A stretch of DNA of 64,000 nt from Arthrobacter crystallopoietes (lineage in GTDB: Bacteria > Actinomycetota > Actinomycetes > Actinomycetales > Micrococcaceae): NCBI RefSeq assembly GCF_002849715.1, contig NZ_CP018863.1:3968001-4032000 (forward strand), read 5' to 3'. The notes beneath the pieces are model-generated. The model searched no databases, was not told where the DNA came from, and saw only the letters and a program-made list of their open reading frames with translations. Both the position numbers and the translations under genes were made by a program. Positions 1 through 64,000 of the stretch are shown piece by piece; positions within the stretch are counted from its first letter, which is position 1; each line of letters starts with the position of its first letter.

Positions 1-406
1 CCGGTCTTTCGCCGGTTGCGGAGGGTCCTGCCGCCGTGCCGGGTTCCTGCTCCTCGTCGACGATCTCGCCGGGCACCACTACGGGTTCGGTGGCCTTCGC
101 AGCGGCTTCCGCAGACTCCAGTTCACCGGCGGGTGCATGGTCCAGCAACGCATCGCTGTGCTTGAGGTTGCTCTGGTCGCTGCCGCCATTGGCAATGACG
201 ACCGCGATCCACGGCAGGAAGACTGCTCCGGCTACAAAGAGCCATCTGGCCCAACCATCGATGAAAAAGAACAGCAGAAGGCAGGCCAAGCGGATTCCCA
301 TCGCAAGGGAATACTTGACCATCCGACGGTGCATCTCGTCTGTGTGGCTTTCGGGGACGTCCGTAATGCTGAGGACTTCCCGATCATCATCTGGCTGCTT
401 ATTCAT
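1..406 (-). CDS. DUF3099 domain membrane protein (partial, runs off left edge)
   Basis: An open frame on the minus strand starts at an ATG at 406 and stays open to base 1, so the C-terminus lies outside the window. The 135 visible residues begin MNKQPDDDREVLSITDVPES, followed by a short basic stretch and two hydrophobic segments (about residues 36-48 and 56-71), then an acidic, Glu/Ala/Pro-rich tail. The 'VLSITDVPESHTDEMHRRM' opening and two helices fit the actinobacterial DUF3099 family. A GGAG lies four bases before the ATG. The gene is divergent from fabG with about 155 bp between them. Function is unknown; membrane location is inferred from the hydrophobic segments. Confidence 0.8.
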   Translation of the reverse strand, partial: MNKQPDDDREVLSITDVPESHTDEMHRRMVKYSLAMGIRLACLLLFFFIDGWARWLFVAGAVFLPWIAVVIANGGSDQSNLKHSDALLDHAPAGELESAEAAAKATEPVVVPGEIVDEEQEPGTAAGPSATGERP

Positions 407-560
407 CACGCTCCAAAGACCCACCTCAATTCTCCCACGTGCCGGAACCCAGACGAAGTCGATGGGCGGGATGGCCGGGATGGACATGGTCACATGCGGG
501 TCCGCAGCCGGCAGAGGGCTAGGATTCTTTAGAAATAAACCGCGTTCAACGGAGGTAAAT

Positions 561-1283
561 GTGAGCAACGAGCAGCAGACCGGGCGAAGCGTCCTGGTCA
601 CGGGCGGCAACCGCGGCATCGGCCTGGCCATCGCCAAGTCCTTTCTGGCCAACGGCGATAAGGTAGCCATCACCTACCGCAGCGGTGACGTTCCCGAGGG
701 TCTGCTGGGCGTGAAGGCCGATGTCACCGATGCCGCCTCCCTTGACGCAGCCTTCACCGAAGTTGAGGCCGCCCACGGTCCGGTGGAAGTAGTCGTGGCA
801 AATGCCGGCATCACCCGCGACACGCTGCTGCTGCGGATGAGCGAGGACGATTTCACCGATGTTGTGGATACGAACCTTGGCGGCGCGTTCCGCGTCATCA
901 AGCGGGCGTCCAAGGGCATGATCCGGCTGCGGAAGGGCCGCGTTGTCCTGATCTCCTCCGTTGTCGGACTCTACGGTTCCCCCGGCCAGATCAACTACGC
1001 CGCGTCAAAGTCCGGTCTGGTCGGCATGGCACGGTCGCTGACCCGCGAGCTTGGTTCGCGCGGCATCACGGCCAACGTGGTGGCCCCCGGGTTCGTCAAC
1101 ACGGACATGACGTCCGAGCTGCCCGAAGATACCCAGAAGAGCTACCTTGCCAGCATTCCAGCCGGCCGATTCGCCGAGCCGGAGGAAGTGGCCAATGTGG
1201 TTCGCTGGATCGCCAGCGACGAGGCCGCCTACATTTCCGGCGCGGTCATCCCCGTTGACGGCGGCCTCGGCATGGGGCACTAG
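561..1283 (+). CDS. fabG: 3-oxoacyl-ACP reductase FabG
   Basis: This 240-aa classical short-chain dehydrogenase would reduce 3-oxoacyl-ACP to 3-hydroxyacyl-ACP with NADPH in cytoplasmic fatty-acid synthesis. The Rossmann motif TGGNRGIG is at residues 14-21, NAG at 81-83, the catalytic Asn at 105 and the Ser/Tyr/Lys triad at S133, Y146 and K150. The C-terminus ISGAVIPVDGGLGMGH is typical of FabG. The GTG at 561 was chosen because GGAGG lies seven bases upstream and homology begins there; an upstream in-frame extension overlaps the divergent gene and has no family match. A second SDR follows in the same direction after 152 bp, resembling the paired SDR layout at fabG/inhA loci, though the second gene is not a clear InhA. 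Confidence 0.92.
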   Translation: MSNEQQTGRSVLVTGGNRGIGLAIAKSFLANGDKVAITYRSGDVPEGLLGVKADVTDAASLDAAFTEVEAAHGPVEVVVANAGITRDTLLLRMSEDDFTDVVDTNLGGAFRVIKRASKGMIRLRKGRVVLISSVVGLYGSPGQINYAASKSGLVGMARSLTRELGSRGITANVVAPGFVNTDMTSELPEDTQKSYLASIPAGRFAEPEEVANVVRWIASDEAAYISGAVIPVDGGLGMGH

Positions 1284-1316
1284 CGCCGGCCGGACGGCTT
1301 CGGCTGCGCTTTGTCG

Positions 1317-1400
1317 GTTTCCTACAACAGGTCCGGCTTCGCCGACTGGCAGTATGGAAGCAGACAACCATTACCGTTAAGCGTTTCCTACAAGGAAGCG
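1317..1400 (+). repeat. Two GTTTCCTACAA direct repeats, the second part of a hairpin
   Basis: GTTTCCTACAA occurs at 1317-1327 and again at 1382-1392 in the 152-bp gap between fabG and the following SDR. The second copy is the left arm of a short inverted repeat, GCGTTTCC-TACAA-GGAAGCGC, with one G-T pair. It could be a regulator site for the downstream gene or a weak attenuator. No known motif is assigned. Confidence 0.4.
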
Positions 1401-1435
1401 CTGGGGGAGTACCCCGCAAAAATTGAGGAGCAGCC

Positions 1436-2188
1436 ATGGGTGCACTGGAAGGCAAATCGGCCATCGTGACGGGTTCGTCCCGCGGGATCGGCGCAGACGT
1501 AGCGAAGAACCTCGCCGCTGAAGGGGCTTCCGTGGTCATCAACTACCGCCAGAAGGCGCCCCGCGCCAACAAGGTAGTGGGCCAGATCGAAGAAGCCGGC
1601 GGCCGTGCTGTGGCGGTCGGCGCGGACCTCACCGTGCCGGAAGGCGCTCAGGCGCTGGTCGACGCGGCCAAGGAAAACTTCGGCGGACTGGACCTGCTGG
1701 TCCTCAACGCGTCCGGCGGCATGGAAACAGGGCTGGGCGAGGACTACGCCATGCGCCTGAACCGTGATGCCCAGGTGAACATGCTCAAGGCCGCCGTGGA
1801 CGTCATGCCCTCAGGCTCGCGCGTCGTCTTCGTCACCAGCCATCAGGCGCACTTCATCGACACCGTACCCACGATGCCCGAGTACGAGCCGGTGGCCCGG
1901 AGCAAGCGGGCCGGCGAGGATGCCTTGCGGGCCGAACTGCCGGCGCTGGCGGAGAAGGGCATTTCGCTGGTGGTAGTCTCCGGCGACATGATCGAAGGCA
2001 CCGTGACCGCCACCTTGCTGGACCGCGCTGCACCCGGGGCCATCGAGGCCCGCCGCGAGGCGGCCGGAAAACTGTACTCGGTCGAGGAGTTTGCCGTGGA
2101 GATTGCCAAGATGGCGACGGCGGACGTTCCTTCCGGTCATACCGAGCTGGTCGGTGGAGCAGACTGGTTCCAGGACACCCAGGCCTGA
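1436..2188 (+). CDS. SDR family oxidoreductase with altered catalytic motif
   Basis: A 250-aa SDR. The cofactor motif TGSSRGIG is at residues 12-19 and the expected NAG is NAS at 91-93. A serine (S135) sits where the catalytic serine belongs, but the usual Y-x3-K is not visible: after Y150 the first lysine is K157 (Y-x6-K). It may use displaced residues or have lost normal reductase chemistry. The ATG at 1436 has GAGGAG upstream. It lies downstream of fabG, likely co-transcribed or with its own promoter in the gap, and is followed by a strong bidirectional hairpin. The substrate is not recognised; a role in fatty-acyl metabolism is a guess from position. Confidence 0.8.
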   Translation: MGALEGKSAIVTGSSRGIGADVAKNLAAEGASVVINYRQKAPRANKVVGQIEEAGGRAVAVGADLTVPEGAQALVDAAKENFGGLDLLVLNASGGMETGLGEDYAMRLNRDAQVNMLKAAVDVMPSGSRVVFVTSHQAHFIDTVPTMPEYEPVARSKRAGEDALRAELPALAEKGISLVVVSGDMIEGTVTATLLDRAAPGAIEARREAAGKLYSVEEFAVEIAKMATADVPSGHTELVGGADWFQDTQA

Positions 2189-2206
2189 GTCCCTCAACCG
2201 GGACCT

Positions 2207-2249
2207 GGCCGGCGGCTGCAGCGGAATACGTCCGCCGCAGCCGCCGGCC
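2207..2249. terminator. Bidirectional hairpin between convergent genes
   Basis: A perfect 13-bp inverted repeat (left arm 2207-2219, right arm 2237-2249) plus an inner GCGG/CCGC pair sits between the end of the SDR gene and the end of serB. There is no T-run, which is common for high-GC actinobacterial terminators. Confidence 0.7.
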
Positions 2250-2306
2250 GCTTAAGCGGCTTGACAGGCAGCGCGGCCGGAAAGACCCGGAACCTCTCGA
2301 AGCCGG

Positions 2307-3200
2307 TCAGACACCGGCGAAGAGCCGCGCGACGTCCAGATAAGGGATGTTGATCGCGGCGTCGGCGGCTTCGCGCACGGCCGGTTTGGCATTGAAGGCC
2401 ACGCCCAGGCCGGCGGCGGCCAGCATGTCGAGGTCGTTGGCACCGTCACCGATGGCGATGGTCTGTGCCAGGTCGATGTTCTCGGCCTCGGCCCACTCGC
2501 GCAGCGAGGCTTCTTTGGCAGCCCGGTCGACGACGGCGCCATCCACCAGTCCGGTCAGCGCACCTTCCGCCGTTCCCAGGAGGTTGGCCCGCCAGTAATG
2601 GAGTTTCAGATCCTCGGCCAGTGGGTCGAGGATCTGGCTGAAGCCGCCGGATACCACCCCCACCACATGGCCCGCGTCCAGGAACGCCTCCACGAGCTCG
2701 GCGGCCCCGTCAGAGAGCTGAACTGTCTCCCGGACCCGTTCGGTCACGTCCACGGGCAAATCCCGCAACGTCTCCACCCGCGCATGGAGGCTCTGGGCAA
2801 AGTCCAGTTCGCCGCGCATGGCCGCTTCGGTCAGGGCAGCGACTTCCATATGCTTCCCAGCATGCTCGGCCAGCAGTTCGATCACTTCCTGCTTGATCAG
2901 GGTGGAGTCCACGTCCATGATCAGCATCTTGCGGTGCGGTCCCGCCAGCTCGGCCGGCATGACCGCCGTTCCCAACGTATCGGTGATGACTGGTTTGACC
3001 GCCGCCCGCAGCGCAGAGAGGCCGGCCGCGGTATCGCCGTCGTACCCGACGGCCAGGATGGTGGCCTTGAAGCGGTCGTTGGTGAAGTTTTCCAGTTCCA
3101 CAATGTCCCCGCCGGCTTCGGACACGGCGTGCTGGACGGCGGCAAGGTAATCGTCGGGGAGTTCGACGCCGAAGGAAACAACGCGGAAAAGCGAGAGCAT
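2307..3200 (-). CDS. serB: Phosphoserine phosphatase SerB
   Basis: A 297-aa HAD-family enzyme that hydrolyses O-phospho-L-serine in the last step of serine synthesis. The nucleophile motif DVDST is at residues 96-100 (D96 nucleophile, D98 acid/base), followed by KQEVIELLA. VSGGFSQI holds motif II and GDGANDLDM motif IV. The first ~90 residues form the N-terminal regulatory (ACT-like) region normal in actinobacterial SerB. The start is taken as the ATG at 3200 (MLSLFRVVSF); a longer in-frame start exists at 3272, but the added residues are low-complexity and lie in the divergent promoter region. Divergent from the ABC ATPase gene. Confidence 0.92.
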   Translation of the reverse strand: MLSLFRVVSFGVELPDDYLAAVQHAVSEAGGDIVELENFTNDRFKATILAVGYDGDTAAGLSALRAAVKPVITDTLGTAVMPAELAGPHRKMLIMDVDSTLIKQEVIELLAEHAGKHMEVAALTEAAMRGELDFAQSLHARVETLRDLPVDVTERVRETVQLSDGAAELVEAFLDAGHVVGVVSGGFSQILDPLAEDLKLHYWRANLLGTAEGALTGLVDGAVVDRAAKEASLREWAEAENIDLAQTIAIGDGANDLDMLAAAGLGVAFNAKPAVREAADAAINIPYLDVARLFAGV

Positions 3201-3315
3201 GCGGGATAGATCCTTGTCTTCACGGCGGGGCCGGAGGGATAAACAACGGGGAAATGTGCCGGATCCCATCATCGGTAACCGGCGTAGCGTTTGGCGAATG
3301 CTACGGCTTTTAGCC

Positions 3316-3321
3316 TAATGT
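3316..3321 (+). promoter_or_regulatory. Probable -10 element for a leaderless ABC ATPase transcript
   Basis: TAATGT (TAnnnT consensus) lies eight bases before the ATG at 3330, and no Shine-Dalgarno sequence precedes that ATG. This spacing fits a leaderless mRNA beginning at or next to the start codon. It supports 3330 over the in-frame ATG at 3318, which would fall inside the -10 element. Confidence 0.45.
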
Positions 3322-3329
3322 CTACTCCT

Positions 3330-4118
3330 ATGAGCGATGTTCTTGAATTTGCCGGAGTCAGCGTTGTCCGCGGGCGCAAGACCCTGCTTGACAGCGTCGA
3401 CTGGCAGGTCAAGGATGGTGAGCGCTGGGTTATTCTCGGTCCGAACGGTGCCGGTAAGACGACACTGCTGCAGATCGCCGGTGCCCGTCTCCATCCTACC
3501 AAGGGCGAAGCCGGCATCCTCGAAGAGACCATGGGCTCGGTGGATGTTTTTGAGCTGCGGCCCCGGATCGGGCTGGCGTCGGCGGCGCTGGCCAACCAGA
3601 TCCCCGAGCACGAAACGGTCCTCAACGTGGTGGTGACCGCCTCCTACGGTGTCACCGGCCGCTGGCGCGAGCAGTACGAAAAGATGGACGAACGCCGCGC
3701 CTTCCGGCTGTTGAACCAGTGGGGCATGTCCACCTTCCTGAACCGCCCGTTCGCCACCCTGAGCGAAGGCGAACGCAAGCGCGTGCAGATTGCGCGCGCC
3801 CTGATGGCGGATCCGGAACTGTTGCTGCTGGATGAGCCGGGCGCCGGACTGGATCTGGCCGGCCGCGAGGACCTAGTGCAGCGCCTGAGCGAACTGGCCG
3901 CCGACGACGAAGCTCCGGCCCTGGTCCTGGTCACGCACCACCTCGAAGAAGTACCGCCGGGCTTCACCCATGCCATGCTCCTGCGCGAAGGCGGCGTGGT
4001 GGCGCAGGGCCCCATTGCCGAAGTCCTGACCGAAGAAAACCTGAGCTCCGCCTTCGATATGCCGCTTGAGCTCAAGGAAGACGGTGGCCGCTACACCGCC
4101 GTCGCCCGGCGCAGCTAA
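3330..4118 (+). CDS. ABC transporter ATP-binding protein
   Basis: A 262-aa ABC ATPase with Walker A GPNGAGKTT at residues 37-45, signature LSEGERKRV, Walker B LLLLDEPGAGLD and the switch histidine in VTHHLEEVPPGF. It is a single nucleotide-binding domain with no fused membrane part and no permease gene of the ABC type beside it, so the partner is unknown. Bacterial proteins of this type resemble ModF/YlmA-like ATPases. The next gene, a TauE/SafE permease 13 bp downstream, is not ATP-driven. The start was chosen from the leaderless -10 element; ATGs at 3291 and 3318 are alternatives. Confidence 0.85.
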   Translation: MSDVLEFAGVSVVRGRKTLLDSVDWQVKDGERWVILGPNGAGKTTLLQIAGARLHPTKGEAGILEETMGSVDVFELRPRIGLASAALANQIPEHETVLNVVVTASYGVTGRWREQYEKMDERRAFRLLNQWGMSTFLNRPFATLSEGERKRVQIARALMADPELLLLDEPGAGLDLAGREDLVQRLSELAADDEAPALVLVTHHLEEVPPGFTHAMLLREGGVVAQGPIAEVLTEENLSSAFDMPLELKEDGGRYTAVARRS

Positions 4119-4131
4119 GCCCTGCCCCTAG

Positions 4132-4908
4132 ATGGATTTACTTCAGGCCGGAATCATCGCCCTGGCCGGGTTGTGGGCCGGAACGATCAACAGCATTGTC
4201 GGTTCCGGCACGCTGGTCACCTTCCCTGTCCTGGTGGCGCTCGGCTTCGCCCCGGTGACGGCGACCATCTCCAATGCCATGGGGCTGATCGCCGGCAACG
4301 TCGGGGGAGTCTACGGCTACCGGCGTGAACTTTCCGGGCTCCGCAGCACTCTCAAGGTCCTGTTGCCTGCCTCGTTGCTCGGCGGCATAACCGGAGCAGC
4401 GCTGCTGCTGAACCTGCCCGAGGCAGTTTTTGAATATGCCGCCCCGTTCCTGATCGTGATCGCCCTGCTGTTCGTGGTCTTCCAGCCCCGCCTGCAGAAG
4501 TGGGTGCGTGAACGCGAGGCCGCCCAGGCCCGGGAGAAGAGCCACCCCTGGGTGCTGCTGTTCCTGGTCTACTTCGCCGGTGTCTACGGCGGCTACTTCG
4601 TCGCCGCCCAGGGCGTCCTGTTGGTCGGGATCCTGGGTGTGTTCCTGCACGGCACCATCCAGCAGGCCAACGCCATGAAGAACGTGCTGGTGCTGGGCGT
4701 CAACATCATTGCGGCCATCTCCTACATGATTTTCGCGTTCGACCGGATCGACTGGTGGGTGGTGCTCATCATCGCGGTCAGTTCCCTCATCGGGGCGTTG
4801 GCAGGCTCCGCCGTGGGCCGGCGGCTCAAGCCCATTGTCCTGCGCGGAATCATCGTTGTCCTGGGCCTCGTGGCGCTCTACGTGATGATTTCGAACCTCA
4901 TCGCATGA
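4132..4908 (+). CDS. TauE/SafE (TSUP) family membrane permease
   Basis: A 258-aa integral membrane protein with about eight hydrophobic helices in two repeated halves. The N-terminal half has the family-typical glycine-rich 'GTINSIVGSGTLVTFPVL' and the second half repeats a similar pattern around 'VYGGYFVAAQGVLLVGIL'. TSUP proteins export sulfite, sulfoacetate or related anions; the substrate here cannot be read from sequence. It sits 13 bp after the ABC ATPase gene and overlaps the next gene by four bases (ATGA), indicating one operon with translational coupling. Confidence 0.85.
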   Translation: MDLLQAGIIALAGLWAGTINSIVGSGTLVTFPVLVALGFAPVTATISNAMGLIAGNVGGVYGYRRELSGLRSTLKVLLPASLLGGITGAALLLNLPEAVFEYAAPFLIVIALLFVVFQPRLQKWVREREAAQAREKSHPWVLLFLVYFAGVYGGYFVAAQGVLLVGILGVFLHGTIQQANAMKNVLVLGVNIIAAISYMIFAFDRIDWWVVLIIAVSSLIGALAGSAVGRRLKPIVLRGIIVVLGLVALYVMISNLIA

Positions 4909-5711
4909 ACCTGCAGCACCTGTCCTCGGCCCAGGATCCCCGCGTGGCCGACTACACCCAGCTGACCGACACCGCCCTGCGCCGGCGCCGCGAACCGGCC
5001 GAAGGCATGTACATCGCGGAGAGTTCCAAGGTGCTGCGCCGGGCCATCGCCGCCGGCCACATGCCGCGGTCCTTCTTCCTGGCCGAGAAATGGTTGGCGG
5101 ACCTGGAGGATGTGATCAGCCGGTTCCCGAACGTCCCGGTGTTCGTCGGCGCGCCCGAGGTCCTCGAAGCGATCACCGGCTTCCACCTGCACCGTGGTGC
5201 CATGGCCGCGATGAACCGGCCTGCCCCGCTGCCGGTGGCCGAGGTTCTCTCCGGCGCCCGCCGCGTGGCGGTGCTGGAAGACATCGTGGACCACACCAAC
5301 GTCGGTGCCATTTTCCGTTCCGCCGCCGCCATGGGAATGGACGCGGTCCTGATCAGCCCCCGCTGCGCGGATCCGCTGTACCGCCGAAGCATCCGGGTGA
5401 GCATGGGTACGGTCTTCCAGATCCCGTGGGCACGGCTGGAGGATTGGCCGGGCGAACTCGCCCTGCTGCGCCAGGAAGGATTTACGACGGCGGCGCTGGA
5501 ACTTACCGAGGACGCCATCACTCTCGATGAACTCGAGTCACGCGATTTCGACAAGCTTGCCCTGGTCTTGGGAACCGAGGGCGCGGGCATGCTGCCGGAG
5601 ACCCTGGCCGGCGTCGATCTGAAAGTGATGATCCCGATGCGCGCGGGCGTGGATTCCCTCAACGTGGCCGCCGCCAGTGCGGTTGCTTTCTGGGCATGCC
5701 GCCCGGACTGA
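4905..5711 (+). CDS. SpoU/TrmH-family RNA 2'-O-methyltransferase
   Basis: A 268-aa SPOUT-class methyltransferase. The N-terminal ~110 residues are the SpoU substrate-binding domain ('EGMYIAESSKVLRRA'). The C-terminal catalytic knot has motif 1 NVGAIFRSAAAMG, motif 2 LVLGTEGAGM and motif 3 SLNVAAASAVAFW. It probably methylates a ribose in rRNA or tRNA using SAM; the exact nucleotide is unknown. The ATG at 4905 overlaps the stop of the permease gene (ATGA), and homology starts there. Confidence 0.9.
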   Translation: MNLQHLSSAQDPRVADYTQLTDTALRRRREPAEGMYIAESSKVLRRAIAAGHMPRSFFLAEKWLADLEDVISRFPNVPVFVGAPEVLEAITGFHLHRGAMAAMNRPAPLPVAEVLSGARRVAVLEDIVDHTNVGAIFRSAAAMGMDAVLISPRCADPLYRRSIRVSMGTVFQIPWARLEDWPGELALLRQEGFTTAALELTEDAITLDELESRDFDKLALVLGTEGAGMLPETLAGVDLKVMIPMRAGVDSLNVAAASAVAFWACRPD

Positions 5712-5888
5712 AATGTCCGGAGCATGGGTGCGCGCCGCGACGGCCCCACTGCCAAAATCCGCGTGCCGTCCGGTTTCGACGTGCGGGCTGGAATACGGTA
5801 GTGTTTATTGCTGGTCCTGTGTGGACTGCTCTCTTTCCAATCCTTAAAGCCGCTGGCAAAATCCAGGGGCGCGATCAAAGGTTACACA

Positions 5889-6143
5889 ATGAAGTCTGAT
5901 ATCCACCCGAAGTACGCCCCGGTTGTTTTCCGCGATCTGGCGTCCGGCGTTTCCTTCCTGACCAAGTCCACTGTTGGTTCCAACAAGACTGTTGAGTGGG
6001 AAGACGGCAACACCTACCCGCTGATCGAGGTTGAAATCTCCTCCGAATCGCACCCGTTCTACACCGGCAAGCAGCGCATCATGGACAGCGCCGGCCGCGT
6101 GGAGCGCTTCAACGCACGCTTCAAGGGCTTCGGCAAGAAGTAG
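5889..6143 (+). CDS. rpmE2: Ribosomal protein bL31, type B
   Basis: The 84-aa product begins [16 protein letters not shown] and ends in a basic [11 protein letters not shown] tail. It has no cysteines, so it is the zinc-free (C-minus) paralogue of L31, which in many bacteria replaces the zinc form when zinc is scarce, usually under Zur control. AAAGG lies upstream of the ATG. No clear Zur box was recognised in the 177-bp upstream gap. A hairpin terminator follows. Confidence 0.95.
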
Positions 6144-6167
6144 TTCTTCGCCCGCAGCTTTCCGCGG

Positions 6168-6194
6168 ATGCCCGTACCGTTCCGGTGCGGGCAT
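6168..6194 (+). terminator. Hairpin terminator after rpmE2
   Basis: An 11-bp stem (6168-6178 with 6184-6194, one G-T pair) and a 5-base loop lies 25 bp after the rpmE2 stop. A weak T-containing stretch follows. Confidence 0.6.
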
Positions 6195-6304
6195 TCGTGC
6201 TTTAACCGGACTCTCAAGCTGCTCGGAGGTTAGGATGCGACTAGGCCCACCAGCCGCAGACACGAGCACGACTGAACCGCCTTCGTCGAATGGAGAAGTC
6301 CGCC

Positions 6305-6862
6305 ATGCTGAAAATCGCGATCATTCTCGGCAGCACCCGCCCCGGCCGCACCGGCTCGCCCGTGGCCAACTGGGTCTATGAACACGCCCGCCAGCGCACC
6401 GATGCCGAGTTCGAGCTGGTCGACGTCGCCCAGCAGAACCTGCCTCTGCTCGACGAGCCGATGCCGCCGTCCACCGGGCAGTACAGCAAGGACCACACCA
6501 AGGCCTGGTCGGCGAAGATCGCCCCGTTCGACGGCTACATCTTCGTCACCGCGGAATACAACCATTCTGTCCCCGGCGCCCTGAAGAACGCCATCGACTT
6601 CCTGTACGCGGAGTGGAACAACAAGTCGGCCGGATTTGTCAGCTACGGCAGTGCCGGCGGCACCCGCGTGGTGGAACACCTCCGCGGGATCGCCGCCGAA
6701 CTGCAGCTGGCCGACGTCAGGGCACAGGTCTTCCTGCCCTTCGACGATGAATTCGACGACGACCAGGACTTCGTGCCCACGGACGAGGCCACCGAGGCCC
6801 TCACCCCGCTGTTCGATCAGGTCATTGCCTGGGCCGGGGCGATGAAGACGCTGCGCAGCTGA
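6305..6862 (+). CDS. NADPH-dependent FMN reductase (flavodoxin-like)
   Basis: A 185-aa protein of the NADPH-dependent FMN reductase family. The phosphate-binding loop GSTRPGRTGSPVANW lies near the N-terminus, and the flavin-contacting VTAEYNHSVPGALKNAID and SYGSAGGTRVVEHLR segments are intact. Expected role: two-electron reduction of flavin or quinone-type acceptors in the cytoplasm. The ATG at 6305 was preferred over 6290 because GGAGAAG precedes it at good spacing. It appears to be a single-gene unit. Confidence 0.9.
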   Translation: MLKIAIILGSTRPGRTGSPVANWVYEHARQRTDAEFELVDVAQQNLPLLDEPMPPSTGQYSKDHTKAWSAKIAPFDGYIFVTAEYNHSVPGALKNAIDFLYAEWNNKSAGFVSYGSAGGTRVVEHLRGIAAELQLADVRAQVFLPFDDEFDDDQDFVPTDEATEALTPLFDQVIAWAGAMKTLRS

Positions 6863-6944
6863 CCCACCCCGCTTCGCGCAAGGACCGCCGTCGGTGGTAA
6901 GACTGGAACGTTAAGTTGGTAGGCGTGGAGCACAGGGAGCGCAG

Positions 6945-8006
6945 ATGTCAGAACACCGGCACGGTGAATACAAGGTCCTCGGCGGCAAACTGGTTGTCGC
7001 CGACCTCGACGTCCTTGAGGGCCGGCTGGCCAACGTTTCGATCAGCGGCGACTTCTTCCTGGAACCCGACGAGGCGCTGGCGGACATCAACGCGGCCCTG
7101 AACGGCCTCTCCGCGGAGGCCAGCCACGCCGAGTATTCCGCAGCCATTTCCGCCGGGCTGGCGGCCGACGTCGTGCTTTTCGGATTTTCGGCCGATGCGG
7201 TGGCCGTGGCCGTGCGGCGCGCCTTGGCCAAGGCGACCGGCTGGCTGGACCATCACTGGCAGGTCATCGGGCCGCAGGCGCTGCCCATCCACCTCAACGT
7301 AGCCCTGGACGAAGTACTCGCGCGGCGTGTGGGCGAAGGCAAACGGCCGCCCGCCCTGCGGTTGTGGGACTGGGACGAGCCGTCAGTGGTCATCGGCAGT
7401 TTCCAGTCGGTGCGCAACGAGGTGGATCCGGACGGAGCCGAGCGCCACGGCGTCACGGTGGTCAGGCGGATCACCGGTGGCGGAGCCATGTTCATGGAGC
7501 ATGGCAACGCGATCACGTACTCCCTGTACCTGCCGCAGACGCTCGTGGACGGGCTGTCCTTCGAAGCCTCGTATTCGTTCCTGGACGCCTGGGCCATGGC
7601 CGCGCTGAAGAAGGTGGGCGTGGAGGCGTTCTACCAGCCGCTCAATGACATTGCGACGCCGGAAGGCAAGATCGGCGGGGCCGCGCAGAAGCGGCTGGCC
7701 AGCGGTTCCATGCTGCACCACGTGACCATGTCCTATGACATCGACGCGGACAAGATGACCGACGTGCTCCGGATCGGCAAGGAGAAGATCTCGGACAAGG
7801 GCATCAGCAGCGCCACAAAACGGGTAGACCCGCTGCGCCGGCAGACCGGATTGTCCCGCACCGAGATCATCACCACCATGATGGACACGTTCAAGGACCG
7901 CTATGGTGCGGTGGAAGCCGGGGTTTCCGAAGAGGAAATGGCTGCCGCCAAGGAACTCGCGGCCACCAAGTTCGCCACCGACGAATGGCTCAACCGCGTG
8001 CCCTGA
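6945..8006 (+). CDS. lplA: Lipoate-protein ligase A family protein
   Basis: A 353-aa protein. The first ~90 residues match the LplA accessory domain, here at the N-terminus rather than the C-terminus as in E. coli LplA. Residues from about 110 form the BPL/LPL catalytic domain, with RRITGGGAMF and KIGGAAQKRLASGSMLHH. The predicted reaction is attachment of lipoate (or lipoyl-AMP) to E2 or GcvH domains. GGGAGCG lies upstream of the ATG. Its last ~106 bp overlap the convergent hydrolase gene. A dedicated transferase role (LipM/LipL-like) cannot be excluded. Confidence 0.88.
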   Translation: MSEHRHGEYKVLGGKLVVADLDVLEGRLANVSISGDFFLEPDEALADINAALNGLSAEASHAEYSAAISAGLAADVVLFGFSADAVAVAVRRALAKATGWLDHHWQVIGPQALPIHLNVALDEVLARRVGEGKRPPALRLWDWDEPSVVIGSFQSVRNEVDPDGAERHGVTVVRRITGGGAMFMEHGNAITYSLYLPQTLVDGLSFEASYSFLDAWAMAALKKVGVEAFYQPLNDIATPEGKIGGAAQKRLASGSMLHHVTMSYDIDADKMTDVLRIGKEKISDKGISSATKRVDPLRRQTGLSRTEIITTMMDTFKDRYGAVEAGVSEEEMAAAKELAATKFATDEWLNRVP

Positions 8007-8842
8007 TCTTTCGGCGCAAGGAAGTCCGAAACGAGGCGGTTGAAGTCGTCGGGGCGCTCGATCGCCGCAACGTGCGAGGCCCCGTCTCCACGGATGACTT
8101 CGAAACGTGCGCCGGGGATCGCGTCGGCGACCTCGCGTGCTATCCAGGGTGGCGTCAGCAAGTCCTGCTCGCCAACGAGGACCAGAGTGGGTGCCATGAT
8201 TGCGCCCAGCCGGTCCAGGGCGTCGAACTGCAGGTAGGCATCTGCCTGCCGCCCGTAGGCCTCGGGACTCATCGGATACGGATTGCTTGCCAACAGCGCG
8301 GCAGTGTCCCGCACGGCCTCGTGGTTCCGGAGGAAGGCCGTGGAGAACAGCGACACGAACTGCTGCCCGCCAAACACCTGCCCCGCAGCGTCGTTCGCCT
8401 TGACCCAGCTCCAGATCTGGATCGGGTCGACGGCGCTTCGTGCCGGCGCAGCTCCCGTTCCGGCGAGCACCAGCCGATCCAGCCGGTCGGCGTGCCGTAG
8501 GGCGAATTCCTGCGCAATCATTCCACCCATGGAAAGCCCCAACAGATGGGTCCGGGTAATCCCCAGCGCGTCAAGCAGGCCGCACAGGTCGTCCGCCATG
8601 TCTGCAATGGCGTAAGGATGCTTGGCTTTCGAGCTGCGGCCCGCGTCCCGGTTGTCGACCAAGACCACCCGGAACTGGGTAGACAGGGCAGGGACCTGGG
8701 CCAGCGTCCAGAGCGACGAGTCGTAGCCTATTCCCATCACCAGGACGAGGGCAGGTCCTGCTCCGTGGATTTCGTAATACAGCACCTGCCCGTTGGCCTG
8801 CACCGTGCCCGATGACGGCACCTTCTTCTGGTTCGTGTTCAT
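7901..8842 (-). CDS. Alpha/beta hydrolase
   Basis: A 313-aa alpha/beta-hydrolase fold protein with oxyanion region VMGIGYDSSLW, DNRDAGRSS, nucleophile elbow LGLSMGGMIAQ (G-x-S-x-G), acid region VGEQDLLTPP and a late His in DGASHVAAIERPDDF. The substrate is unknown; relatives include 3-oxoadipate enol-lactonase-like esterases. The start at 8842 (MNTNQKK) has AAGGAG seven bases upstream; a longer in-frame start at 8935 would cross the promoter. The final ~30 residues extend into the antisense of lplA and are low-complexity, so the natural C-terminus is unusually long. Confidence 0.82.
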   Translation of the reverse strand: MNTNQKKVPSSGTVQANGQVLYYEIHGAGPALVLVMGIGYDSSLWTLAQVPALSTQFRVVLVDNRDAGRSSKAKHPYAIADMADDLCGLLDALGITRTHLLGLSMGGMIAQEFALRHADRLDRLVLAGTGAAPARSAVDPIQIWSWVKANDAAGQVFGGQQFVSLFSTAFLRNHEAVRDTAALLASNPYPMSPEAYGRQADAYLQFDALDRLGAIMAPTLVLVGEQDLLTPPWIAREVADAIPGARFEVIRGDGASHVAAIERPDDFNRLVSDFLAPKDQGTRLSHSSVANLVAASSLAAAISSSETPASTAP

Positions 8843-8936
8843 TTTGACGCTCCTTGTGAGTGGCCCGTCCCCGGCTCGCGGCGTCTCCCGCGGCCTGGGT
8901 ATCGGGCTTGGTAAACCCCTATGCGTGAGGAACACT

Positions 8937-8950
8937 GTTACTTGGGTAAC
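8937..8950. promoter_or_regulatory. Palindrome in divergent promoter region (possible operator)
   Basis: GTTAC-TTGG-GTAAC is a perfect 5-bp-arm inverted repeat lying between the divergent hydrolase (start 8842) and TPR-regulator (start 9008) genes, with a further GTTAC at 8958-8962. The position fits an operator shared by both genes. Confidence 0.4.
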
Positions 8951-9007
8951 CCTCGGTGTTACGCCGGGGCCGGGTCTGAGCAGGCACTGCCTGCGGATCG
9001 GTGAGCG

Positions 9008-11038
9008 ATGTCCGACGACGCCGAAGCGCCACTGGTGAAGCAGGCGCGCGAGGCATACTCCAGCGGCGAGTGGTCGCAGGCGTACGAGCTGCTCGTCGGA
9101 CTGGACGCGCGCGGCCCGCTTTCAGTGCAGGACCTGGGGCTTCTGGCCGACGCCGCCTATGCCGCCGGTCATCTCGACGTGACGATCCAGGCATGGGAAC
9201 GCGCGCATGCGGAGGCTGTGCGCCTTGGCGACCCGATCGCAGCGGCCGGTGCGGCTGCCCGCGTTGCCTTGCATCTGCTCATGGATACTGCTCTGATGGC
9301 GCCGATCCGCGGATGGGTCAAACGGGCAGAGCGGCTCTTGGCGGGGCAGGAGGAGACGCCGGTCCATGCCTGGCTGGCGGTCATCAACAGCTACGAGCGC
9401 CTATTGATAGGCGACGTCGGCGCCGCACGCGAATGGGCCGGCCGGGCCGTCGAGGTGGGATCGAGCTGCAACCCGGCAGCGGCTGCCGTCGGCAGGGTGG
9501 CAGAGGCGCACGCCGTAATTCTGGAGGGGGACGTCCGCCGGGGCCTGACACTTGTCGACGAAGCCGCGGTGGCCGCTGTCTCCGGTGAACTGGATGCCGT
9601 ATCGACGGGAATGGTCTACTGCGAGCTCGTGTGCATGCTCCAGGGGCTCGCTCAGTACGACCTCGCCGAAGAGTGGACGGAGGCTATGGAGCGGTGGCGC
9701 CACGGAAACGGTATCGGCAGCACCCATGGTCGCTGCCGTGTCCACCGTGCCCAGATCCTGCGGCTTCGCGGGGCAACCGCCGAAGCGGAGCAGGTGGCCC
9801 TGGCGGCCTGCGCGGAGCTCCGGCCATACCTTCGGCGCGAGTTCGGGTGGCCGCTTACAGAATTGGGCCGCGTGCGATACCAGCTGGGCGACCTAAATGG
9901 TGCGGAGGAAGCTTTCCTTGCAGCTCGCCAGGCTGGCTGGGATCCGGAACCGGGACTCGCCCTTGTGCGGCTGGCCCAGGGCGATGTGGCTTTGGCGGCC
10001 GCATCCATCCGGGACTCGCTCGAACATCCCGTGACCGTCCCTTCCAAGGAACTCCCGCCGAACACCGCACTACGCCGGGCACCGCTGCTGGCCGCGAGCG
10101 TCGAGATCGAAGCGGCGGCCGGAGACCTCGTGGCCGCCCGTGACTCCGCCGACGAACTTGCCCAGATAGCCGCCTCGTTCAAGAGCAGAGCGTTGTCTGC
10201 CAGTGCGGCCATGGCGAACGGGCGGGTGCAGCTCGCTGCCGGTGAGGTGCCCGGCGCCCGGAGTGCCTTCCAGAGTGCCGTGCAGCTGTGGAGCTTGGTA
10301 GGAGCGCCCTACGAAGTCGCCTTGGCGCGCACCGGGCTCGCACAGGCGCACCGCGTCGCGGGGGATGAAATCAGTGCCGGCCTGGAGCAGGCGGCTGCCG
10401 ATGCCGCCGTCGAAAGCCTCAGAGCAGGCCATAAGGCAGAAGAGCGCAAACGCGGGTCCAACTCCTTCCGCCGGACAGGCGACTACTGGTTCATCTCCTT
10501 CGAGGAAAACACTGTTGCCCTGCGCGATCTGAAGGGGCTTCACTACTTGGCGCGGCTCCTCGCACATCCCGGCAGGGAGTTCCACGTGCTCGACCTCGTA
10601 GCGAGCGGGACTGATCCGGCCGCAGTCCATGCGGGTCTGCCTGATCCCGAGCTCGCGTCCTCCGGCTGGGGAGACGCAGGCCCCATGCTGGACCACCAGG
10701 CGAAGAACGCCTACCGTCGGCGGCTCGCTGAGATCGATGAGGACCTCGATGAGGCCCGTCTCCTGCGGGACCGCGGACGCGTTGTCCAGGCGGAGGCGGA
10801 ACGCGAGTTCCTCATCCGCGAGCTATCGAGGGCCGTCGGACTCAGCGGGCGTGGCCGGCGCGCCGGCTCCGCATCCGAACGCGCCCGCGTCAGCGTGACC
10901 CGGGCAATCCGCCATGCCATGGACCGGATTCGTGAGCACGACCCGCCGTTGGCGGAGCATCTCGGGCGGGCCATCCGGACGGGGACTTACTGCGTCTATC
11001 TCCCAGACTCACGCGTCAACGGGGCCTGGGTAACCTGA
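9008..11038 (+). CDS. TPR-rich protein with C-terminal domain of actinobacterial AAA/BTAD regulators
   Basis: A 676-aa protein. Residues 1-~470 are a series of helical TPR-like repeats rich in Ala/Leu/Glu. Residues ~478-520 carry a conserved block with FRRTGDYWFISFEE and DLKGLHYLARLLAHPGREFH. The C-terminus contains SERARVSVTRAIRHAMDRI and IRTGTYCVY. Those two blocks are known from the ends of large actinobacterial and cyanobacterial ATPase/adenylate-cyclase-type regulators. Here the N-terminal ATPase or kinase and any helix-turn-helix are absent, so it may act by protein-protein contacts. It is divergent from the hydrolase gene across a short palindrome and ends directly against the convergent pepN stop. 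Confidence 0.75.
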   Translation: MSDDAEAPLVKQAREAYSSGEWSQAYELLVGLDARGPLSVQDLGLLADAAYAAGHLDVTIQAWERAHAEAVRLGDPIAAAGAAARVALHLLMDTALMAPIRGWVKRAERLLAGQEETPVHAWLAVINSYERLLIGDVGAAREWAGRAVEVGSSCNPAAAAVGRVAEAHAVILEGDVRRGLTLVDEAAVAAVSGELDAVSTGMVYCELVCMLQGLAQYDLAEEWTEAMERWRHGNGIGSTHGRCRVHRAQILRLRGATAEAEQVALAACAELRPYLRREFGWPLTELGRVRYQLGDLNGAEEAFLAARQAGWDPEPGLALVRLAQGDVALAAASIRDSLEHPVTVPSKELPPNTALRRAPLLAASVEIEAAAGDLVAARDSADELAQIAASFKSRALSASAAMANGRVQLAAGEVPGARSAFQSAVQLWSLVGAPYEVALARTGLAQAHRVAGDEISAGLEQAAADAAVESLRAGHKAEERKRGSNSFRRTGDYWFISFEENTVALRDLKGLHYLARLLAHPGREFHVLDLVASGTDPAAVHAGLPDPELASSGWGDAGPMLDHQAKNAYRRRLAEIDEDLDEARLLRDRGRVVQAEAEREFLIRELSRAVGLSGRGRRAGSASERARVSVTRAIRHAMDRIREHDPPLAEHLGRAIRTGTYCVYLPDSRVNGAWVT

Positions 11039-13669
11039 TCAGAACGCCTGGACCAGCTGCCGCCCCTGCACGGTGAGGGCGCGGAGCAGATGGTCGCGCT
11101 GCTCGATGACGATCCGGCGCAGAGCGGCCGGCGCGTCGCTGTGGCCGGCCAGCCATTCATCGGTACGGACAACGACGGCGTGCTGCCGCGGTTCGGTGCC
11201 CGGCTCCAGGTCCTGGGCGAGGGGATAGAAGCCCCTGACAATGCGGCTGGCGATCTCGATGCTCTTCTGCGCCCAGACGCTTTCGATGCTCTGGAAGTAA
11301 GGCTCGATGTAGGGGTCCAACAGTTCATGGCCGGCGGCGGTAAAGCCGTCGATGGTCGCATCGAGCAGTTGGTTGGACAGTTCGGAGCCGGCCACTGCGT
11401 CTGCCCAGGCCTGCGCCTTAACGGCAGGATCGGGACGCGCAGTCATGGCTGTCAGGTGGCCGGCTCTGCCGGCTGCGGTCAGGTCCGACGCCAACTCCGT
11501 GTCCAGCTGCTCCTGGCTGGCGTGGCCGGTGGCGGCGATTGCCTGCCAGAAACGCCAGCGCAGGTCGGTGTCCAGTGTCAGCCCGGCAACGCGCTCAGTG
11601 CCCTTGAGCAGGTCTGCGATGTAGCCGGCACAGCGCGGCGTCGAGCGGGATAGCGCGGCCAGGGACCGGGCCCAGGTCAGCTGCTGGTCGCTGCCGGCCG
11701 CGGCCTTCCCTAGGTGCAGCCGCACGGAGTCAACAAACCGCTCCCGCTGTACCGTCCGCTCAGCCGCCGGCAGGTAGCGGTCCAGAGCGGTCCTGGCACA
11801 GTCGAGCAGCACCTGCAGCACGCCGTTGTCCGACTCGGCGGGAGCGAAGCGTTCGACGGCGCCAAGGTAGTCTGCCGGTGCCAGCAGTCCGTCGCGGGTC
11901 ATGTTCCATAAGGCCGACCAACACAAGGCACGGGCCAACGGATCGGTGATCTTATCCAGGGCAGAGAGCACGGTCTGCAGCGAGGCGGCATCAAACCGGA
12001 CCTTGGCATAAGTCAGGTCATTATCGTTGACCAGCAGCAGCGCCGGGGCGGGCCGCCCCGCGAGCTCCGGAACGTCCGTTGCGGCCCCGGCCAGATCCAG
12101 CTCCACTGAATCGGTCCGCACCAACGCACCACCGGCGTCGAAGTCGTAGAGGCCCAGCCGGAGCCGGTGCGGCCGGTCCACGGTCCGGGCGGTGACGGGA
12201 TCCATTGCATCCTGGAGCAGCCGCACCCGAGCCAGCCGGCCGCCGTCGTACTCAATCTCCGGAACCAGCGTGGAAATGCCGGCAGTCTGCAGCCACAGTG
12301 AGGACCAGCGGGCCATGTCCCGCCCCGAGGCGTCGCTGAGGACGGTCAGGAAATCGTCAAGCGTGGTGTTCGAGTAGGCGTTGTCCCGGAAATACTGGCG
12401 GGCGGCACCGATAAAGGCGTCGAAGCCAACGTAGGCGACCAACTGCTTGAGCACCGAGGCGCCTTTGGCATAGGTGATCCCGTCGAAATTCTGCTTGGCG
12501 GCCTCCAGGTCCCGGATGTCGGCGACGATCGGATGCGTAGTCGGCAGCTGGTCCTGCACATAGGCCCAGGCCTTGCGGCGGTTGGCGAAGGCGACCCAGG
12601 CGTCCTTCCACCTGGTGGCTTCCACCAGCGCCAGCGAGCCCATGTAGTCGGCGAAGGACTCTTTGAGCCAGAGGTCGTCCCACCACTGCATCGTGACCAG
12701 GTTGCCGAACCACATATGCGCCATTTCGTGCATGATGGTGTTTCCGCGGGCCTGGTACTGGGCATCGGTGGCCCGGGATTTGAAGACGTAGGTCTCGGTG
12801 AAGGTGACCAGCCCGGGGTTTTCCATGGCACCGAGGTTGTATTCGGGCACGAAGGCCTGCTCGTACTTGCCGAAGGGGTAGGGGTACTCGAACAGCTCGT
12901 GGAAAAAGTCCAGTCCGGCCTTCGTGATCGCGAAGATTTCCGCCGCGTCGAAGGCCTCCGCCAGCGATGACCGGCAATAGGCGCCCAACGGGACCTCCAG
13001 TTCGGTGCCGTCCGCAAGGGTGCGCTTCCAACTGTCCTCGACGACGTGGTACGGCCCGGCGAGGACAGTGGTGATGTAGGTGGAGATGCGCTCTGTCGGG
13101 GCAAAGCGCCAGATTGAGAATCCGGGCGTGGAGGCCATCTCCTCACACACGGCCAGCGGGCTGTTGGAGGACACCTGCCAGTCCGACGGCGCAGCGACAT
13201 TGAAGGTGAAGCTGGCCTTGATGTCGGGCTGTTCGAAGTTGGCGAAGACCCGGCGGGCGTCGGCCGGCTCATACTGCGTGTACAGGTAGATCCGGCCGTC
13301 CGCGGGGTCCACGAACCGGTGGAGTCCCTCACCGCTGCGGCTGTAAAGGGCAGTACCGACGATGGTGACTTGGTTTTCGGCGGCCAGGTCCGCGAGGTGG
13401 ATGCGCGAGCCGTCCACGACGGCGTCCGGATCCAACTGGATCCCGTTCAGCATGACCGAGTGGATGCCATCGTGGATGAAGTCCACAAAGGTCCCGGCTC
13501 CCGGTTCATTGCACTTGAACGTGATGACGGAGCGGGAGATGTAGCCGGTTGCCTCCGGGTCCAGGACGCTGCGCAGGTCCAGCGCTACGTCGTAGTTCTC
13601 GACTTCGATCAGTTCTGACCGTCCGCGGGCTTCCGACCGGCTAAGATTCTCGTTCTTCACCCGGCCCAT
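11039..13669 (-). CDS. pepN: Aminopeptidase N (M1 metallopeptidase)
   Basis: This 876-aa enzyme removes N-terminal amino acids from peptides in the cytoplasm. The substrate-recognition motif GAMEN is at residues 280-284, zinc motif HEMAH at 314-318 and the third zinc ligand E337 in KESFA, all intact. The C-terminal half is the ERAP1-like helical domain. Length is normal for actinobacterial PepN. An ATG (13669) or a GTG nine bases later (MKNENLSR) could both start translation; neither has a strong Shine-Dalgarno. The stop codon abuts that of the convergent regulator gene with no spacer. Confidence 0.93.
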   Translation of the reverse strand: MGRVKNENLSRSEARGRSELIEVENYDVALDLRSVLDPEATGYISRSVITFKCNEPGAGTFVDFIHDGIHSVMLNGIQLDPDAVVDGSRIHLADLAAENQVTIVGTALYSRSGEGLHRFVDPADGRIYLYTQYEPADARRVFANFEQPDIKASFTFNVAAPSDWQVSSNSPLAVCEEMASTPGFSIWRFAPTERISTYITTVLAGPYHVVEDSWKRTLADGTELEVPLGAYCRSSLAEAFDAAEIFAITKAGLDFFHELFEYPYPFGKYEQAFVPEYNLGAMENPGLVTFTETYVFKSRATDAQYQARGNTIMHEMAHMWFGNLVTMQWWDDLWLKESFADYMGSLALVEATRWKDAWVAFANRRKAWAYVQDQLPTTHPIVADIRDLEAAKQNFDGITYAKGASVLKQLVAYVGFDAFIGAARQYFRDNAYSNTTLDDFLTVLSDASGRDMARWSSLWLQTAGISTLVPEIEYDGGRLARVRLLQDAMDPVTARTVDRPHRLRLGLYDFDAGGALVRTDSVELDLAGAATDVPELAGRPAPALLLVNDNDLTYAKVRFDAASLQTVLSALDKITDPLARALCWSALWNMTRDGLLAPADYLGAVERFAPAESDNGVLQVLLDCARTALDRYLPAAERTVQRERFVDSVRLHLGKAAAGSDQQLTWARSLAALSRSTPRCAGYIADLLKGTERVAGLTLDTDLRWRFWQAIAATGHASQEQLDTELASDLTAAGRAGHLTAMTARPDPAVKAQAWADAVAGSELSNQLLDATIDGFTAAGHELLDPYIEPYFQSIESVWAQKSIEIASRIVRGFYPLAQDLEPGTEPRQHAVVVRTDEWLAGHSDAPAALRRIVIEQRDHLLRALTVQGRQLVQAF

Positions 13670-13762
13670 TTAACCACGGCTGCCGCTGCACCGGTCCGCT
13701 GTGAACACGCTGTTGTGGGGCAAAAGCGTGTGCCGGAGCGAAATACGTGAAACGCTTTTGCC

Positions 13763-15328
13763 ATGTCGGACTTGTTTGAGGACTACGCCACCGCGGCGAA
13801 ACGCAGCCCTGCCTTCGACGAGATGTTTGGCGCGGGCCAGTTGCCGCGCGCCGAGTATGCGCATGTAGCGGCCGCGCTGGGCGAATTGACGCTGGCGGAT
13901 GTCACTGCCCGGGCAGATTCCATGGCGCGTACCTTCCTGGACCGCGGAGTCACCTTCGACTTCGCCGGCGAGGAACGTCCTTTTCCGCTGGATCTGGTGC
14001 CCCGGATCATCTCCGGGTCCGACTGGAACATTCTGGAGCGCGGCGTCACCCAGCGGGTCCGGGCGCTGGAAGCCTTCCTGGACGATGTCTATAACCGGAT
14101 GTCGGTGGTCGCGGACGGCGTCATCCCGCGCAGGCTCATCACCTCCAGCGCCAACTTCCACCGCGAAGCGTACGGCTTCGATCCGGCCGGCGGAGTGCGG
14201 GTGCATATCGCCGGAATCGACGTGGTCCGCGACCAAGCCGGCACTTTCCGTGTCCTGGAGGACAACGTCCGAGTACCCAGCGGCGTGAGCTACGTGATCG
14301 AGAACCGACGCGCCATGGCGAAGGGCCTGCCGGAGGCATTCGGGCAGCAGCCCATCCGGCCGGTCGAGGAATACCCGCGGCGGCTGCTTTCGGCGCTGCG
14401 CAAAACCGCACCTGCCGGCGCAGAGGATCCGACCGTCGTCGTACTTACTCCCGGCGTTTTCAACAGCGCCTATTTCGAGCACACCCTGCTGGCAGGACTG
14501 ATGGGCGTGGAACTGGTCGAGGGACGGGACCTGATCTGCCGCGGCAACCGGGTCTACATGCGCACTACCGGCGGCGAACAGCGCGTGGACGTGATCTACA
14601 AGCGGATTGACGACGAGTTCCTCGACCCGCTGCAGTTCAGATCCGATTCTGTGCTGGGCTGCCCGGGCATCGTCAATGCGGCCCGTGCCGGCAATGTGAC
14701 CATCGCCAACGCGGTTGGCAACGGCGTCGCCGATGACAAACTGGTATACAGCTACGTGCCGGACCTGATCCGCTACTACCTGAGCGAAGAGCCCATCCTC
14801 CCCAACGTGGACACCTTCCGGCTGGAGGAACCCCAGGCCCGCGAAGAAGTCCTGGACCGGCTCGACGAACTGGTGGTCAAACCGGTGGACGGTTCTGGCG
14901 GCAAAGGGCTGGTGATCGGGCCCGATGCCACCAAGGAGGAGCTGGAGACGCTGCGCGCCAAAGTTCTCCGGGATCCAAGGGGCTGGATTGCCCAGCCGGT
15001 GCTCCAGCTGTCCACGGTGCCCACCATGTCCGGCGGCCAGTTCAGTCCCCGGCATGTGGACCTGCGCCCCTTTGCGATTAACGACGGCGACGACGTCTGG
15101 GTGCTGCCCGGCGGATTGACCCGGGTGGCGCTGAAGGAGGGGTCGCTGATCGTCAACTCCAGCCAGGGCGGCGGGTCCAAGGACACCTGGGTGCTGGCCG
15201 ACGATTCGGCCGACGCGCAGGTCGAAACGATCGGCAGTCCTGCGGTTGTGCCTGCCCCGCCGGTGCGGGAACGGGCGAGTGTCTGGCCCGTGGATTCAAA
15301 CTGGCCCGACAGCCAGCCGGAACAGTGA
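13763..15328 (+). CDS. Circularly permuted ATP-grasp protein
   Basis: This 521-aa protein belongs to the circularly permuted ATP-grasp family (formerly DUF404/DUF407). Diagnostic segments are DNVRVPSGVSYVIENR around residue 170 and the nucleotide-binding KPVDGSGGKGLVIG near residue 375. The family is predicted to form amide or peptide bonds, but no substrate is established. It leads an operon with an alpha-E protein (37 bp downstream) and a transglutaminase, an arrangement recurring across many bacteria and thought to be a peptide-modification module. Confidence 0.9.
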   Translation: MSDLFEDYATAAKRSPAFDEMFGAGQLPRAEYAHVAAALGELTLADVTARADSMARTFLDRGVTFDFAGEERPFPLDLVPRIISGSDWNILERGVTQRVRALEAFLDDVYNRMSVVADGVIPRRLITSSANFHREAYGFDPAGGVRVHIAGIDVVRDQAGTFRVLEDNVRVPSGVSYVIENRRAMAKGLPEAFGQQPIRPVEEYPRRLLSALRKTAPAGAEDPTVVVLTPGVFNSAYFEHTLLAGLMGVELVEGRDLICRGNRVYMRTTGGEQRVDVIYKRIDDEFLDPLQFRSDSVLGCPGIVNAARAGNVTIANAVGNGVADDKLVYSYVPDLIRYYLSEEPILPNVDTFRLEEPQAREEVLDRLDELVVKPVDGSGGKGLVIGPDATKEELETLRAKVLRDPRGWIAQPVLQLSTVPTMSGGQFSPRHVDLRPFAINDGDDVWVLPGGLTRVALKEGSLIVNSSQGGGSKDTWVLADDSADAQVETIGSPAVVPAPPVRERASVWPVDSNWPDSQPEQ

Positions 15329-15365
15329 AGGACGTTGTGACAGTGAACCAAGGAGGCAGGAACCG

Positions 15366-16292
15366 ATGCTGAGCCGCATTGCGGAATCCCTGTTCTGGAT
15401 AGGCCGGTATGTGGAACGAGCCGATGGCACGGCGCGCATTCTGGACGTCAATCTGGAGCGGCTGAACCAGTTGCAGCCGGACGAGCAGCGCCTGGTAGCG
15501 CGGCAACTGCTTGGGATCATGGGCTCGCGCCCGGACACTGACGATTTCGGCCTGGGTGATCTGCTGAACAAGCTCGCCTATGACCGCGTGAGTCCGACGT
15601 CCATCGCCGGTGCCCTCGGAGCCGCACGCGAAAACGCCCGCCGGGCGCGCGAGACCGTCTCCTCAACGCTCTGGGAAGGGCTGAACACCACCTGGTACGG
15701 GCTCAGCCAGCACCGCAAGGATGTGGTGGGCACGTACCGGTTCTGCCACTGGGTGCTGGAACGCACGGCCATGATCAAAGGCCTGGCCGATACCACTATG
15801 AGCCACGACGAGAGCTGGCAGTTCCTTGCCTTGGGCCGCAGCCTCGAAAGGGCGGACATGACGGCCCGCATGCTCTCCACCCAGGGGGTGCTCTCTGCGG
15901 GGCTGTCCTGGGTGAATATGCTGCGCTGCGCGGGAGCTTACGAGTCCTTTCTCCGCACCCGGCGCGGGGCCTCGGGTGAAGAACAGGCCGCGGAGTTCCT
16001 GCTGCTGGACCGGTTGTTTCCGCGGTCCATTGTTTACGCGCTGAGCGACGCCGAAAAGGCTCTCGAGCGCCTGGATCCGTCCTACCAGCGGATCGGCTTC
16101 ATCAACGACGCGCGCAGGATTGTCGGCCAGGCCCGCACCTTCCTGGAGTTCCACCAGCCCGATGACCTGCTGGCCGAGTTGCCCGAGCATATGGACCGCG
16201 TGCAGAGGGCCTGTGCCCAGGCTTCCGATGCCGTTACCCGGACCTACTTCGCCCAGCCCATTGATCTGTCCTGGGTAGGGGAAGTGTCATGA
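15366..16292 (+). CDS. Alpha-E domain protein (DUF403)
   Basis: A 308-aa all-alpha protein starting MLSRIAESLFWIGRYVERAD, the hallmark of the alpha-E family; a related block, ALGRSLERADMTARML, recurs in the middle. The start is fixed by a strong AAGGAGG upstream of the ATG at 15366. It overlaps the following transglutaminase gene by four bases (ATGA). Biochemical role is not established; the conserved partnership with circularly permuted ATP-grasp proteins suggests a shared complex. Confidence 0.9.
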   Translation: MLSRIAESLFWIGRYVERADGTARILDVNLERLNQLQPDEQRLVARQLLGIMGSRPDTDDFGLGDLLNKLAYDRVSPTSIAGALGAARENARRARETVSSTLWEGLNTTWYGLSQHRKDVVGTYRFCHWVLERTAMIKGLADTTMSHDESWQFLALGRSLERADMTARMLSTQGVLSAGLSWVNMLRCAGAYESFLRTRRGASGEEQAAEFLLLDRLFPRSIVYALSDAEKALERLDPSYQRIGFINDARRIVGQARTFLEFHQPDDLLAELPEHMDRVQRACAQASDAVTRTYFAQPIDLSWVGEVS

Positions 16293-17140
16293 GCAGGCTG
16301 CGCATAGAACACCGGACCGGATACCGTTACGACCGCAGCGTCACGCTCTCCTACAACGAGGCACGGATGACGCCCCTCACCGACTCCCAGCAAGTGGTGC
16401 TGGAATCATCCCTGACGGTCAGCCCATCGAGCGCCGTCGTCAGTAACTACCGCGATTACTGGGGCACCCGGGTGACGGCCTTTGACATGCAGACGGCGCA
16501 CGACTTTCTCGAAGTCACGTCTCTGACCACGGTAGAGGTCCACCGCAGCCAGCGGATCCCGGCAGCGGAGGAACCAGCGGACTGGGACGTGCTGCGGTCG
16601 GATCCGGTCCTCGACGACTATGCCGATTGGCTGCCGCAGACCCGTCTCAGCGAGCCCGGCGAGGAGGTCGGGAAATCCGTGCGCGAATTGACGGATGGCC
16701 TGCCGCCGCATGAGGCCGCCCACGCCCTGATGGCCTGGCTCAAGGCGGAAATGCAGTATGTCCCCGGCGTAACAGGGGTGCAGTCCAACGCTGAGGAAGT
16801 ATGGAACCACCGCAAGGGCGTCTGCCAGGACCTGGCGCATCTGGGCATCGGCGCGCTGCGAGGCCTCGGTATCCCGGCCCGGTACGTCTCCGGGTACCTG
16901 CATCCCAAGCCGGACGCGGGGATCGGGGAGACGGTAACGGGGGAGTCCCACGCCTGGCTGGAGTGGTGGGACGGAGAATGGCGCAGCTGGGATCCCACCA
17001 ACGCCGGCCCGATCAGCGACCTGCATGTGTCCGTGGCACGCGGCAGGGACTACCGCGACGTCTCTCCGCTAAAGGGCATACTCTCCGGCGGCGGACGGTC
17101 CGAACTCAAGGTGCAGGTCGAGGTAACCCGGCTGGCATGA
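16289..17140 (+). CDS. Transglutaminase-like cysteine protease family protein
   Basis: A 283-aa cytoplasmic transglutaminase-core protein with an N-terminal bacterial transglutaminase beta domain (starting RLRIEHRTGYRYDR). The catalytic triad is visible: Cys in RKGVCQDLAH, His in GESHAWLEWW and Asp in WDPTN. It may act as a peptidase or amidase on the product of the neighbouring ATP-grasp enzyme; this is inference from the conserved gene trio. Its ATGA overlap with the alpha-E gene indicates coupling. Confidence 0.9.
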   Translation: MSRLRIEHRTGYRYDRSVTLSYNEARMTPLTDSQQVVLESSLTVSPSSAVVSNYRDYWGTRVTAFDMQTAHDFLEVTSLTTVEVHRSQRIPAAEEPADWDVLRSDPVLDDYADWLPQTRLSEPGEEVGKSVRELTDGLPPHEAAHALMAWLKAEMQYVPGVTGVQSNAEEVWNHRKGVCQDLAHLGIGALRGLGIPARYVSGYLHPKPDAGIGETVTGESHAWLEWWDGEWRSWDPTNAGPISDLHVSVARGRDYRDVSPLKGILSGGGRSELKVQVEVTRLA

Positions 17141-17157
17141 AGACGCAGAGGAGCGAA

Positions 17158-18153
17158 ATGACCGAGCTACCTACCGTGGAACTCCACATCCACATCGAGG
17201 GAACGCTGGAGCCGGAGCTGATCTTCCGGCTCGCCGAACGCAACGGCATCGAGCTGCCGTATGGAGATATCGAAGAGCTGCGCCGGCACTATGAGTTCAT
17301 CGACCTGCAGTCCTTCCTGGACCTGTACTACAGCAATATGGCCGTACTCCGGACCGCGGATGATTTCGCCGACATGACCAGAGCGTACCTAACGCGCGCG
17401 GCTGCCGCGGGGGTACGCCACGCGGAAATCATGATGGACCCGCAGGCCCACCTGTCCCGCGGAATTCCCTTGGCCACCTCGGTGGGAGCCGTTGCCGAAG
17501 TGCTGGCGAAGAGTGAATCCGAATTCGGAGTCAGCACCGAGCTGATAGCCGCATTCCTGCGGGATCGCCCCGCGGAAGAGGCACTCGCCGTACTGGACGA
17601 GCTGCTTGAGATGGAAGTACCGATCATCGGTATCGGCCTGGATTCAGCCGAGCGGGACAATCCGCCCCGGAACTTCGTGGCGCTATACGAGAGGGCCCGC
17701 CAAGCGGGCCTCAAATGCGTAGCACACGCAGGGGAAGAGGGGCCGCCCGACTACATCCGCGAGGCGCTGGACCTGCTGGCCGTGGATAGGATCGACCACG
17801 GTATCCGGTGCATGGAGGACGAGGAACTGGTAGAGCGCCTCGTTGCCGAGCAGGTTCCGCTCACTGTCTGCCCGCTATCCAATGTGCGCCTGCGGGCAGT
17901 GGACACGTTGCCCGAGCACCCGCTGCCGCAGATGCTGCAGCGCGGCCTGAACGTCTCGGTAAACTCGGACGATCCAGCGTACTTCGGCGGTTATATGGAC
18001 GAGAATTTCCGCCAGGTACGTGCGGCCTTCGGTTTCAGCAGTGCCCAGTTGGCCGATCTGGCCGCAAATTCGGTGAGGTCAGCCTTCCTGACGGACACAC
18101 GCCGGCGCGAATTGCTGGCCGAGGTCGAACAGTGGCGGCAACAGCACCAGTAG
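17158..18153 (+). CDS. Adenine deaminase (adenosine deaminase superfamily)
   Basis: A 331-aa metal-dependent amidohydrolase. Metal and catalytic motifs are ELHIHIEGTLEPEL near the N-terminus, HAGEEGPPDY, DRIDHGIR and NSDDPAYFGGYM. The 'HIEGTLEPEL' and 'NSDDPAYFGGY' forms are those of the Aah1/PA0148-type adenine deaminases rather than classic adenosine deaminases, so adenine to hypoxanthine is the favoured reaction. GGAG precedes the ATG at 17158; an in-frame ATG at 17137 overlaps the transglutaminase stop and is an alternative. It appears to be in the same operon as the ATP-grasp trio, though a functional link is not known. Confidence 0.85.
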   Translation: MTELPTVELHIHIEGTLEPELIFRLAERNGIELPYGDIEELRRHYEFIDLQSFLDLYYSNMAVLRTADDFADMTRAYLTRAAAAGVRHAEIMMDPQAHLSRGIPLATSVGAVAEVLAKSESEFGVSTELIAAFLRDRPAEEALAVLDELLEMEVPIIGIGLDSAERDNPPRNFVALYERARQAGLKCVAHAGEEGPPDYIREALDLLAVDRIDHGIRCMEDEELVERLVAEQVPLTVCPLSNVRLRAVDTLPEHPLPQMLQRGLNVSVNSDDPAYFGGYMDENFRQVRAAFGFSSAQLADLAANSVRSAFLTDTRRRELLAEVEQWRQQHQ

Positions 18154-18183
18154 CACCACATAGCTCTCGGCTTGTGACCGGCC

Positions 18184-19626
18184 CTACCATGGTGAGGGCT
18201 TGTAGTCCTTCAGGAAGCAGCCGTAGAGATCCATGCCTTCTTCGCCCTGGACCACGGGGTCATAGACACGGGCGGCACCGTCGACGAGATCCAGCGGCGC
18301 GTGGAAACCCTCGTCGGCCAGCCGCATCTTGGTGTGGTGCGGCCGCTCATCGGTAATCCAGCCGGTGTCCACGGCAGTCATCAGGATGCGGTCTTCGGTG
18401 AACATTTCTTCGGCGCTGGTCCGGGTGAGCATGTTCAATGATGCTTTGGCCATATTGGTGTGCGGATGGCCGGGCCCCTTGTAGCGGCGCGAGAACTGGC
18501 CTTCCATGGCGGACACGTTCACGATGTACTTCCGCCGTGCGGGAGAAGCAGCCATGGCGGGTCGCAGCCGGCTGACCAGCAGGAACGGCGCGGTCACGTT
18601 GCACAGCTGGACTTCGAGCATTTCCAGCGGATCCACCTGGTCGACAACCTGCGTCCAACTGTTAATGTGCGTGATGTCCGGCACCAGTCCACCGGCGTCG
18701 ATCGCTGTTCCGTTGCTAATCCGGTCCGGCGTTGCAGAACGGGCGGTCAAGGCCAGGGCCGTGATCTCGTCCGCCGCGAGCACGGGATGGGAGGAAACCG
18801 AGCCGGCCAGGGCGATCGGATGCTTGTCATGGGCGTGGCCGAAGGTCACCAGTTCGGGGACAGTGCCGGCCCCGGCAGGCAGCGGCTCCGATTCGGCGTC
18901 CACGAGTGGCCGGTAGGCATTGGGGGAGCGGCGCACGGTCTGGGCGGCATTGTTGATGAGAATGTCCAGCGGTCCCGCTTCGGCGACGGAATCTGCCAGG
19001 GCGATAACCTGTGCCGGGTCGCGCAGATCGATCCCGACAATGCGCAGCCGGTGGATCCAGTCCGCACTGTCTTCCAGCGCCATGAAACGGCGTGCGGCAT
19101 CTTTGGGGAAACGGGTCGTGATCGTGGTGTGGGCGCCGTCGCGCAGCAGCCGCAGGGCGATGTACATGCCGATTTTGGCGCGGCCGCCGGTCAGCAGGGC
19201 ACGCTTGCCGTGCAGGTCGGCCCGCGCTTCCCGCTTGCTATGGCTGAATGCGGCGCACTCCGGGCAGAGCTGGTGGTAAAAGGCGTCCACCTGAGTGTAC
19301 GGCTGCTTGCAGATGTAGCAGTTCCGCGGCCGGAGCAGATGTCCGGCCACATCGCCCCGGGCGGAGGAGGTTAGCTGCAGCCCCTGGGTTTCGTCGTCGA
19401 TCCGGTCCTCGGCCGCGGTAGCAGTCCGCGACATGACCTCCCGGTCGGCGGCAGCAACGGCGTCGCGCTTTTGGATCTTGCGGTGCCGCTTGACGGACTT
19501 GAACATCTTCCCGGTGGCGCGGCGCACTGCCACATAGTCCGGATGGTCCTCATCCAGGACATGGATCTGCTCGAGCACTTTCACGCACGCGGCGATTTCT
19601 TCCGGGGTCAGGTCTGGCTTGCTCAT
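18184..19626 (-). CDS. SDR oxidoreductase with N-terminal zinc-ribbon extension
   Basis: A 480-aa protein. Residues 1-~95 are helical and charged. Around residues 103-126 two CxxC pairs (CYIC and CPEC) form a probable zinc ribbon. From about residue 140 there is an SDR domain with the cofactor motif LLTGGRAKIGMYIALRLL, LINNAAQ, and a late VSAMEGQFSRRYKGPG-HTNMAKASLN segment in which no tight Y-x3-K is seen. This is nearly twice the usual SDR length. Its substrate is unknown. Start at 19626 is tentative; a GTG at 19641 is also in frame. It converges on the adenine deaminase gene. Confidence 0.78.
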   Translation of the reverse strand: MSKPDLTPEEIAACVKVLEQIHVLDEDHPDYVAVRRATGKMFKSVKRHRKIQKRDAVAAADREVMSRTATAAEDRIDDETQGLQLTSSARGDVAGHLLRPRNCYICKQPYTQVDAFYHQLCPECAAFSHSKREARADLHGKRALLTGGRAKIGMYIALRLLRDGAHTTITTRFPKDAARRFMALEDSADWIHRLRIVGIDLRDPAQVIALADSVAEAGPLDILINNAAQTVRRSPNAYRPLVDAESEPLPAGAGTVPELVTFGHAHDKHPIALAGSVSSHPVLAADEITALALTARSATPDRISNGTAIDAGGLVPDITHINSWTQVVDQVDPLEMLEVQLCNVTAPFLLVSRLRPAMAASPARRKYIVNVSAMEGQFSRRYKGPGHPHTNMAKASLNMLTRTSAEEMFTEDRILMTAVDTGWITDERPHHTKMRLADEGFHAPLDLVDGAARVYDPVVQGEEGMDLYGCFLKDYKPSPW

Positions 19627-19740
19627 GTGGTGCTGTTTCACTCCGGAAGACTTGGCAGGGGAAGGCCCGCATCGATACCGGGCCTTGCCAAGTTTACTGC
19701 CCCCGGGCTCCGTCCGTTGAACCCGGGGACAAGGGCCTGC

Positions 19741-21009
19741 CTACGGGGTGACCACCGGCGACGGATTCTGGAGCAGGACTTCCTGGCCCTTGCTCAACAC
19801 CGTCAGTCCGGAATCGGTCACGGTAAATCCACGCGCGCGGTCCAACTCGGCGTCGACGCCGATGCTGGCGCCGGCAGGTACGTGCACATTCTTGTCCAGA
19901 ATGGCCCGGCGGATGACAGCGCCTTCGCCCACAGTGACCTTGTCCATCAGCACGCTGTCCGATACTTCCGCCCGCTCAGCCACAAACACATTCGTGGCGA
20001 GAACCGAGCCGGAGACCTCGGCACCCGAGACCACAACACCTTGGGACAGGATCGAATCGAGCGCGGTCCCGGCGGCCCCGCTGACACCGCGGACCAGTTT
20101 GGCCGGCGGGGAAACGGACTGCCGGGTATAGATGGGCCACTCCAGGTTGTACAAGTTGAACGCTGGCAGCGGGCTGATCAGATCCATGTGCGCGTCATAG
20201 TAGGAATCCAGCGTTCCGACGTCGCGCCAGTACTGCTGGTCGGCAACCGTTGAACCGGGCACGTCATTGGCCGTGAAGTCGTAGACGGCAGCCTCACCGC
20301 GGTTCACGAAATACGGGATGATGTCCCCGCCCATATCGTGGTTAGTATCCAGCCGTTCCGCGTCGGCTTCCAAGGCAGCCAGCAGCGCATCGGTATTGAA
20401 CACGTAGTTACCCATGGACGCCAGGAAACTGTCCGGATCATCCGGCAAGCCCGGGGTGCTGGCGGGCTTTTCGACGAAGGCCTTGATCCGTGTCGGAGCA
20501 TCCGGGTCGGTTTCGATCACGCCGAACTGGTCAGCCAGCTTCAGCGGCTGGCGGACGGCGGCCACAGAGGCCGGGGCGCCGCTGGCAATATGGTCTTCGA
20601 CCATCTGGGAGAAGTCCATCCGGTACACATGGTCGGCACCAATAACGACGACGATGTCCGGGTTTTCGTCATGGATCAGGTTCAGCGACTGGTAGATAGC
20701 GTTGGCACTGCCCAGGAACCAGCTCTTGCCGCGGCGCTGCTGCGCCGGCACGGACGCCACATAGTTGCCCAGCTGGGTCGCCATCCGCCAGGTCTCGGAG
20801 ATGTGCCGGTCGAGACTGTGCGACTTGTACTGGGTCAGCACCACAACCTTCCGGTACTCCGAATTGACCAGGTTGGACAGCGCGAAATCGATCAGCCGGT
20901 AGCTGCCGGCAAACGGCACGGCAGGTTTAGCCCTGTCCGCCGTCAATGGCATCAACCGTTTGCCCTCGCCGCCTGCTAAGACTACGGCGAGAACTTTCTT
21001 CTGTGGCAT
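19741..21009 (-). CDS. glgC: Glucose-1-phosphate adenylyltransferase
   Basis: This 422-aa nucleotidyltransferase makes ADP-glucose from ATP and glucose-1-phosphate. The N-terminal [19 protein letters not shown] pyrophosphorylase motif and [13 protein letters not shown] are intact, and the C-terminal third is a left-handed beta-helix of hexapeptide repeats. Length matches bacterial GlgC. It is divergent from glgM, the same arrangement as Rv1213/Rv1212c in Mycobacterium tuberculosis, indicating ADP-glucose supply for alpha-glucan synthesis. Confidence 0.96.
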
Positions 21010-21100
21010 TGCACTTTCCCCGTTCGGTCGCTTAGTTCGTCCGTGAACAAACTATGAAGTTCCCCACGACTTCAGACTAGAGGAGAACCCCCCGGTGCAC

Positions 21101-21106
21101 TACGTT
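21101..21106 (+). promoter_or_regulatory. Probable -10 element for leaderless glgM transcript
   Basis: TACGTT (TAnnnT) ends seven bases before the GTG start of glgM, and no Shine-Dalgarno sequence lies between. The spacing fits a transcript starting at the GTG. Confidence 0.45.
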
Positions 21107-21113
21107 AGGTTTC

Positions 21114-22310
21114 GTGCGGATAGATATTGTGACGAAGGAATTCCCCCCTGCCATTTATGGCGGCGCTGGTGTTCATGTGGCCGAGCTCAGCCGTGTGCTG
21201 GCAGACAAGGTGGACCTGCGCGTCCATGCCTTCGGGGCTGACCGCCCCGCCGACTTCCATGGGGCCACGGTGCGCAGCTATGCGGTGCCGGCGTCCCTGA
21301 ACGAGGCCAATCCGGCGGTCCAGACACTCGGAGTTGACCTCGAGATGCTCGCGGGTATCGAGGGCGCCGACCTGGTCCATTCACACACCTGGTACGCCAA
21401 CATGGGCGGACATCTGGCCGGCCTGTTGCACAACATTCCGCACGTGTTAAGCGCGCATTCACTTGAGCCGCTGCGCCCGTGGAAGGCCGAGCAGCTCGGC
21501 GGCGGCTACGCGGTTTCTTCCTGGGTGGAGAAGACCGCCTATGAGGCCGCGGCGGCAATCATTGCGGTGTCCGCTGGCATGCGAAACGACATCCTGCGCA
21601 GTTACCCCAACGTGGATCCGGACAAGGTGAAGGTCGTCCACAACGGCATCGACGTCGAACTGTGGCAGCGGGATGAAAACGACGACGCCGTTCGCGCCCT
21701 GGGTATTGATCCGTCCCGTCCCAGCGTGGTGTTCGTGGGCCGGATAACGCGCCAAAAGGGCGTGCCGTACCTGCTGCGCGCGGCCAAGCTGCTGCCGCCC
21801 GAGGTGCAGGTTGTGCTCTGCGCCGGCGCGGCCGACACGCCGGAACTCGGTGCCGAGGTCAACGCCCTGATCGAAGACCTGCGCGCGGAACGTGACGGCG
21901 TGGTGCTGATCGAGCGGATGCTTCCCCGGAACGAGCTCATCCAGGTGCTCAGCCATGCCACGGCCTTTGCCTGCCCGTCTATTTATGAACCCCTCGGCAT
22001 CGTCAACCTCGAAGCCATGGCCTGCGGTGCGGCGGTCGTCGCCAGCGCCACCGGAGGCATTCCGGAGGTCGTCGACCACGGCGTCACCGGAACGCTGGTT
22101 CCACTGGAACAGGTTCAGGACGGCACGGGAACGCCGCTGGATCCCGAAAAGTTCGTGCAGGATTTCGCGGCCGCGTTGACCGAGACGGTCAGCGATCCGG
22201 CCCGTGCCCGGAAGCAGGGCGAGGCCGGACGCCGCCGCGCGGAGGAGCATTTCTCCTGGCATTCCATCGCGGAAACCACCCTTGAGGTCTACCGCAGCGT
22301 TCTGAAGTAG
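21114..22310 (+). CDS. glgM: Alpha-maltose-1-phosphate synthase / actinobacterial glycogen synthase (GT4)
   Basis: A 398-aa GT-B glycosyltransferase of family GT4. The N-terminus has KEFPPAIYGGAGVHVAEL and the C-terminal donor site has SIYEPLGIVNLEAMACG, with the EX7E glutamates in place. Actinobacterial proteins of this type (Rv1212c) transfer glucose from ADP-glucose to glucose-1-phosphate, giving maltose-1-phosphate for the GlgE pathway; older annotations call them GlgA. The GTG start at 21114 has no ribosome-binding site and is probably leaderless. It is divergent from glgC. Confidence 0.88.
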   Translation: MRIDIVTKEFPPAIYGGAGVHVAELSRVLADKVDLRVHAFGADRPADFHGATVRSYAVPASLNEANPAVQTLGVDLEMLAGIEGADLVHSHTWYANMGGHLAGLLHNIPHVLSAHSLEPLRPWKAEQLGGGYAVSSWVEKTAYEAAAAIIAVSAGMRNDILRSYPNVDPDKVKVVHNGIDVELWQRDENDDAVRALGIDPSRPSVVFVGRITRQKGVPYLLRAAKLLPPEVQVVLCAGAADTPELGAEVNALIEDLRAERDGVVLIERMLPRNELIQVLSHATAFACPSIYEPLGIVNLEAMACGAAVVASATGGIPEVVDHGVTGTLVPLEQVQDGTGTPLDPEKFVQDFAAALTETVSDPARARKQGEAGRRRAEEHFSWHSIAETTLEVYRSVLK

Positions 22311-22317
22311 AGCGCAG

Positions 22318-22353
22318 AGCCCCGCCGAACGGGCAATCTTGGTCGGCGGGGCT
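22318..22353. terminator. Bidirectional terminator between glgM and the acyl-CoA dehydrogenase gene
   Basis: A perfect 11-bp inverted repeat (22318-22328 with 22343-22353) and a 14-base loop lies between two convergent stop codons, placed to end both transcripts. Confidence 0.75.
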
Positions 22354-22363
22354 GAGCGTTAGG

Positions 22364-24481
22364 TCAGTTCCCGGCCGCTGCCCGGCGTTTCTCCCGCTTG
22401 GCCGCGGCCTTCTGGCGGGCGATCAGGATTTTCTCGTCCACGGGAGCCTCGCCGCTGGCCCGGCGTGTGCGTGCGTACGCCATGGCTTCTTCCTGGCGCA
22501 TGCCTTCCGCACCGGATGCGATCTTCGCGCGCAGGTGCTCCGGGCCGTAGCCAAAGGCATCCACCAGATCCAGCGAGAACGGGCGCAGACGGGCAAGCAG
22601 CCTGTTGATGTAGTCGCCCAGCGTCCGGGCGCGCTGCGCGGAGAGCCGGCCGTTCATCAGGTACCAGCCCAGGTTCTTCTCCACCAGACCCAGCCCAAAC
22701 AGGTCACGGACCCAAGTGAGGACCTGGCGGGTGTCCCGGTCCTCGATGCCGGGCAGCGCCCGGGTGAAGGCCTCCCACTGCAGCAGCTCGGCATGCGCGC
22801 GCGCCGCCTCGATGAGCTCGTTCTGGTGCTCGTTGAACAACGCGGCGGCATCGGCCTGCGGCATTCTGCTGGCGCTGCGCAAAGCGTTGCCCGCCTCCTT
22901 GACCATCGCGGACACCCGTTCCGTCAGCAATTGGCGCTGGGTATTTTCATCCTTGAGGTAATTCGCGGACTTTTTCCCGGAACCGCTGTCGACAAAGGTC
23001 TGGGCGACCTGCCGCAGGCCGGTCCTATGCAGCGTGGCGTCAGCGGCCTTGTGGGCCACCCAGCGGGCCATCACGCCGAAGTCGGCATGGCGGAATTCCT
23101 TGGCATAGTCCGCCAGCAAACGCTTGGCGACCAGCTGCAGCAGGACGTTGTTGTCCCCCTCAAAGGTCGCGTAGACATCCAGATCTGCGTGCAGCGACGG
23201 GAGCCGGTTCTCGGCGAGGAAACCGGCGCCGCCGCAGGCCTCGCGGCACTCCTGAATGGTGTCAAGGGCATGCCAGGTGCTCAAGGATTTGAGGGCCGCG
23301 GCCAACGTTTCCAGGTCCTGCCGGTCTTCGTCGGTGTCGTGGGTTCCCGAAAAGACACCGTCGAACTGCTCGAGCAGTTCCTCGTGGGCAAACGAGGCTG
23401 CATAGGTAGTCGCAAGCCTTGGCAGCAGGCGCCGCTGATGGCGCTGGTAGTCCAGCAGCACTTCCTCGGTAGTCTCCGAAGCCGCGTTGAATTGCCGCCG
23501 CTCGTTGGCATACTTGATCGCGATGGACAGCGCTACTTTGCTTGCGGCTACGGCCGCACCGTCCAGGGACACCCGTCCCTGCACCAGCGTGCCCAGCATG
23601 GTGAAGAAGCGCCGGCCAGGGCTGGCAATCGGGGAGCTGTAGGTGCCGTCTGCCGCGACGTCGCCGTAGCGGTTAAGCAGGTTGGTGCGAGGGATACGGA
23701 CATGGTCAAAATGCAACCGGCCGTTGTCGACACCGTTCAAACCGCCCTTAAGGCCATCATCCTCACCGCCGACGCCGGGCAGGAAGTTCCGCTGTTCGTC
23801 GCGGATGGGGACAAAGAAGGCATGCACACCGTGGTCGACACCGCGGGTGATCAGATGCGCAAAAACGACGGCGGCAAGCCCGTCCTTGGCCGCGTTGCCC
23901 AGATAGTCTTTCCACGCCGCCCGGAACGGTGTGTGCAGCACGAACTCCTGGCTCTGCCGATCGTATGTCGCGGTGGTGCCGATGCTGGCGACGTCGGAGC
24001 CATGCCCCGTTTCCGTCATTGCAAAGGCGCCCGGAATGTCCATGTTCATGATCCCGGGTAACCACTTGTCGTGGTGTTCCTTGGTGCCCAGGTGGAGCAC
24101 GGCTGAGCCGAAGAGCCCCCATTGAACGCCGGCCTTGATCTGCAGTGACGGATCCGCCACTACGAGCTCCTCGAAGCCTGCAATGTTGCCGCCATGATTG
24201 TCTTCTCCGCCGAGGTATTTCGGGAACGCGCGGTGGACCGCGCCGCTGTCCACGAGGTATTTGAGCTGACTGGATACCCGCTCCCGGTGTTCGGTCATGG
24301 TCAGCCCGTCAATACCCTGGACCTCGGGTCGGCCAGCCAGCTCGCGTGCCTGCCGGCGAATGTCCGCCCAGTTGCCGAGCAGGTGGCTGCCCAGTGCGGC
24401 AACATCGACGGCGGCAGGCGCCGTGATGCCGTCTTCCGGGAGTTCGGGGGCGCTTGCGGTGGGGACTGTCACTTGGGTCAT
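22364..24481 (-). CDS. Acyl-CoA dehydrogenase/oxidase family protein
   Basis: This 705-aa flavoprotein would introduce the 2,3 double bond into acyl-CoA in beta-oxidation. TETGHGSDVASIGTTATYD is the flavin/substrate block, ECREACGGAGFLAENRLP and TFEGDNNVLLQLVAKRLL lie in the C-terminal half. These motifs and the length resemble acyl-CoA oxidases (ACOX) more than 380-aa dehydrogenases, so the electron acceptor may be O2 or ETF. The start at 24481 has AAGGATCAAGG upstream. It is ten bases downstream of the tetR stop, in one transcript with it. Confidence 0.87.
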   Translation of the reverse strand: MTQVTVPTASAPELPEDGITAPAAVDVAALGSHLLGNWADIRRQARELAGRPEVQGIDGLTMTEHRERVSSQLKYLVDSGAVHRAFPKYLGGEDNHGGNIAGFEELVVADPSLQIKAGVQWGLFGSAVLHLGTKEHHDKWLPGIMNMDIPGAFAMTETGHGSDVASIGTTATYDRQSQEFVLHTPFRAAWKDYLGNAAKDGLAAVVFAHLITRGVDHGVHAFFVPIRDEQRNFLPGVGGEDDGLKGGLNGVDNGRLHFDHVRIPRTNLLNRYGDVAADGTYSSPIASPGRRFFTMLGTLVQGRVSLDGAAVAASKVALSIAIKYANERRQFNAASETTEEVLLDYQRHQRRLLPRLATTYAASFAHEELLEQFDGVFSGTHDTDEDRQDLETLAAALKSLSTWHALDTIQECREACGGAGFLAENRLPSLHADLDVYATFEGDNNVLLQLVAKRLLADYAKEFRHADFGVMARWVAHKAADATLHRTGLRQVAQTFVDSGSGKKSANYLKDENTQRQLLTERVSAMVKEAGNALRSASRMPQADAAALFNEHQNELIEAARAHAELLQWEAFTRALPGIEDRDTRQVLTWVRDLFGLGLVEKNLGWYLMNGRLSAQRARTLGDYINRLLARLRPFSLDLVDAFGYGPEHLRAKIASGAEGMRQEEAMAYARTRRASGEAPVDEKILIARQKAAAKREKRRAAAGN

Positions 24482-24491
24482 CCTTGATCCT

Positions 24492-25223
24492 TCAGCTGGT
24501 CGTTTTGTTCTTATTGCTAGTACTGCCGCCGGCGTTCGACGCGATCTGGGCGATGCCGTCAAAGAGCCAACCGGTGAGCTGCTCAGTCATTTGCTCCCTG
24601 CTGGGCTTGTCGTCGCCTTCGGGCGCTCCGAGCCAATGCTCGCCGGCCGCGCGGACCATGCCGATGGCGGCGGGAGGCCAGTATGCGGCGGCTTTGAGCT
24701 GGGCCTCGGTGCTCCTGCCCGCCGTGAGATGGGCAAGGAACGGAGCCTCCATCATGGCCGTCACGGCCGCGAAAAAGTGGCTCAGGACCGCTGCGCCGCC
24801 GACGCCGTCGGGCTCGATTCCTGGTGCGGCCGATGGATCTGCTCCGCCGGGCCGGGTAACAAAGGCATAGACATGGGGCGATGATTCAGCCATTTGCAGG
24901 TAGACGGAAACCATCGCATGCAGCCCTTCGCGGGCTGTTGTTGCGGTCTCCGCGGCTTCCTGCAGTTTGCTCTGCATCCGCCCGATCACCACTTCGCCGA
25001 CCGCCCGCTGGAGACCCGCCTTATCGCCGAAATAGCGGTAGAAGACTGGTTTCGAGGTGCCTGCCGCCGTGGCGATCTCTTCCATCGAGGCGTCCGGGCC
25101 CAGCCGGTGAACAGCCTGCCGGGCGGCCCTGATGAGCTCACGGCGCCGTGTAGCCCGGTGGGCATCCCAGCGCGCCGATCGTCCATCTGCTGCAGGTTGT
25201 CCGTGCGCAAGAGCTGTATTCAC
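24492..25223 (-). CDS. TetR-family transcriptional regulator
   Basis: A 243-aa regulator. The helix-turn-helix is at about residues 48-75 (SMEEIATAAGTSKPVFYRYFGDKAGL) and the rest is an all-helical ligand-binding domain. It starts with GTG and its start codon lies three bases from a 27-bp palindrome, so it very likely represses itself, the co-transcribed acyl-CoA dehydrogenase and the divergent thiolase-FabG-MaoC operon. By analogy with FadR/KstR-type TetR proteins the inducer is probably an acyl-CoA; this is inference. Confidence 0.9.
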   Translation of the reverse strand: MNTALAHGQPAADGRSARWDAHRATRRRELIRAARQAVHRLGPDASMEEIATAAGTSKPVFYRYFGDKAGLQRAVGEVVIGRMQSKLQEAAETATTAREGLHAMVSVYLQMAESSPHVYAFVTRPGGADPSAAPGIEPDGVGGAAVLSHFFAAVTAMMEAPFLAHLTAGRSTEAQLKAAAYWPPAAIGMVRAAGEHWLGAPEGDDKPSREQMTEQLTGWLFDGIAQIASNAGGSTSNKNKTTS

Positions 25224-25225
25224 GA

Positions 25226-25252
25226 TACCCAGCGTATCAGGTACGCTAGGTA
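25226..25252. promoter_or_regulatory. TetR operator palindrome
   Basis: Arms of 11 bp (TACCCAGCGTA and TACGCTAGGTA, one mismatch) are separated by TCAGG. The site lies between tetR (start 25223) and the thiolase gene (start 25299). Its size and symmetry are typical of TetR-dimer operators. Confidence 0.75.
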
Positions 25253-25298
25253 GCAGTAACTACCCGATCTGCCACCGAACTCCAAGGAGAACGCCCCC

Positions 25299-26648
25299 AT
25301 GGCTGCTTCACCCGATGTGTCCGCCGCGTCCACTGACTCCGCCGCTGGTGCGGGAATCCGCAAGGCGGTAGTCATCGGTGGAAACCGCATCCCGTTCGCC
25401 CGCGCCAATGGCGCTTACACCAAAGCCAGCAACCAGGACATGCTCACCGCAGCCCTCGACGGCCTCGTTGCCCGCTTCGGCCTGCAGGACGAACGCATCG
25501 GCGAAGTCGCCGCCGGGGCGGTGCTCAAGCATTCCCGGGACTTTAACCTCACCCGCGAAGCCGTGCTCGGCTCCGCGCTCTCGCCGGAGACGCCCGTTTA
25601 CGACCTGCAGCAGGCCTGCGCCACGGGACTGGAAACGGTCATGGGACTGGCGAACAAAATCAAACTGGGTCAGATCGAATCGGGAATCGCGGGCGGTGTG
25701 GACTCCGCCTCCGATGCACCGATAGCAGTCAGCGAGGGACTGCGCGCAGTGCTGCTGGAGATGAACCGTGCGAAGACGTTGCAGCAGAAGCTCACGGCCG
25801 TCGCCAAACTCAGGCCGAAGGACCTGGCGCCCAATGCCCCGGGTACCGCTGAACCACGTACGGGGCTGTCGATGGGGGAGCACCAGGCCCTGACCACTGC
25901 GGCTTGGAATATCTCCCGGGAAGCACAGGATGAACTGGCCCTGGCCAGCCATAAGAACCTGGCCGCTGCCTACGACCGCGGCTTCTTCGACGATCTGGTC
26001 ACCCCGTACCATGGCCTCACCCGCGATGCTAATCTTCGCGCCGACACTTCGCTGGAGAAGCTCGGCAAGCTGGGTCCGGTATTCGGCAAGAGCCTTGGCG
26101 AGAAGGCGACCATGACCGCCGGCAACTCCACGCCGCTGACCGACGGTGCATCGACCGTCCTGATCGGTTCGGAAGACTACGCCCGCGCGCACGATCTGCC
26201 CATGCTTGCGGACATCGTCGACTCGGAAGCGGCAGCCGTAGACTTTGTGCACGGCAAGGAAGGGCTGCTGATGGCACCGGCCTACGCCGTCCCGCGGTTG
26301 CTGGCACGGAACAACCTCACCTTTGAGGACTTCGACTACTTTGAGATCCACGAAGCCTTTGCCGGCACCGTGCTGTGCCACCTGGCGGCGTGGGAGAGCG
26401 AAGAATTCTGCCGCAACAAGCTCGGACTGCACAAGCCGCTCGGAGCCATCGACCGCAGCAAACTCAACGTCAACGGTTCCTCGCTCGCGGCCGGCCACCC
26501 CTTCGCCGCCACCGGGGGACGGATCGTAGCGACGCTGGCCAAGCTGCTCCACGAAAAAGCGGCAGCCGAGGGCAATCGCGGACGCGGACTGATCTCGGTC
26601 TGCGCAGCAGGCGGCCAGGGCGTCGTCGCCATCATGGAGGCCCGCTAA
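25299..26648 (+). CDS. Acetyl-CoA C-acyltransferase (thiolase, FadA2-like)
   Basis: A 449-aa thiolase that cleaves 3-oxoacyl-CoA to acetyl-CoA and a shortened acyl-CoA. The nucleophile is C107 in LQQACATG; the GHPFAATGG histidine motif and the second cysteine C435 in SVCAAGGQG are intact. CAAGGAG precedes the ATG. It is first in a three-gene operon with HMW FabG (3 bp gap) and MaoC (4 bp overlap), mirroring fadA2-fabG4-htdX around Rv0241c-Rv0243 of M. tuberculosis. Controlled by the adjacent TetR operator. Confidence 0.93.
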   Translation: MAASPDVSAASTDSAAGAGIRKAVVIGGNRIPFARANGAYTKASNQDMLTAALDGLVARFGLQDERIGEVAAGAVLKHSRDFNLTREAVLGSALSPETPVYDLQQACATGLETVMGLANKIKLGQIESGIAGGVDSASDAPIAVSEGLRAVLLEMNRAKTLQQKLTAVAKLRPKDLAPNAPGTAEPRTGLSMGEHQALTTAAWNISREAQDELALASHKNLAAAYDRGFFDDLVTPYHGLTRDANLRADTSLEKLGKLGPVFGKSLGEKATMTAGNSTPLTDGASTVLIGSEDYARAHDLPMLADIVDSEAAAVDFVHGKEGLLMAPAYAVPRLLARNNLTFEDFDYFEIHEAFAGTVLCHLAAWESEEFCRNKLGLHKPLGAIDRSKLNVNGSSLAAGHPFAATGGRIVATLAKLLHEKAAAEGNRGRGLISVCAAGGQGVVAIMEAR

Positions 26649-26651
26649 GCC

Positions 26652-27995
26652 ATGACGGATTCCTACCTGACGCTCGTCAACAGCGGACTGTCCAAGAACA
26701 TCGCGAAGAAGCTTGGCCTGCCACGGCCGGCCATCCTGCGGCGCTACCACCCGGGCCAGCCCTTGGTTCCCGGACCCGTGCTACTGATTGGCAGCAGTGC
26801 CGGTACCGAGGCGCTGGCCACGGAGCTGCTGGCATGGGGACTCGATGTTCGCCGGCACGCCGGACCCAAGGACAAGCTGGGGGCGATTGTCGCGGTGCTG
26901 GACGAGGTGTCCGATCCCGAGGACCTCGCCGAGCCGATGTTGACCGTCGGAGCCTCGCTGCGGAGCCTCCTTCCGGGCGGGCGCGTCGTGACGATCTCCC
27001 GCCTGGCGTCCGCTGCGGAAGCCCCGGCACGGGCGGCAGCCCGGCAGGGGATCCAAGGCGCACTGCGCTCCCTCGCGCATGAACTGCGTGGCGGTGCCAC
27101 CGGCAACGGCATCCTGCTCGACGACGGCGTGGATGCCAAGGCACCGAGCGCATTGGCAGCGCTGCGCTTCTTCCTCTCCGGACGCAGTGCCTACGTTGAT
27201 GGCCAGTTCCTGCTCGTCGGCTCGCCAGAAGGGCAGCTACCGGCAGACTTCGACCAGCCGCTGGCGGGGCAGGTCGCCGTCGTTACCGGTGCAGCCCGTG
27301 GCATCGGCGCTGCCATAGCCAAAGTCCTGCACCGCGATGGAGCGCGGGTTATCTGCGTGGATGTACCGGCCGCCGGCGAGCAGCTGGCGAAGGTATCCAA
27401 CGAAACCGGCGGAACGGCGCTGCAGCTGGACATCACAGGTGAAGCCGCCGGGCAGAAAATCCTGGAACACGCCCACAGCCGCTACGGAAGGCTGGACATT
27501 GTGGTGCACAATGCCGGCATTACGCGGGACAAACTGCTGGCAAACATGGATGAGGCAAAGTGGAATTCGGTGATCAACGTCAATATCGCCTCCCAGCTGC
27601 GGATCAACGAGGTCCTGCTGGCCTCCGAGCTGTTCCCGCAGGCTCCGCGCGTGGTCTCGCTTGCCTCGACGAGCGGCATCGCCGGCAACCGGGGGCAGAC
27701 CAATTACGCGGCTTCCAAGGCCGGCGTCATCGGCATGGTGGCCGCCTCTGCGGGAGCCTTCGCCGAACGCGGCGGTTCCATTAACGCCGTCGCTCCCGGC
27801 TTCATCGAAACCGAGATGACGGCGAGGATTCCTATGGCGACGCGGGAAATCGCACGCCGAATGCTGCCGTCCCTGCAGCAGGGCGGACTTCCGCTCGACG
27901 TCGCCGAGACGATCTCCTTCCTGGTCAGCGATGCCGCCGGCGGCATAAACGGACAGACCCTGCGCGTCTGCGGCCAGAGCCTGGTGGGCGCATGA
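26652..27995 (+). CDS. High-molecular-weight 3-oxoacyl-(ACP/CoA) reductase, FabG4-like
   Basis: A 447-aa two-part FabG. Residues 1-~205 are a degenerate flavodoxin-like/Rossmann domain without a clear cofactor motif. Residues ~213-447 are a full SDR with VVTGAARGIGAAIAKVL, HNAGITRDKLL, catalytic SLASTSGIAGNRGQTNYAAS and C-terminal GGINGQTLRVCGQS. This matches M. tuberculosis FabG4 (Rv0242c), an NADH-dependent 3-ketoacyl-CoA reductase. It follows the thiolase with a 3-bp gap and overlaps the MaoC gene by four bases. Confidence 0.92.
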   Translation: MTDSYLTLVNSGLSKNIAKKLGLPRPAILRRYHPGQPLVPGPVLLIGSSAGTEALATELLAWGLDVRRHAGPKDKLGAIVAVLDEVSDPEDLAEPMLTVGASLRSLLPGGRVVTISRLASAAEAPARAAARQGIQGALRSLAHELRGGATGNGILLDDGVDAKAPSALAALRFFLSGRSAYVDGQFLLVGSPEGQLPADFDQPLAGQVAVVTGAARGIGAAIAKVLHRDGARVICVDVPAAGEQLAKVSNETGGTALQLDITGEAAGQKILEHAHSRYGRLDIVVHNAGITRDKLLANMDEAKWNSVINVNIASQLRINEVLLASELFPQAPRVVSLASTSGIAGNRGQTNYAASKAGVIGMVAASAGAFAERGGSINAVAPGFIETEMTARIPMATREIARRMLPSLQQGGLPLDVAETISFLVSDAAGGINGQTLRVCGQSLVGA

Positions 27996-28891
27996 GCACC
28001 CGTGAAGCCATTGCGCTCCCGGAACTGCCTTCCCTGTCCAAGCTGTATGTCAGCGCTCTCTCGACGGCCGCGAGGACCAAGCTGGGATCACTGGAACGCA
28101 GCCATGCCCTGCCCCACGTGCAGCACACCGTCACAGACGTGCAGGTCAGTCTGGAGCACGTCACCACGTTCCAGCACCTGCTGCACGGCACAGTGCGGGA
28201 CAGCCTGCCTTCTGTGTTCGTCCACTCGGTAGCGTTCCCGGTAGTCATGAGTGTGCTGACGCGTCCGGATTTCCCGCTCCCGCTGCTGGGCATGGTCCAT
28301 CTGGGAAACCGGGTGCGGCACCTGCGCAGCATCGACTTCAGCGAACCCCTGACAGTCACGGCGTGGGCGGAAAACCTGGCCGGACATCACGCGGGCACCT
28401 GCCTGGACGTGCGCGTCGATGTCCAGGCAGCGGGGGAGAACGTCTGGGAAGGCACGTCCACCTACCTGGCCAAGGGACTGTACCTGCCCGGCCTGGACAA
28501 GACGAGCCGCCCCGAACGCCAGGACTTCGTGCCGCCCCAACCGACGGCCAAATGGCGTCTTGGTCCGGAAGCAGGACGGGAGTATGCCGCCGTCTCCGGC
28601 GACTTCAACCCGATCCACCTGAGCGCGCTGTCCGCCAAAATCCTCGGTCTGAAACGTTCAATTGCGCATGGCATGTATTTGGCCGCCCGGGTCATCAACA
28701 GTGTCGAGGCTGTCGCAGCCGAGCCGTTCGCCTGGGACATCGAGTTCGCCGCACCGGTATTCCTGCCCGCCACGGTTGCCCTGCGGATCGAGGACCACGA
28801 AGTGGAGGGCCGGTGGGATTCGGCAGACTTCACCGGCTGGGGCGAGCGCAGCCACCGCAAGCACTTCAGCGGCAGCGTCCGCGCCCTATGA
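27992..28891 (+). CDS. MaoC-family (R)-hydratase, HtdX-like
   Basis: A 299-aa double hot-dog protein. The C-terminal half holds the hydratase-2 signature: YAAVSGDFNPIHLSALSAK (catalytic Asp and His) and AHGMYLAARV. It would interconvert (R)-3-hydroxyacyl and trans-2-enoyl thioesters, matching the HtdX (Rv0241c) role beside FabG4. Its start overlaps the fabG4-like stop (ATGA). The N-terminal hot-dog lacks the motif, as usual. Confidence 0.9.
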   Translation: MSTREAIALPELPSLSKLYVSALSTAARTKLGSLERSHALPHVQHTVTDVQVSLEHVTTFQHLLHGTVRDSLPSVFVHSVAFPVVMSVLTRPDFPLPLLGMVHLGNRVRHLRSIDFSEPLTVTAWAENLAGHHAGTCLDVRVDVQAAGENVWEGTSTYLAKGLYLPGLDKTSRPERQDFVPPQPTAKWRLGPEAGREYAAVSGDFNPIHLSALSAKILGLKRSIAHGMYLAARVINSVEAVAAEPFAWDIEFAAPVFLPATVALRIEDHEVEGRWDSADFTGWGERSHRKHFSGSVRAL

Positions 28892-28915
28892 CCCGCCGGA
28901 AGTATGCTTGGCACC

Positions 28916-30145
28916 ATGACTGAAGACCACGGATTGCTGAAGCGTGCCCGCGAGCTGGACGCAGCGGACCAGTTGGCGTCGTTCCGGGCCCGCTTCGTGG
29001 GGCACGACGACGCCACGGTCCGCTCGTATCTGGACGGCAACTCCCTGGGACGCCCGCTCCAGGCCAGCGTGGAGCGGGTCCAGGAACTGATGGTGCACCA
29101 GTGGGGCGGCCGCCTGATCCGGGGTTGGGACGAGACATGGCTGCAGTTGCCGAAAAGCATCGGGGACCAGCTGGGCCGGGTGGCGCTGGGCGCCGCGCCG
29201 GGCCAGTGCATCGTGGCGGATTCCACCACCGTGCTCCTGTACAAACTGGCCCGGGCTGCGATCCAGGCCCGCCCCGGTCGTAACAGGATTGTCATTGACC
29301 GCGACAATTTTCCGTCCGACCGGTTCATCGTGGAGGGCATCGCTGACGAATGCGGACTCGGACTGGACTGGCTCGAGCCACCGCAGGATGGCGGCGTGGA
29401 CGCCGAGCTGGTCCGGTCGGCCGTCGGTCCCGATACGGCACTGGTGCTGCTCAGCCACGTGGCCTACCGGTCCGGATATCTGGCCGACATGCCCGCGATT
29501 ACGCAGGCAGTGCACGACGCCGGGGCACTGGTCTTGTGGGATCTGTGCCATTCCGTTGGTGTCATCCCGGTGGAGCTGGACGCCTGGGGCGTGGATCTCG
29601 CCGTCGGATGCAGCTACAAGTACCTCAACGGCGGTCCCGGCGCCCCGGCCTGGGCCTATGTCAGCGCCGAGCATCAGCAGTTCCGGCAGCCGATCCAAGG
29701 GTGGATCGGCAGCGCCGCTCCCTTCGAGATGGGGCCGGGCTATGAACCTGCGCCGGGCATCGGCCGGTTCGCAAGCGGTACGCCGCCGATCATCGGCATG
29801 ACGGCCATCCAGGACATGGTGGACCTGATCGGCAGCGCCGGAATCCAGAATGTTCGTGACAAGTCCGTGGCCCTGACGGAATTTGCCGTCGAGGTGACGG
29901 AGGAGCTGCTGGCGGGCTACGGCGTCGTTATTTCCTCGCCCCGGGACCCCGCGGAGCGCGGCAGCCATATCACCATCGACCATCCGTCATTTAAGAAAGT
30001 GGTGGGCAGGCTCTGGGACCAGGGAATCATTCCGGACTTCCGCGAACCCGACGGCCTGCGGCTGGGACTGTCGCCCTTGTCCACCAGTTTCGAAGAGGTC
30101 TACGTCGGGGTGGCAGCGATCGAGGCGGAACTGGCGCTCGGCTGA
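28916..30145 (+). CDS. kynU: Kynureninase / class V aminotransferase
   Basis: A 409-aa PLP enzyme of the kynureninase family that splits L-kynurenine or 3-hydroxykynurenine into anthranilate (or its 3-hydroxy form) and alanine. Key segments: RDNFPSDRFIVEG, the cofactor aspartate in LWDLCHSVGVIPV and the Schiff-base lysine in GCSYKYLNGGPGAPAW. There are no kynA/kynB partners nearby. The ATG at 28916 is preferred; 28904 is in frame but has a Shine-Dalgarno-like GGAAG directly adjacent. It begins 24 bp after the MaoC gene and may be read through from that operon. Confidence 0.88.
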   Translation: MTEDHGLLKRARELDAADQLASFRARFVGHDDATVRSYLDGNSLGRPLQASVERVQELMVHQWGGRLIRGWDETWLQLPKSIGDQLGRVALGAAPGQCIVADSTTVLLYKLARAAIQARPGRNRIVIDRDNFPSDRFIVEGIADECGLGLDWLEPPQDGGVDAELVRSAVGPDTALVLLSHVAYRSGYLADMPAITQAVHDAGALVLWDLCHSVGVIPVELDAWGVDLAVGCSYKYLNGGPGAPAWAYVSAEHQQFRQPIQGWIGSAAPFEMGPGYEPAPGIGRFASGTPPIIGMTAIQDMVDLIGSAGIQNVRDKSVALTEFAVEVTEELLAGYGVVISSPRDPAERGSHITIDHPSFKKVVGRLWDQGIIPDFREPDGLRLGLSPLSTSFEEVYVGVAAIEAELALG

Positions 30146-30203
30146 TCAGGCTGCTCGCCCGCAGGCCCGGTGGCAGCACCGCATGTGAAGGGCGACGGCG
30201 CCA

Positions 30204-31436
30204 CTACGCGAAGTGGTCCACGGCATGCTGGTAGCTGTGCGCGGTCAGGGCAGCTGTCTGTTCCCAGCCAAAGGCGGCGGCATGGATCGACGCGCTGGCC
30301 CCGAGGCGGCGGCGGAAGTCCGGGTACTCGTACAGCTCGCGCAGGGCCGAGGCCCAATCCTGTGCCGCGTGCCCGTCGACCAGGAGCCCGGTAACGCCGT
30401 GGCTGACCGCCGAGGGCAGGCCTCCGACGTTCGTGGCGACCACCGGTGTGCCGCAGGCCTGTGCCTCAAGCGCCACCAGGCCGAAGGACTCGCTGTAGGA
30501 GGGCACCGCCACCACGTCGGCGCTGCGGAAGTGTTCGGCCAGTTCCGCAGCGCCCACCGGCGGCAGCAGCCGGACGGTCTCCTCCAGGCCCAGCTGGTGG
30601 ATCAACGGTCCCAGTTCCAGCTTGCTCGTGCCGCTGGCTTCACCGATGACGGTGATCTGCAGGCGCATGTCCGGGCAGAGCTCCTTCAGCCGGGCCGCCG
30701 CGTTGACCAACACCTGGGGTCCTTTCAGGGCCTGGATCCGACCGGCGAAGCAGATGTGGAAAACGTCCGGGGCGATGCCTGCGCTGCGCCGCGCCTCGTC
30801 CCGGCCTTCCGGCGTGAAGTTCGACAAATCCACCCCGGGCGGAACCACATCGATCTTGTCTCCGGCGGTCCCGTACAGCTCCTTGAGTTCAGTGGCTTCG
30901 GTAAGCGTGTTGGCGATGAGGCGGGCAGCGCCGTCAGCGATGTCCTGCTCGCCGGTGATCCTGATCTGCGGCTCCGGGGATTCGCCGGACTGCAGGTGGC
31001 GGTTCTTGACCTTGGCCAAGGTGTGCATCGAATGAACCAAGGGCACGCGCCAGTCGTGCTGCAGCTGAAGCCCCACGGCGCCGGAGAGCCAGTAGTGGGA
31101 ATGGATGACATCGTAGGGGCCGCCGTTGTCGGCGGCCGTGAACCTGCGCAGTTCTGCCTCCAGCCGCGGCAGCAGCCGGGGGAGTTCCTCTTTGGCCACG
31201 GTGTCCGCGGGGGCGCCGGGCAAGTGGATGACCCGTGCTCCGGGCCGCGGGTATTCAACCGGCTCCTGGTCTTCCACCGTGGAGCGGGTGAAGACATCCA
31301 CCTGCGCCCCCATCGCGATCAGTTCCCGGGAGACTGCCCGGACATAAACGTTCATGCCGCCCGCATCGCCGCCGCCGGGCACGGCCAGCGGCGAGGTATG
31401 GAGGGAAAGGACCGCGATTCGGCGCAGGGTGCGCAT
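30204..31436 (-). CDS. mshA: D-inositol-3-phosphate glycosyltransferase MshA
   Basis: This 410-aa GT4 enzyme starts mycothiol synthesis by joining GlcNAc from UDP-GlcNAc to inositol-3-phosphate. Typical MshA features are SLHTSPLAVPGGGDAGGMNV near the N-terminus, HSHYWLSG, HTLAKVKN, and the donor site SYSESFGLVALEAQACG. Mycothiol is restricted to actinobacteria, which supports the taxonomic call. It converges on kynU with 58 bp between. Confidence 0.95.
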   Translation of the reverse strand: MRTLRRIAVLSLHTSPLAVPGGGDAGGMNVYVRAVSRELIAMGAQVDVFTRSTVEDQEPVEYPRPGARVIHLPGAPADTVAKEELPRLLPRLEAELRRFTAADNGGPYDVIHSHYWLSGAVGLQLQHDWRVPLVHSMHTLAKVKNRHLQSGESPEPQIRITGEQDIADGAARLIANTLTEATELKELYGTAGDKIDVVPPGVDLSNFTPEGRDEARRSAGIAPDVFHICFAGRIQALKGPQVLVNAAARLKELCPDMRLQITVIGEASGTSKLELGPLIHQLGLEETVRLLPPVGAAELAEHFRSADVVAVPSYSESFGLVALEAQACGTPVVATNVGGLPSAVSHGVTGLLVDGHAAQDWASALRELYEYPDFRRRLGASASIHAAAFGWEQTAALTAHSYQHAVDHFA

Positions 31437-31597
31437 GGGCTTCCTTCCCTCAGGGCTGGCGGACGTAGCATCAACTTTAGTCGCTGCTGAACCTTCTGCC
31501 GCCCGGACGCGTCTGGATCAGTAAACGCATTCGGGTCGATGAAACGTCACAGCCGGCCGCAGCAACGGAAGCCATCGGAGTTAAGGGGAACACCGCC

Positions 31598-32095
31598 ATG
31601 GAGTACGAAGTCAATGGGCTGCCGATGCATGTACTGCTGGTCCATGCCACGGTCATCGTGATTCCGGTTGCAGCGCTGTGCACCATTCTGAGCCTGGTCT
31701 GGCCGACGGCGCGGCGACGTCTGGGCATAGTCACCCCGCTGATCGCCCTGGCCGCGCTGGTGCTGGTTCCAATAACAGAGCAGGCCGGGGATTGGCTGCT
31801 CACGCGGATCGATGTAACACCTCTGGTGCAGGAGCACCAGAGGTTGGGTGAACAGATGCTGCCCTGGGTGATCGGCATCTTTATCGCGGCCTTGGGCCAA
31901 TGGTTGTGGTTCCGCTACGGCACGTCCGCGGCGGCCGGCATCCGCCGCAAGCTCGGCGCGGCCGGGACCCGGGTACTTGCTGCCGTGGCCGTACTGGTGG
32001 TTGCGGCCGTGTGCGTGGGAGCCACGGTCATGATTGTCCAGGTGGGCGAATCGGGCGCCCGGGCCGTATGGCAGGGCAGCTTCAGCGAGGATTAG
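31598..32095 (+). CDS. DUF2231 family membrane protein
   Basis: A 165-aa protein with four predicted transmembrane helices and an early HVLLVHATVIVIP, typical of DUF2231 proteins ('HP...HP'-type conserved histidines). Function unknown. It is divergent from mshA (160-bp gap) and its stop overlaps the end of the convergent FAD hydroxylase gene by four bases. Confidence 0.8.
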   Translation: MEYEVNGLPMHVLLVHATVIVIPVAALCTILSLVWPTARRRLGIVTPLIALAALVLVPITEQAGDWLLTRIDVTPLVQEHQRLGEQMLPWVIGIFIAALGQWLWFRYGTSAAAGIRRKLGAAGTRVLAAVAVLVVAAVCVGATVMIVQVGESGARAVWQGSFSED

Positions 32096-33258
32096 TGCAT
32101 TGTAAACCGGCGGGCCACCATGGCGGCTGCACCGGGGATTGCCAGGGCGGGCAGCAGCAGGCTGTTCCGGGCATCCAGGACCGCTGGCCGAAGCGGGCGG
32201 CCAAGCGCCATATTCAGGTGGGCCTGCCATCCTGCCGTGGCGGCTGCGGCACGCCGGCTGCTGTCGAACACCCGCAATTGTTCTCTGGTGTCCTGTCCCT
32301 GAAGTGCCGCGGTGATGATCGGGGCAAGCGCGGCAGCGTCCAGCCACCCCAGGTTCATGCCCTGTCCGCCGATGGGGCTGATTTCATGCGCGGCGTCCCC
32401 GATCAGGGCAACGCGGCCGTGAACCATGCGGCGGACTCTCCGCGAGCGCACGGCGAACGAGCTGAGCATTGAATTGCTGGCGACGTCCACGGTCCGGCCG
32501 GTGCGCCCGGAGATCAGATCGGCCAGCCGGCCGGGCTCCGGTTCAGGGTCCAGGGCGTGGGTCCGGACCACCCAGCGGCGGAGGCCCCCGGGCAACGGAA
32601 ACGACTCGACGATGCCGTCCGGCTCCAGGTAGAGAACGGCGGTGTCTCCGTCGGAGGTGTTGTCCGCGAAGTCGCCCATCAGGTAAGTATCGGGATAATT
32701 CCGCGATGTCAGGGGCGCCTTCAGAAGGTCCCTGATGGTGGAACGGGCACCGTCGGCCGCCACGGCCAGCCGGGCTTGGACCGTCTCCCGTCCTTCGTCG
32801 ATGCTGCCCCCGGCACTGCCAGCGGTCCCGCCGCAGCGGCTGGCTTCCAGCGTGACCCGGCCCCCGCCGTCGTCAATCCTTTGGGCTGTCCTGCCGTAAT
32901 GAACCCTGCCCCCAAGCGCGCGCAACCGTTGCTCCAGGATCCGTTCCGTCATTACCTGTGGCACTGCGAGCACGTACGGATGCGGTCCGGGCACGCGCCC
33001 GAAGTCCAGGACGGCGATGTCGCGGCCGCTTCGGCGCGCCACTCCGTCCCTGATCCGCACACCGGAGGCAACCAGCTGTTCCGCAACCCCGGCTTCGGCC
33101 AGCACGGCGAGCGCGGGCGGGTGGATCCCGATCGCACGCGAATGATCACTCCGCCGCCTGCGCTGCTCGAGGATAACGACGTCGATGCCCCGCTTCCGGA
33201 GCAGAATTCCGAGCAGCAGTCCTACCGGACCGGCGCCCACGATGGCAACGTCATGCAT
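32092..33258 (-). CDS. FAD-dependent aromatic hydroxylase (SrsC-like)
   Basis: A 388-aa class A flavoprotein monooxygenase. GAGPVGLLLG is at residues 8-17, and the second FAD motif GDAAHEISPIGGQGMN lies in the C-terminal third. The ATG at 33258 overlaps the methyltransferase stop by eight bases; the longer frame upstream lies inside the methyltransferase gene. Last gene of a PKS III-methyltransferase-hydroxylase operon, the gene order of srsA-srsB-srsC in S. griseus, where SrsC hydroxylates the alkylresorcinol ring to give quinones. That role is inferred here from order and family. Confidence 0.88.
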   Translation of the reverse strand: MHDVAIVGAGPVGLLLGILLRKRGIDVVILEQRRRRSDHSRAIGIHPPALAVLAEAGVAEQLVASGVRIRDGVARRSGRDIAVLDFGRVPGPHPYVLAVPQVMTERILEQRLRALGGRVHYGRTAQRIDDGGGRVTLEASRCGGTAGSAGGSIDEGRETVQARLAVAADGARSTIRDLLKAPLTSRNYPDTYLMGDFADNTSDGDTAVLYLEPDGIVESFPLPGGLRRWVVRTHALDPEPEPGRLADLISGRTGRTVDVASNSMLSSFAVRSRRVRRMVHGRVALIGDAAHEISPIGGQGMNLGWLDAAALAPIITAALQGQDTREQLRVFDSSRRAAAATAGWQAHLNMALGRPLRPAVLDARNSLLLPALAIPGAAAMVARRFTMH

Positions 33259-33952
33259 GGTTGAGAGGCCTGTAACTAAGCAGGTGGTGGAACGGCCTCT
33301 TGGTGCTGACGGTCCAGCCTCGCGGCACAAGCTGTTGCAATTCGCCCGAGGTGTAGCTGCGGCGGATGGAAGTCAGCCCGTCCTCGCGGATGAAGGAACC
33401 GGGGAAGAACGGCAGCGTCCCGACGGAAAAAAGTGCATAGGCCAGCGGGCTGCGGCGGATGTCGTTGTGCATGACGGCCCGGCGGCACAGCTGCTGCGAG
33501 TCTGACAGCAGCGCCGCCAGCTGGGCCCCGTCCAGATGGTGGAGCAGGTGGTTGGATGTCACGAGGTCGAAGGAGCGTCCTTGTGCCACCAGCTCGGAAC
33601 TGAACGCGCGGCGGAACACCAGACCGTTCACCTTGGGCCGGGAGACGGCGAAGGCATGCGCCCGCTCATCCGGGTCGATCGCAGTAATGTCCAGCGGGAT
33701 GCCGTCGCGCGCGGCCCACTTGGCGATGGCCCGCGGGATATCGCCTCCGCCCGAGCCGATATCCAGCAAGGAGTTGGGACCATTCGGCCTCAGCAACGGG
33801 CGCAGCTGCCGCCGGTAGATGCCGTGCCAACCCGACACTGCCCAGTTGATGAGCGGAAACTGCCGGTACGTGCGCTCCAGCTTCCGCACATCACAGTCAG
33901 CCCGGTCCATCTCCTCGACGGCATCGACCGCCCGCTCGGCCAGAAATCCCAC
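33251..33952 (-). CDS. Class I SAM-dependent methyltransferase (SrsB-like)
   Basis: A 233-aa Rossmann-fold methyltransferase. The SAM motif LLDIGSGGGDIPRAIA is near residue 63 and the acidic strand AIDPDERA follows. It starts with GTG 21 bp after the PKS stop and overlaps the hydroxylase gene by eight bases, so it is translationally coupled. By comparison with SrsB it may O- or C-methylate a phenolic lipid; the substrate is not shown by sequence. Confidence 0.88.
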   Translation of the reverse strand: MGFLAERAVDAVEEMDRADCDVRKLERTYRQFPLINWAVSGWHGIYRRQLRPLLRPNGPNSLLDIGSGGGDIPRAIAKWAARDGIPLDITAIDPDERAHAFAVSRPKVNGLVFRRAFSSELVAQGRSFDLVTSNHLLHHLDGAQLAALLSDSQQLCRRAVMHNDIRRSPLAYALFSVGTLPFFPGSFIREDGLTSIRRSYTSGELQQLVPRGWTVSTKRPFHHLLSYRPLNHA

Positions 33953-33973
33953 TGCTACTGCTGCCTGCCGCGC

Positions 33974-35152
33974 CTAGACAGTAGCCGGCTCGCTGGCCGC
34001 TGCCGGCGTCGTCGTGAGCGTCGGTGCGCCGCTCTTGGTGAACAGGCCGGTCTCCACGGTGAGCCCCGGACCGAAGGCCATCGAGCAGATCCGTTCGTCG
34101 TCTCCTGCGAAGGGCGCGTCCATAATGTGCTTGAGCACGAACATCACCGTGGCGCTGGACATATTGCCGTAGTCGCGCAAGGTCTCCCGGGCCGGGACCA
34201 GCTGGTCTTCGCGCAGCTGCAGTTTTGCTTCCACCTTGTCCAGGATGCTGCGTCCACCGGGGTGGATGGCCCAATGCTCGATCTCCTCGTAGGGCCGGCC
34301 CTGCACGGCGTCATCGCGGGCCAGCAGGGGTTCCAGCGCGCCGACGATATGCTCGTCGATGATGTGCGGTACATAGGTGCCCAGCACCATCTCGAAGCCC
34401 TCATCGCCGATGTTCCAGGCCATGGATTCCTCGCCGACAGGGGTCAGCACCGTCTCGAAATGATCGAGCACAATACCAGGGGACGACGACGGCAGGTCGC
34501 GGGCGGTGACAATCGCCGCGGCGGCGCCGTCGGCGAACAGGGACGAGCCCATGATGGTATCCGGGTCATTGGAAGTGCGCACGTGCAGTGTGCACAGTTC
34601 CGCGGTGACCACAAGGACAACTGCGTCCAGATCAGCCTCGCAGAAGGACTTCGCGGCGCGCAGAGCGGGAAAGGCTGCGTAGCAGCCCATGAAGCCCAGA
34701 TGGTAGCGCTGGACAGCGGGGCTCAGCCCGAGAGCCCGCACCACCTTGTAGTCCGGTCCGGGATTGAAGAACCCCGTGCAGGAAACGGTTACCACGTGGG
34801 TCACATCGGCAGCGGTGATTCCGGGACACGCGGCCATAGCTTTCGAAGCCGCCTCGATGAAGAGCGGAGTGGCTGCATCCGCAAACTTGTCGTTGCGGAC
34901 CTTCGTACTGGGACTCAGGATGAGCCGGCTCTCCGGATCGAAAAAGACCGGAGTGTCCGAGCGGCGCTGCAAGGTCAGTTCTTCTACCGCCGTATAGCGC
35001 GTCTCAATACCGGAGTAGTCAAAGGACGTACCCACCAGCCTCTGGCCCAGGCGGGTCAAGCCGGGTTGGGCGGCGAAGACGTCGCGCACCTGGGACTGGA
35101 CCAGAACGGTTTCGGGAACGGCGGTTTTAAGGGACCTCATGGTGACCGGCAT
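33974..35152 (-). CDS. Type III polyketide synthase
   Basis: This 392-aa homodimeric chalcone-synthase-like enzyme has all three catalytic residues: C157 in MGCYAAFPAL, H297 in WAIHPGGRS and N330 in DYGNMSSATV. It would condense a starter acyl-CoA with malonyl-CoA units, releasing alkylresorcinols, alkylpyrones or tetrahydroxynaphthalene. First gene of a three-gene operon with methyltransferase and hydroxylase genes, favouring methylated alkylquinone-type phenolic lipids. The C-terminus has a 25-residue Thr/Ala-rich tail of no known role. Confidence 0.93.
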   Translation of the reverse strand: MPVTMRSLKTAVPETVLVQSQVRDVFAAQPGLTRLGQRLVGTSFDYSGIETRYTAVEELTLQRRSDTPVFFDPESRLILSPSTKVRNDKFADAATPLFIEAASKAMAACPGITAADVTHVVTVSCTGFFNPGPDYKVVRALGLSPAVQRYHLGFMGCYAAFPALRAAKSFCEADLDAVVLVVTAELCTLHVRTSNDPDTIMGSSLFADGAAAAIVTARDLPSSSPGIVLDHFETVLTPVGEESMAWNIGDEGFEMVLGTYVPHIIDEHIVGALEPLLARDDAVQGRPYEEIEHWAIHPGGRSILDKVEAKLQLREDQLVPARETLRDYGNMSSATVMFVLKHIMDAPFAGDDERICSMAFGPGLTVETGLFTKSGAPTLTTTPAAASEPATV

Positions 35153-35403
35153 AGTTCATTCTTAGAGGAGCCGGGTTCGGAAAACAATGGCTCGGAGCCG
35201 ATCAGCACCCGGAGGCCGGCGACTTTGTTGTTCCGCTCCCCGCTGGTCCAACCTGGGTGTGATCCCGCAGCCCATGGCGCCAGTCACACCTTCAGCAAGC
35301 TCCTTGTCACCTTCGGGTATCGGTCATACGGTGGAGGAAACGCCACGAACTGAACAACCGCCGGCATGGGTAACGGAACCAACTGCCAAGGATGGGAAGT
35401 GCA

Positions 35404-36099
35404 ATGACTACTAACCGGAACCGCAGGGAGCGCTACGCCGACCGGCAGGACGCTGGCAGAACGCTCGCCTCGGAACTGGACTCCTACAGTGGCCGCCGGG
35501 ATGTTCTGGTACTCGGCTTGCCTCGGGGCGGCGTCCCCGTAGCCGCAGTCATCGCCGAAAGCCTCAAGGCCCCGCTGGACGTAGTCCTGGTCCGCAAGAT
35601 CGGCGTTCCGGGTCATCAGGAGGTGGCCATGGGAGCGATGGCTTCGGTGGCCGGCTCCATTGACACCGTGCGCAATGAAGACGTGCTGGCCAAATTCGCC
35701 AAACGATACGGCGACTCGAGTGCCTTTGACCAGGTTGCTGCAAAGGAACGCGCGGAACTGGACCGCAGGGAACGCGTTTACCGCGCTGGCAAGCCGCCGC
35801 TGGACGTTGCCGGCCTGACACTCATCGTGGTGGACGACGGGCTGGCTACCGGTGCCACCATGCGGGCAGCGATCACCGTTCTGCGGGAACTATCGCCGGC
35901 GCGCATCGTGGCGGCTATTCCGGTTGGCCTCAGCGGCACCTGCCGCGACGTGGGCAGCATCGCCGATGAGGTGGTGTGCCCTTGGAATCCGCAGGATCTG
36001 GTCGCCGTCGGCCAAGCCTATGACCGTTTTGACCAAGTGGATGACGCCGAAGTCATCAACCTGCTCGCGCAATACCAGCGGCCGGCGCAAGCCGGCTGA
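35404..36099 (+). CDS. Phosphoribosyltransferase family protein
   Basis: A 231-aa type I phosphoribosyltransferase fold protein with the PRPP loop LIVVDDGLATGATMRAA. The hood and helices between residues 60 and 130 are longer than in simple purine PRTases, as in standalone 'phosphoribosyltransferase' proteins of unknown substrate found near dormancy and stress genes in actinobacteria. The ATG at 35404 has GGGAAG upstream; a start 12 bases earlier is possible. The 251-bp divergent gap to the PKS gene contains no recognised motif. Confidence 0.82.
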   Translation: MTTNRNRRERYADRQDAGRTLASELDSYSGRRDVLVLGLPRGGVPVAAVIAESLKAPLDVVLVRKIGVPGHQEVAMGAMASVAGSIDTVRNEDVLAKFAKRYGDSSAFDQVAAKERAELDRRERVYRAGKPPLDVAGLTLIVVDDGLATGATMRAAITVLRELSPARIVAAIPVGLSGTCRDVGSIADEVVCPWNPQDLVAVGQAYDRFDQVDDAEVINLLAQYQRPAQAG

Positions 36100-36168
36100 G
36101 CAGATCGTTGGGGGGAACCATAGACCACGGCGGGCAAACTCGGCCGCCAATGGAGAAGGGACGGCACA

Positions 36169-37485
36169 ATGACAGCCAAGAATGTATTCGTACTTGCACT
36201 GACTGATGTTCAGCGGGGGGAACTGGAAACTGTCAACGGTGCCGAAAACTACGTATTCCGCAACCTGCTCGACTACGAGAGCGTCGTAAACACCCCGGAG
36301 ATCGATTTCGAGGGCCTGCTGGCCAAAGCGCGGAGCGAATTGCAGGAATTCGATGGGCCTGTAGATGCCATCGTGACGCACTGGGACTTCCCGGCCAGTG
36401 TAATCGGGCCGTTGCTGGCGAAGGATCACGGACTGCCTGCACCCTCGCTGGAGAGCCTGCTCAAGTGCGAGCACAAGTACTGGAGCAGGCTCGAGCAAAA
36501 AGCCTCGATACCTGAATGCGTTCCGCAGTTCGCCTCTTTCGACCCGTTCGACGACGACGCTCTATCGAAGATCGACATCGAGTACCCGTTCTGGGTCAAG
36601 CCGGTGAAGTCCCACTCCTCAAACCTTGGCTTCGAGATCCAGAGCGAGGAACAGTTCAACGAAGCGGTCCAGGAAATCCGCGATCAAATCGAACTAATTG
36701 GGGACGCGTTCAACGACGTACTCGCCATGGTCGACCTGCCGCCGGAACTCAAGAACGCGGACGGCAACACCTGCCTGGCCGAGGGGTTCATTTCCGGGAT
36801 CCAGGCCGCCCCTGAAGGCACGGTGTTCGGCGGAAAATTCCAGGTCCACGGGGTTTTCGACATGCACAAGGACGAAGCAGGAACGAGCTTCGAACGCCTC
36901 GATTATCCTGCCAACAGCGTCCCGGAGAGCGTACAGCAGCGCATGATCGACCTCACCGAGCGCTACATGCACCATGTCGGTTTTGACAACGGCTGCTTCA
37001 ATGCCGAATTCATGTGGGACGAAGTTGAGGACAAGCTGTGGCTCGTGGAAATCAACACCCGTATCTCGCAGTCCCACAGCGACCTCTTTGCCAAGGTGGA
37101 CGGCGTTTCCAATCACGAAGTAGCTATTGACATAGCGCTCGGCCGCGAGCCGAAGATGCCTTACCGCAAGGGCAACTTCGCCGTCGCATCACAATGCATG
37201 ATCTTCCACGACGAGGATGCCGTAGTGACGCGCGTACCCAGCGCCGAAGATAAGGCAGCCATCCGGAAACGCTATCCGGAAACTACCGTGACCCTGCAGG
37301 TCAAGGAAGGGGAGAAGCTCTCGGACCTGCCCGGCCAGGACAGCTACCGCTACATCCTGGGCAAGCTCTACATCGGTGCAGATAACCGTGAGCAGCTGGT
37401 GGAACGGTACAACGCAATCCTGTCCGAGTTGCCGTTTGAGTTCGCACCGGCAGATCAGACTGCCGGCCACAAAGGAGCCGTATGA
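36169..37485 (+). CDS. ATP-grasp domain ligase
   Basis: A 438-aa ATP-grasp protein. The N-terminal ~110 residues form a pre-ATP-grasp domain. The nucleotide-binding region includes the lysine in YPFWVKPVKSHSSNLGFE, and the metal-binding end has NAEFMWDEVEDKLWLVEINTR-type residues (Glu and Asn in VEINTR). These carboxylate-amine/thiol ligases form amide bonds from acyl-phosphates. It overlaps the CocE-type hydrolase gene by four bases, so the two act together; one possibility is making and trimming a peptide-like compound. No substrate is recognised. Confidence 0.82.
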   Translation: MTAKNVFVLALTDVQRGELETVNGAENYVFRNLLDYESVVNTPEIDFEGLLAKARSELQEFDGPVDAIVTHWDFPASVIGPLLAKDHGLPAPSLESLLKCEHKYWSRLEQKASIPECVPQFASFDPFDDDALSKIDIEYPFWVKPVKSHSSNLGFEIQSEEQFNEAVQEIRDQIELIGDAFNDVLAMVDLPPELKNADGNTCLAEGFISGIQAAPEGTVFGGKFQVHGVFDMHKDEAGTSFERLDYPANSVPESVQQRMIDLTERYMHHVGFDNGCFNAEFMWDEVEDKLWLVEINTRISQSHSDLFAKVDGVSNHEVAIDIALGREPKMPYRKGNFAVASQCMIFHDEDAVVTRVPSAEDKAAIRKRYPETTVTLQVKEGEKLSDLPGQDSYRYILGKLYIGADNREQLVERYNAILSELPFEFAPADQTAGHKGAV

Positions 37486-39521
37486 AGACCATTACCGAAT
37501 TTCCCCACGAAGTACGGGTCATCGAAAACACCTTCATTCCCATGCGCGACGGCGCCCAGCTAGCCGCCCGGATCTGGCTTCCGGTAGACGCCGAGGAGCT
37601 TCCCGTTCCCGCCGTGCTGGAATACATTCCGTACCGTAAGCGGGACAGCACGCGGGGCCGGGACGCCATGAACCACCCCTATATCGCGGGCCATGGTTAC
37701 GTCGCGGTCCGGGTCGATATGCGCGGCAGCGGCGACTCCGACGGCGTCATCGTGGATGAGTACCGGCCCCAGGAACACGAGGACGCTGAGGACGTCATTG
37801 CCTGGCTCGCAGATCAGCAGTGGTGCGATGGCAACGTAGGCATGATGGGCATTTCCTGGGGTGGTTTCAACAGCCTGCAGATCGCCGCCCGCAGACCACC
37901 GGCGTTGAAAGCCATCATCAGTGCCTCCGCTACCGATGACCTGTATGTGGACAACATGCACTACATGGGCGGATGCCTGCTGGCAGACAACCTGTCGGAG
38001 GCCACCGTCATGTTCGCCTTCAACTCGCTGCCGCCGGATCCGGCCATCGTAGGGGACCGCTGGCGGGACATGTGGCACGAACGCCTCGCCGGCAGCGGGC
38101 TCTGGCTGGAAACCTGGCTCGAACACCAGCGCCGCGACGACTACTGGAAGCCTGCCTCGGTCTGCGAGGACTACAGCGATATCCAGGTTCCGGTGATGGC
38201 GGTAGGCGGTTGGGCCGACGGCTACACCAATGCCATCTTCCGTTTGATGGAGAACCTGGATGTGCCGCGCAAGGGCTTGATCGGTCCGTGGGGACACAAG
38301 TACCCCCATATCGGCATTCCTGGCCCGGCCATCGGATTCCTCCAGGAAGTCGTGCGGTGGTGGGACCATTGGCTCAAGGGCAAAGACACCGGCCTGATGG
38401 AAGAGCCGATGCTACGGGCCTGGATGCAGGACAGCGTCTCTCCGGAACCGTCCTACGCGGACCGTCCCGGCCGCTGGGTCGCCGAGGACAGCTGGCCCTC
38501 GCCGGCCATCGAAAAACGCCGCTACCACCTGCGCCGCCATGGCATCGAGCAAGGCGACGCCAAGGACGAACCAGGCCACGATGTCACGCTGCAATCACCC
38601 TTGAGCGTGGGTATGTTCGCCGGTAAATGGGCCTCCTATGCCGCCACCCCCGATCTTCCGTTCGACCAGCGCGAGGAAGACGGCGGAGCACTCGTCTACG
38701 AGACGGATCCGCTTCAGGAAACGATGGAGATCTTCGGACTGCCCTCGGTCACCTTCGAAGTCTCCGCGGACAAACCTGTCGCAATGCTTGCGGTCCGCTT
38801 GTCCGATGTGGCACCGAACGGCGAAGCCACACGGTTCACCTATGGCCTGCTCAATCTGACCCACCGCGACGGCAGTGAAAACCCGCAGCCGCTGGAACCG
38901 GGACGCAAATACCGCGTGGAGATTGACCTAAACGGTATCGCCCAGACGATCCCTGCGGGCCACCGGCTCCGGCTGTCGGTATCCACGTCTTACTGGCCCT
39001 TGGCCTGGCCGTCGCCGGAGGCGGCCATGGTGACGCTGACGGCTGGCGCAAGCACGCTCACCCTGCCGGTCCGCCCTCCGCGGCCGGAGGATGCTGCCCT
39101 CAGGGAATTCGGCGAGCCCGAAGCGGCGCCGGACTTGGAAATCACCCCATTGACACCGGGCGAGCACCACTGGCGAGTCTCCCGCGATCTGGTCACAAAT
39201 GTGTCGACCTTGGAGGTGGCCAACGACCAAGGCAGCTTCCGTATCGACGAAACGGACACCATAGTCCGGCGCAGCACCAACGAGTGGTACAGCTTCCGCT
39301 GGAATGAGGTCAATTCCGTACGGGGCGAAACCCGGACGGTCCGGCGCTTCGAGCGCGATGACTGGAGGGTGGAAATAGTGACCCGGACGGTGTTGACGTC
39401 AACGCCGACGGACTTCCACATCAGCGCGCAGCTCGATGCCTACGAACTCGACACCCAGCGCGGGAATCCGCGTGTCTACTCCGAGAATTGGCAGCGCGCG
39501 ATTCCACGAGACCTGGTTTAG
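37482..39521 (+). CDS. CocE/NonD family acyl esterase or peptidase
   Basis: A 679-aa S15-type hydrolase. Domain 1 (residues ~20-280) is an alpha/beta hydrolase with nucleophile elbow GMMGISWGGFNSLQ and the late His in GPWGHKYPH. The C-terminal ~250 residues are the jelly-roll X-Pro dipeptidyl-peptidase/CocE domain, with IPAGHRLRLSVSTSYWP. There is no signal peptide, so it is probably cytoplasmic. The start overlaps the ATP-grasp stop (ATGA). The substrate is unknown; the coupled ligase suggests an amide or ester of a small metabolite. Confidence 0.88.
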   Translation: MKTITEFPHEVRVIENTFIPMRDGAQLAARIWLPVDAEELPVPAVLEYIPYRKRDSTRGRDAMNHPYIAGHGYVAVRVDMRGSGDSDGVIVDEYRPQEHEDAEDVIAWLADQQWCDGNVGMMGISWGGFNSLQIAARRPPALKAIISASATDDLYVDNMHYMGGCLLADNLSEATVMFAFNSLPPDPAIVGDRWRDMWHERLAGSGLWLETWLEHQRRDDYWKPASVCEDYSDIQVPVMAVGGWADGYTNAIFRLMENLDVPRKGLIGPWGHKYPHIGIPGPAIGFLQEVVRWWDHWLKGKDTGLMEEPMLRAWMQDSVSPEPSYADRPGRWVAEDSWPSPAIEKRRYHLRRHGIEQGDAKDEPGHDVTLQSPLSVGMFAGKWASYAATPDLPFDQREEDGGALVYETDPLQETMEIFGLPSVTFEVSADKPVAMLAVRLSDVAPNGEATRFTYGLLNLTHRDGSENPQPLEPGRKYRVEIDLNGIAQTIPAGHRLRLSVSTSYWPLAWPSPEAAMVTLTAGASTLTLPVRPPRPEDAALREFGEPEAAPDLEITPLTPGEHHWRVSRDLVTNVSTLEVANDQGSFRIDETDTIVRRSTNEWYSFRWNEVNSVRGETRTVRRFERDDWRVEIVTRTVLTSTPTDFHISAQLDAYELDTQRGNPRVYSENWQRAIPRDLV

Positions 39522-39540
39522 GACGACGAAGGGCAGGATC

Positions 39541-39750
39541 ATGAGCAACATGGACAAGCAGGAACCCAATGTTCCGGATGTGGAGCCGGCGGTGAAAGAG
39601 GATAGGTCCTCGCAGGAGAAAGCGGACACTGTCAATCCCGATCCGGAGACGGAGAACATCACCGGCTTGGAACCCGGCGGCGGGGTTCCGCCGGGAGAAA
39701 CTCCACCAGCGGAGGACCAGATGAGTTCGGACCAAGGCCATGAGGAGTAG
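39541..39750 (+). CDS. Small acidic proline-rich protein, DUF6480-like
   Basis: A 69-aa hydrophilic protein rich in Pro, Glu and Asp. The C-terminal half contains TGLEPGGGVPPGETPPAEDQ, a pattern recurrent in actinobacterial DUF6480 proteins. Probably disordered; function unknown. The ATG at 39541 is preceded by AAGGGCAGG. It ends six bases before the next small gene and likely shares its transcript. Confidence 0.7.
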   Translation: MSNMDKQEPNVPDVEPAVKEDRSSQEKADTVNPDPETENITGLEPGGGVPPGETPPAEDQMSSDQGHEE

Positions 39751-39756
39751 AGGGCG

Positions 39757-40191
39757 ATGAAAAACAAACTCATATTGGGAGCCGGGCTCGCGGTCGGGTT
39801 CGTCCTCGGGTCACGAGCGGGCCGTGGCAGTTACGAGCAACTGAGGGACGCCGCACAGGAACTGTGGGCCAGCAACGTTTCCAGGAACATACGCCAAAAT
39901 GATCCGGTTCGGAGCGGGTCGTCACCGGGTTCGCGGGCAGGACGCCGCGCGTCGTCCTGGAATGCGTGGAACAGCGACGCCGGTGCTTCTTCGGCACGGA
40001 CCGGAGCAGCCGGCTCCGGCGCGGCGGACATCGGGGCGGCAGAGGCAGGGCGGCCGGAAACAAGGCGGGATGTCTCATCCGACCCGGCGATGGATGACCG
40101 TCCGGGCGGAGAGTGGGCAGGCGAAGGCGGTGCACTCGCGGACGGACCTGCCACCGGTACCGATCCCGAAGAGAATCTGGGCCACTCCTGA
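39757..40191 (+). CDS. YtxH-like small membrane-anchored protein
   Basis: A 144-aa protein. The N-terminal MKNKLILGAGLAVGFVLGSR is a single hydrophobic helix with glycines, followed by AGRGSYEQLRDAAQELW, which is the YtxH/actinobacterial 'GSRAGRxxYEQ' signature. The rest is Ser/Ala/Gly-rich and presumably disordered. Members are often stress-induced envelope proteins; function is not established. Confidence 0.75.
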   Translation: MKNKLILGAGLAVGFVLGSRAGRGSYEQLRDAAQELWASNVSRNIRQNDPVRSGSSPGSRAGRRASSWNAWNSDAGASSARTGAAGSGAADIGAAEAGRPETRRDVSSDPAMDDRPGGEWAGEGGALADGPATGTDPEENLGHS

Positions 40192-40308
40192 GCGGCTGAT
40201 GCGGTCATCTTGGAACCGGAACGCTGCGGCCGGGGTGCCCGTCGGCTGCCCGGCCGCTGGGCGTCAGGAGCGGAGCCGCCGGCAGCTTCGGGCAGACCGG
40301 CTGGCGTC

Positions 40309-40794
40309 TCAGCCAGCTTCCCTATGCTCCGTCAGACCGGGCCCCTGCTGCATGTCCCGTCGTCCCTGTTCACCCGACGGGAGATCGGGCAAGCCGGCCA
40401 GATGAATATGGCCTACTTTGAGCCGACCCCCGCGGAAGTTGCCCGCGGGTACGGCCAGCGCCACCACAAAGCGTGCGCCGTCGTCGTCCCTTGACGTAAT
40501 TGTCAGGCTTCTGGTTCCGGCGGGAACGGACGGCGTAAAGACCTGCAGGTGGCGGGAACCGATGCTTGCGCTGCTTTCCAGCGAATACTCGGTGCCGAAA
40601 TGGTCCTGGACGGCAATCCTCGGCTGCGGCGGCTGCGAACCATTGGCGGGCGGCAGCTGCATGTTGACCACGATGCCGGTGCTCCAGATCTCTACGCAGA
40701 GCACGGTGAATTCCGTGACCGCGGTCTGGTGCCGGCCGAACTTCTGGGGCAGCAATACATATTGGAGGGAGCCGCCGGGTATCGGATCTTTCAT
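40309..40794 (-). CDS. Hypothetical protein with possible beta-rich fold
   Basis: A 161-aa protein not recognised. It has no signal peptide or membrane helix. The composition (alternating hydrophobics, many Val/Thr/Pro) suggests a beta-sandwich. GGAAGGA lies seven bases upstream of the ATG, supporting real translation. It is divergent from the alpha-glucosidase gene across a 223-bp gap and convergent with the YtxH-like gene. Confidence 0.6.
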   Translation of the reverse strand: MKDPIPGGSLQYVLLPQKFGRHQTAVTEFTVLCVEIWSTGIVVNMQLPPANGSQPPQPRIAVQDHFGTEYSLESSASIGSRHLQVFTPSVPAGTRSLTITSRDDDGARFVVALAVPAGNFRGGRLKVGHIHLAGLPDLPSGEQGRRDMQQGPGLTEHREAG

Positions 40795-41017
40795 CGCGTG
40801 TCCTTCCTGCAGCCCCGGCAGAAACTAATTGACTAGAGCATTCCATTTTAGTAAGGCTGCTGCCCGTTTGTCATCAAAAAGGGGCGAACGATGCTGGTAC
40901 ATCTCGACAAGGCCCAAACGCAGTGCTAGACAGAGGGGCAGTGGCCGGAACCGGACGGAGCAACCATGCGCATGGCCGACACCGCCGTTCCCGCGGCAGG
41001 AGAGGAATGAACCGACT

Positions 41018-42694
41018 GTGACCGACACTTTTGACCAGTTCAAACCCAAACCTGACCCGAACTGGTGGCGGCAGGCGGCCGTCTACCAGATCTACCCGCG
41101 AAGCTTCGCCGATGCAGATGGCGACGGCCTGGGCGACATCCGCGGCATCACCGCCAAAATTCCCTATCTGGCGGCGCTGGGCATCGACGCCGTGTGGCTC
41201 AGCCCGTTCTACCCGTCGCCGCTGGCGGACGGTGGCTATGACGTGGCCGATTACCGGGATGTGGATCCACGTCTGGGCACGCTGGAGGACTTTGATGAAA
41301 TGGTTGCGGGGCTGCATGCCGCGGAAATCAAGCTCATCGCGGACATCGTACCGAACCATTCCTCCGACCAGCACGAATGGTTCCAGCAGGCGCTGGCCGC
41401 GGGGAAGGGTTCACCTGAGCGGGAGCGGTATATTTTCCGCGATGGTCTGGGGAACGACGGCGGAAAGCCGCCCTCGGACTGGGTGTCCCACTTCGGCGGC
41501 AGCGCCTGGACCCGGATCACCGAGCCTTCCGGCGAGCCCGGCCAGTGGTATCTGCATCTCTTCGCCAAGGAACAGCCGGACTGGAACTGGGAGAACCCGG
41601 AAATCCGCGAAGACTTCCTGAAAACGCTCCGGTTCTGGTCGGACCGCGGGGTAGATGGCTTCCGCGTGGACGTGGCCCATGCGCTTGCCAAGGACATGAG
41701 CGAACCTCTGCGCAGCAAACCGAGCGTGGCGGACGAGCTCACCCCGGTGGACGGCAAGGATCCGCTCTTCGACCGGGACGAGGTCCACGACATCTATGCC
41801 GAATGGCGCAAGGTCTTCAACGAGTATGACCCGCCCCGCACCGCAGTCGCGGAGGCCTGGGTTCCCGCGTCGCGGCGGATGGCGTACGCGAGTCCGGAAG
41901 GTTTGGGACAGGCCTTCAACTTCGATCTGCTGCGCGCGGACTGGGACGTGGAGCAGTTCCGCTCCATCATCACCAACAACTTGTCCCAGGCGGAAGAATC
42001 AGGCGCGTCCTCAACCTGGGTATTTTCAAACCACGACGTCGTACGGCATCCCTCGCGCTATGGGTTGCCGGCCGGTTTGGACTATGGCGCCTGGCTCATG
42101 GCGGACGGTTCCGAACCCGAGGTGGACCAGATCGCAGGGCTCCGCCGCGCCCGTGCCGCTACCCTCCTGATGCTTGCCCTGCCGGGGTCGGCCTATCTCT
42201 ACCAAGGCGAGGAACTTGGCCTGTTCGAGGTGCCGGATCTGCCCGCCGCCACCCTGCAGGATCCCATTTGGCAGCGAACCGGGCACCAGCGCAAGGGCCG
42301 GGACGGCTGCCGCATCCCGCTGCCCTGGACCACTGAAGGGAAATCCTTCGGGTTCGGGACCGATGGAGCCCACCTGCCGCAGCCGGACTGGTTCGGCGGC
42401 TTCTCCGTCGAAGCCCAGGACGGCATTGCGGGATCCACACTGGAGTTCTACCGCCATGCCCTGAAACTGCGAGGGCAACTGCAGAGCTATGAGGACTTGG
42501 AGTGGATCAGCGGAACCGGCGAATCTGTGCTGCATTTCGAGCGCCCCGGCCAATGGCAGTCGGTCACGAACTTCGGCCGCGAGCCGCTGGCTCTGCCACC
42601 GGGCAAGGTACTCATCAGCAGCTCGAAGCTGACCGCGGGTCAACTGCCCCCGGATACGACGGCGTGGCTCACCGGGTCGGCCCAGAAGACCTGA
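41018..42694 (+). CDS. GH13 alpha-glucosidase / oligo-1,6-glucosidase type
   Basis: A 558-aa alpha-amylase superfamily enzyme. The barrel starts with YQIYPRSFADADGDGLGDI. Catalytic residues are visible in GFRVDVAHAL (Asp nucleophile), AVAEAW (Glu acid/base) and SNHDVVRH (Asp). QIYPRSF and this length fit GH13 alpha-glucosidases that hydrolyse short maltose-type oligosaccharides in the cytoplasm. The GTG at 41018 was chosen by homology; AGGAG lies about 14 bases upstream, rather far. A link with the glgC/glgM glucan pathway is possible but they are 20 kb apart. Confidence 0.9.
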   Translation: MTDTFDQFKPKPDPNWWRQAAVYQIYPRSFADADGDGLGDIRGITAKIPYLAALGIDAVWLSPFYPSPLADGGYDVADYRDVDPRLGTLEDFDEMVAGLHAAEIKLIADIVPNHSSDQHEWFQQALAAGKGSPERERYIFRDGLGNDGGKPPSDWVSHFGGSAWTRITEPSGEPGQWYLHLFAKEQPDWNWENPEIREDFLKTLRFWSDRGVDGFRVDVAHALAKDMSEPLRSKPSVADELTPVDGKDPLFDRDEVHDIYAEWRKVFNEYDPPRTAVAEAWVPASRRMAYASPEGLGQAFNFDLLRADWDVEQFRSIITNNLSQAEESGASSTWVFSNHDVVRHPSRYGLPAGLDYGAWLMADGSEPEVDQIAGLRRARAATLLMLALPGSAYLYQGEELGLFEVPDLPAATLQDPIWQRTGHQRKGRDGCRIPLPWTTEGKSFGFGTDGAHLPQPDWFGGFSVEAQDGIAGSTLEFYRHALKLRGQLQSYEDLEWISGTGESVLHFERPGQWQSVTNFGREPLALPPGKVLISSSKLTAGQLPPDTTAWLTGSAQKT

Positions 42695-42779
42695 GGCCCG
42701 GTAAGGGGTTCAAATCCTCTGCGGTCAGTGATAGACAGTAAGTATCCTTAGTAAAGCCAACGATCGGGAGTTGATACGG

Positions 42780-43193
42780 ATGCTGACAGCACGCGAAATC
42801 ATGACAGGCGGCGCCGAGTGCATTGGCGAGAATGAAACCTTGGAACAGGCAGCGAAGAAGATGCTGGACCTGGACGTGGGTTCGCTGCCGATCTGCGGCG
42901 AAGACAACCGGCTCAAGGGCGTTGTCACCGACCGGGACATCGTGGTGAAGTGCCTGGCCAAGGGCGGCGATCCGCGGAGCGTGAAGGCGGGAGAACTCGG
43001 TGAAGGCAAGCCAGTGACCATCGGCGCGGATGACAGCATCGAAGAAGCCATCAAGACGATGCAGGAGCATCAGGTCCGGCGACTGCCCGTGATCGACGGC
43101 CACGACCTCGTGGGCATACTCAGCCAGGCGGACGTCGCCCGCAATTACCCCGAGGACAGGGTCGGGGAACTCGTCGAATTCATCTCCTACTAG
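42780..43193 (+). CDS. CBS-domain pair protein
   Basis: A 137-aa protein made of two CBS motifs. The first begins MLTAREIMTGGAECIGENET and both halves end with the VTDRDIV / ILSQADVA type strand. CBS pairs bind adenosyl ligands (AMP, ATP, SAM) and resemble Hrp1 dormancy proteins of mycobacteria. GGGAG precedes the ATG at 42780. It lies 18 bp upstream of the ThDP enzyme gene, so the pair is probably co-transcribed. Confidence 0.9.
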   Translation: MLTAREIMTGGAECIGENETLEQAAKKMLDLDVGSLPICGEDNRLKGVVTDRDIVVKCLAKGGDPRSVKAGELGEGKPVTIGADDSIEEAIKTMQEHQVRRLPVIDGHDLVGILSQADVARNYPEDRVGELVEFISY

Positions 43194-43211
43194 ACCGGCC
43201 GGAGGAAGCGG

Positions 43212-45002
43212 ATGCCGCAGCGTCTCGTTGCCGATGCCATTGTCGAACGGCTCGAGGCGTGGGCGGTGCCGCGCGTCTTCGGCTACAGCGGCGACGGCAT
43301 CAACAGTTTCATGGGCGCGCTCCGGCGGGCCGGAACAGTGGAATTCGTCCAGGCCCGTCATGAGGAAAACGCGGCCTTCATGGCCGTGGGCCACGCGAAA
43401 TACAGCGGCGGCGTCGGCGTAGTGACTTCAACCCAGGGACCCGGGGCGGTCCACCTGCTTAACGGTCTCTACGATGCGAAACTGGACAGCGTTCCCGTGG
43501 TGGCCATCATCGGGCAGCAGTCGCGCAGCGTGCTCGGCTCCGGTTACATGCAGGAAGTCGATCTGCTGGACCTGACGAAGGACGTGGCCTCGGCATTCCG
43601 CCAGCAGGTCAACACGCCGGAAGCGCTGCCGATGGTCCTTGACCGGGCTTTCAAAGCCGCGCTCGCAAACAGGGCGCCCGCCGTCGTTATTGTTCCCCAT
43701 GACGTGCAGAAGATGCCGGCTCCGGAACTGGAGCATAAGCATGGCATCATTGCCACCGCCCCGCGCTGGGAGCAGTCCGCCAGCGTACCGGTGGAGGACG
43801 ATCTCAAGGCGGCAGCGGAGGTGCTCAACGACGGCAGCAAAGTGGCGCTGCTCGTAGGGCAGGGCGCCCGGCACGCCTGGAAAGAGGCTGCCGCGGTGGC
43901 CGAACGCCTCGGTGCCGGCATCACCACGAGCCTGCTGGGCAAACCGTACGTGGACGAGTCGCTGCCGAATGTTGCAGGCACCATGGGGCATCTGGGTACC
44001 AGCGCCAGCGGCCAGGTACTCGGCGGATGCGACACCCTGCTGATCATTGGTTCCAATGACCCGTGGACCGAGTTCTACCCACCGCCCGGGGCGGCACGCG
44101 CCGTCCAGATCGACACGGACTCCGGCGCCATCGGCAACCGGTACCCCGTGGAGGTGCCGCTGCCCGGGGATGCGTCCCGGACCCTGCAAGCGCTGCTGCC
44201 CCTGCTGGAGGACAAGCATGATCTGCCGTGGCGCGGCCAGGTGGAGCAGTGGGTCTCGCACTGGCACGAGCTTTCCGCCGAGCGCGCCATGACCAAGGCG
44301 GATCCGGTCAATCCGGAACGGGTGCTGTTTGAGCTGAACAGCAGGTTCCCTGCAGATGGCCGGCTCGCCGTCGATGTTGGCAGTTCGGTCTACTGGTACG
44401 CCAGGCAGCTGAGGCTACCGCTTGGTGTGCCGGCCCACTTATCCAGCACGTTGGCCAGCATGGGCTGTTCGGTGCCGTACGGCATCGCCGCCAAACTGGA
44501 TCAGCCGGGGCGCCCGGTGCTGCTAGTTACCGGTGATGGTGCCATGCAAATGACGGGTATCGCTGAGCTCATCACTGTCAGCAGAATGTGGCGGACCTGG
44601 CAGGACCCGCGCTTTGTTATCTGCGTGTTGAATAACCGGGAACTGGCCGAGGTGACCTGGGAACAGCGCGAGATGGAGGGGGAGCCCCGCTATGAAGCCA
44701 GCCAGGCTTTGCCGGATTTCGACTACGCCGGCTATGCAAAACTGCTGGGCCTCGATGGCGAGCGGGTTGATGATCCTGAACACGTCGGCGCCGCTTGGGA
44801 TGCCGCACTGGCAGCAGATAGGCCGTATTTGATCGAAGTGGTCACGGATCCGGAAACGCCGCTGCTTCCGCCGTTCCCCGCCGGAGAGCAGAAGGCCGGA
44901 AGCATGGTCGATGCCTTGGGACAGGAGAGTGCCGAGTCTGCCGACCGTGCCACGGAGCTGCTGCGGACGTATGTCGACCAGGAGAAATCGAACTTCTCCT
45001 GA
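43212..45002 (+). CDS. Thiamine-diphosphate-dependent pyruvate oxidase/dehydrogenase-like enzyme
   Basis: A 596-aa member of the acetolactate synthase/pyruvate oxidase family. The N-terminal PYR domain has the activating glutamate in QARHEENAAFMA. The C-terminal PP domain has the ThDP/Mg motif starting GDGAMQMTGIAEL and ending in NN after about 30 residues. It resembles PoxB-type pyruvate:quinone dehydrogenases, but FAD binding cannot be settled by eye. GGAGG precedes the ATG. It follows the CBS gene and ends six bases from the convergent FUSC gene. Confidence 0.85.
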   Translation: MPQRLVADAIVERLEAWAVPRVFGYSGDGINSFMGALRRAGTVEFVQARHEENAAFMAVGHAKYSGGVGVVTSTQGPGAVHLLNGLYDAKLDSVPVVAIIGQQSRSVLGSGYMQEVDLLDLTKDVASAFRQQVNTPEALPMVLDRAFKAALANRAPAVVIVPHDVQKMPAPELEHKHGIIATAPRWEQSASVPVEDDLKAAAEVLNDGSKVALLVGQGARHAWKEAAAVAERLGAGITTSLLGKPYVDESLPNVAGTMGHLGTSASGQVLGGCDTLLIIGSNDPWTEFYPPPGAARAVQIDTDSGAIGNRYPVEVPLPGDASRTLQALLPLLEDKHDLPWRGQVEQWVSHWHELSAERAMTKADPVNPERVLFELNSRFPADGRLAVDVGSSVYWYARQLRLPLGVPAHLSSTLASMGCSVPYGIAAKLDQPGRPVLLVTGDGAMQMTGIAELITVSRMWRTWQDPRFVICVLNNRELAEVTWEQREMEGEPRYEASQALPDFDYAGYAKLLGLDGERVDDPEHVGAAWDAALAADRPYLIEVVTDPETPLLPPFPAGEQKAGSMVDALGQESAESADRATELLRTYVDQEKSNFS

Positions 45003-45008
45003 ACGTGT

Positions 45009-46127
45009 CTACGTTGCCTCAGCATCCTGCTTGATGCAAGGTTCCAGGGTGTCAAGAATCCGCCGTACCGCGGTAGCCACGCTGGCGGCCGGACTAAAGG
45101 CCGCGGCGCCGGCGTCGCGGTGTGCATCGACTTGGCCGAGCAGCGCGTTCAAGGCCCGTTGCGCTTCCTCCCACCGGTCCTGAAGCTCCGATCCGGATTC
45201 CCAGGCCTTCAGCATCTCGGCTGCACCCCGGAGCGCCTCGCTGACCGGCTGAAGCAGCTCGGTCGGCAGTTCGTTGGACAACGGTTCCTTACCGCCGGTG
45301 CTAACGCCGGCAAGGGTGTCGGTAATGTCCTTGACATGGAACGACACGGATTCCAAAGCGCGGAGGTCACGGTAGTCCTGCGATAGATTGCGCCGGTGCA
45401 GCCTGGCCCGCGGGTTGCCTTTGCGGCTCTCATCCGCATGGTAAACCGCTTCCCGCACGTCATGCCCGGCCGTGGAGAGCTCATCGTTGTAGCGCGTCCA
45501 CTTCTCCGGTTCCGGCGGCCATTCATCGGTCAGCGCGTCAGCCATGCCTTCCAGGTGCCGCGCCAGCATGGTGCGGAAGCGGGACAATTTAAGAATCGCT
45601 GCGTTGAAATTCAGCGGTGGCAGGATCACGGCATTGACCAGGAGCCCGCAGCCCACGCCGACGGTCATCTGTACCGCATAGCCAATGGAATAGGACTCAA
45701 CGTCCTGCCCGCCGATGATCAGGACGAAAAGTGCCGCCATCGGAACGTAGTCTTTGCCATGACCGAGCCAGCGGACTCCGGAGAACAGGACGGCGACGCC
45801 AACCACCGCCGAAATCGTGAGGAGGTTGGGTTCTGCGAACAGCACAATCAAGCCTGCCAGCAGGATCCCGAGCAACAGTCCGAGGAGGGTCTGCAGACCT
45901 GCCTTGGCTGACCCCATCAGGGTGGGATACATGCTGACCAGCGCGCCCAGCGGCGCGTAATAGGGATAGTCGTCGACCACGCCCGGCATGTAACCAGCTA
46001 CAAACCACGCCATTCCGACGGCGACGGCTGCCTTTATGGCCAGCATGAATCGCGGACCGGTCACACCGGCCTTGATCCAGGACAGGACGCGCTGGACGGA
46101 ATTGCGCGTTGGCTGCTCCAGGTTCAT
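45009..46127 (-). CDS. FUSC/ArAE-family membrane protein
   Basis: A 372-aa protein. The N-terminal half has about six transmembrane helices in the aromatic-acid-exporter/fusaric-acid-resistance pattern. The C-terminal half is a soluble, charged, helical domain. The start at 46127 (MNLEQP) was chosen over 46163 because the family begins there. Probable efflux of small acids or aromatic compounds; the substrate is unknown. Confidence 0.83.
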   Translation of the reverse strand: MNLEQPTRNSVQRVLSWIKAGVTGPRFMLAIKAAVAVGMAWFVAGYMPGVVDDYPYYAPLGALVSMYPTLMGSAKAGLQTLLGLLLGILLAGLIVLFAEPNLLTISAVVGVAVLFSGVRWLGHGKDYVPMAALFVLIIGGQDVESYSIGYAVQMTVGVGCGLLVNAVILPPLNFNAAILKLSRFRTMLARHLEGMADALTDEWPPEPEKWTRYNDELSTAGHDVREAVYHADESRKGNPRARLHRRNLSQDYRDLRALESVSFHVKDITDTLAGVSTGGKEPLSNELPTELLQPVSEALRGAAEMLKAWESGSELQDRWEEAQRALNALLGQVDAHRDAGAAAFSPAASVATAVRRILDTLEPCIKQDAEAT

Positions 46128-46184
46128 ACGTTCATAATCACAGCATCCGCAGGACCGTGCCAACCGCAGGTGGCCCTGCTGCAG

Positions 46185-47006
46185 TTACGGCAGTTTCTCG
46201 CCAGCCTCTATAAGCGCGTTGATCTGGTTGCCACGGATGGGCCGCGGGCAGGTGCCGTATGGGGTAAAGGCGCTGGGATAGTTGATGGCGCGGTTGAAAT
46301 CGATGATGACGCTGCCGTCCGGACGCGGCTTCGCGGTGGTGACCTTGCGCCAGTCGTAGGTGCTGGTGCCATTGGTGAGATCGTGGAAGTTCAGCGTCAG
46401 GCCGCCCAAAGTGCCCGGCTCCGCAACCAGCCGGTAGCTGGCGCCACCTAGTTCGAAACTGACTTCCCCTACTGCCGTCGCTGTGCTCTGCACCTGCGGA
46501 TGCGATGTGGCGATCGCAACCTGGCGTTCGTCGTCGTACGCTTTGAAATGCCCTGTCACCACCAGATCAGGATTGAAATCGAACGTAGGCACCCCCCTGA
46601 ATCCGGTGTAGACGGGGGAGTCGAGGTCGCGGGTGCGGATCGCATAGCGGTCTGCGCGGACCGCAAGTTCCACCATGATGTTGCCGAACCGTACCCAGTT
46701 CATCGACTCCTCGTTGGCCAGCCGGGCTGTCACGCTGCCGTCGACAGGCTCATCGGTGTCGGCAACGACGAGGTCATCTGCAGCAGTAGCGGTCAGCGTT
46801 GCAATTCCGCCTGACGAAGCGGAGGCGTTGGCGCTCCAGAGACCGGGAAGCAGTTCAACGGTTGTCGGTTCCGCCCCAAGCCACTGCAGCGAAGTGAGGG
46901 TGAGCCAGCCGAACTCCGCGGCCAGCGCCTCATGCCGGCTCTGCCGGTAACGGGCAAATCGCAGCTGCTCGCGGTCTACGGCGCTGGGTGCTCCGGCGCT
47001 GGTCAT
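46185..47006 (-). CDS. DUF1684 family protein
   Basis: A 273-aa soluble protein. The C-terminal DFNRAINYPSAFTPYGTCP is the diagnostic DUF1684 block, and the N-terminal FGWLTLTSLQWLG is also conserved in the family. Function unknown. It lies 57 bp upstream of the FUSC gene in the same direction, so they may be co-transcribed. Confidence 0.88.
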   Translation of the reverse strand: MTSAGAPSAVDREQLRFARYRQSRHEALAAEFGWLTLTSLQWLGAEPTTVELLPGLWSANASASSGGIATLTATAADDLVVADTDEPVDGSVTARLANEESMNWVRFGNIMVELAVRADRYAIRTRDLDSPVYTGFRGVPTFDFNPDLVVTGHFKAYDDERQVAIATSHPQVQSTATAVGEVSFELGGASYRLVAEPGTLGGLTLNFHDLTNGTSTYDWRKVTTAKPRPDGSVIIDFNRAINYPSAFTPYGTCPRPIRGNQINALIEAGEKLP

Positions 47007-47083
47007 GGCGTTCCTCCTGATGGACTAGCTTGCCAAAGGTTCAACACGGCAGGTCGACTATTCATTTCCGAAGAGCACCTGGA

Positions 47084-47932
47084 CTAACGCGAGGCGACAA
47101 AGGTGGACATGCCGACCTCCCCGAGGTCGGCGGTAGCACCGGCGAGAACCAGCACGACGTAGAGGCTGACCGGAATCAGCAGCAGCCACTCCCGCCACGA
47201 ACCTGCGTTCCCAAGAATCGGTAAGGCAAAGTATCCGTTGGGACGCCAGATCCAACGTAAAACGGGAATTCGCCGCCAAGCCCTGGGCGGTTTGATCCGC
47301 AGCGGCCAGGCCAAGTTCACTCCGCCTGTTGTCGCCATGTCACCCAGGATGTGCATGACTACTCCGATGGCCATGGCCAGCGGAAACCAGTTCTGTTGTT
47401 CGGGGGCGAAAAAGGTGATGAATCCTGCCACGAAGATTCCGACCGCCCAAGGGGTCTTCTTCAAACGGTCAGGTATGAACCTGAGGGCTTTCGCGGCGAA
47501 GGCGACCAGCAGGATGCAGAGGACACCGGCGGCCGGGTAGATGGATCCAAACCGCTCTGTCTCCCATGTCACCAAGCCCGCCATCCATGCGATCAGGACG
47601 AAGATGCACATCCCGATGATGGAATGGGTTCCCTTGCGGTGGCCGCCGGCCAGCGTGCCTACGCCGACGCAGACTGCATTGGATACGGGCGGAAGCGAAT
47701 GGGCAATCGTGGCCCGGTGATGGTCCGCATCCGGAACCAACGCAGCTCCGGCTGTGACCAACGCGCCGGAGATGATGCCGATCGGTCCCACATCCAGCAG
47801 ACCCATGCCCAACAGCACGGAATGGCCGCCGAGGCCCACAGGCTCGACCAAGGGACCGAGAGAAACTTCAAACTGGGTGGTGAGCGCTATCCAAGCGGCG
47901 GCTCCACTGGCGGCATGATGGGCTCCCAGCAT
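47084..47932 (-). CDS. YdjM-type metal-dependent membrane hydrolase
   Basis: A 282-aa polytopic protein beginning MLGAHHAASGAAAWIAL. PDADHHRATIAHS, GGHRKGTHSIIG and HILGDMATTGGV carry the His/Asp residues conserved in the YdjM/LexA-binding inner-membrane hydrolase family. About six hydrophobic helices. The enzyme activity in this family is poorly defined. The start is taken at 47932, the second Met, where the family begins; AAGGA lies about 11 bases upstream. Confidence 0.83.
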   Translation of the reverse strand: MLGAHHAASGAAAWIALTTQFEVSLGPLVEPVGLGGHSVLLGMGLLDVGPIGIISGALVTAGAALVPDADHHRATIAHSLPPVSNAVCVGVGTLAGGHRKGTHSIIGMCIFVLIAWMAGLVTWETERFGSIYPAAGVLCILLVAFAAKALRFIPDRLKKTPWAVGIFVAGFITFFAPEQQNWFPLAMAIGVVMHILGDMATTGGVNLAWPLRIKPPRAWRRIPVLRWIWRPNGYFALPILGNAGSWREWLLLIPVSLYVVLVLAGATADLGEVGMSTFVASR

Positions 47933-48149
47933 GGTGAAGAGGTTCCTTTCAATAACTGGTTCCGCCGCCAAAGATGCGGTTTATCGTTCCAGTGGATTGC
48001 GTGAATTCTATCGACTCTTACCGTGGCATACCGCACTGACAGAATCTGAAGGTTGCTCGCGCACTAGCCCAGAAGAGACAGAAACGATATGGTAAGCATG
48101 CTGATCAATCGAAGGCCTCTACGGTCTTTTCCAATCAAAAGGAGACGCA

Positions 48150-48947
48150 ATGAGCACGAAGGTCGAGAAGCAAATCATGGTTAACGTGCCGGTGAGCACG
48201 GTTTACAACCAGTGGACCCAGTTCGAGGAATTTCCCCACTTTATGGGCGGCGTCAAGAGCGTGAAGCAGCTCGGCGATAACCGACTCGAGTGGGTTGCCG
48301 AGATCGGCGGAGTCCGCCGGCAGTGGGAGGCGAGGATTGTTGAGCAGGTGCCGGACCAGAAGATCGCTTGGGCGGCAACCGAAGGCGCCACGAACGCCGG
48401 AGCGGTGTCCTTCGAGGACGTGGGTGGCGGCCAGACGTCCGTACGCATGACGCTCGAATACGAGCCCGAGGGCATCTTGGAGAAGGTGGGCGATAAGCTC
48501 AACGTCGTGGAGAAGCAGGCGGAAGCGGACCTGCAGAAATTCAAGGAGTTCATCGAGGCCGAGGGCTACGCCACGGGGGCCTGGCGCGGCTCAATCAATG
48601 AAGGCGGGACAGCAGGAACTCCGGGCGTGGAGGACGCTGCCGCATCCCGCGGTGACAGCGGAAAGGCCGGCGTGTCCGGTAAGGTTGCGGCCGCCGGGGT
48701 CGGTGTAGCGGCAGCGGCTGCAGCAGGCGTGGCTGCCGCTAAGAAGGACAGTGCCGATAAAGACGTGACGGTCACGCCTGTAGTGGAACCGGTCCCTGCA
48801 ACACCCGTGGTGGAGACTGCGCCGGTCGTCACCGAGCCGGTTGTAGACACCGGGGCCGCCCTGACCCCGGAAGAGATTGCCGCGAAGTCCGACCGGGTGC
48901 GCGAAGACATCGAGGACGACGGCAGGAACCGGGGCGCCGGAATCTAG
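48150..48947 (+). CDS. SRPBCC-family protein with low-complexity tail
   Basis: A 265-aa protein. Residues 1-~145 form a START-like SRPBCC (polyketide cyclase 2) domain with VYNQWTQFEEFPHFMGGVKS and AWAATEGATNAGAVSFED. Residues ~150-265 are an Ala/Val/Pro/Thr-rich tail with a short hydrophobic alanine run, probably disordered. The family binds hydrophobic ligands and is often stress-induced in actinobacteria. AAGGAG precedes the ATG. A strong terminator follows. Confidence 0.9.
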   Translation: MSTKVEKQIMVNVPVSTVYNQWTQFEEFPHFMGGVKSVKQLGDNRLEWVAEIGGVRRQWEARIVEQVPDQKIAWAATEGATNAGAVSFEDVGGGQTSVRMTLEYEPEGILEKVGDKLNVVEKQAEADLQKFKEFIEAEGYATGAWRGSINEGGTAGTPGVEDAAASRGDSGKAGVSGKVAAAGVGVAAAAAAGVAAAKKDSADKDVTVTPVVEPVPATPVVETAPVVTEPVVDTGAALTPEEIAAKSDRVREDIEDDGRNRGAGI

Positions 48948-48956
48948 ACTGCGATG

Positions 48957-48994
48957 ACATAGAACGACGGCGGCCTCCCGCCGTCGTTCTATGT
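48957..48994 (+). terminator. Strong terminator after the SRPBCC gene
   Basis: A perfect 17-bp stem (48957-48973 with 48978-48994) and 4-base loop begins nine bases after the stop codon. Confidence 0.8.
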
Positions 48995-49030
48995 GTCCAC
49001 GTTGGACGACGTGTGCTGCAGCCGACGCAT

Positions 49031-49220
49031 CTTGAGCCAATCTTGAGCTAAAGCAGGCCGCAGCGTTGAGCTTGCTCAGCCATGCTTGATGCAGCAGATG
49101 GCGAGAGCTGGAGCCGGAGTCCGAATACTGGGGAGTACACGGATCTTCAAGGCCAGCTCGTCTCAGCTCATCGGGTGCGGGGCACGGGCAGACTTTTGGG
49201 GAGGCTGCCCGCCCCGGCAC
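49031..49220 (+). repeat. Interspersed repeat, copy A
   Basis: This stretch shares long identical blocks with copies at 49618-49810 and 61269-61370. It opens with CTTGAGC at 49031 and 49042 (11-bp spacing), then TTGAGC-TTGCTCAGCC, GCAGATGGCGAGAGCTG, GCCGGAGTCC and GGTGCGGGGCACGGGCAG. An imperfect hairpin joins 49151-49157 to 49204-49210. Stop codons and frame differences between copies argue against a protein. It fills most of the gene-free 48995-49359 interval. Confidence 0.75.
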
Positions 49221-49359
49221 TCGGGTCCGGGACCAGCCGGCTGCATGCCTCCAGCGCCGGCTACAGATTCCCGTCGAAAGCTTTTGCTGATTCCATGGAT
49301 GAAACGGTTGCCAGGGGTGACAATGGAGTCGTCGGTAGCGAAGGAACGGAGGAAGCAAC

Positions 49360-49443
49360 ATGCGCGGAAGCAACCTTGTCTGGACAATCGTTGGCATATT
49401 GTTGGCGATTGCCCTGATTATCTGGATCGTTTCTGTCATCTAG
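49360..49443 (+). CDS. 27-residue single-helix membrane peptide
   Basis: The reading frame MRGSNLVWTIVGIL... runs to a TAG at 49441 and is almost entirely hydrophobic after residue 5, giving one transmembrane helix with a positive N-terminus. GGAGG lies six bases before the ATG, the best ribosome-binding site in the interval. Similar tiny hydrophobic proteins occur in Micrococcaceae genomes. Function unknown. It lies 140 bp after repeat copy A. Confidence 0.65.
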   Translation: MRGSNLVWTIVGILLAIALIIWIVSVI

Positions 49444-49617
49444 CGCAGCGGAGACCTAGCCGTATGGCGTGGCCACCTGTGCGTTCCAGTTGCGGAACTA
49501 GAAGAGCCTCGGCAAGGGCGGGCCGGGGCTTTTCTGCGGGAGTTTTCCACCGGGGCCGAACACTATCCCCGGGAGCCACCGAAACTCTCGCGGGCATGTC
49601 GGCACCCTCGCGGAGAT
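49444..49617. other. Gene-free spacer between small membrane peptide and repeat copy B
   Basis: Together with copy B this forms a 403-bp interval (49444-49846) without a convincing gene. No hairpin, operator or coding signal was recognised in the spacer itself. Confidence 0.5.
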
Positions 49618-49810
49618 CTTGAGCTAATCTTGAGCTAAGAATGCGCGAGCATTGAGCTTGCTCAGCCACTCTAGAACCAGCAGATGGCGAGAGCTGAAGC
49701 CGGAGTCCAGCTACTGGGGAGTGCATGGACATTCGCGGGCGGCTCGTCTCGGCTCATCCGGTGCGGGGCACGGGCAGGTCTTTGGGGAGACCGCCCGCCC
49801 CGGCACCCGT
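49618..49810 (+). repeat. Interspersed repeat, copy B
   Basis: Second copy, same orientation as copy A and co-linear along its whole length. CTTGAGC occurs at 49618 and 49629 (11-bp spacing). A perfect 8-bp stem pairs 49735-49742 with 49791-49798 around a 48-base loop. It ends 36 bp before the stop of the minus-strand PGPGW gene, so it would be transcribed as 3' UTR of that gene on the other strand. Confidence 0.75.
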
Positions 49811-49846
49811 CTCAGATCGCGTACGCCAGTTACTCACCACCGCAAA

Positions 49847-50320
49847 TCATGGGGAAGAGTCCCGGCGGTGGGACGAGGTGCGTGTCAGACGGAACTTGCG
49901 GAAGCTGTAGGTCATCAGGGCAAGGGCCACCAGTCCGGAGACGATCAAGGTCGATCCCACAATCCAGCCTCCTGAAAGCCACCAACGGTCGCCGAAAGCC
50001 CACCAGTCCGGCGTCGGCGGCCGAACGCCCCACAGGATTCCTGCAGCAATAGCCACGAGCCCTCCCAAGGCGCTGGCCACGATGCGCGGCCAAGTCTTCA
50101 CTTCCTTCTGGGCTATTTTGAGCGCCTCGGTCTTGATCGGCACCAGCAGACGCTCGGCCCAGGCGTATCGCAGGGAAAGAACCACCAGGCCGGCGGCGAG
50201 GGCAAGCAGCCCGGGTCCGGGCAGTACAAGTGCGGCGAGTCCGACGGCGATGAGTGCCCAGCCCAGCACTTCAATGCCCGTTCGACGCAGCCAAGGCGGA
50301 ATGGCGTCGGTCCTCCCCAT
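49847..50320 (-). CDS. PGPGW-family transmembrane protein
   Basis: A 157-aa protein with two N-terminal helices around VGLAALVLPGPGLLALAAGL, the PGPGW/TIGR02611 signature, and two further helices in the C-terminal half ending in a basic tail. Function unknown. The start at 50320 (MGRTDAIPP) has GGGAGG nine bases upstream; an in-frame start nine codons earlier is less likely. It is divergent from the diaminopropionate operon with a 340-bp gap between. Confidence 0.8.
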   Translation of the reverse strand: MGRTDAIPPWLRRTGIEVLGWALIAVGLAALVLPGPGLLALAAGLVVLSLRYAWAERLLVPIKTEALKIAQKEVKTWPRIVASALGGLVAIAAGILWGVRPPTPDWWAFGDRWWLSGGWIVGSTLIVSGLVALALMTYSFRKFRLTRTSSHRRDSSP

Positions 50321-50487
50321 GAGCACATCCTCCCACAGCAGTGTCATTGGCTAAATGGAAGTCCCCCGGACGGCGCGCCACTCGTTGGTTCAGGGTCTAC
50401 TGGAACGTCTTAGGAAGGCTTCGCTCGGCCAGCAGTTCGTTGAGGGCAAGCCGGGCGAGGGGACGCCGGTTTTCGGCCTAACTTGCC

Positions 50488-50520
50488 GATAACGGGGCAA
50501 TAACGGCGTGATAACGGGAG
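50488..50520 (+). promoter_or_regulatory. Three direct repeats at exact 11-bp spacing upstream of the operon
   Basis: GATAACGGGGC, AATAACGGCGT and GATAACGGGAG are consecutive at 50488, 50499 and 50510. Identical face-of-helix spacing of an ATAACGG core is the pattern bound by OmpR/PhoP-type response regulators. The site ends 140 bp before the sbnA-like start. Confidence 0.6.
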
Positions 50521-50542
50521 CGGGGTTCCACTGTAAGGACAT

Positions 50543-50554
50543 TGCAAACTTGCA
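50543..50554. promoter_or_regulatory. Short palindrome TGCAA-AC-TTGCA
   Basis: A perfect 5-bp-arm inverted repeat 106 bp before the sbnA-like start and 22 bp after the direct repeats. It could be a repressor site; no regulator gene is adjacent. Confidence 0.35.
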
Positions 50555-50660
50555 GCTTCATTGGGGTTCTGTTGGGGAACAAAGCGATGCTCACTGATCC
50601 GACCCGCCATTCCCTGGCGACCCTTGCGACCAAGCTCACGGCTGGAAAACGAGGGAGACC

Positions 50661-51734
50661 ATGTCGATTATTAAGGATCCGCACCTGTTCAACGAGCAGA
50701 GCCTATTCGTCGACCTGGAAGGGGTGCTTGGCCGCCGCCTCTACCTGAAGATCGAGGGGTTCAACTTCGCCGGCTCGATCAAACTCAAGCCCGCGCGGGA
50801 AATGGTCGAGCGCGCCGAGCGGGAGGGGCTGATCGGGCCCGGCTCCACCCTTGTGGAGTCCTCGTCGGGCAACCTCGGCGTTGCACTCAGCATGATCGCG
50901 GCCAGCAAGGGATACCGCTTCGTGTGCGTTGTCGATCCGCGGTGCAATCCAACAACCCTGCAGCTGATGGAGTCACTCGGGGCAGAGGTTGACCTGGTCA
51001 CCGAACCGGATCCCGTCGACGGGTTCCTTGGGGCCCGGCTCAACCATGTCCGGGAACTGTGCGCGTCCGATGAGGGGTACGTCTGGCTGAACCAGTACGT
51101 CAATCCCGGCAACTGGGGCGCACACTACCGCTGGACTGCCCCCGAAATCGCTGCCGAATTCCCCGACCTCGACGTGCTGTTCGTCGGAGCCGGCACCACG
51201 GGAACACTAATGGGTTGCGCGCGGTACTTCCGTGAGCACCGCCCCGACGTCCGGATCGTGGCGGTTGATGCCGTCGGATCGGTCTCCTTCGGCTGCCCGC
51301 CGGCGCCCCGTCTGATCCCCGGCCTCGGCATGAGCGTGCGGCCACCCCAACTCGACGAGTCCTTGCTCGATGACGTGGTGTTCGTCGAGGAGCTGGATAC
51401 GGTGCGCGCCTGCCATCGCCTGGCCGCGAGCGGGTTGCTGCTTGGCGGGTCAACCGGGACCGTGGTCCACGGCGCCATGACGTGGCTTGACGACCACCAA
51501 GCCCAAGACGTCACCGCGGTGACCATCTCGCCCGACCTGGGCCGCCCATACCTGGACACCATCTACCAGCCCGACTGGGTGCTCGACCATTTTGGGGCCG
51601 AAGCGCTTGCCAGTGCGGATCAGACGGCAGACCTCGGTCTACAGTCAGAACCGCTGTCGGGGCCACAACTTCCCGCAGCCGCCCGGTTGAAAGACTCCGT
51701 GGCCGCTGCCTCACTAAGGAGCTTCTCGCAGTGA
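50661..51734 (+). CDS. sbnA: SbnA-like PLP synthase for the 2,3-diaminopropionate precursor
   Basis: A 357-aa fold-type II PLP enzyme of the cysteine-synthase family. The Schiff-base lysine is K41 in FNFAGSIKLKPA, the asparagine/phosphate loop is ESSSGNLG (66-72), and GAGTTGT and GGSTGT form the phosphate-binding end. SbnA makes N-(1-amino-1-carboxy-2-ethyl)-glutamate from O-phosphoserine and glutamate, which SbnB then oxidises to L-2,3-diaminopropionate. The presence of an SbnB-like gene in the same operon is the main reason for this call over O-acetylserine sulfhydrylase. GGGAGA precedes the ATG. It overlaps the next gene by four bases (GTGA). The last ~40 residues are an extra tail. Confidence 0.88.
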   Translation: MSIIKDPHLFNEQSLFVDLEGVLGRRLYLKIEGFNFAGSIKLKPAREMVERAEREGLIGPGSTLVESSSGNLGVALSMIAASKGYRFVCVVDPRCNPTTLQLMESLGAEVDLVTEPDPVDGFLGARLNHVRELCASDEGYVWLNQYVNPGNWGAHYRWTAPEIAAEFPDLDVLFVGAGTTGTLMGCARYFREHRPDVRIVAVDAVGSVSFGCPPAPRLIPGLGMSVRPPQLDESLLDDVVFVEELDTVRACHRLAASGLLLGGSTGTVVHGAMTWLDDHQAQDVTAVTISPDLGRPYLDTIYQPDWVLDHFGAEALASADQTADLGLQSEPLSGPQLPAAARLKDSVAAASLRSFSQ

Positions 51735-54700
51735 ACAAGTCCGTGGACACACTGTCAACGTCGCCAGGTCCCACGATTCCAATCATTCCGATGAATCCCC
51801 CGACTCCCGCGGCGACCGCGGCTCAGGCTGGGAACGGCTCTCCAGCAACTCCGGCCTCGGGCGCGGGCATTGCCCTGGAGCGCCGGCTGGCGGATCTTCT
51901 AGCAGCAGTGGTGAAGAAGGACGACGTCCCTGTGGACGCCAACTTCTTCCTCGAATTAGGCGCGGACTCGCTGGTCATGGCGCAGTTCTGCGCTCGGGTG
52001 CGCAAACAGCCGGACCTGCCCGCCGTGTCGATCAAGGACATCTACCAGCACCCATCGATCTCGGCGCTGGCGGCGGCCCTGGCACCGCCGGAAGCGCCGC
52101 CTGCGACGGCGCAGGTGAACGTGCAGGACCAGTTGGCGGAGGTGTTGGCCAGCATACTGAACGTCGAGCACGTCTCGGTGGAGGCCAACTTCTTCCACGA
52201 CCTGGGCGCGGACTCGCTGGTCATGGCGCAGTTCTGCGCCCGCGTGCGCAAGCAGCCGGACCTGCCGGCGATCTCCATCAAGGACATCTACCAGCACCCA
52301 ACAATCTCGGCGCTGGCCGCGGCCCTGGCGCCGGCGGAAGAGGCATCGGCGACGGCGCAGATGCAGGACCGGTTGGCGGAGGTGCTGGCCGGTGTACTGG
52401 GCGGCAGGCAAGTGGCGGTGGACAGCCACTTCTTCCAGGACCTGGGCGCGGACTCGCTGCTGATGGCCAGGTTCTGCGCCCGGGTGCGCAAGCAGCCGGA
52501 CCTGCCGGCGATCTCTATCAAGGACATCTACCAGCACCCGACGATCTCGGCGCTGGCCGCGGCCCTGGCACCGGCGGAACCGGCGACATCGCCGGTGCAG
52601 GACCGGCTGGCCGAGATGCTGGGCGGCGTGCTGGGCATTGACCATGTCCCGGTGGACAGCGACTTTTTCCAAGACCTGGGCGCGGACTCGCTGGTGATGG
52701 CCAAGTTCTGTGCCCGGGTGCGCAAGCAGCCTGACCTGCCCAAGGTGTCCATGAAGGACATCTACGGCAGCCCGAATATCTCCGCCCTCGCGGCGGCCTT
52801 GCAAGGCCCCTCGCAGCAAGAGCAGCGGCAGGAGCCCTCCCCGGCTCTGGCATCCATACCGGAGACGCCGCGGCCGATGGACGTGCGGACCTGGGAGTAC
52901 GTCACCTGCGGCGCCCTGCAGGTGCTCGTCTACGTCGGCTACTGCCTCCTCGCCGGCTGGCTCGCGATCGTAGGGTACCAGTGGATCTTCCCGGAGGCGG
53001 GGCCGGGTAACCACGACTGGCTGGGCCACGGGATGAGCTTCGGGGAAATCTACCTGCGGTCGATCGCTTTCTCTGCGGCGACTTTCGTGCTGCTGTGCAT
53101 CCTGCCGGTGGCGGCGAAGTGGATTTTCGTGGGGCGCTTCCGGCCTCGGGAGATCCGTATCTGGAGTCTGGCCTATTTCCGGTTCTGGCTGGTCAAGGCA
53201 TTGATGCGCACCTCGCCACTCTCATTGATGACCGGTTCCCCTCTGACGACCTTCTACCTGAGGGCCATGGGCGCGAAGGTTGGCCGCAACGTGATGATCA
53301 TGACCAATCGGCTGCCGGTCTGCACCGATCTGCTGACCATCGGGGAGGGGACGGTGATCCGCAAGGATGCGGTCCTCAACGGCTACCGCGCCCATGGTGG
53401 CGTCATCCAGTTGGGTGCGCTGACGCTGGGCCGGGACGTAATCGTCGGAGAAGGCAGTGTCCTGGACATCGACACGGGAATGGGGGACGGTTCGCAGTTA
53501 GCCCACCGCTCCACTTTGTACACGGGCCAAATCGTGCCCGCAGGCGAACGGTGGCACGGTTCGCCGGGCAGGCGCACCGATGTCGACTACGGCGGGGTCG
53601 AGGCGATGTCTTACCGGCCGTGGCGGCGGGCATGGTTCGCCATATCCCAACTCGTTTCCACCCTTGGGTTGGGCCGCACCATGTGGAGTCTGGCCATCGC
53701 ACTGGTCATCCTGGCGCAACCGCGCGTGGCGGCGCTTCTGGAGGTGCAGCCTTTCGCGTTTACAGACTGGGCCTTCTACGCTGATGCTATTACCTACGCC
53801 GGTCTGGCCGTCTTCGGCGGAACGGTCATGGCATTGGTCGTCATAACGACCGTGCCGCGGTTGCTCCAACTCGCCGTGAAGCCCGACAGGGTGTATCCGC
53901 TGTTCGGACTGCGGGACGCGGCGGCGCGGGCGGTGGCGAGGTTGACCAACAGTCCCCTGCTTGGAGGGTTGTTCGGCGACAGCTCGTACGTCGTGAACTA
54001 TGTGCGGGCCATTGGGTACAAGCAGCCGCAGGTCCAGCAGACCGGCTCGAACCTTGGCACGGTATTCAAGCACGATAACCCGTTCCTTACGACGATCGGC
54101 AGCGGGACGATGATTGCCGACGCCGTGTCGTTCATGAACACCGACTACTCGGCGACGTCCTTCAAGGTCAGTCGGGCGGCGATTGGGGCGCACAATTTCC
54201 TTGGCAACGCCGTTCTCTATCCGGCCGGGGCCAAGACCGGAGACAACTGCCTGCTCGCAACCAAGGTGATGGTCCCCATCGACGGACCGGTGCGCCATGA
54301 CGTGGGCCTGCTCGGATCACCCGCGTTCGAGATTCCCCGCTCGGTCCTGCGGGACGCCCTTCCCGAGGAGCATGCCAGCCGGAGCCACTTCCGCCGGGAC
54401 CTGGCGGCCAAGAACAGGCACAACAGGCACACGATGGCCCTCCTGATGCTTACCCGGTGGTTCAACATGTCGCTTGCCATGGTGATCATGCTCGCCGCCC
54501 TCGAACTGTCCGACCAGTTTGGTTTCCTTGCCCTCAGCGGGGCGTTCGTCGTGATGCTCTTCGTCGGCTTGCTGGTCCCCATCGGCATCGAGCACCTCGT
54601 GACGGGGTTCCGGAGGCTCCAGCCCCGGCTCTGCTCCATCTACAACCCATACTTCTGGTGGCACGAGCGGTACTGGAAGCTGATGACCCAAAGCCGGTAC

Positions 54701-55105
54701 ATGGCCATCCTCAACGGGACGCCGTTCAAGCCGCTGGCTTGGCGTCTGCTGGACGTGCGGATCGGGGCCCGTGTCTTCGACGACGGTTGCGGAATCATCG
54801 AGCGCAGCCTCGTGACAATCGGCTCCCGCTGCACGCTGAACGCCGGCAGCACGGTTCAATCCCACTCCCAAGAGGACGGAATGTTCAAGTCCGACCACAA
54901 CGTCATTGGCGACGACGTCACGCTCGGCGTCGGAGCCTTTGTCCACTACGGCGTGACCGTCGAAAACGGTGCCGTCGTCGCTGCCGACTCCTTCGTAATG
55001 AAGGGGACGACCCTCACCTCGGGATCCCTGTGGGGTGGCAACCCGGCCGAAGAGGCCCGAGCCGCCGCCACGACCCCCGTCGCACTGGAAAGGCCCGTAT
55101 CATGA
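51731..55105 (+). CDS. Four carrier domains fused to Pls-type NRPS terminal membrane domain
   Basis: An 1124-aa protein with no adenylation or thioesterase domain. Residues ~47-118, 131-200, 211-280 and 290-357 are four phosphopantetheine carrier domains with modification serines S80, S162, S242 and S320, each in LGADSL. After a Pro/Gln linker, residues ~385-1110 match the NRPS terminal domain of poly-lysine synthetase (TIGR02353 type): hydrophobic helices alternate with hexapeptide-rich left-handed beta-helix segments (for example GAKVGRNVMIMTNRLPV and IGDDVTLGVGAFVHYG). In Pls this C-terminal part catalyses iterative amide-bond formation in the membrane. Here carriers and polymerase are on one chain and the adenylation domain is on the next. 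The GTG start overlaps the sbnA stop, and the stop overlaps the next start. Confidence 0.87.
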   Translation: MNKSVDTLSTSPGPTIPIIPMNPPTPAATAAQAGNGSPATPASGAGIALERRLADLLAAVVKKDDVPVDANFFLELGADSLVMAQFCARVRKQPDLPAVSIKDIYQHPSISALAAALAPPEAPPATAQVNVQDQLAEVLASILNVEHVSVEANFFHDLGADSLVMAQFCARVRKQPDLPAISIKDIYQHPTISALAAALAPAEEASATAQMQDRLAEVLAGVLGGRQVAVDSHFFQDLGADSLLMARFCARVRKQPDLPAISIKDIYQHPTISALAAALAPAEPATSPVQDRLAEMLGGVLGIDHVPVDSDFFQDLGADSLVMAKFCARVRKQPDLPKVSMKDIYGSPNISALAAALQGPSQQEQRQEPSPALASIPETPRPMDVRTWEYVTCGALQVLVYVGYCLLAGWLAIVGYQWIFPEAGPGNHDWLGHGMSFGEIYLRSIAFSAATFVLLCILPVAAKWIFVGRFRPREIRIWSLAYFRFWLVKALMRTSPLSLMTGSPLTTFYLRAMGAKVGRNVMIMTNRLPVCTDLLTIGEGTVIRKDAVLNGYRAHGGVIQLGALTLGRDVIVGEGSVLDIDTGMGDGSQLAHRSTLYTGQIVPAGERWHGSPGRRTDVDYGGVEAMSYRPWRRAWFAISQLVSTLGLGRTMWSLAIALVILAQPRVAALLEVQPFAFTDWAFYADAITYAGLAVFGGTVMALVVITTVPRLLQLAVKPDRVYPLFGLRDAAARAVARLTNSPLLGGLFGDSSYVVNYVRAIGYKQPQVQQTGSNLGTVFKHDNPFLTTIGSGTMIADAVSFMNTDYSATSFKVSRAAIGAHNFLGNAVLYPAGAKTGDNCLLATKVMVPIDGPVRHDVGLLGSPAFEIPRSVLRDALPEEHASRSHFRRDLAAKNRHNRHTMALLMLTRWFNMSLAMVIMLAALELSDQFGFLALSGAFVVMLFVGLLVPIGIEHLVTGFRRLQPRLCSIYNPYFWWHERYWKLMTQSRYMAILNGTPFKPLAWRLLDVRIGARVFDDGCGIIERSLVTIGSRCTLNAGSTVQSHSQEDGMFKSDHNVIGDDVTLGVGAFVHYGVTVENGAVVAADSFVMKGTTLTSGSLWGGNPAEEARAAATTPVALERPVS
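51869..52801 (+). repeat. Fourfold tandem carrier-domain repeat in DNA
   Basis: Four consecutive units of about 234-246 bp encode the carrier domains. The segment RVRKQPDLP is identical in all four and KDIYQHP in three. Units 2 and 3 also share long identical nucleotide runs, indicating recent duplication or ongoing gene conversion. Unit 4 is the most diverged (KDIYGSP). Confidence 0.85.
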
Positions 55106-57693
55106 CCACCACCTCTGCGCTGACCTGCCGCACCGCCGCCGACCACTCGTCCGATCCGGGCCGCAGCCGGCTCGCCCTTCCAGCAGCCGCCCCGACGACT
55201 ATTCCCAGATGGACACGGCATCCCCAGGCCGGACAGGAGCGGGTTGAGGTGGCGGTTCCCGAGGACCTGCGCACCTCCGTGAGGCTGACGGCCCGTGCGT
55301 TGGAGACGACACCCGGCTCGCTCTGGCTGGCGGCCCATGCGCGGGTACTGCACGCCTTATCCGGCGAGACGGAAATCGCCATCGGATGCGTGGACTCTGC
55401 GGGGACCTGGCGGTGCGACCTCGTTCTAAGCCACGTGTCCTGGCGGAGCCTGGTCGCCGAGGCACATGACCGACAGGCCCTGGCCGCCCGCGGGGAGGCC
55501 CGTCACAAAACCGCATCTCCGGGGTACGAGGTGGTGTTCGACCTTCAGGGCGGCGATGCAGAGCTACCGGAGGGCATCGTCCTCGGGGCCACCGTCCCGA
55601 CTGTAGCCGGGCGCGAGGTGCTCCTGCTCCGATACCGGCGGGACGTCCTCGACCACGATGCTGCCCTCAGGATCGCCGGCTACCACCTGGCCGCCCTCCG
55701 CCACCTGGTCGCCAACCCTGAAGCGGAGCCTGCCGACGCCGACCTGCTCGATGCGGACGAGCGCCGCCTCCAGCTCGAGCAACTGGCCGGACCAGAGCGT
55801 CCCCGCCCCCGACGACGCTTCCACCAGTTGTTCGAGGAGCACGTCCGGCTTCACCCCGAACGCATCGCCGCGGTCCAGGACACGCGCGAGTGGACGTACG
55901 CGGAGTTGAACGGCCGTGCCAACCGGCTGGCCCGCGCCCTGCTGGCGCGCGGACTACAGTCCGAGGACGTCGTTGCGGTCGTCGCCAAACGAGACCTGGA
56001 GTGGATGGCCGCGGTCATCGGCATCCTCAAGGCCGGAGGCGCGTACCTACCGATCGAACCGCAATTCCCCGCCGACCGGATCGCCAGAACACTCACCCGG
56101 GCAGGGAGCCGCATGGCCCTGACCGAGGAAGGCAGCAGCGCCACGCTGGATGATGCACTCGACGGGATGCCTTCGGTCACCAAGGTCCTCTTCGAGGACA
56201 TTGAGGCCGAAGGGCACGCCGCCGACGATCTCGGCGTGGAGGTGCGTCCGGACCAACTCGCCTACGTCTACTTCACCTCTGGCTCCACGGGCGAACCGAA
56301 GGGCGCGATGTGCGAGCACGACGGGATGGTGAACCACCTGTACGCCAAGATCGAGGACCTGGGGATCGGCCCCGGCGACGTCGTCGCCCAGAGTGCCCCC
56401 CAATGCTTCGACATCTCGCTGTGGCAACTGGTCTCGGCCCTGCTCGTCGGCGGCCGCACACTCATCGTCTGGCAGGACCGTATCCTCGACGTCGAGCGGT
56501 TCGTCGACACCGTGGAACGTGGGGCGGTGGCGGTCTTCCAAGTCGTCCCGTCGTATCTGGACGCGGTGGTCGCGTACTTGGCCGGAAAACCCCGCGCGCT
56601 ACCGCACCTCCGGTGCGTCTCCGCGACCGGAGAGGCTCTGAAACGTGAGCTGGTCCGCCGCTGGTTCGACGTAATGCCGAACGTCAAGCTGGTCAATGCC
56701 TACGGACTGACGGAAACCTCGGACGACACGAACCACGAGGTAATGAGCGCAGCGCCCGCGGGCGGCTCCGTGCCACTTGGCCCGCCGATCCCGAACGTCC
56801 GGATCCACATCCTCGACGAGCGGCAGCGGCTCGTGCCGCTCGGGGCACCGGGCGAGATTGCCTTCTCCGGGGTGTGTGTGGGCCGCGGCTACATTAACGA
56901 CCCGGACCGCACGGCACAGGCCTACTCCGCTGACCCCTACGTGGACGGGGCGCGGCTCTACCGGGCTGGCGACTATGGGCGCTGGTCACCGGACGGCAAG
57001 CTGGAGTACCTTGGCCGGCGAGACAACCAGGTCAAGATCTCCGGGTTCCGCATCGAGATCGGCGACATCGAGAACGCGCTGTTGCATGTTCCCGGCGTCC
57101 GCGACGGCGCCGTCGTCGTCGGCGAGGGCGGCGGGCAGTCCAAGTTCCTGGTGGCGTTCTACTCTGGCGACCGGCCCCTCGAGGTCGCCGAGATCCACAG
57201 CGAAATGGCCTCGCGCGTTCCGGGCTACATGGTTCCGTCGACGTACAGGTGGCAGGAGGTCCTGCCCCTGACCGGCAACGGGAAGATCGACCGGAAGGCT
57301 TTGACCCGCATGGCGGGGGAGGTCGTTCCCGAGGCCGGCAGCCCCACGGAGACGCTCACGGCCACCGAGCAGCGGCTGGCCGAAGCATGGGCGAGCGTCC
57401 TCGGCATCCCGGCAGGCCGGATCGGTGGTCAGGACTCGTTCTTCGCGCTGGGCGGCACCTCCCTGTCCGCGGTGAAACTCGCCGTCCTGCTCAAGCGCGC
57501 GGTGTCGATCAAGGACATCATGCAGACGCCCGTCCTAGCTGACCTGGCGATCCTGCTCGAGGCCTCGTCCTTGGAGAACGCTGCCGAACCGCCCGCACCC
57601 ACGCGAGCGGGAACCGCCGCAGAGCCCGCCTCCATGTCCCCGACACCGACAAGACACTCCAATCCGCTACCCGTGAAACGAAAGGACCTCTGA
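55102..57693 (+). CDS. NRPS module: truncated condensation region, adenylation, carrier
   Basis: An 863-aa protein. Residues ~45-215 resemble the C-terminal half of a condensation domain but lack HHxxxDG. Residues ~240-735 are an adenylation domain with A3 YFTSGSTGEPKG (390-401), A4 QCFDISLWQLV, A5 NAYGLTET and A10 lysine K728 in NGKID. Residues ~752-822 are a carrier domain with S787 in GGTSL. The ten specificity positions read by eye are D437, I438, W441, S484, S507, T509, A533, D541, D542, K728. The two adjacent aspartates could suit a diamino substrate such as diaminopropionate; this is inference. The ATG at 55102 overlaps the previous stop (ATGA). The last ~40 residues are a Pro/Ala tail. 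Confidence 0.88.
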   Translation: MTTTSALTCRTAADHSSDPGRSRLALPAAAPTTIPRWTRHPQAGQERVEVAVPEDLRTSVRLTARALETTPGSLWLAAHARVLHALSGETEIAIGCVDSAGTWRCDLVLSHVSWRSLVAEAHDRQALAARGEARHKTASPGYEVVFDLQGGDAELPEGIVLGATVPTVAGREVLLLRYRRDVLDHDAALRIAGYHLAALRHLVANPEAEPADADLLDADERRLQLEQLAGPERPRPRRRFHQLFEEHVRLHPERIAAVQDTREWTYAELNGRANRLARALLARGLQSEDVVAVVAKRDLEWMAAVIGILKAGGAYLPIEPQFPADRIARTLTRAGSRMALTEEGSSATLDDALDGMPSVTKVLFEDIEAEGHAADDLGVEVRPDQLAYVYFTSGSTGEPKGAMCEHDGMVNHLYAKIEDLGIGPGDVVAQSAPQCFDISLWQLVSALLVGGRTLIVWQDRILDVERFVDTVERGAVAVFQVVPSYLDAVVAYLAGKPRALPHLRCVSATGEALKRELVRRWFDVMPNVKLVNAYGLTETSDDTNHEVMSAAPAGGSVPLGPPIPNVRIHILDERQRLVPLGAPGEIAFSGVCVGRGYINDPDRTAQAYSADPYVDGARLYRAGDYGRWSPDGKLEYLGRRDNQVKISGFRIEIGDIENALLHVPGVRDGAVVVGEGGGQSKFLVAFYSGDRPLEVAEIHSEMASRVPGYMVPSTYRWQEVLPLTGNGKIDRKALTRMAGEVVPEAGSPTETLTATEQRLAEAWASVLGIPAGRIGGQDSFFALGGTSLSAVKLAVLLKRAVSIKDIMQTPVLADLAILLEASSLENAAEPPAPTRAGTAAEPASMSPTPTRHSNPLPVKRKDL

Positions 57694-58685
57694 TGTCGTC
57701 TCCTTCACCCAAGATCCAGATCGATATGGAACGCCAAGCCGGCCGGGCACCGATGCTCGCCGTCGAGGACGGCCACGACCCTGTGCAGTGGGCCGAAGAG
57801 AACCGCGAGGCGCTGCGCGCGGCGGTGGACGAGAATGGGGCCGTCCTGGTCCGCGGGCTGGGCCTCAGTGATCCAGCCCAGGTGGCCGAAGTCTACCAGC
57901 GGCTGGTTCCGGGCGGCCTCATGCCGGACCGGGAGGCCTTCGCCACCAGGCAGCCCTACCTGGACGGCGTGTACTCGTCCCTCACCTGGCCCGCGAATCA
58001 GCCTATGTGCATGCACCACGAGCTCAGCTACGCGCTTGAGTTCCCCGGCCTGATGCTCTTCGCCTGCCTCCAGGCACCCAGTGTCGGTGGCGTGACCGGT
58101 ATCGCGGACGCCCGCTCGGTGCTCGAAGCCATACCGGCCGACATCGTCCGGCGGTTCGAAAGCGAAGGATGGCTGCTCGCCCGCAGCTACAACGAAGATA
58201 TCGGAGCCACCTACGAGGAGGCGTTCGGGGTCGCCGACCGCGCTGCCGTCGAAAACTACTGCCGGGCCCACGCGATCGAGTTCGAGTGGCAGCCCGACGG
58301 GGAGCTCCGCACCCGCCAACGGCGCCCTGCCGTTGTCCGGCATCCGGTGACCGGCGAGCGCTGCTGGTTCAACCAGGTCGCGTTCTTGAGCGAATGGACC
58401 ATCGCGCCGGAGGTGAGGGAGTACCTGGTGGACGTTTACGGTCCCGATGGGCTGCCGTTCAACACCCGCTTCGGCAACGGCGAGCCGATCGGCGAGGACA
58501 TCATCGCTCTCTTGAACGAGGTCTACGAGGCCCACACCCTTCGAACGCCGTGGGAGACCGGGGACTTCATGCTCGTAGACAACGTGCGCATGGCCCACAG
58601 CCGCGAGGCGTACGAGGGTCCAAGGGAGATCCTCGTTGGCATGGCCGAGCCACGCAATGTATTCGATCTCGATACCCACACCTAG
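57693..58685 (+). CDS. Fe(II)/2-oxoglutarate dioxygenase (TauD/SyrP-like)
   Basis: A 330-aa TauD-family oxygenase. The metal ligands are H108 and E110 in MHHELSY and H302 in RMAHSREAY; R311 in GPREIL is the likely 2-oxoglutarate anchor. MHHELSYALEFPGLMLF followed by LQAPSVGG resembles SyrP, which beta-hydroxylates aspartate on a carrier protein, so a carrier-bound amino acid is a plausible substrate here. Its ATG overlaps the NRPS stop (TGATG), giving translational coupling. Confidence 0.88.
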   Translation: MSSPSPKIQIDMERQAGRAPMLAVEDGHDPVQWAEENREALRAAVDENGAVLVRGLGLSDPAQVAEVYQRLVPGGLMPDREAFATRQPYLDGVYSSLTWPANQPMCMHHELSYALEFPGLMLFACLQAPSVGGVTGIADARSVLEAIPADIVRRFESEGWLLARSYNEDIGATYEEAFGVADRAAVENYCRAHAIEFEWQPDGELRTRQRRPAVVRHPVTGERCWFNQVAFLSEWTIAPEVREYLVDVYGPDGLPFNTRFGNGEPIGEDIIALLNEVYEAHTLRTPWETGDFMLVDNVRMAHSREAYEGPREILVGMAEPRNVFDLDTHT

Positions 58686-58696
58686 GACGGTGCACA

Positions 58697-59764
58697 ATGA
58701 CAGAATTCGCCATTTCCCCAGTGATAGCCGCGGCTGAACCGAAGACGGTTCCCCCCTTCGCGGTCATCTCCGGAGCCCAGGTACAGCAGGTGCTCCAGGG
58801 TCGCGAGAAGCAGGTCGTCGAACTGGTCGAGCAGACCTACCGGGTGCATGCGGCCGGAGACTCGGTGAACCCGCCGTCCTATTTCCTGCGCTTCCCGGAC
58901 CGGCCCACCTCCCGCATCATCGCCCTGCCCGCCTCAGTCGGCGGGGAGGTGGAGGTTGACGGCATCAAGTGGGTCTCCAGCTTCCCGGACAACGTGGCGT
59001 CGGGGATTCCGCGTGCCTCCGCAGTGTTGATCCTCAACGACCGGGCGACGGGCTACCCCTTCGCATGCATGGAGAGCTCCGTTATCAGCGCCTCCAGGAC
59101 AGCTGCATCGGCCGCCGCGGCTGCGGACTGGCTCAGTCGAGGCCGGGGGCGTCCCAGACGCGTCGGGTTCTTCGGCGTGGGGCTCATCGCCCGCTACATC
59201 CACACCTTCCTGAACGCGACCGACTGGTCCTTCGACGAGATCGGGGTGTTCGACCTCTCGGGCGAGAGCGCGGAGGGTTTCAAGGGCTATCTCGAACGCA
59301 GCGGCACCCGAGCCCGGGTGACCGTGCATGAGGGCCCCGAGCAGCTGATTCGGAGCAGCGATCTCGTCGTGTTCGCCACGGTGGCGAGCCAGCCACACGT
59401 GCACGACACGACGTGGTTCGCGCACAACCCGCTGGTGCTGCACGTGTCCCTGCGCGACCTGGCCCCGGAGATCCTGTTGGCATCGACCAACATCCTCGAC
59501 GACGTCGACCACTGCTTGAAAGCCGGGACGTCGGCCCACCTCGTGGAGCAGATGGTCGGCCACCGGGACTTCGTGGACGGGACCTTGGCCGACGTCATGG
59601 ACGGCAGGGTCTCGCCGGCGGCTGATCGCCCTGTCGTGTTCTCGCCGTTCGGCCTGGGCGTGCTCGATCTGGCGGTGGGCAAGTATGTCTACGACGAACT
59701 TGTCAGCAGCGGCCAGCTCCGGGTGGTCGAGGACTTCTTTTCCGAACTGCGCAGGTACGGCTGA
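58697..59764 (+). CDS. sbnB: SbnB-like dehydrogenase of the ornithine cyclodeaminase family
   Basis: A 355-aa NAD-dependent enzyme. GIKWVSSFPDN (K91 region) and the Rossmann motif GFFGVGLIARYI (from G157) match the ornithine-cyclodeaminase/mu-crystallin family in its SbnB form. SbnB oxidatively cleaves the SbnA product to L-2,3-diaminopropionate and 2-oxoglutarate. Starts at ATG 58697, 11 bp after the dioxygenase stop; a much longer in-frame extension lies inside the dioxygenase gene and is rejected. Paired with the sbnA-like gene at the front of the operon. Confidence 0.9.
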   Translation: MTEFAISPVIAAAEPKTVPPFAVISGAQVQQVLQGREKQVVELVEQTYRVHAAGDSVNPPSYFLRFPDRPTSRIIALPASVGGEVEVDGIKWVSSFPDNVASGIPRASAVLILNDRATGYPFACMESSVISASRTAASAAAAADWLSRGRGRPRRVGFFGVGLIARYIHTFLNATDWSFDEIGVFDLSGESAEGFKGYLERSGTRARVTVHEGPEQLIRSSDLVVFATVASQPHVHDTTWFAHNPLVLHVSLRDLAPEILLASTNILDDVDHCLKAGTSAHLVEQMVGHRDFVDGTLADVMDGRVSPAADRPVVFSPFGLGVLDLAVGKYVYDELVSSGQLRVVEDFFSELRRYG

Positions 59765-59815
59765 CCCGGCGGCCCAACCACGCTCATCAATTCGCACCCA
59801 CCGAGGAGTGACACA

Positions 59816-60958
59816 ATGCTCTCGTTACCGCAGATGCTGGGGAATGTGTCCAAGGCACACGTCCAGTCCCCTGAGGACTGGGCACGGTCGGTCACCGACG
59901 TCCTGCGGGACGCCGCGATCTACCACCAGGCCCATAACGGCTTCTACCGTGCCCAGTGTGACGCGTTGGGAGTCGATCCCGCCGCGATCAACGACATCAA
60001 CGACCTGCAAGACCTGCCCCTGTTGCCGGTCGGCATGTTTAAACGTCCCGACGCCCAAGTGCTACTCACCTGCTCCCTGGCCGACGTTGAGACCGAGACC
60101 AGCTCCAGCGGAACCCGCGGTGTCCCGTCTGTCGCCCGCCGCAACAGCGAGACAGTGACCCGGGCTCTGGTTGGCCTGATCGGGACTTACCGGGAGTTCT
60201 TCAGCCTGTCCGGGGGCGCGGGTCTTTTCTTGAACCCGTCGGACTCCGAAGCTTCGGAGATGGGTCTGCTCAAGGACTTCAACATCCTGAACAGCGTCTT
60301 CGACCACCACGTATATCTCGTTGCCGACCAGTCGTTCGATGTCAGGGAGGCCCTGGAGCACCTGCGCCGGTGGAAGGGCCACATGACCCGGCACATCGTC
60401 TGTCCGCCGTTCCTCATCGAGCGGCTCCTCCGGTTCCTCGAGCAGGAGAAGGTCAATGTGCGCTTGGACCCGTACAGCATGATCATTACGCTCGGCGGTT
60501 GGAAGCGGCACACGTCCGAAGCCATTCCTGCCGAGGGCTTTCGGGAGCAGTGCCACGACCTGCTCGGTGTGCGCCCGGGGAACGTGCGCGACATGTACGG
60601 GATGATTGAGTCGAACATGCTCGCTGTCGAATGCCACCTGCATCGCAAGCACGTTCCGCCTTGGTGCTACATCTCCATCCGGGATCCTGGCCAGATCGGC
60701 AGGGAGCTCGATCCGGGGGGCACCGGCACAATTGCCGTACTGGACGCCCTCAACACCAGCTACCCCGGTTTCCTCCTCACCGACGACGTGGGCGACGTCG
60801 AGACCGGCACCTGCGGGTGCGGGAGAACCGGCCAGGTCATCAACTTCCGCCGTCGGGGGCAGGGCGGCGGGTTTGGCCACTGCCCCGTCAGCCTCGAGCG
60901 CTACCTCGGCTCGGGTACCACCGCCAACGATGAGGCGGCGGCTCTCATGAGGGCCTGA
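59816..60958 (+). CDS. LuxE-type acyl-protein synthetase
   Basis: A 380-aa protein of the LuxE family within the adenylate-forming superfamily. The nucleotide-binding loop SSSGTRGVPS is near residue 97, ITLGGWKRH and DMYGMIESN follow, and a CGCGRTGQV cysteine cluster lies near the C-terminus. LuxE activates a fatty acid as acyl-AMP and passes it to a protein thiol. No LuxC reductase or LuxD thioesterase is present, so bioluminescence is excluded; loading an acyl or other carboxylic starter onto one of the operon's five carrier domains is a reasonable hypothesis. It begins 51 bp after sbnB with GAGGAG before the ATG and is the last gene of the operon. Confidence 0.87.
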   Translation: MLSLPQMLGNVSKAHVQSPEDWARSVTDVLRDAAIYHQAHNGFYRAQCDALGVDPAAINDINDLQDLPLLPVGMFKRPDAQVLLTCSLADVETETSSSGTRGVPSVARRNSETVTRALVGLIGTYREFFSLSGGAGLFLNPSDSEASEMGLLKDFNILNSVFDHHVYLVADQSFDVREALEHLRRWKGHMTRHIVCPPFLIERLLRFLEQEKVNVRLDPYSMIITLGGWKRHTSEAIPAEGFREQCHDLLGVRPGNVRDMYGMIESNMLAVECHLHRKHVPPWCYISIRDPGQIGRELDPGGTGTIAVLDALNTSYPGFLLTDDVGDVETGTCGCGRTGQVINFRRRGQGGGFGHCPVSLERYLGSGTTANDEAAALMRA

Positions 60959-62073
60959 TTTCGCGGTGCCTCAGCCGGCGCTCCTCCTTCGTTGCCGCGC
61001 CCTTGCGAAGCGACGCTCGATGCTGCCGAGCGGGACCGTCGCGCTCATGAGCGTTTCGGTCATCTGCTCCAGCACGGCCATGTCGACGTGCGACTTGGCC
61101 TCGAATGGTGGCCGGCATCGTCCACCCGCCGCCGGTCTTCGCTCGAATTATAGTTCCCGACGTCGGCGGCCTGTAGGTCACCAATTCATTGGCTCCGGCG
61201 ATCAGCGCGGTCTCACGTGTGTCCTCGGAAAAGCGTGGGCGGTAGCCGTTGATGCTGTTGTATGGCTATGAGGCCGGAGTCCGGTTTCTGGGGCGAGCAG
61301 GACATTCGCGGGCGGCTCGTCTCGGCTCATGCACGATCAGGTCCTTGGGAGGGCCGCCCGCCCCGGCATACGCGCATCAAGACCGCTCCGATGGGGCCAC
61401 TGGCCCCAACCGGAGCGGGCCAACCGGCTGACGACACGGCAGCGCGAGGTCATGCTGCACATGGGGAGGGTCCTGCTCAACGACGAGGAGCATCCTTCAG
61501 CAGGGAGCACCGAGCGAAATGGTCCCGAAAACTAGGGGGCAACCGCCCCTCATCCGGGGCTTACCGTCCTGGTGAATGGATTGCACACTAGGTATATCCG
61601 TTCCGGCAGCGACAATTCCCCCCACCGAAGGGACGGCCGGTCGAGCCGGAGCCTACGTTTCCCAACCCGCTGGCTCCGGCTCGACACCTGTCATTACCGG
61701 GGTCCAGCTGGCACAATTCGAGCATGATCGTGCTGCCGCCGCCGGGGCCGCCCGAACTGAAGCCGGAGGAGATCGGGAGCCTGAACCCCTATGCCGACGA
61801 TATGGCCGGCTTCATACAAGCAGCGCTGGTCAGTGAACGCAACAGCATCGCCAGCCAGCACCATGGCCTCGAAGGCAGCTTCCATGACGGCATCGCCCGA
61901 CGGCAAGAGTCGACGAGCAGGCTCTCGCCATTCAGGCCGGTTTCCAACTGCACCGATCCGCCGTCGAAACGTTTCCGTCACGGGTCCCGTCGCTGCAGCC
62001 CGCGAGGCACAAGACCGCGGCGGCCGGCATGATCCGGCGCATCCTCGCGCCTAAGGGAGACACAGGTCAGAGC
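60959..62073. other. 1.1-kb stretch without a convincing gene
   Basis: Between the LuxE-like gene and the secreted nuclease there are only short overlapping frames with unconvincing composition. One minus-strand stretch at about 60963-61110 reads like the end of a protein (RPPFEAKSHVDMAVLEQMTE... to a stop) and may be a gene relic. Repeat copy C is at 61269-61370 and a short GGGG/CCCC hairpin is near 61533-61549. No strong terminator for the NRPS operon was found. Confidence 0.55.
61269..61370 (+). repeat. Interspersed repeat, copy C
   Basis: Third, shorter copy in the same orientation as A and B. It retains GCCGGAGTCC, CTGGGG, ACATTCGCGGGCGGCTCGTC and CCGCCCGCCCCGGCA, but lacks the CTTGAGC block at the 5' side. 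GCGGGCGGC and GCCGCCCGC form a perfect 9-bp stem. It lies 310 bp after the end of the NRPS operon. Confidence 0.7.
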
Positions 62074-63651
62074 CTACTTGAGCTTCACTTTGGCCAGCAC
62101 CATGTTGTGGTCGGATGCGGGGGTGGAGCGCAGCCGACCGTTGCGGTCGATGTCCAGGACGTTTTCGTAGGAGACGGTGCCGGCGATGTTCTTGGTGAAG
62201 ATGTAGTCGATCCGTCCGAACGTGGATTTCTGCTGCTTCTTGAAGCTGTTGGTCGTGGGGTAAAGGAAGTCGGTCTTGGCGGCTGAGGAGGCGGTGTCGG
62301 TCCAGCCCGCCTTGATCATGGCCTCGTGCGGCAGGTTCGAGGGTGTCACGTAGAAGCTCGAGTTCATGTCACCGCCGCTGACCACTGGGAGCTTGCGGAT
62401 GTTGATGGCCTTCATCCGCTTTTCGATCAGCTGCATCGTCGAGGTCTTCGACACCGCGCCCTTGACCGGGAGCTTGGGGGAGACGTGGAAGGAGACGGCG
62501 TAGAACTGCTTGCCGGTCTTCTTCGATTTCAGCAGGGCCCAGGCGGCGCCCCGTTGATCCTCGCCCTTGGCGACCGGGAGGGCGAAGGTGCCGCGCTTGA
62601 GCAGCGTGTATTTGGACGTTTTGTAGGCGATCCGGTTCACGTACTGCTGGGTGCCGGCCTTCTCTGGAGTGCGGTCGAGTGCGTAGCCAGCCTTCTTCAG
62701 GTGTCCCTGGAAGTCGGTCATCGCTTTGGTGTTCCTGGTGCCGGGGATATTCACATTCAGCGCCTCCTGCAGGAGGAGCACATCCGGGTTCTTGGCTTTG
62801 ATGGTCCGCAGGTGGGTCATCTTGCGGGTGTTCCAGTGCGGGACGCTGATGCCGGAGAGTTTGCAGCTGGCGCAGAGCAGGTTCTGACTGGCCACGGTCA
62901 GCGTCTCGGTGCCGCGGACCCCCGGCGCTGCCGGGTAGGCAGTGATGCGTGAGGACGTGCGGGTCTTGAAGGTCTTGTTGTGCGCCTGCACGCGGATGAA
63001 CGTCGGGTACGAGGACCGGGAACCGGCGGTGAGGTTCTTGATCGTGAAGCTGGTCCCGGTGATGTTTCGGTAGGTCCTGGGCCTCAGGGTCATGGCCATG
63101 TTGTCGGCGACCAGCACTGTGTAGTGGGTGGTGTACGCGGTCTTGTTCCAGCTGACCGTAATGCTGTCCGTGCCGCCCTTCGTCTTCAGCGGCGTGAATG
63201 CACCCGGGTAGTTGGCCCCGGTCATGGTCTTCAACGTCGCGGACCAGGGCGAACGATTCCATGTTCCCCACGGCTGGCCCTTGACGGGTGTGAGCGCACG
63301 GTACTGGATGTAGTAGGTGGTCGCGTTGGTGAGGCCGCCGATCCAGCGGCTGTTGACCTTCTCCTCGATTTTCGCGCCGACGAAGTCTGCGCGGGTGCCG
63401 TAGCGGACTTCCCAGCGTCCGACATCGCCGAACGCCGGCCACACGAGGGTCATACTGTTATAGCCCGGTGCGGCAGCGGTCTTCGGCGCCGGCAGGGGAG
63501 CCTGGCTTGAAGTGACGACTATGACTTTGCTCGCGGCAACGGCAGACGCAGAGGCAGCCGGTGCGGCAAAGGCTGTGCCGGGCACGGCAGCCGCGGTCAG
63601 GGAAGTGGTGAGCAGCACCGCGGCGGCTCGGCGCAGAAGAGAAGTTTTCAA
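62074..63651 (-). CDS. Secreted endonuclease/exonuclease/phosphatase family protein
   Basis: A 525-aa exported protein. The TTG at 63651 was chosen as start: GGAG lies seven bases upstream and the product begins MKTSLLRRAAAVLLTTSLTA, a classic signal peptide with cleavage near AFA-AP. Residues ~50-240 look like fibronectin type III-type repeats. The C-terminal ~270 residues are an EEP domain with LLQEALN (metal-binding Glu), VSGGDMNSSF (Asp and Asn) and PASDHNMVLAKV (Asp/His). It could be a nuclease or a phosphoesterase. The longer frame from an ATG at 63789 adds 46 residues ahead of the signal peptide and is less likely. Confidence 0.87.
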   Translation of the reverse strand: MKTSLLRRAAAVLLTTSLTAAAVPGTAFAAPAASASAVAASKVIVVTSSQAPLPAPKTAAAPGYNSMTLVWPAFGDVGRWEVRYGTRADFVGAKIEEKVNSRWIGGLTNATTYYIQYRALTPVKGQPWGTWNRSPWSATLKTMTGANYPGAFTPLKTKGGTDSITVSWNKTAYTTHYTVLVADNMAMTLRPRTYRNITGTSFTIKNLTAGSRSSYPTFIRVQAHNKTFKTRTSSRITAYPAAPGVRGTETLTVASQNLLCASCKLSGISVPHWNTRKMTHLRTIKAKNPDVLLLQEALNVNIPGTRNTKAMTDFQGHLKKAGYALDRTPEKAGTQQYVNRIAYKTSKYTLLKRGTFALPVAKGEDQRGAAWALLKSKKTGKQFYAVSFHVSPKLPVKGAVSKTSTMQLIEKRMKAINIRKLPVVSGGDMNSSFYVTPSNLPHEAMIKAGWTDTASSAAKTDFLYPTTNSFKKQQKSTFGRIDYIFTKNIAGTVSYENVLDIDRNGRLRSTPASDHNMVLAKVKLK

Positions 63652-63968
63652 TGGGACGCTCCGGGTGACGAGGTGGGCTACAAAGGAGACACGCGCCGAA
63701 ACTCCGAAACCAGCCCCCGGAGAAAAGTATGGGGCAAAAACGGGGGATTGGGGAAACGCTAAACCGATGCAAATTGAAAGCAGTCGCACACTCTAAAAGG
63801 GCTGAAGACGCCGTGCCCATGTCCGGTTCCACAGCCTCGGTTCGGTCCGTTCTTCCTCCTGCGCGGTTCGATGAAGGCCATGAAGAGACGATGCTGCCGG
63901 GCCTTCCTACGGCCGTCGCACTTAGCCGGCGTGTGGATGAAAAGCACTTTCCCATGGCCGGAGGCAAC
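63652..63968. other. Upstream region of the secreted nuclease, no gene seen
   Basis: About 320 bp between the nuclease start and the terminator at the right edge. Only short frames without ribosome-binding sites were found; it presumably carries the nuclease promoter. Confidence 0.5.
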
Positions 63969-64000
63969 AAAAAACCCCGGAAACCGTTAGGTTTCCGGGG
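63969..64000 (-). terminator. Rho-independent terminator of a gene beyond the right edge
   Basis: CCCCGGAAACC (63975-63985) and GGTTTCCGGGG (63990-64000) form a perfect 11-bp stem with a GTTA loop. The six As at 63969-63974 become a T-run on the minus strand, so it ends a minus-strand transcript coming from outside the window. Confidence 0.85.

Follow-up and report, generated by a model that had tools for sequence, protein, structure and literature searches.

We read the operon described here as encoding an adenylation-less, carrier-multiplied Pls-type membrane polymerase, PcpT, whose units would come in trans from a module devoted to 2,3-diaminopropionate (Dap), and assign this reading a probability of about 0.58. 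The window, i.e., the whole analysed stretch of 64,000 nucleotides, belongs to the 5.03 Mb genome of Arthrobacter crystallopoietes. Six genes are located on its plus strand at positions 50661-60958 in the order SbnA, PcpT (carriers and membrane domain), AT, TauD, SbnB, and LuxE (Table 1). SbnA and PcpT as well as PcpT and AT overlap by 4 bases, AT and TauD overlap by 1 base, and TauD and SbnB are followed by gaps of 11 and 51 bases, respectively. The list of six tightly coupled genes proposed by the sequence-only reading was correct in coordinates, spacing, and family matches, and a Pfam scan of the six genes gave PALP, four copies of PP-binding, AMP-binding with PP-binding, TauD, OCD_Mu_crystall, and LuxE. 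According to the list of open reading frames, the operon is flanked by long gene-like ORFs on the minus strand (49847-50347 and 62074-63789). Hits of promoter and terminator scans were no more numerous than in shuffled sequences. An interspersed repeat of 100-173 bases occurs on either side of the operon (49051-49223, 49637-49809, and 61269-61368), and three of its six genome-wide matches are situated at the operon.

Table 1. Features of the operon (window positions) and single-chain relatives encoded elsewhere in the host genome.
Feature	Position	Strand	Family or match
SbnA-type PLP enzyme, first half of Dap synthesis, 357 aa	50661..51734	+	PF00291; TIGR03945
PcpT, four tandem carriers and TIGR02353 membrane domain, no adenylation domain, 1124 aa	51731..55105	+	PF00550 x4
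Four 240-base direct repeats corresponding to the carriers, each with LGADSL serine motif	51823..52782	+	repeat family D1
TIGR02353 domain, transmembrane helices and hexapeptide-type strands	52904..55048	+	
AT, half condensation domain, adenylation domain, and carrier, 863 aa	55102..57693	+	
AT condensation C-terminal lobe, residues ~24-215, without HHxxxD	55171..55746	+	EntF, SrfA-C, McyB alignment
AT adenylation domain, pocket DIWQSTADDK	55831..57285	+	PF00501 and PF13193
AT carrier, residues 757-817	57370..57552	+	PF00550
TauD-family Fe(II)/2-oxoglutarate oxygenase, H108-x-E110...H302	57693..58685	+	PF02668, 160 bits
SbnB-type dehydrogenase, second half of Dap synthesis, 355 aa	58697..59764	+	TIGR03944
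LuxE-family protein, 380 aa	59816..60958	+	PF04443; solved LuxE 7xc6 match
Single-chain Pls-type synthetases (L091-L093), host genome, outside the window	1472851-1474929, 4526072-4528150, 3642683-3644740		

SbnA reaches 395 bits against the NCBIfam equivalog TIGR03945 (cut-off 350) and SbnB 422 bits against the equivalog TIGR03944 (cut-off 327), the latter being the sole match above the TIGR03944 cut-off in the genome. Due to these scores and to an AT pocket that is most like that of a solved Dap-bound domain, the dedication of the operon to Dap, as claimed by the sequence-only reading, is well supported at the level of sequence comparison. Both genes also accompany AT in 23 of the 25 AT-bearing loci of the PcpT search that are free of contig-end cuts, with L068 and L071 as exceptions. 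A consistent lack of the pair in homologous clusters, which the earlier reading had named as the finding that would speak against it, was thus not observed, and the dedication to Dap is not refuted on this point. L068 and L071 occur without SbnB and TauD, and the AT match of L071 is partial.

AT starts with ~190 residues that align to condensation domains over their C-terminal part (in EntF from approximately residue 200, in SrfA-C and McyB from 206), and the confidence of the model is mostly 78-96 across residues 31-215, falling lower around 24-30 and 137-140. An HH...D string is absent from AT of the window and present in two of 49 AT orthologue frames (L090 and L049). The pocket, with Ile at position 2 and Trp at position 3, is nearly invariant among the orthologues. 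Compared by structure as well as by pocket stretch, SulM A3 (9n1u, Dap-bound) ranks first, closely followed by PvdL, which we take to be Dab-using. Dap and Dab pockets are alike, and judged by its pocket alone AT might also accept Dab. Printed pocket codes were searched for in the literature and none were found. By pocket and half condensation domain, AT is classified as an ordinary NRPS piece, not as half a Pls. Many actinobacterial adenylation domains require MbtH; the whole genome contains no match to an MbtH-like protein. A likeness of AT to solanimycin SolG in NCBIfam was set aside as uninformative, SolG being a serine module (PMC10204066).

In PcpT, no AMP-binding domain was detected by Pfam. 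The TIGR02353 domain covers residues 392-1106 (669 bits, cut-off 423) and is arranged in helix pairs with hexapeptide matches in two of three regions; the published model of PosA combines paired transmembrane helices with three beta-helices of left-handed type (PMC10522769). The AlphaFold model of PcpT has a mean pLDDT of 77, and a solved full-length Pls-type membrane domain is not among the structure matches listed. The four carriers are mutually 64-72% identical. A single carrier is found in each of 14 Pls rows, including the relic-bearing L057 and L060 and the cut row L073, and PcpT rows have mostly one to four, with six in one row (P0087) and none in a few truncated rows. In case of the 16 Micrococcaceae PcpT proteins, carriers at the same position in different species are more alike (0.87 for the first and 0.78 for the last) than those within one protein are to each other (0.75). 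The carrier duplications thus appear to predate these Micrococcaceae species.

A rapidly built tree for 92 TIGR02353 domains (LG+G4, SH-aLRT support only, some long branches flagged) places the PcpT proteins in one clade of 79 rows with a support of 97. Other Pls rows fall outside, including two of the host genome, the third of which is omitted from the tree after failing the length cut. Locus L060, a full cluster within the PcpT clade, has an adenylation core that ends at protein position 340 (327 of 384 profile positions), and this relic is without the adenylation C-terminal subdomain and has an altered P-loop. Two Pseudonocardia plasmids provide similar cases: L174 combines an adenylation-like region of altered P-loop with three carriers and the terminal domain, and in L175 the adenylation relic is a separate gene. 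Both are adjoined by TauD; AT is not annotated in the stretch read around either locus. The Pls gene adjoining the L057 cluster lacks a Pfam adenylation C-terminal match and has Gln at position 3. In our view, PcpT derives from a Pls whose adenylation domain disappeared and was replaced. P0115 was rejected as a natural fusion of membrane domain and AT, as its PcpT match ends at residue 579 and the stretch preceding AT lies in another frame.

Three further TIGR02353 proteins above the cut-off, all of the single-chain Pls type, are encoded in the host genome. Their codes are DFECLSVVTK (twice, PDAP/PDAB-like with Phe at position 2) and DAESIGTVVK (once), and AT, in contrast, lacks such a D-x-E code. 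From the earlier proposal of a split Pls, several carriers, a terminal TIGR02353 domain at the membrane, and adenylation on another protein can be retained, whereas a Pls simply cut in two is not supported, because the pocket and the half condensation domain of AT are of NRPS type and the host Pls codes differ. The machine of the operon appears to be of the Pls kind and probably works like one, yet it deviates from the family in three features, i.e., the single chain, the single carrier, and the D-x-E code.

The facial triad H108, E110, and H302 is kept in 43 of 44 TauD rows. A comparable pairing of an adenylation-carrier protein with a 2OG oxygenase of similar size is found in the dapdiamide pathway, which uses ligases that are not among the six operon genes. 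There, a Dap derivative tethered to DdaD is oxidised in place by DdaC (329 aa, His104-Ser105-Glu106); unlike the present case, DdaC epoxidises a fumaramoyl group, and a membrane polymerase is absent from the available description (PMC12451424). Based on the DdaC/DdaD precedent and the conserved H-x-E...H triad, we infer that TauD would oxidise carrier-bound Dap, most likely by hydroxylation. Since a hydroxylated carbon bearing a free amine would be unstable, TauD may act on Dap whose side amine is already acylated.

LuxE matches Pfam PF04443 with 125 bits (cut-off 24.9) and misses the NCBIfam equivalog cut-off (135.5 vs 550). Cys356 is present in 110 of 120 rows, the window protein included; its assignment as catalytic was dropped, since the alignment to solved LuxE ends before that region. 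Among full-core loci, LuxE occurs in 10 of 11 from Micrococcaceae, with the exception of Kocuria (L043), and in none of the 12 others. LuxE is regarded as not belonging to the core, and clusters with LuxE were seen only in Micrococcaceae. Micromonospora, Mycobacteroides, Mycobacterium, and Streptomyces contain LuxE relatives of approximately 54-61% identity. A single distant LuxE locus was read (L170); tblastn found no other operon gene in it, and its neighbours are by eye unrelated to Dap. Of the genes whose co-occurrence the sequence-only reading proposed to check, SbnA, SbnB, and carrier-TIGR02353 proteins recur together, and LuxE joins them only in Micrococcaceae clusters. An end-group role of LuxE is a guess.

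Of 197 Micrococcaceae genomes, 16 contain PcpT (at least 70% identity), exactly these 16 have TauD as well, and LuxE was found in 15 of them and in none of the 181 others; this association is not due to chance. The PcpT search gave 51 loci, 45 of which have a PcpT match of at least 43% identity: six with a same-frame upstream adenylation domain (L063, L066, L067, L077, L078, and, in pieces, L083), three fragments (L082, L084, and L085), and 36 of PcpT type. The five-gene core of PcpT, SbnA, AT, TauD, and SbnB is present in 23 of these 36, which are distributed over several actinobacterial families; seven are cut by contig ends (L036, L047, L049, L052, L062, L064, and L081), and in six the core is missing (PcpT alone in L039, L045, L051, and L080; only SbnA and AT in L068; partial AT in L071). 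Solitary PcpT genes with no partner nearby are L039, L045, L051, L080, L176, and L177. The first three belong to Arthrobacter strains that, judged by strain name, also have full clusters (L044, L041, and L038, respectively), and the last two are carrier-TIGR02353 genes of an Arthrobacter and a Streptomyces plasmid. In one relative (G009), the cluster is found in incomplete, rearranged pieces at several places (L087 and L088).

In a class-level survey of 296 genomes, 13 loci outside the family contained TauD with at least 53% identity, of which 12 were fetched (all except that of G280). SbnA, SbnB, and AT are present in all 12, PcpT in 10 (not in L162 and L164), and LuxE in none. Five loci with weaker TauD matches (L165-L169) show other NRPS-like matches, and SbnA together with SbnB occurs only in L165. 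Due to the occurrence of AT, TauD, and SbnA/SbnB without PcpT within the stretch read of L162, L164, and L165, it appears that this module can serve other products. The set is situated in conventional multi-module NRPS surroundings in L164, L165, and L171-L173.

According to the proposed mechanism, SbnA and SbnB would make L-Dap, which the adenylation domain of AT would activate and load onto its own carrier, the half condensation domain presumably being a relic without catalytic motif. Following oxidation by TauD, AT would charge the PcpT carriers by trans-loading or carrier-to-carrier transfer, and the membrane-bound TIGR02353 domain would form amide bonds between the units, resulting in a Dap oligomer or polymer that is at least partly oxidised. 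Exclusively in the Micrococcaceae, LuxE would add or activate an end group. Both the loading of PcpT carriers in trans by AT and the polymeric nature of the product are putative. Points that count against this mechanism are the resemblance of Dap and Dab pockets, the AT, TauD, and SbnA/SbnB sets away from PcpT, the solitary PcpT genes, the absence of SbnB and TauD from L068 and L071, the instability expected of Dap hydroxylated next to a free amine, and the lack of an MbtH match. For capreomycin, one adenylation domain (CmnA-A1) loads Dap in trans onto an adenylation-less carrier (CmnI, with a reported mass shift of +86 Da), but in an ordinary NRPS with condensation domain and, as far as described, no membrane polymerase (PMC12400406). 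A more specific version, in which the trans-loading module oxidises Dap on the carrier before polymerisation and thereby gives the first oxidised poly-Dap, in Micrococcaceae with an end group installed by LuxE, is tentative and falls somewhat short of even odds.

A short Dap peptide or antimetabolite, assembled like other Dap natural products, for which TIGR02353 would form one or two bonds and no polymer, is in our view rather unlikely. It would agree with the finding of AT, TauD, SbnA, and SbnB in NRPS surroundings that lack PcpT (L164 and L165) and with eight AT orthologues that have a thioesterase-like end (motif GHSSG or GHSAG, Pfam-confirmed in both tested, L057 and L162), as for a defined released product. 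With such Ser-type ends in some orthologues, lineages may differ in how the product is released. Shuttles between carriers, e.g., SyrC, use Cys, and a shuttle role of the Ser-bearing ends was discarded. PcpT, however, keeps a full-length TIGR02353 domain above the cut-off with the invariant residues common to Pls-type rows, and characterised TIGR02353 members make polymers, e.g., a reaction product of 7-12 units in case of PosA (PMC10522769).

Considerably less probable is a Dlt-like decoration, in which the membrane domain would pass Dap to a lipid or polymer of the cell envelope and add positive charge. Although hexapeptide-acyltransferase-like regions lie at the membrane, Pfam finds no exporter among the six genes, and the DltA models of NCBIfam match AT below their cut-offs, none of the six genes matches a Pfam family of wall or lipid synthesis, and the same domain is tied to amide-bond polymers in PosA and the PDAP synthetase (PMC4668381, PMC10522769). 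The least probable explanation, and a very doubtful one, is an ordinary split poly-Dap synthetase with AT as its adenylation half, plain poly-Dap as product, and TauD and LuxE as incidental neighbours. The operon, like Streptomyces albulus PD-1 (PMC4668381), does comprise Dap genes together with adenylation, carriers, and TIGR02353, but AT has a half condensation domain and its pocket lacks both the Glu at position 3 essential in PosA and the Phe at position 2 of PDAP/PDAB enzymes (PMC10522769), and TauD occurs in all 16 genomes with PcpT.

The adenylation-less polymerase supplied in trans can be compared with several described systems. In PDAPs of S. albulus PD-1, a single chain comprises the adenylation domain and one carrier, and the Dap genes do not lie close to the synthetase gene. 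Common to both are Dap synthesis by a cysteine-synthase-like and an ornithine-cyclodeaminase-like enzyme and a carrier with terminal membrane domain, and, unlike PDAPs as described, the present operon unites a separate NRPS-type adenylation protein, four carriers, an oxygenase, and LuxE (PMC4668381). PosA and Pls share the TIGR02353-type domain with PcpT, but they are single-chain, and the PosA code DMEHNGTVSK differs from DIWQSTADDK of AT (PMC10522769). Sulfazecin has a Dap-activating adenylation domain (SulM A3), to which the putatively Dap-activating one of AT corresponds, and shares with the operon a Dap-making pair and a 2OG oxygenase (SulG/SulH/SulO). There, a sulfotransferase and a thioesterase form the beta-lactam and SulO hydroxylates the Dap-derived ring at C-3 (PMC6097109, PMC11298585), whereas Pfam detects neither the sulfotransferase nor the beta-lactam-forming thioesterase of such monobactam clusters among the six genes. 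A review notes Pls homologues in Arthrobacter, and its available text makes no mention of separate loading (PMC8506220). In the openly licensed literature, judged by title and abstract, no description of this layout was found for Pls-type synthetases.

The products of Pls-type synthetases are antimicrobial cationic polymers. How the TIGR02353 domain is built and by which chemistry it forms bonds is described as unproven (PMC10522769), in part because adenylation domain, carrier, and polymerase form one membrane protein. If our reading is true, the operon would separate three steps, loading, tailoring, and polymerisation, that the Pls-type enzymes characterised in the available literature combine in fused form, and each part of such a natural separate-protein version could be supplied, omitted, or swapped in vitro. 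The operon would furthermore show a route by which a homopolymer synthetase gains monomer tailoring, and would point to modified poly-amino acids that are missed by genome mining for single-chain Pls.
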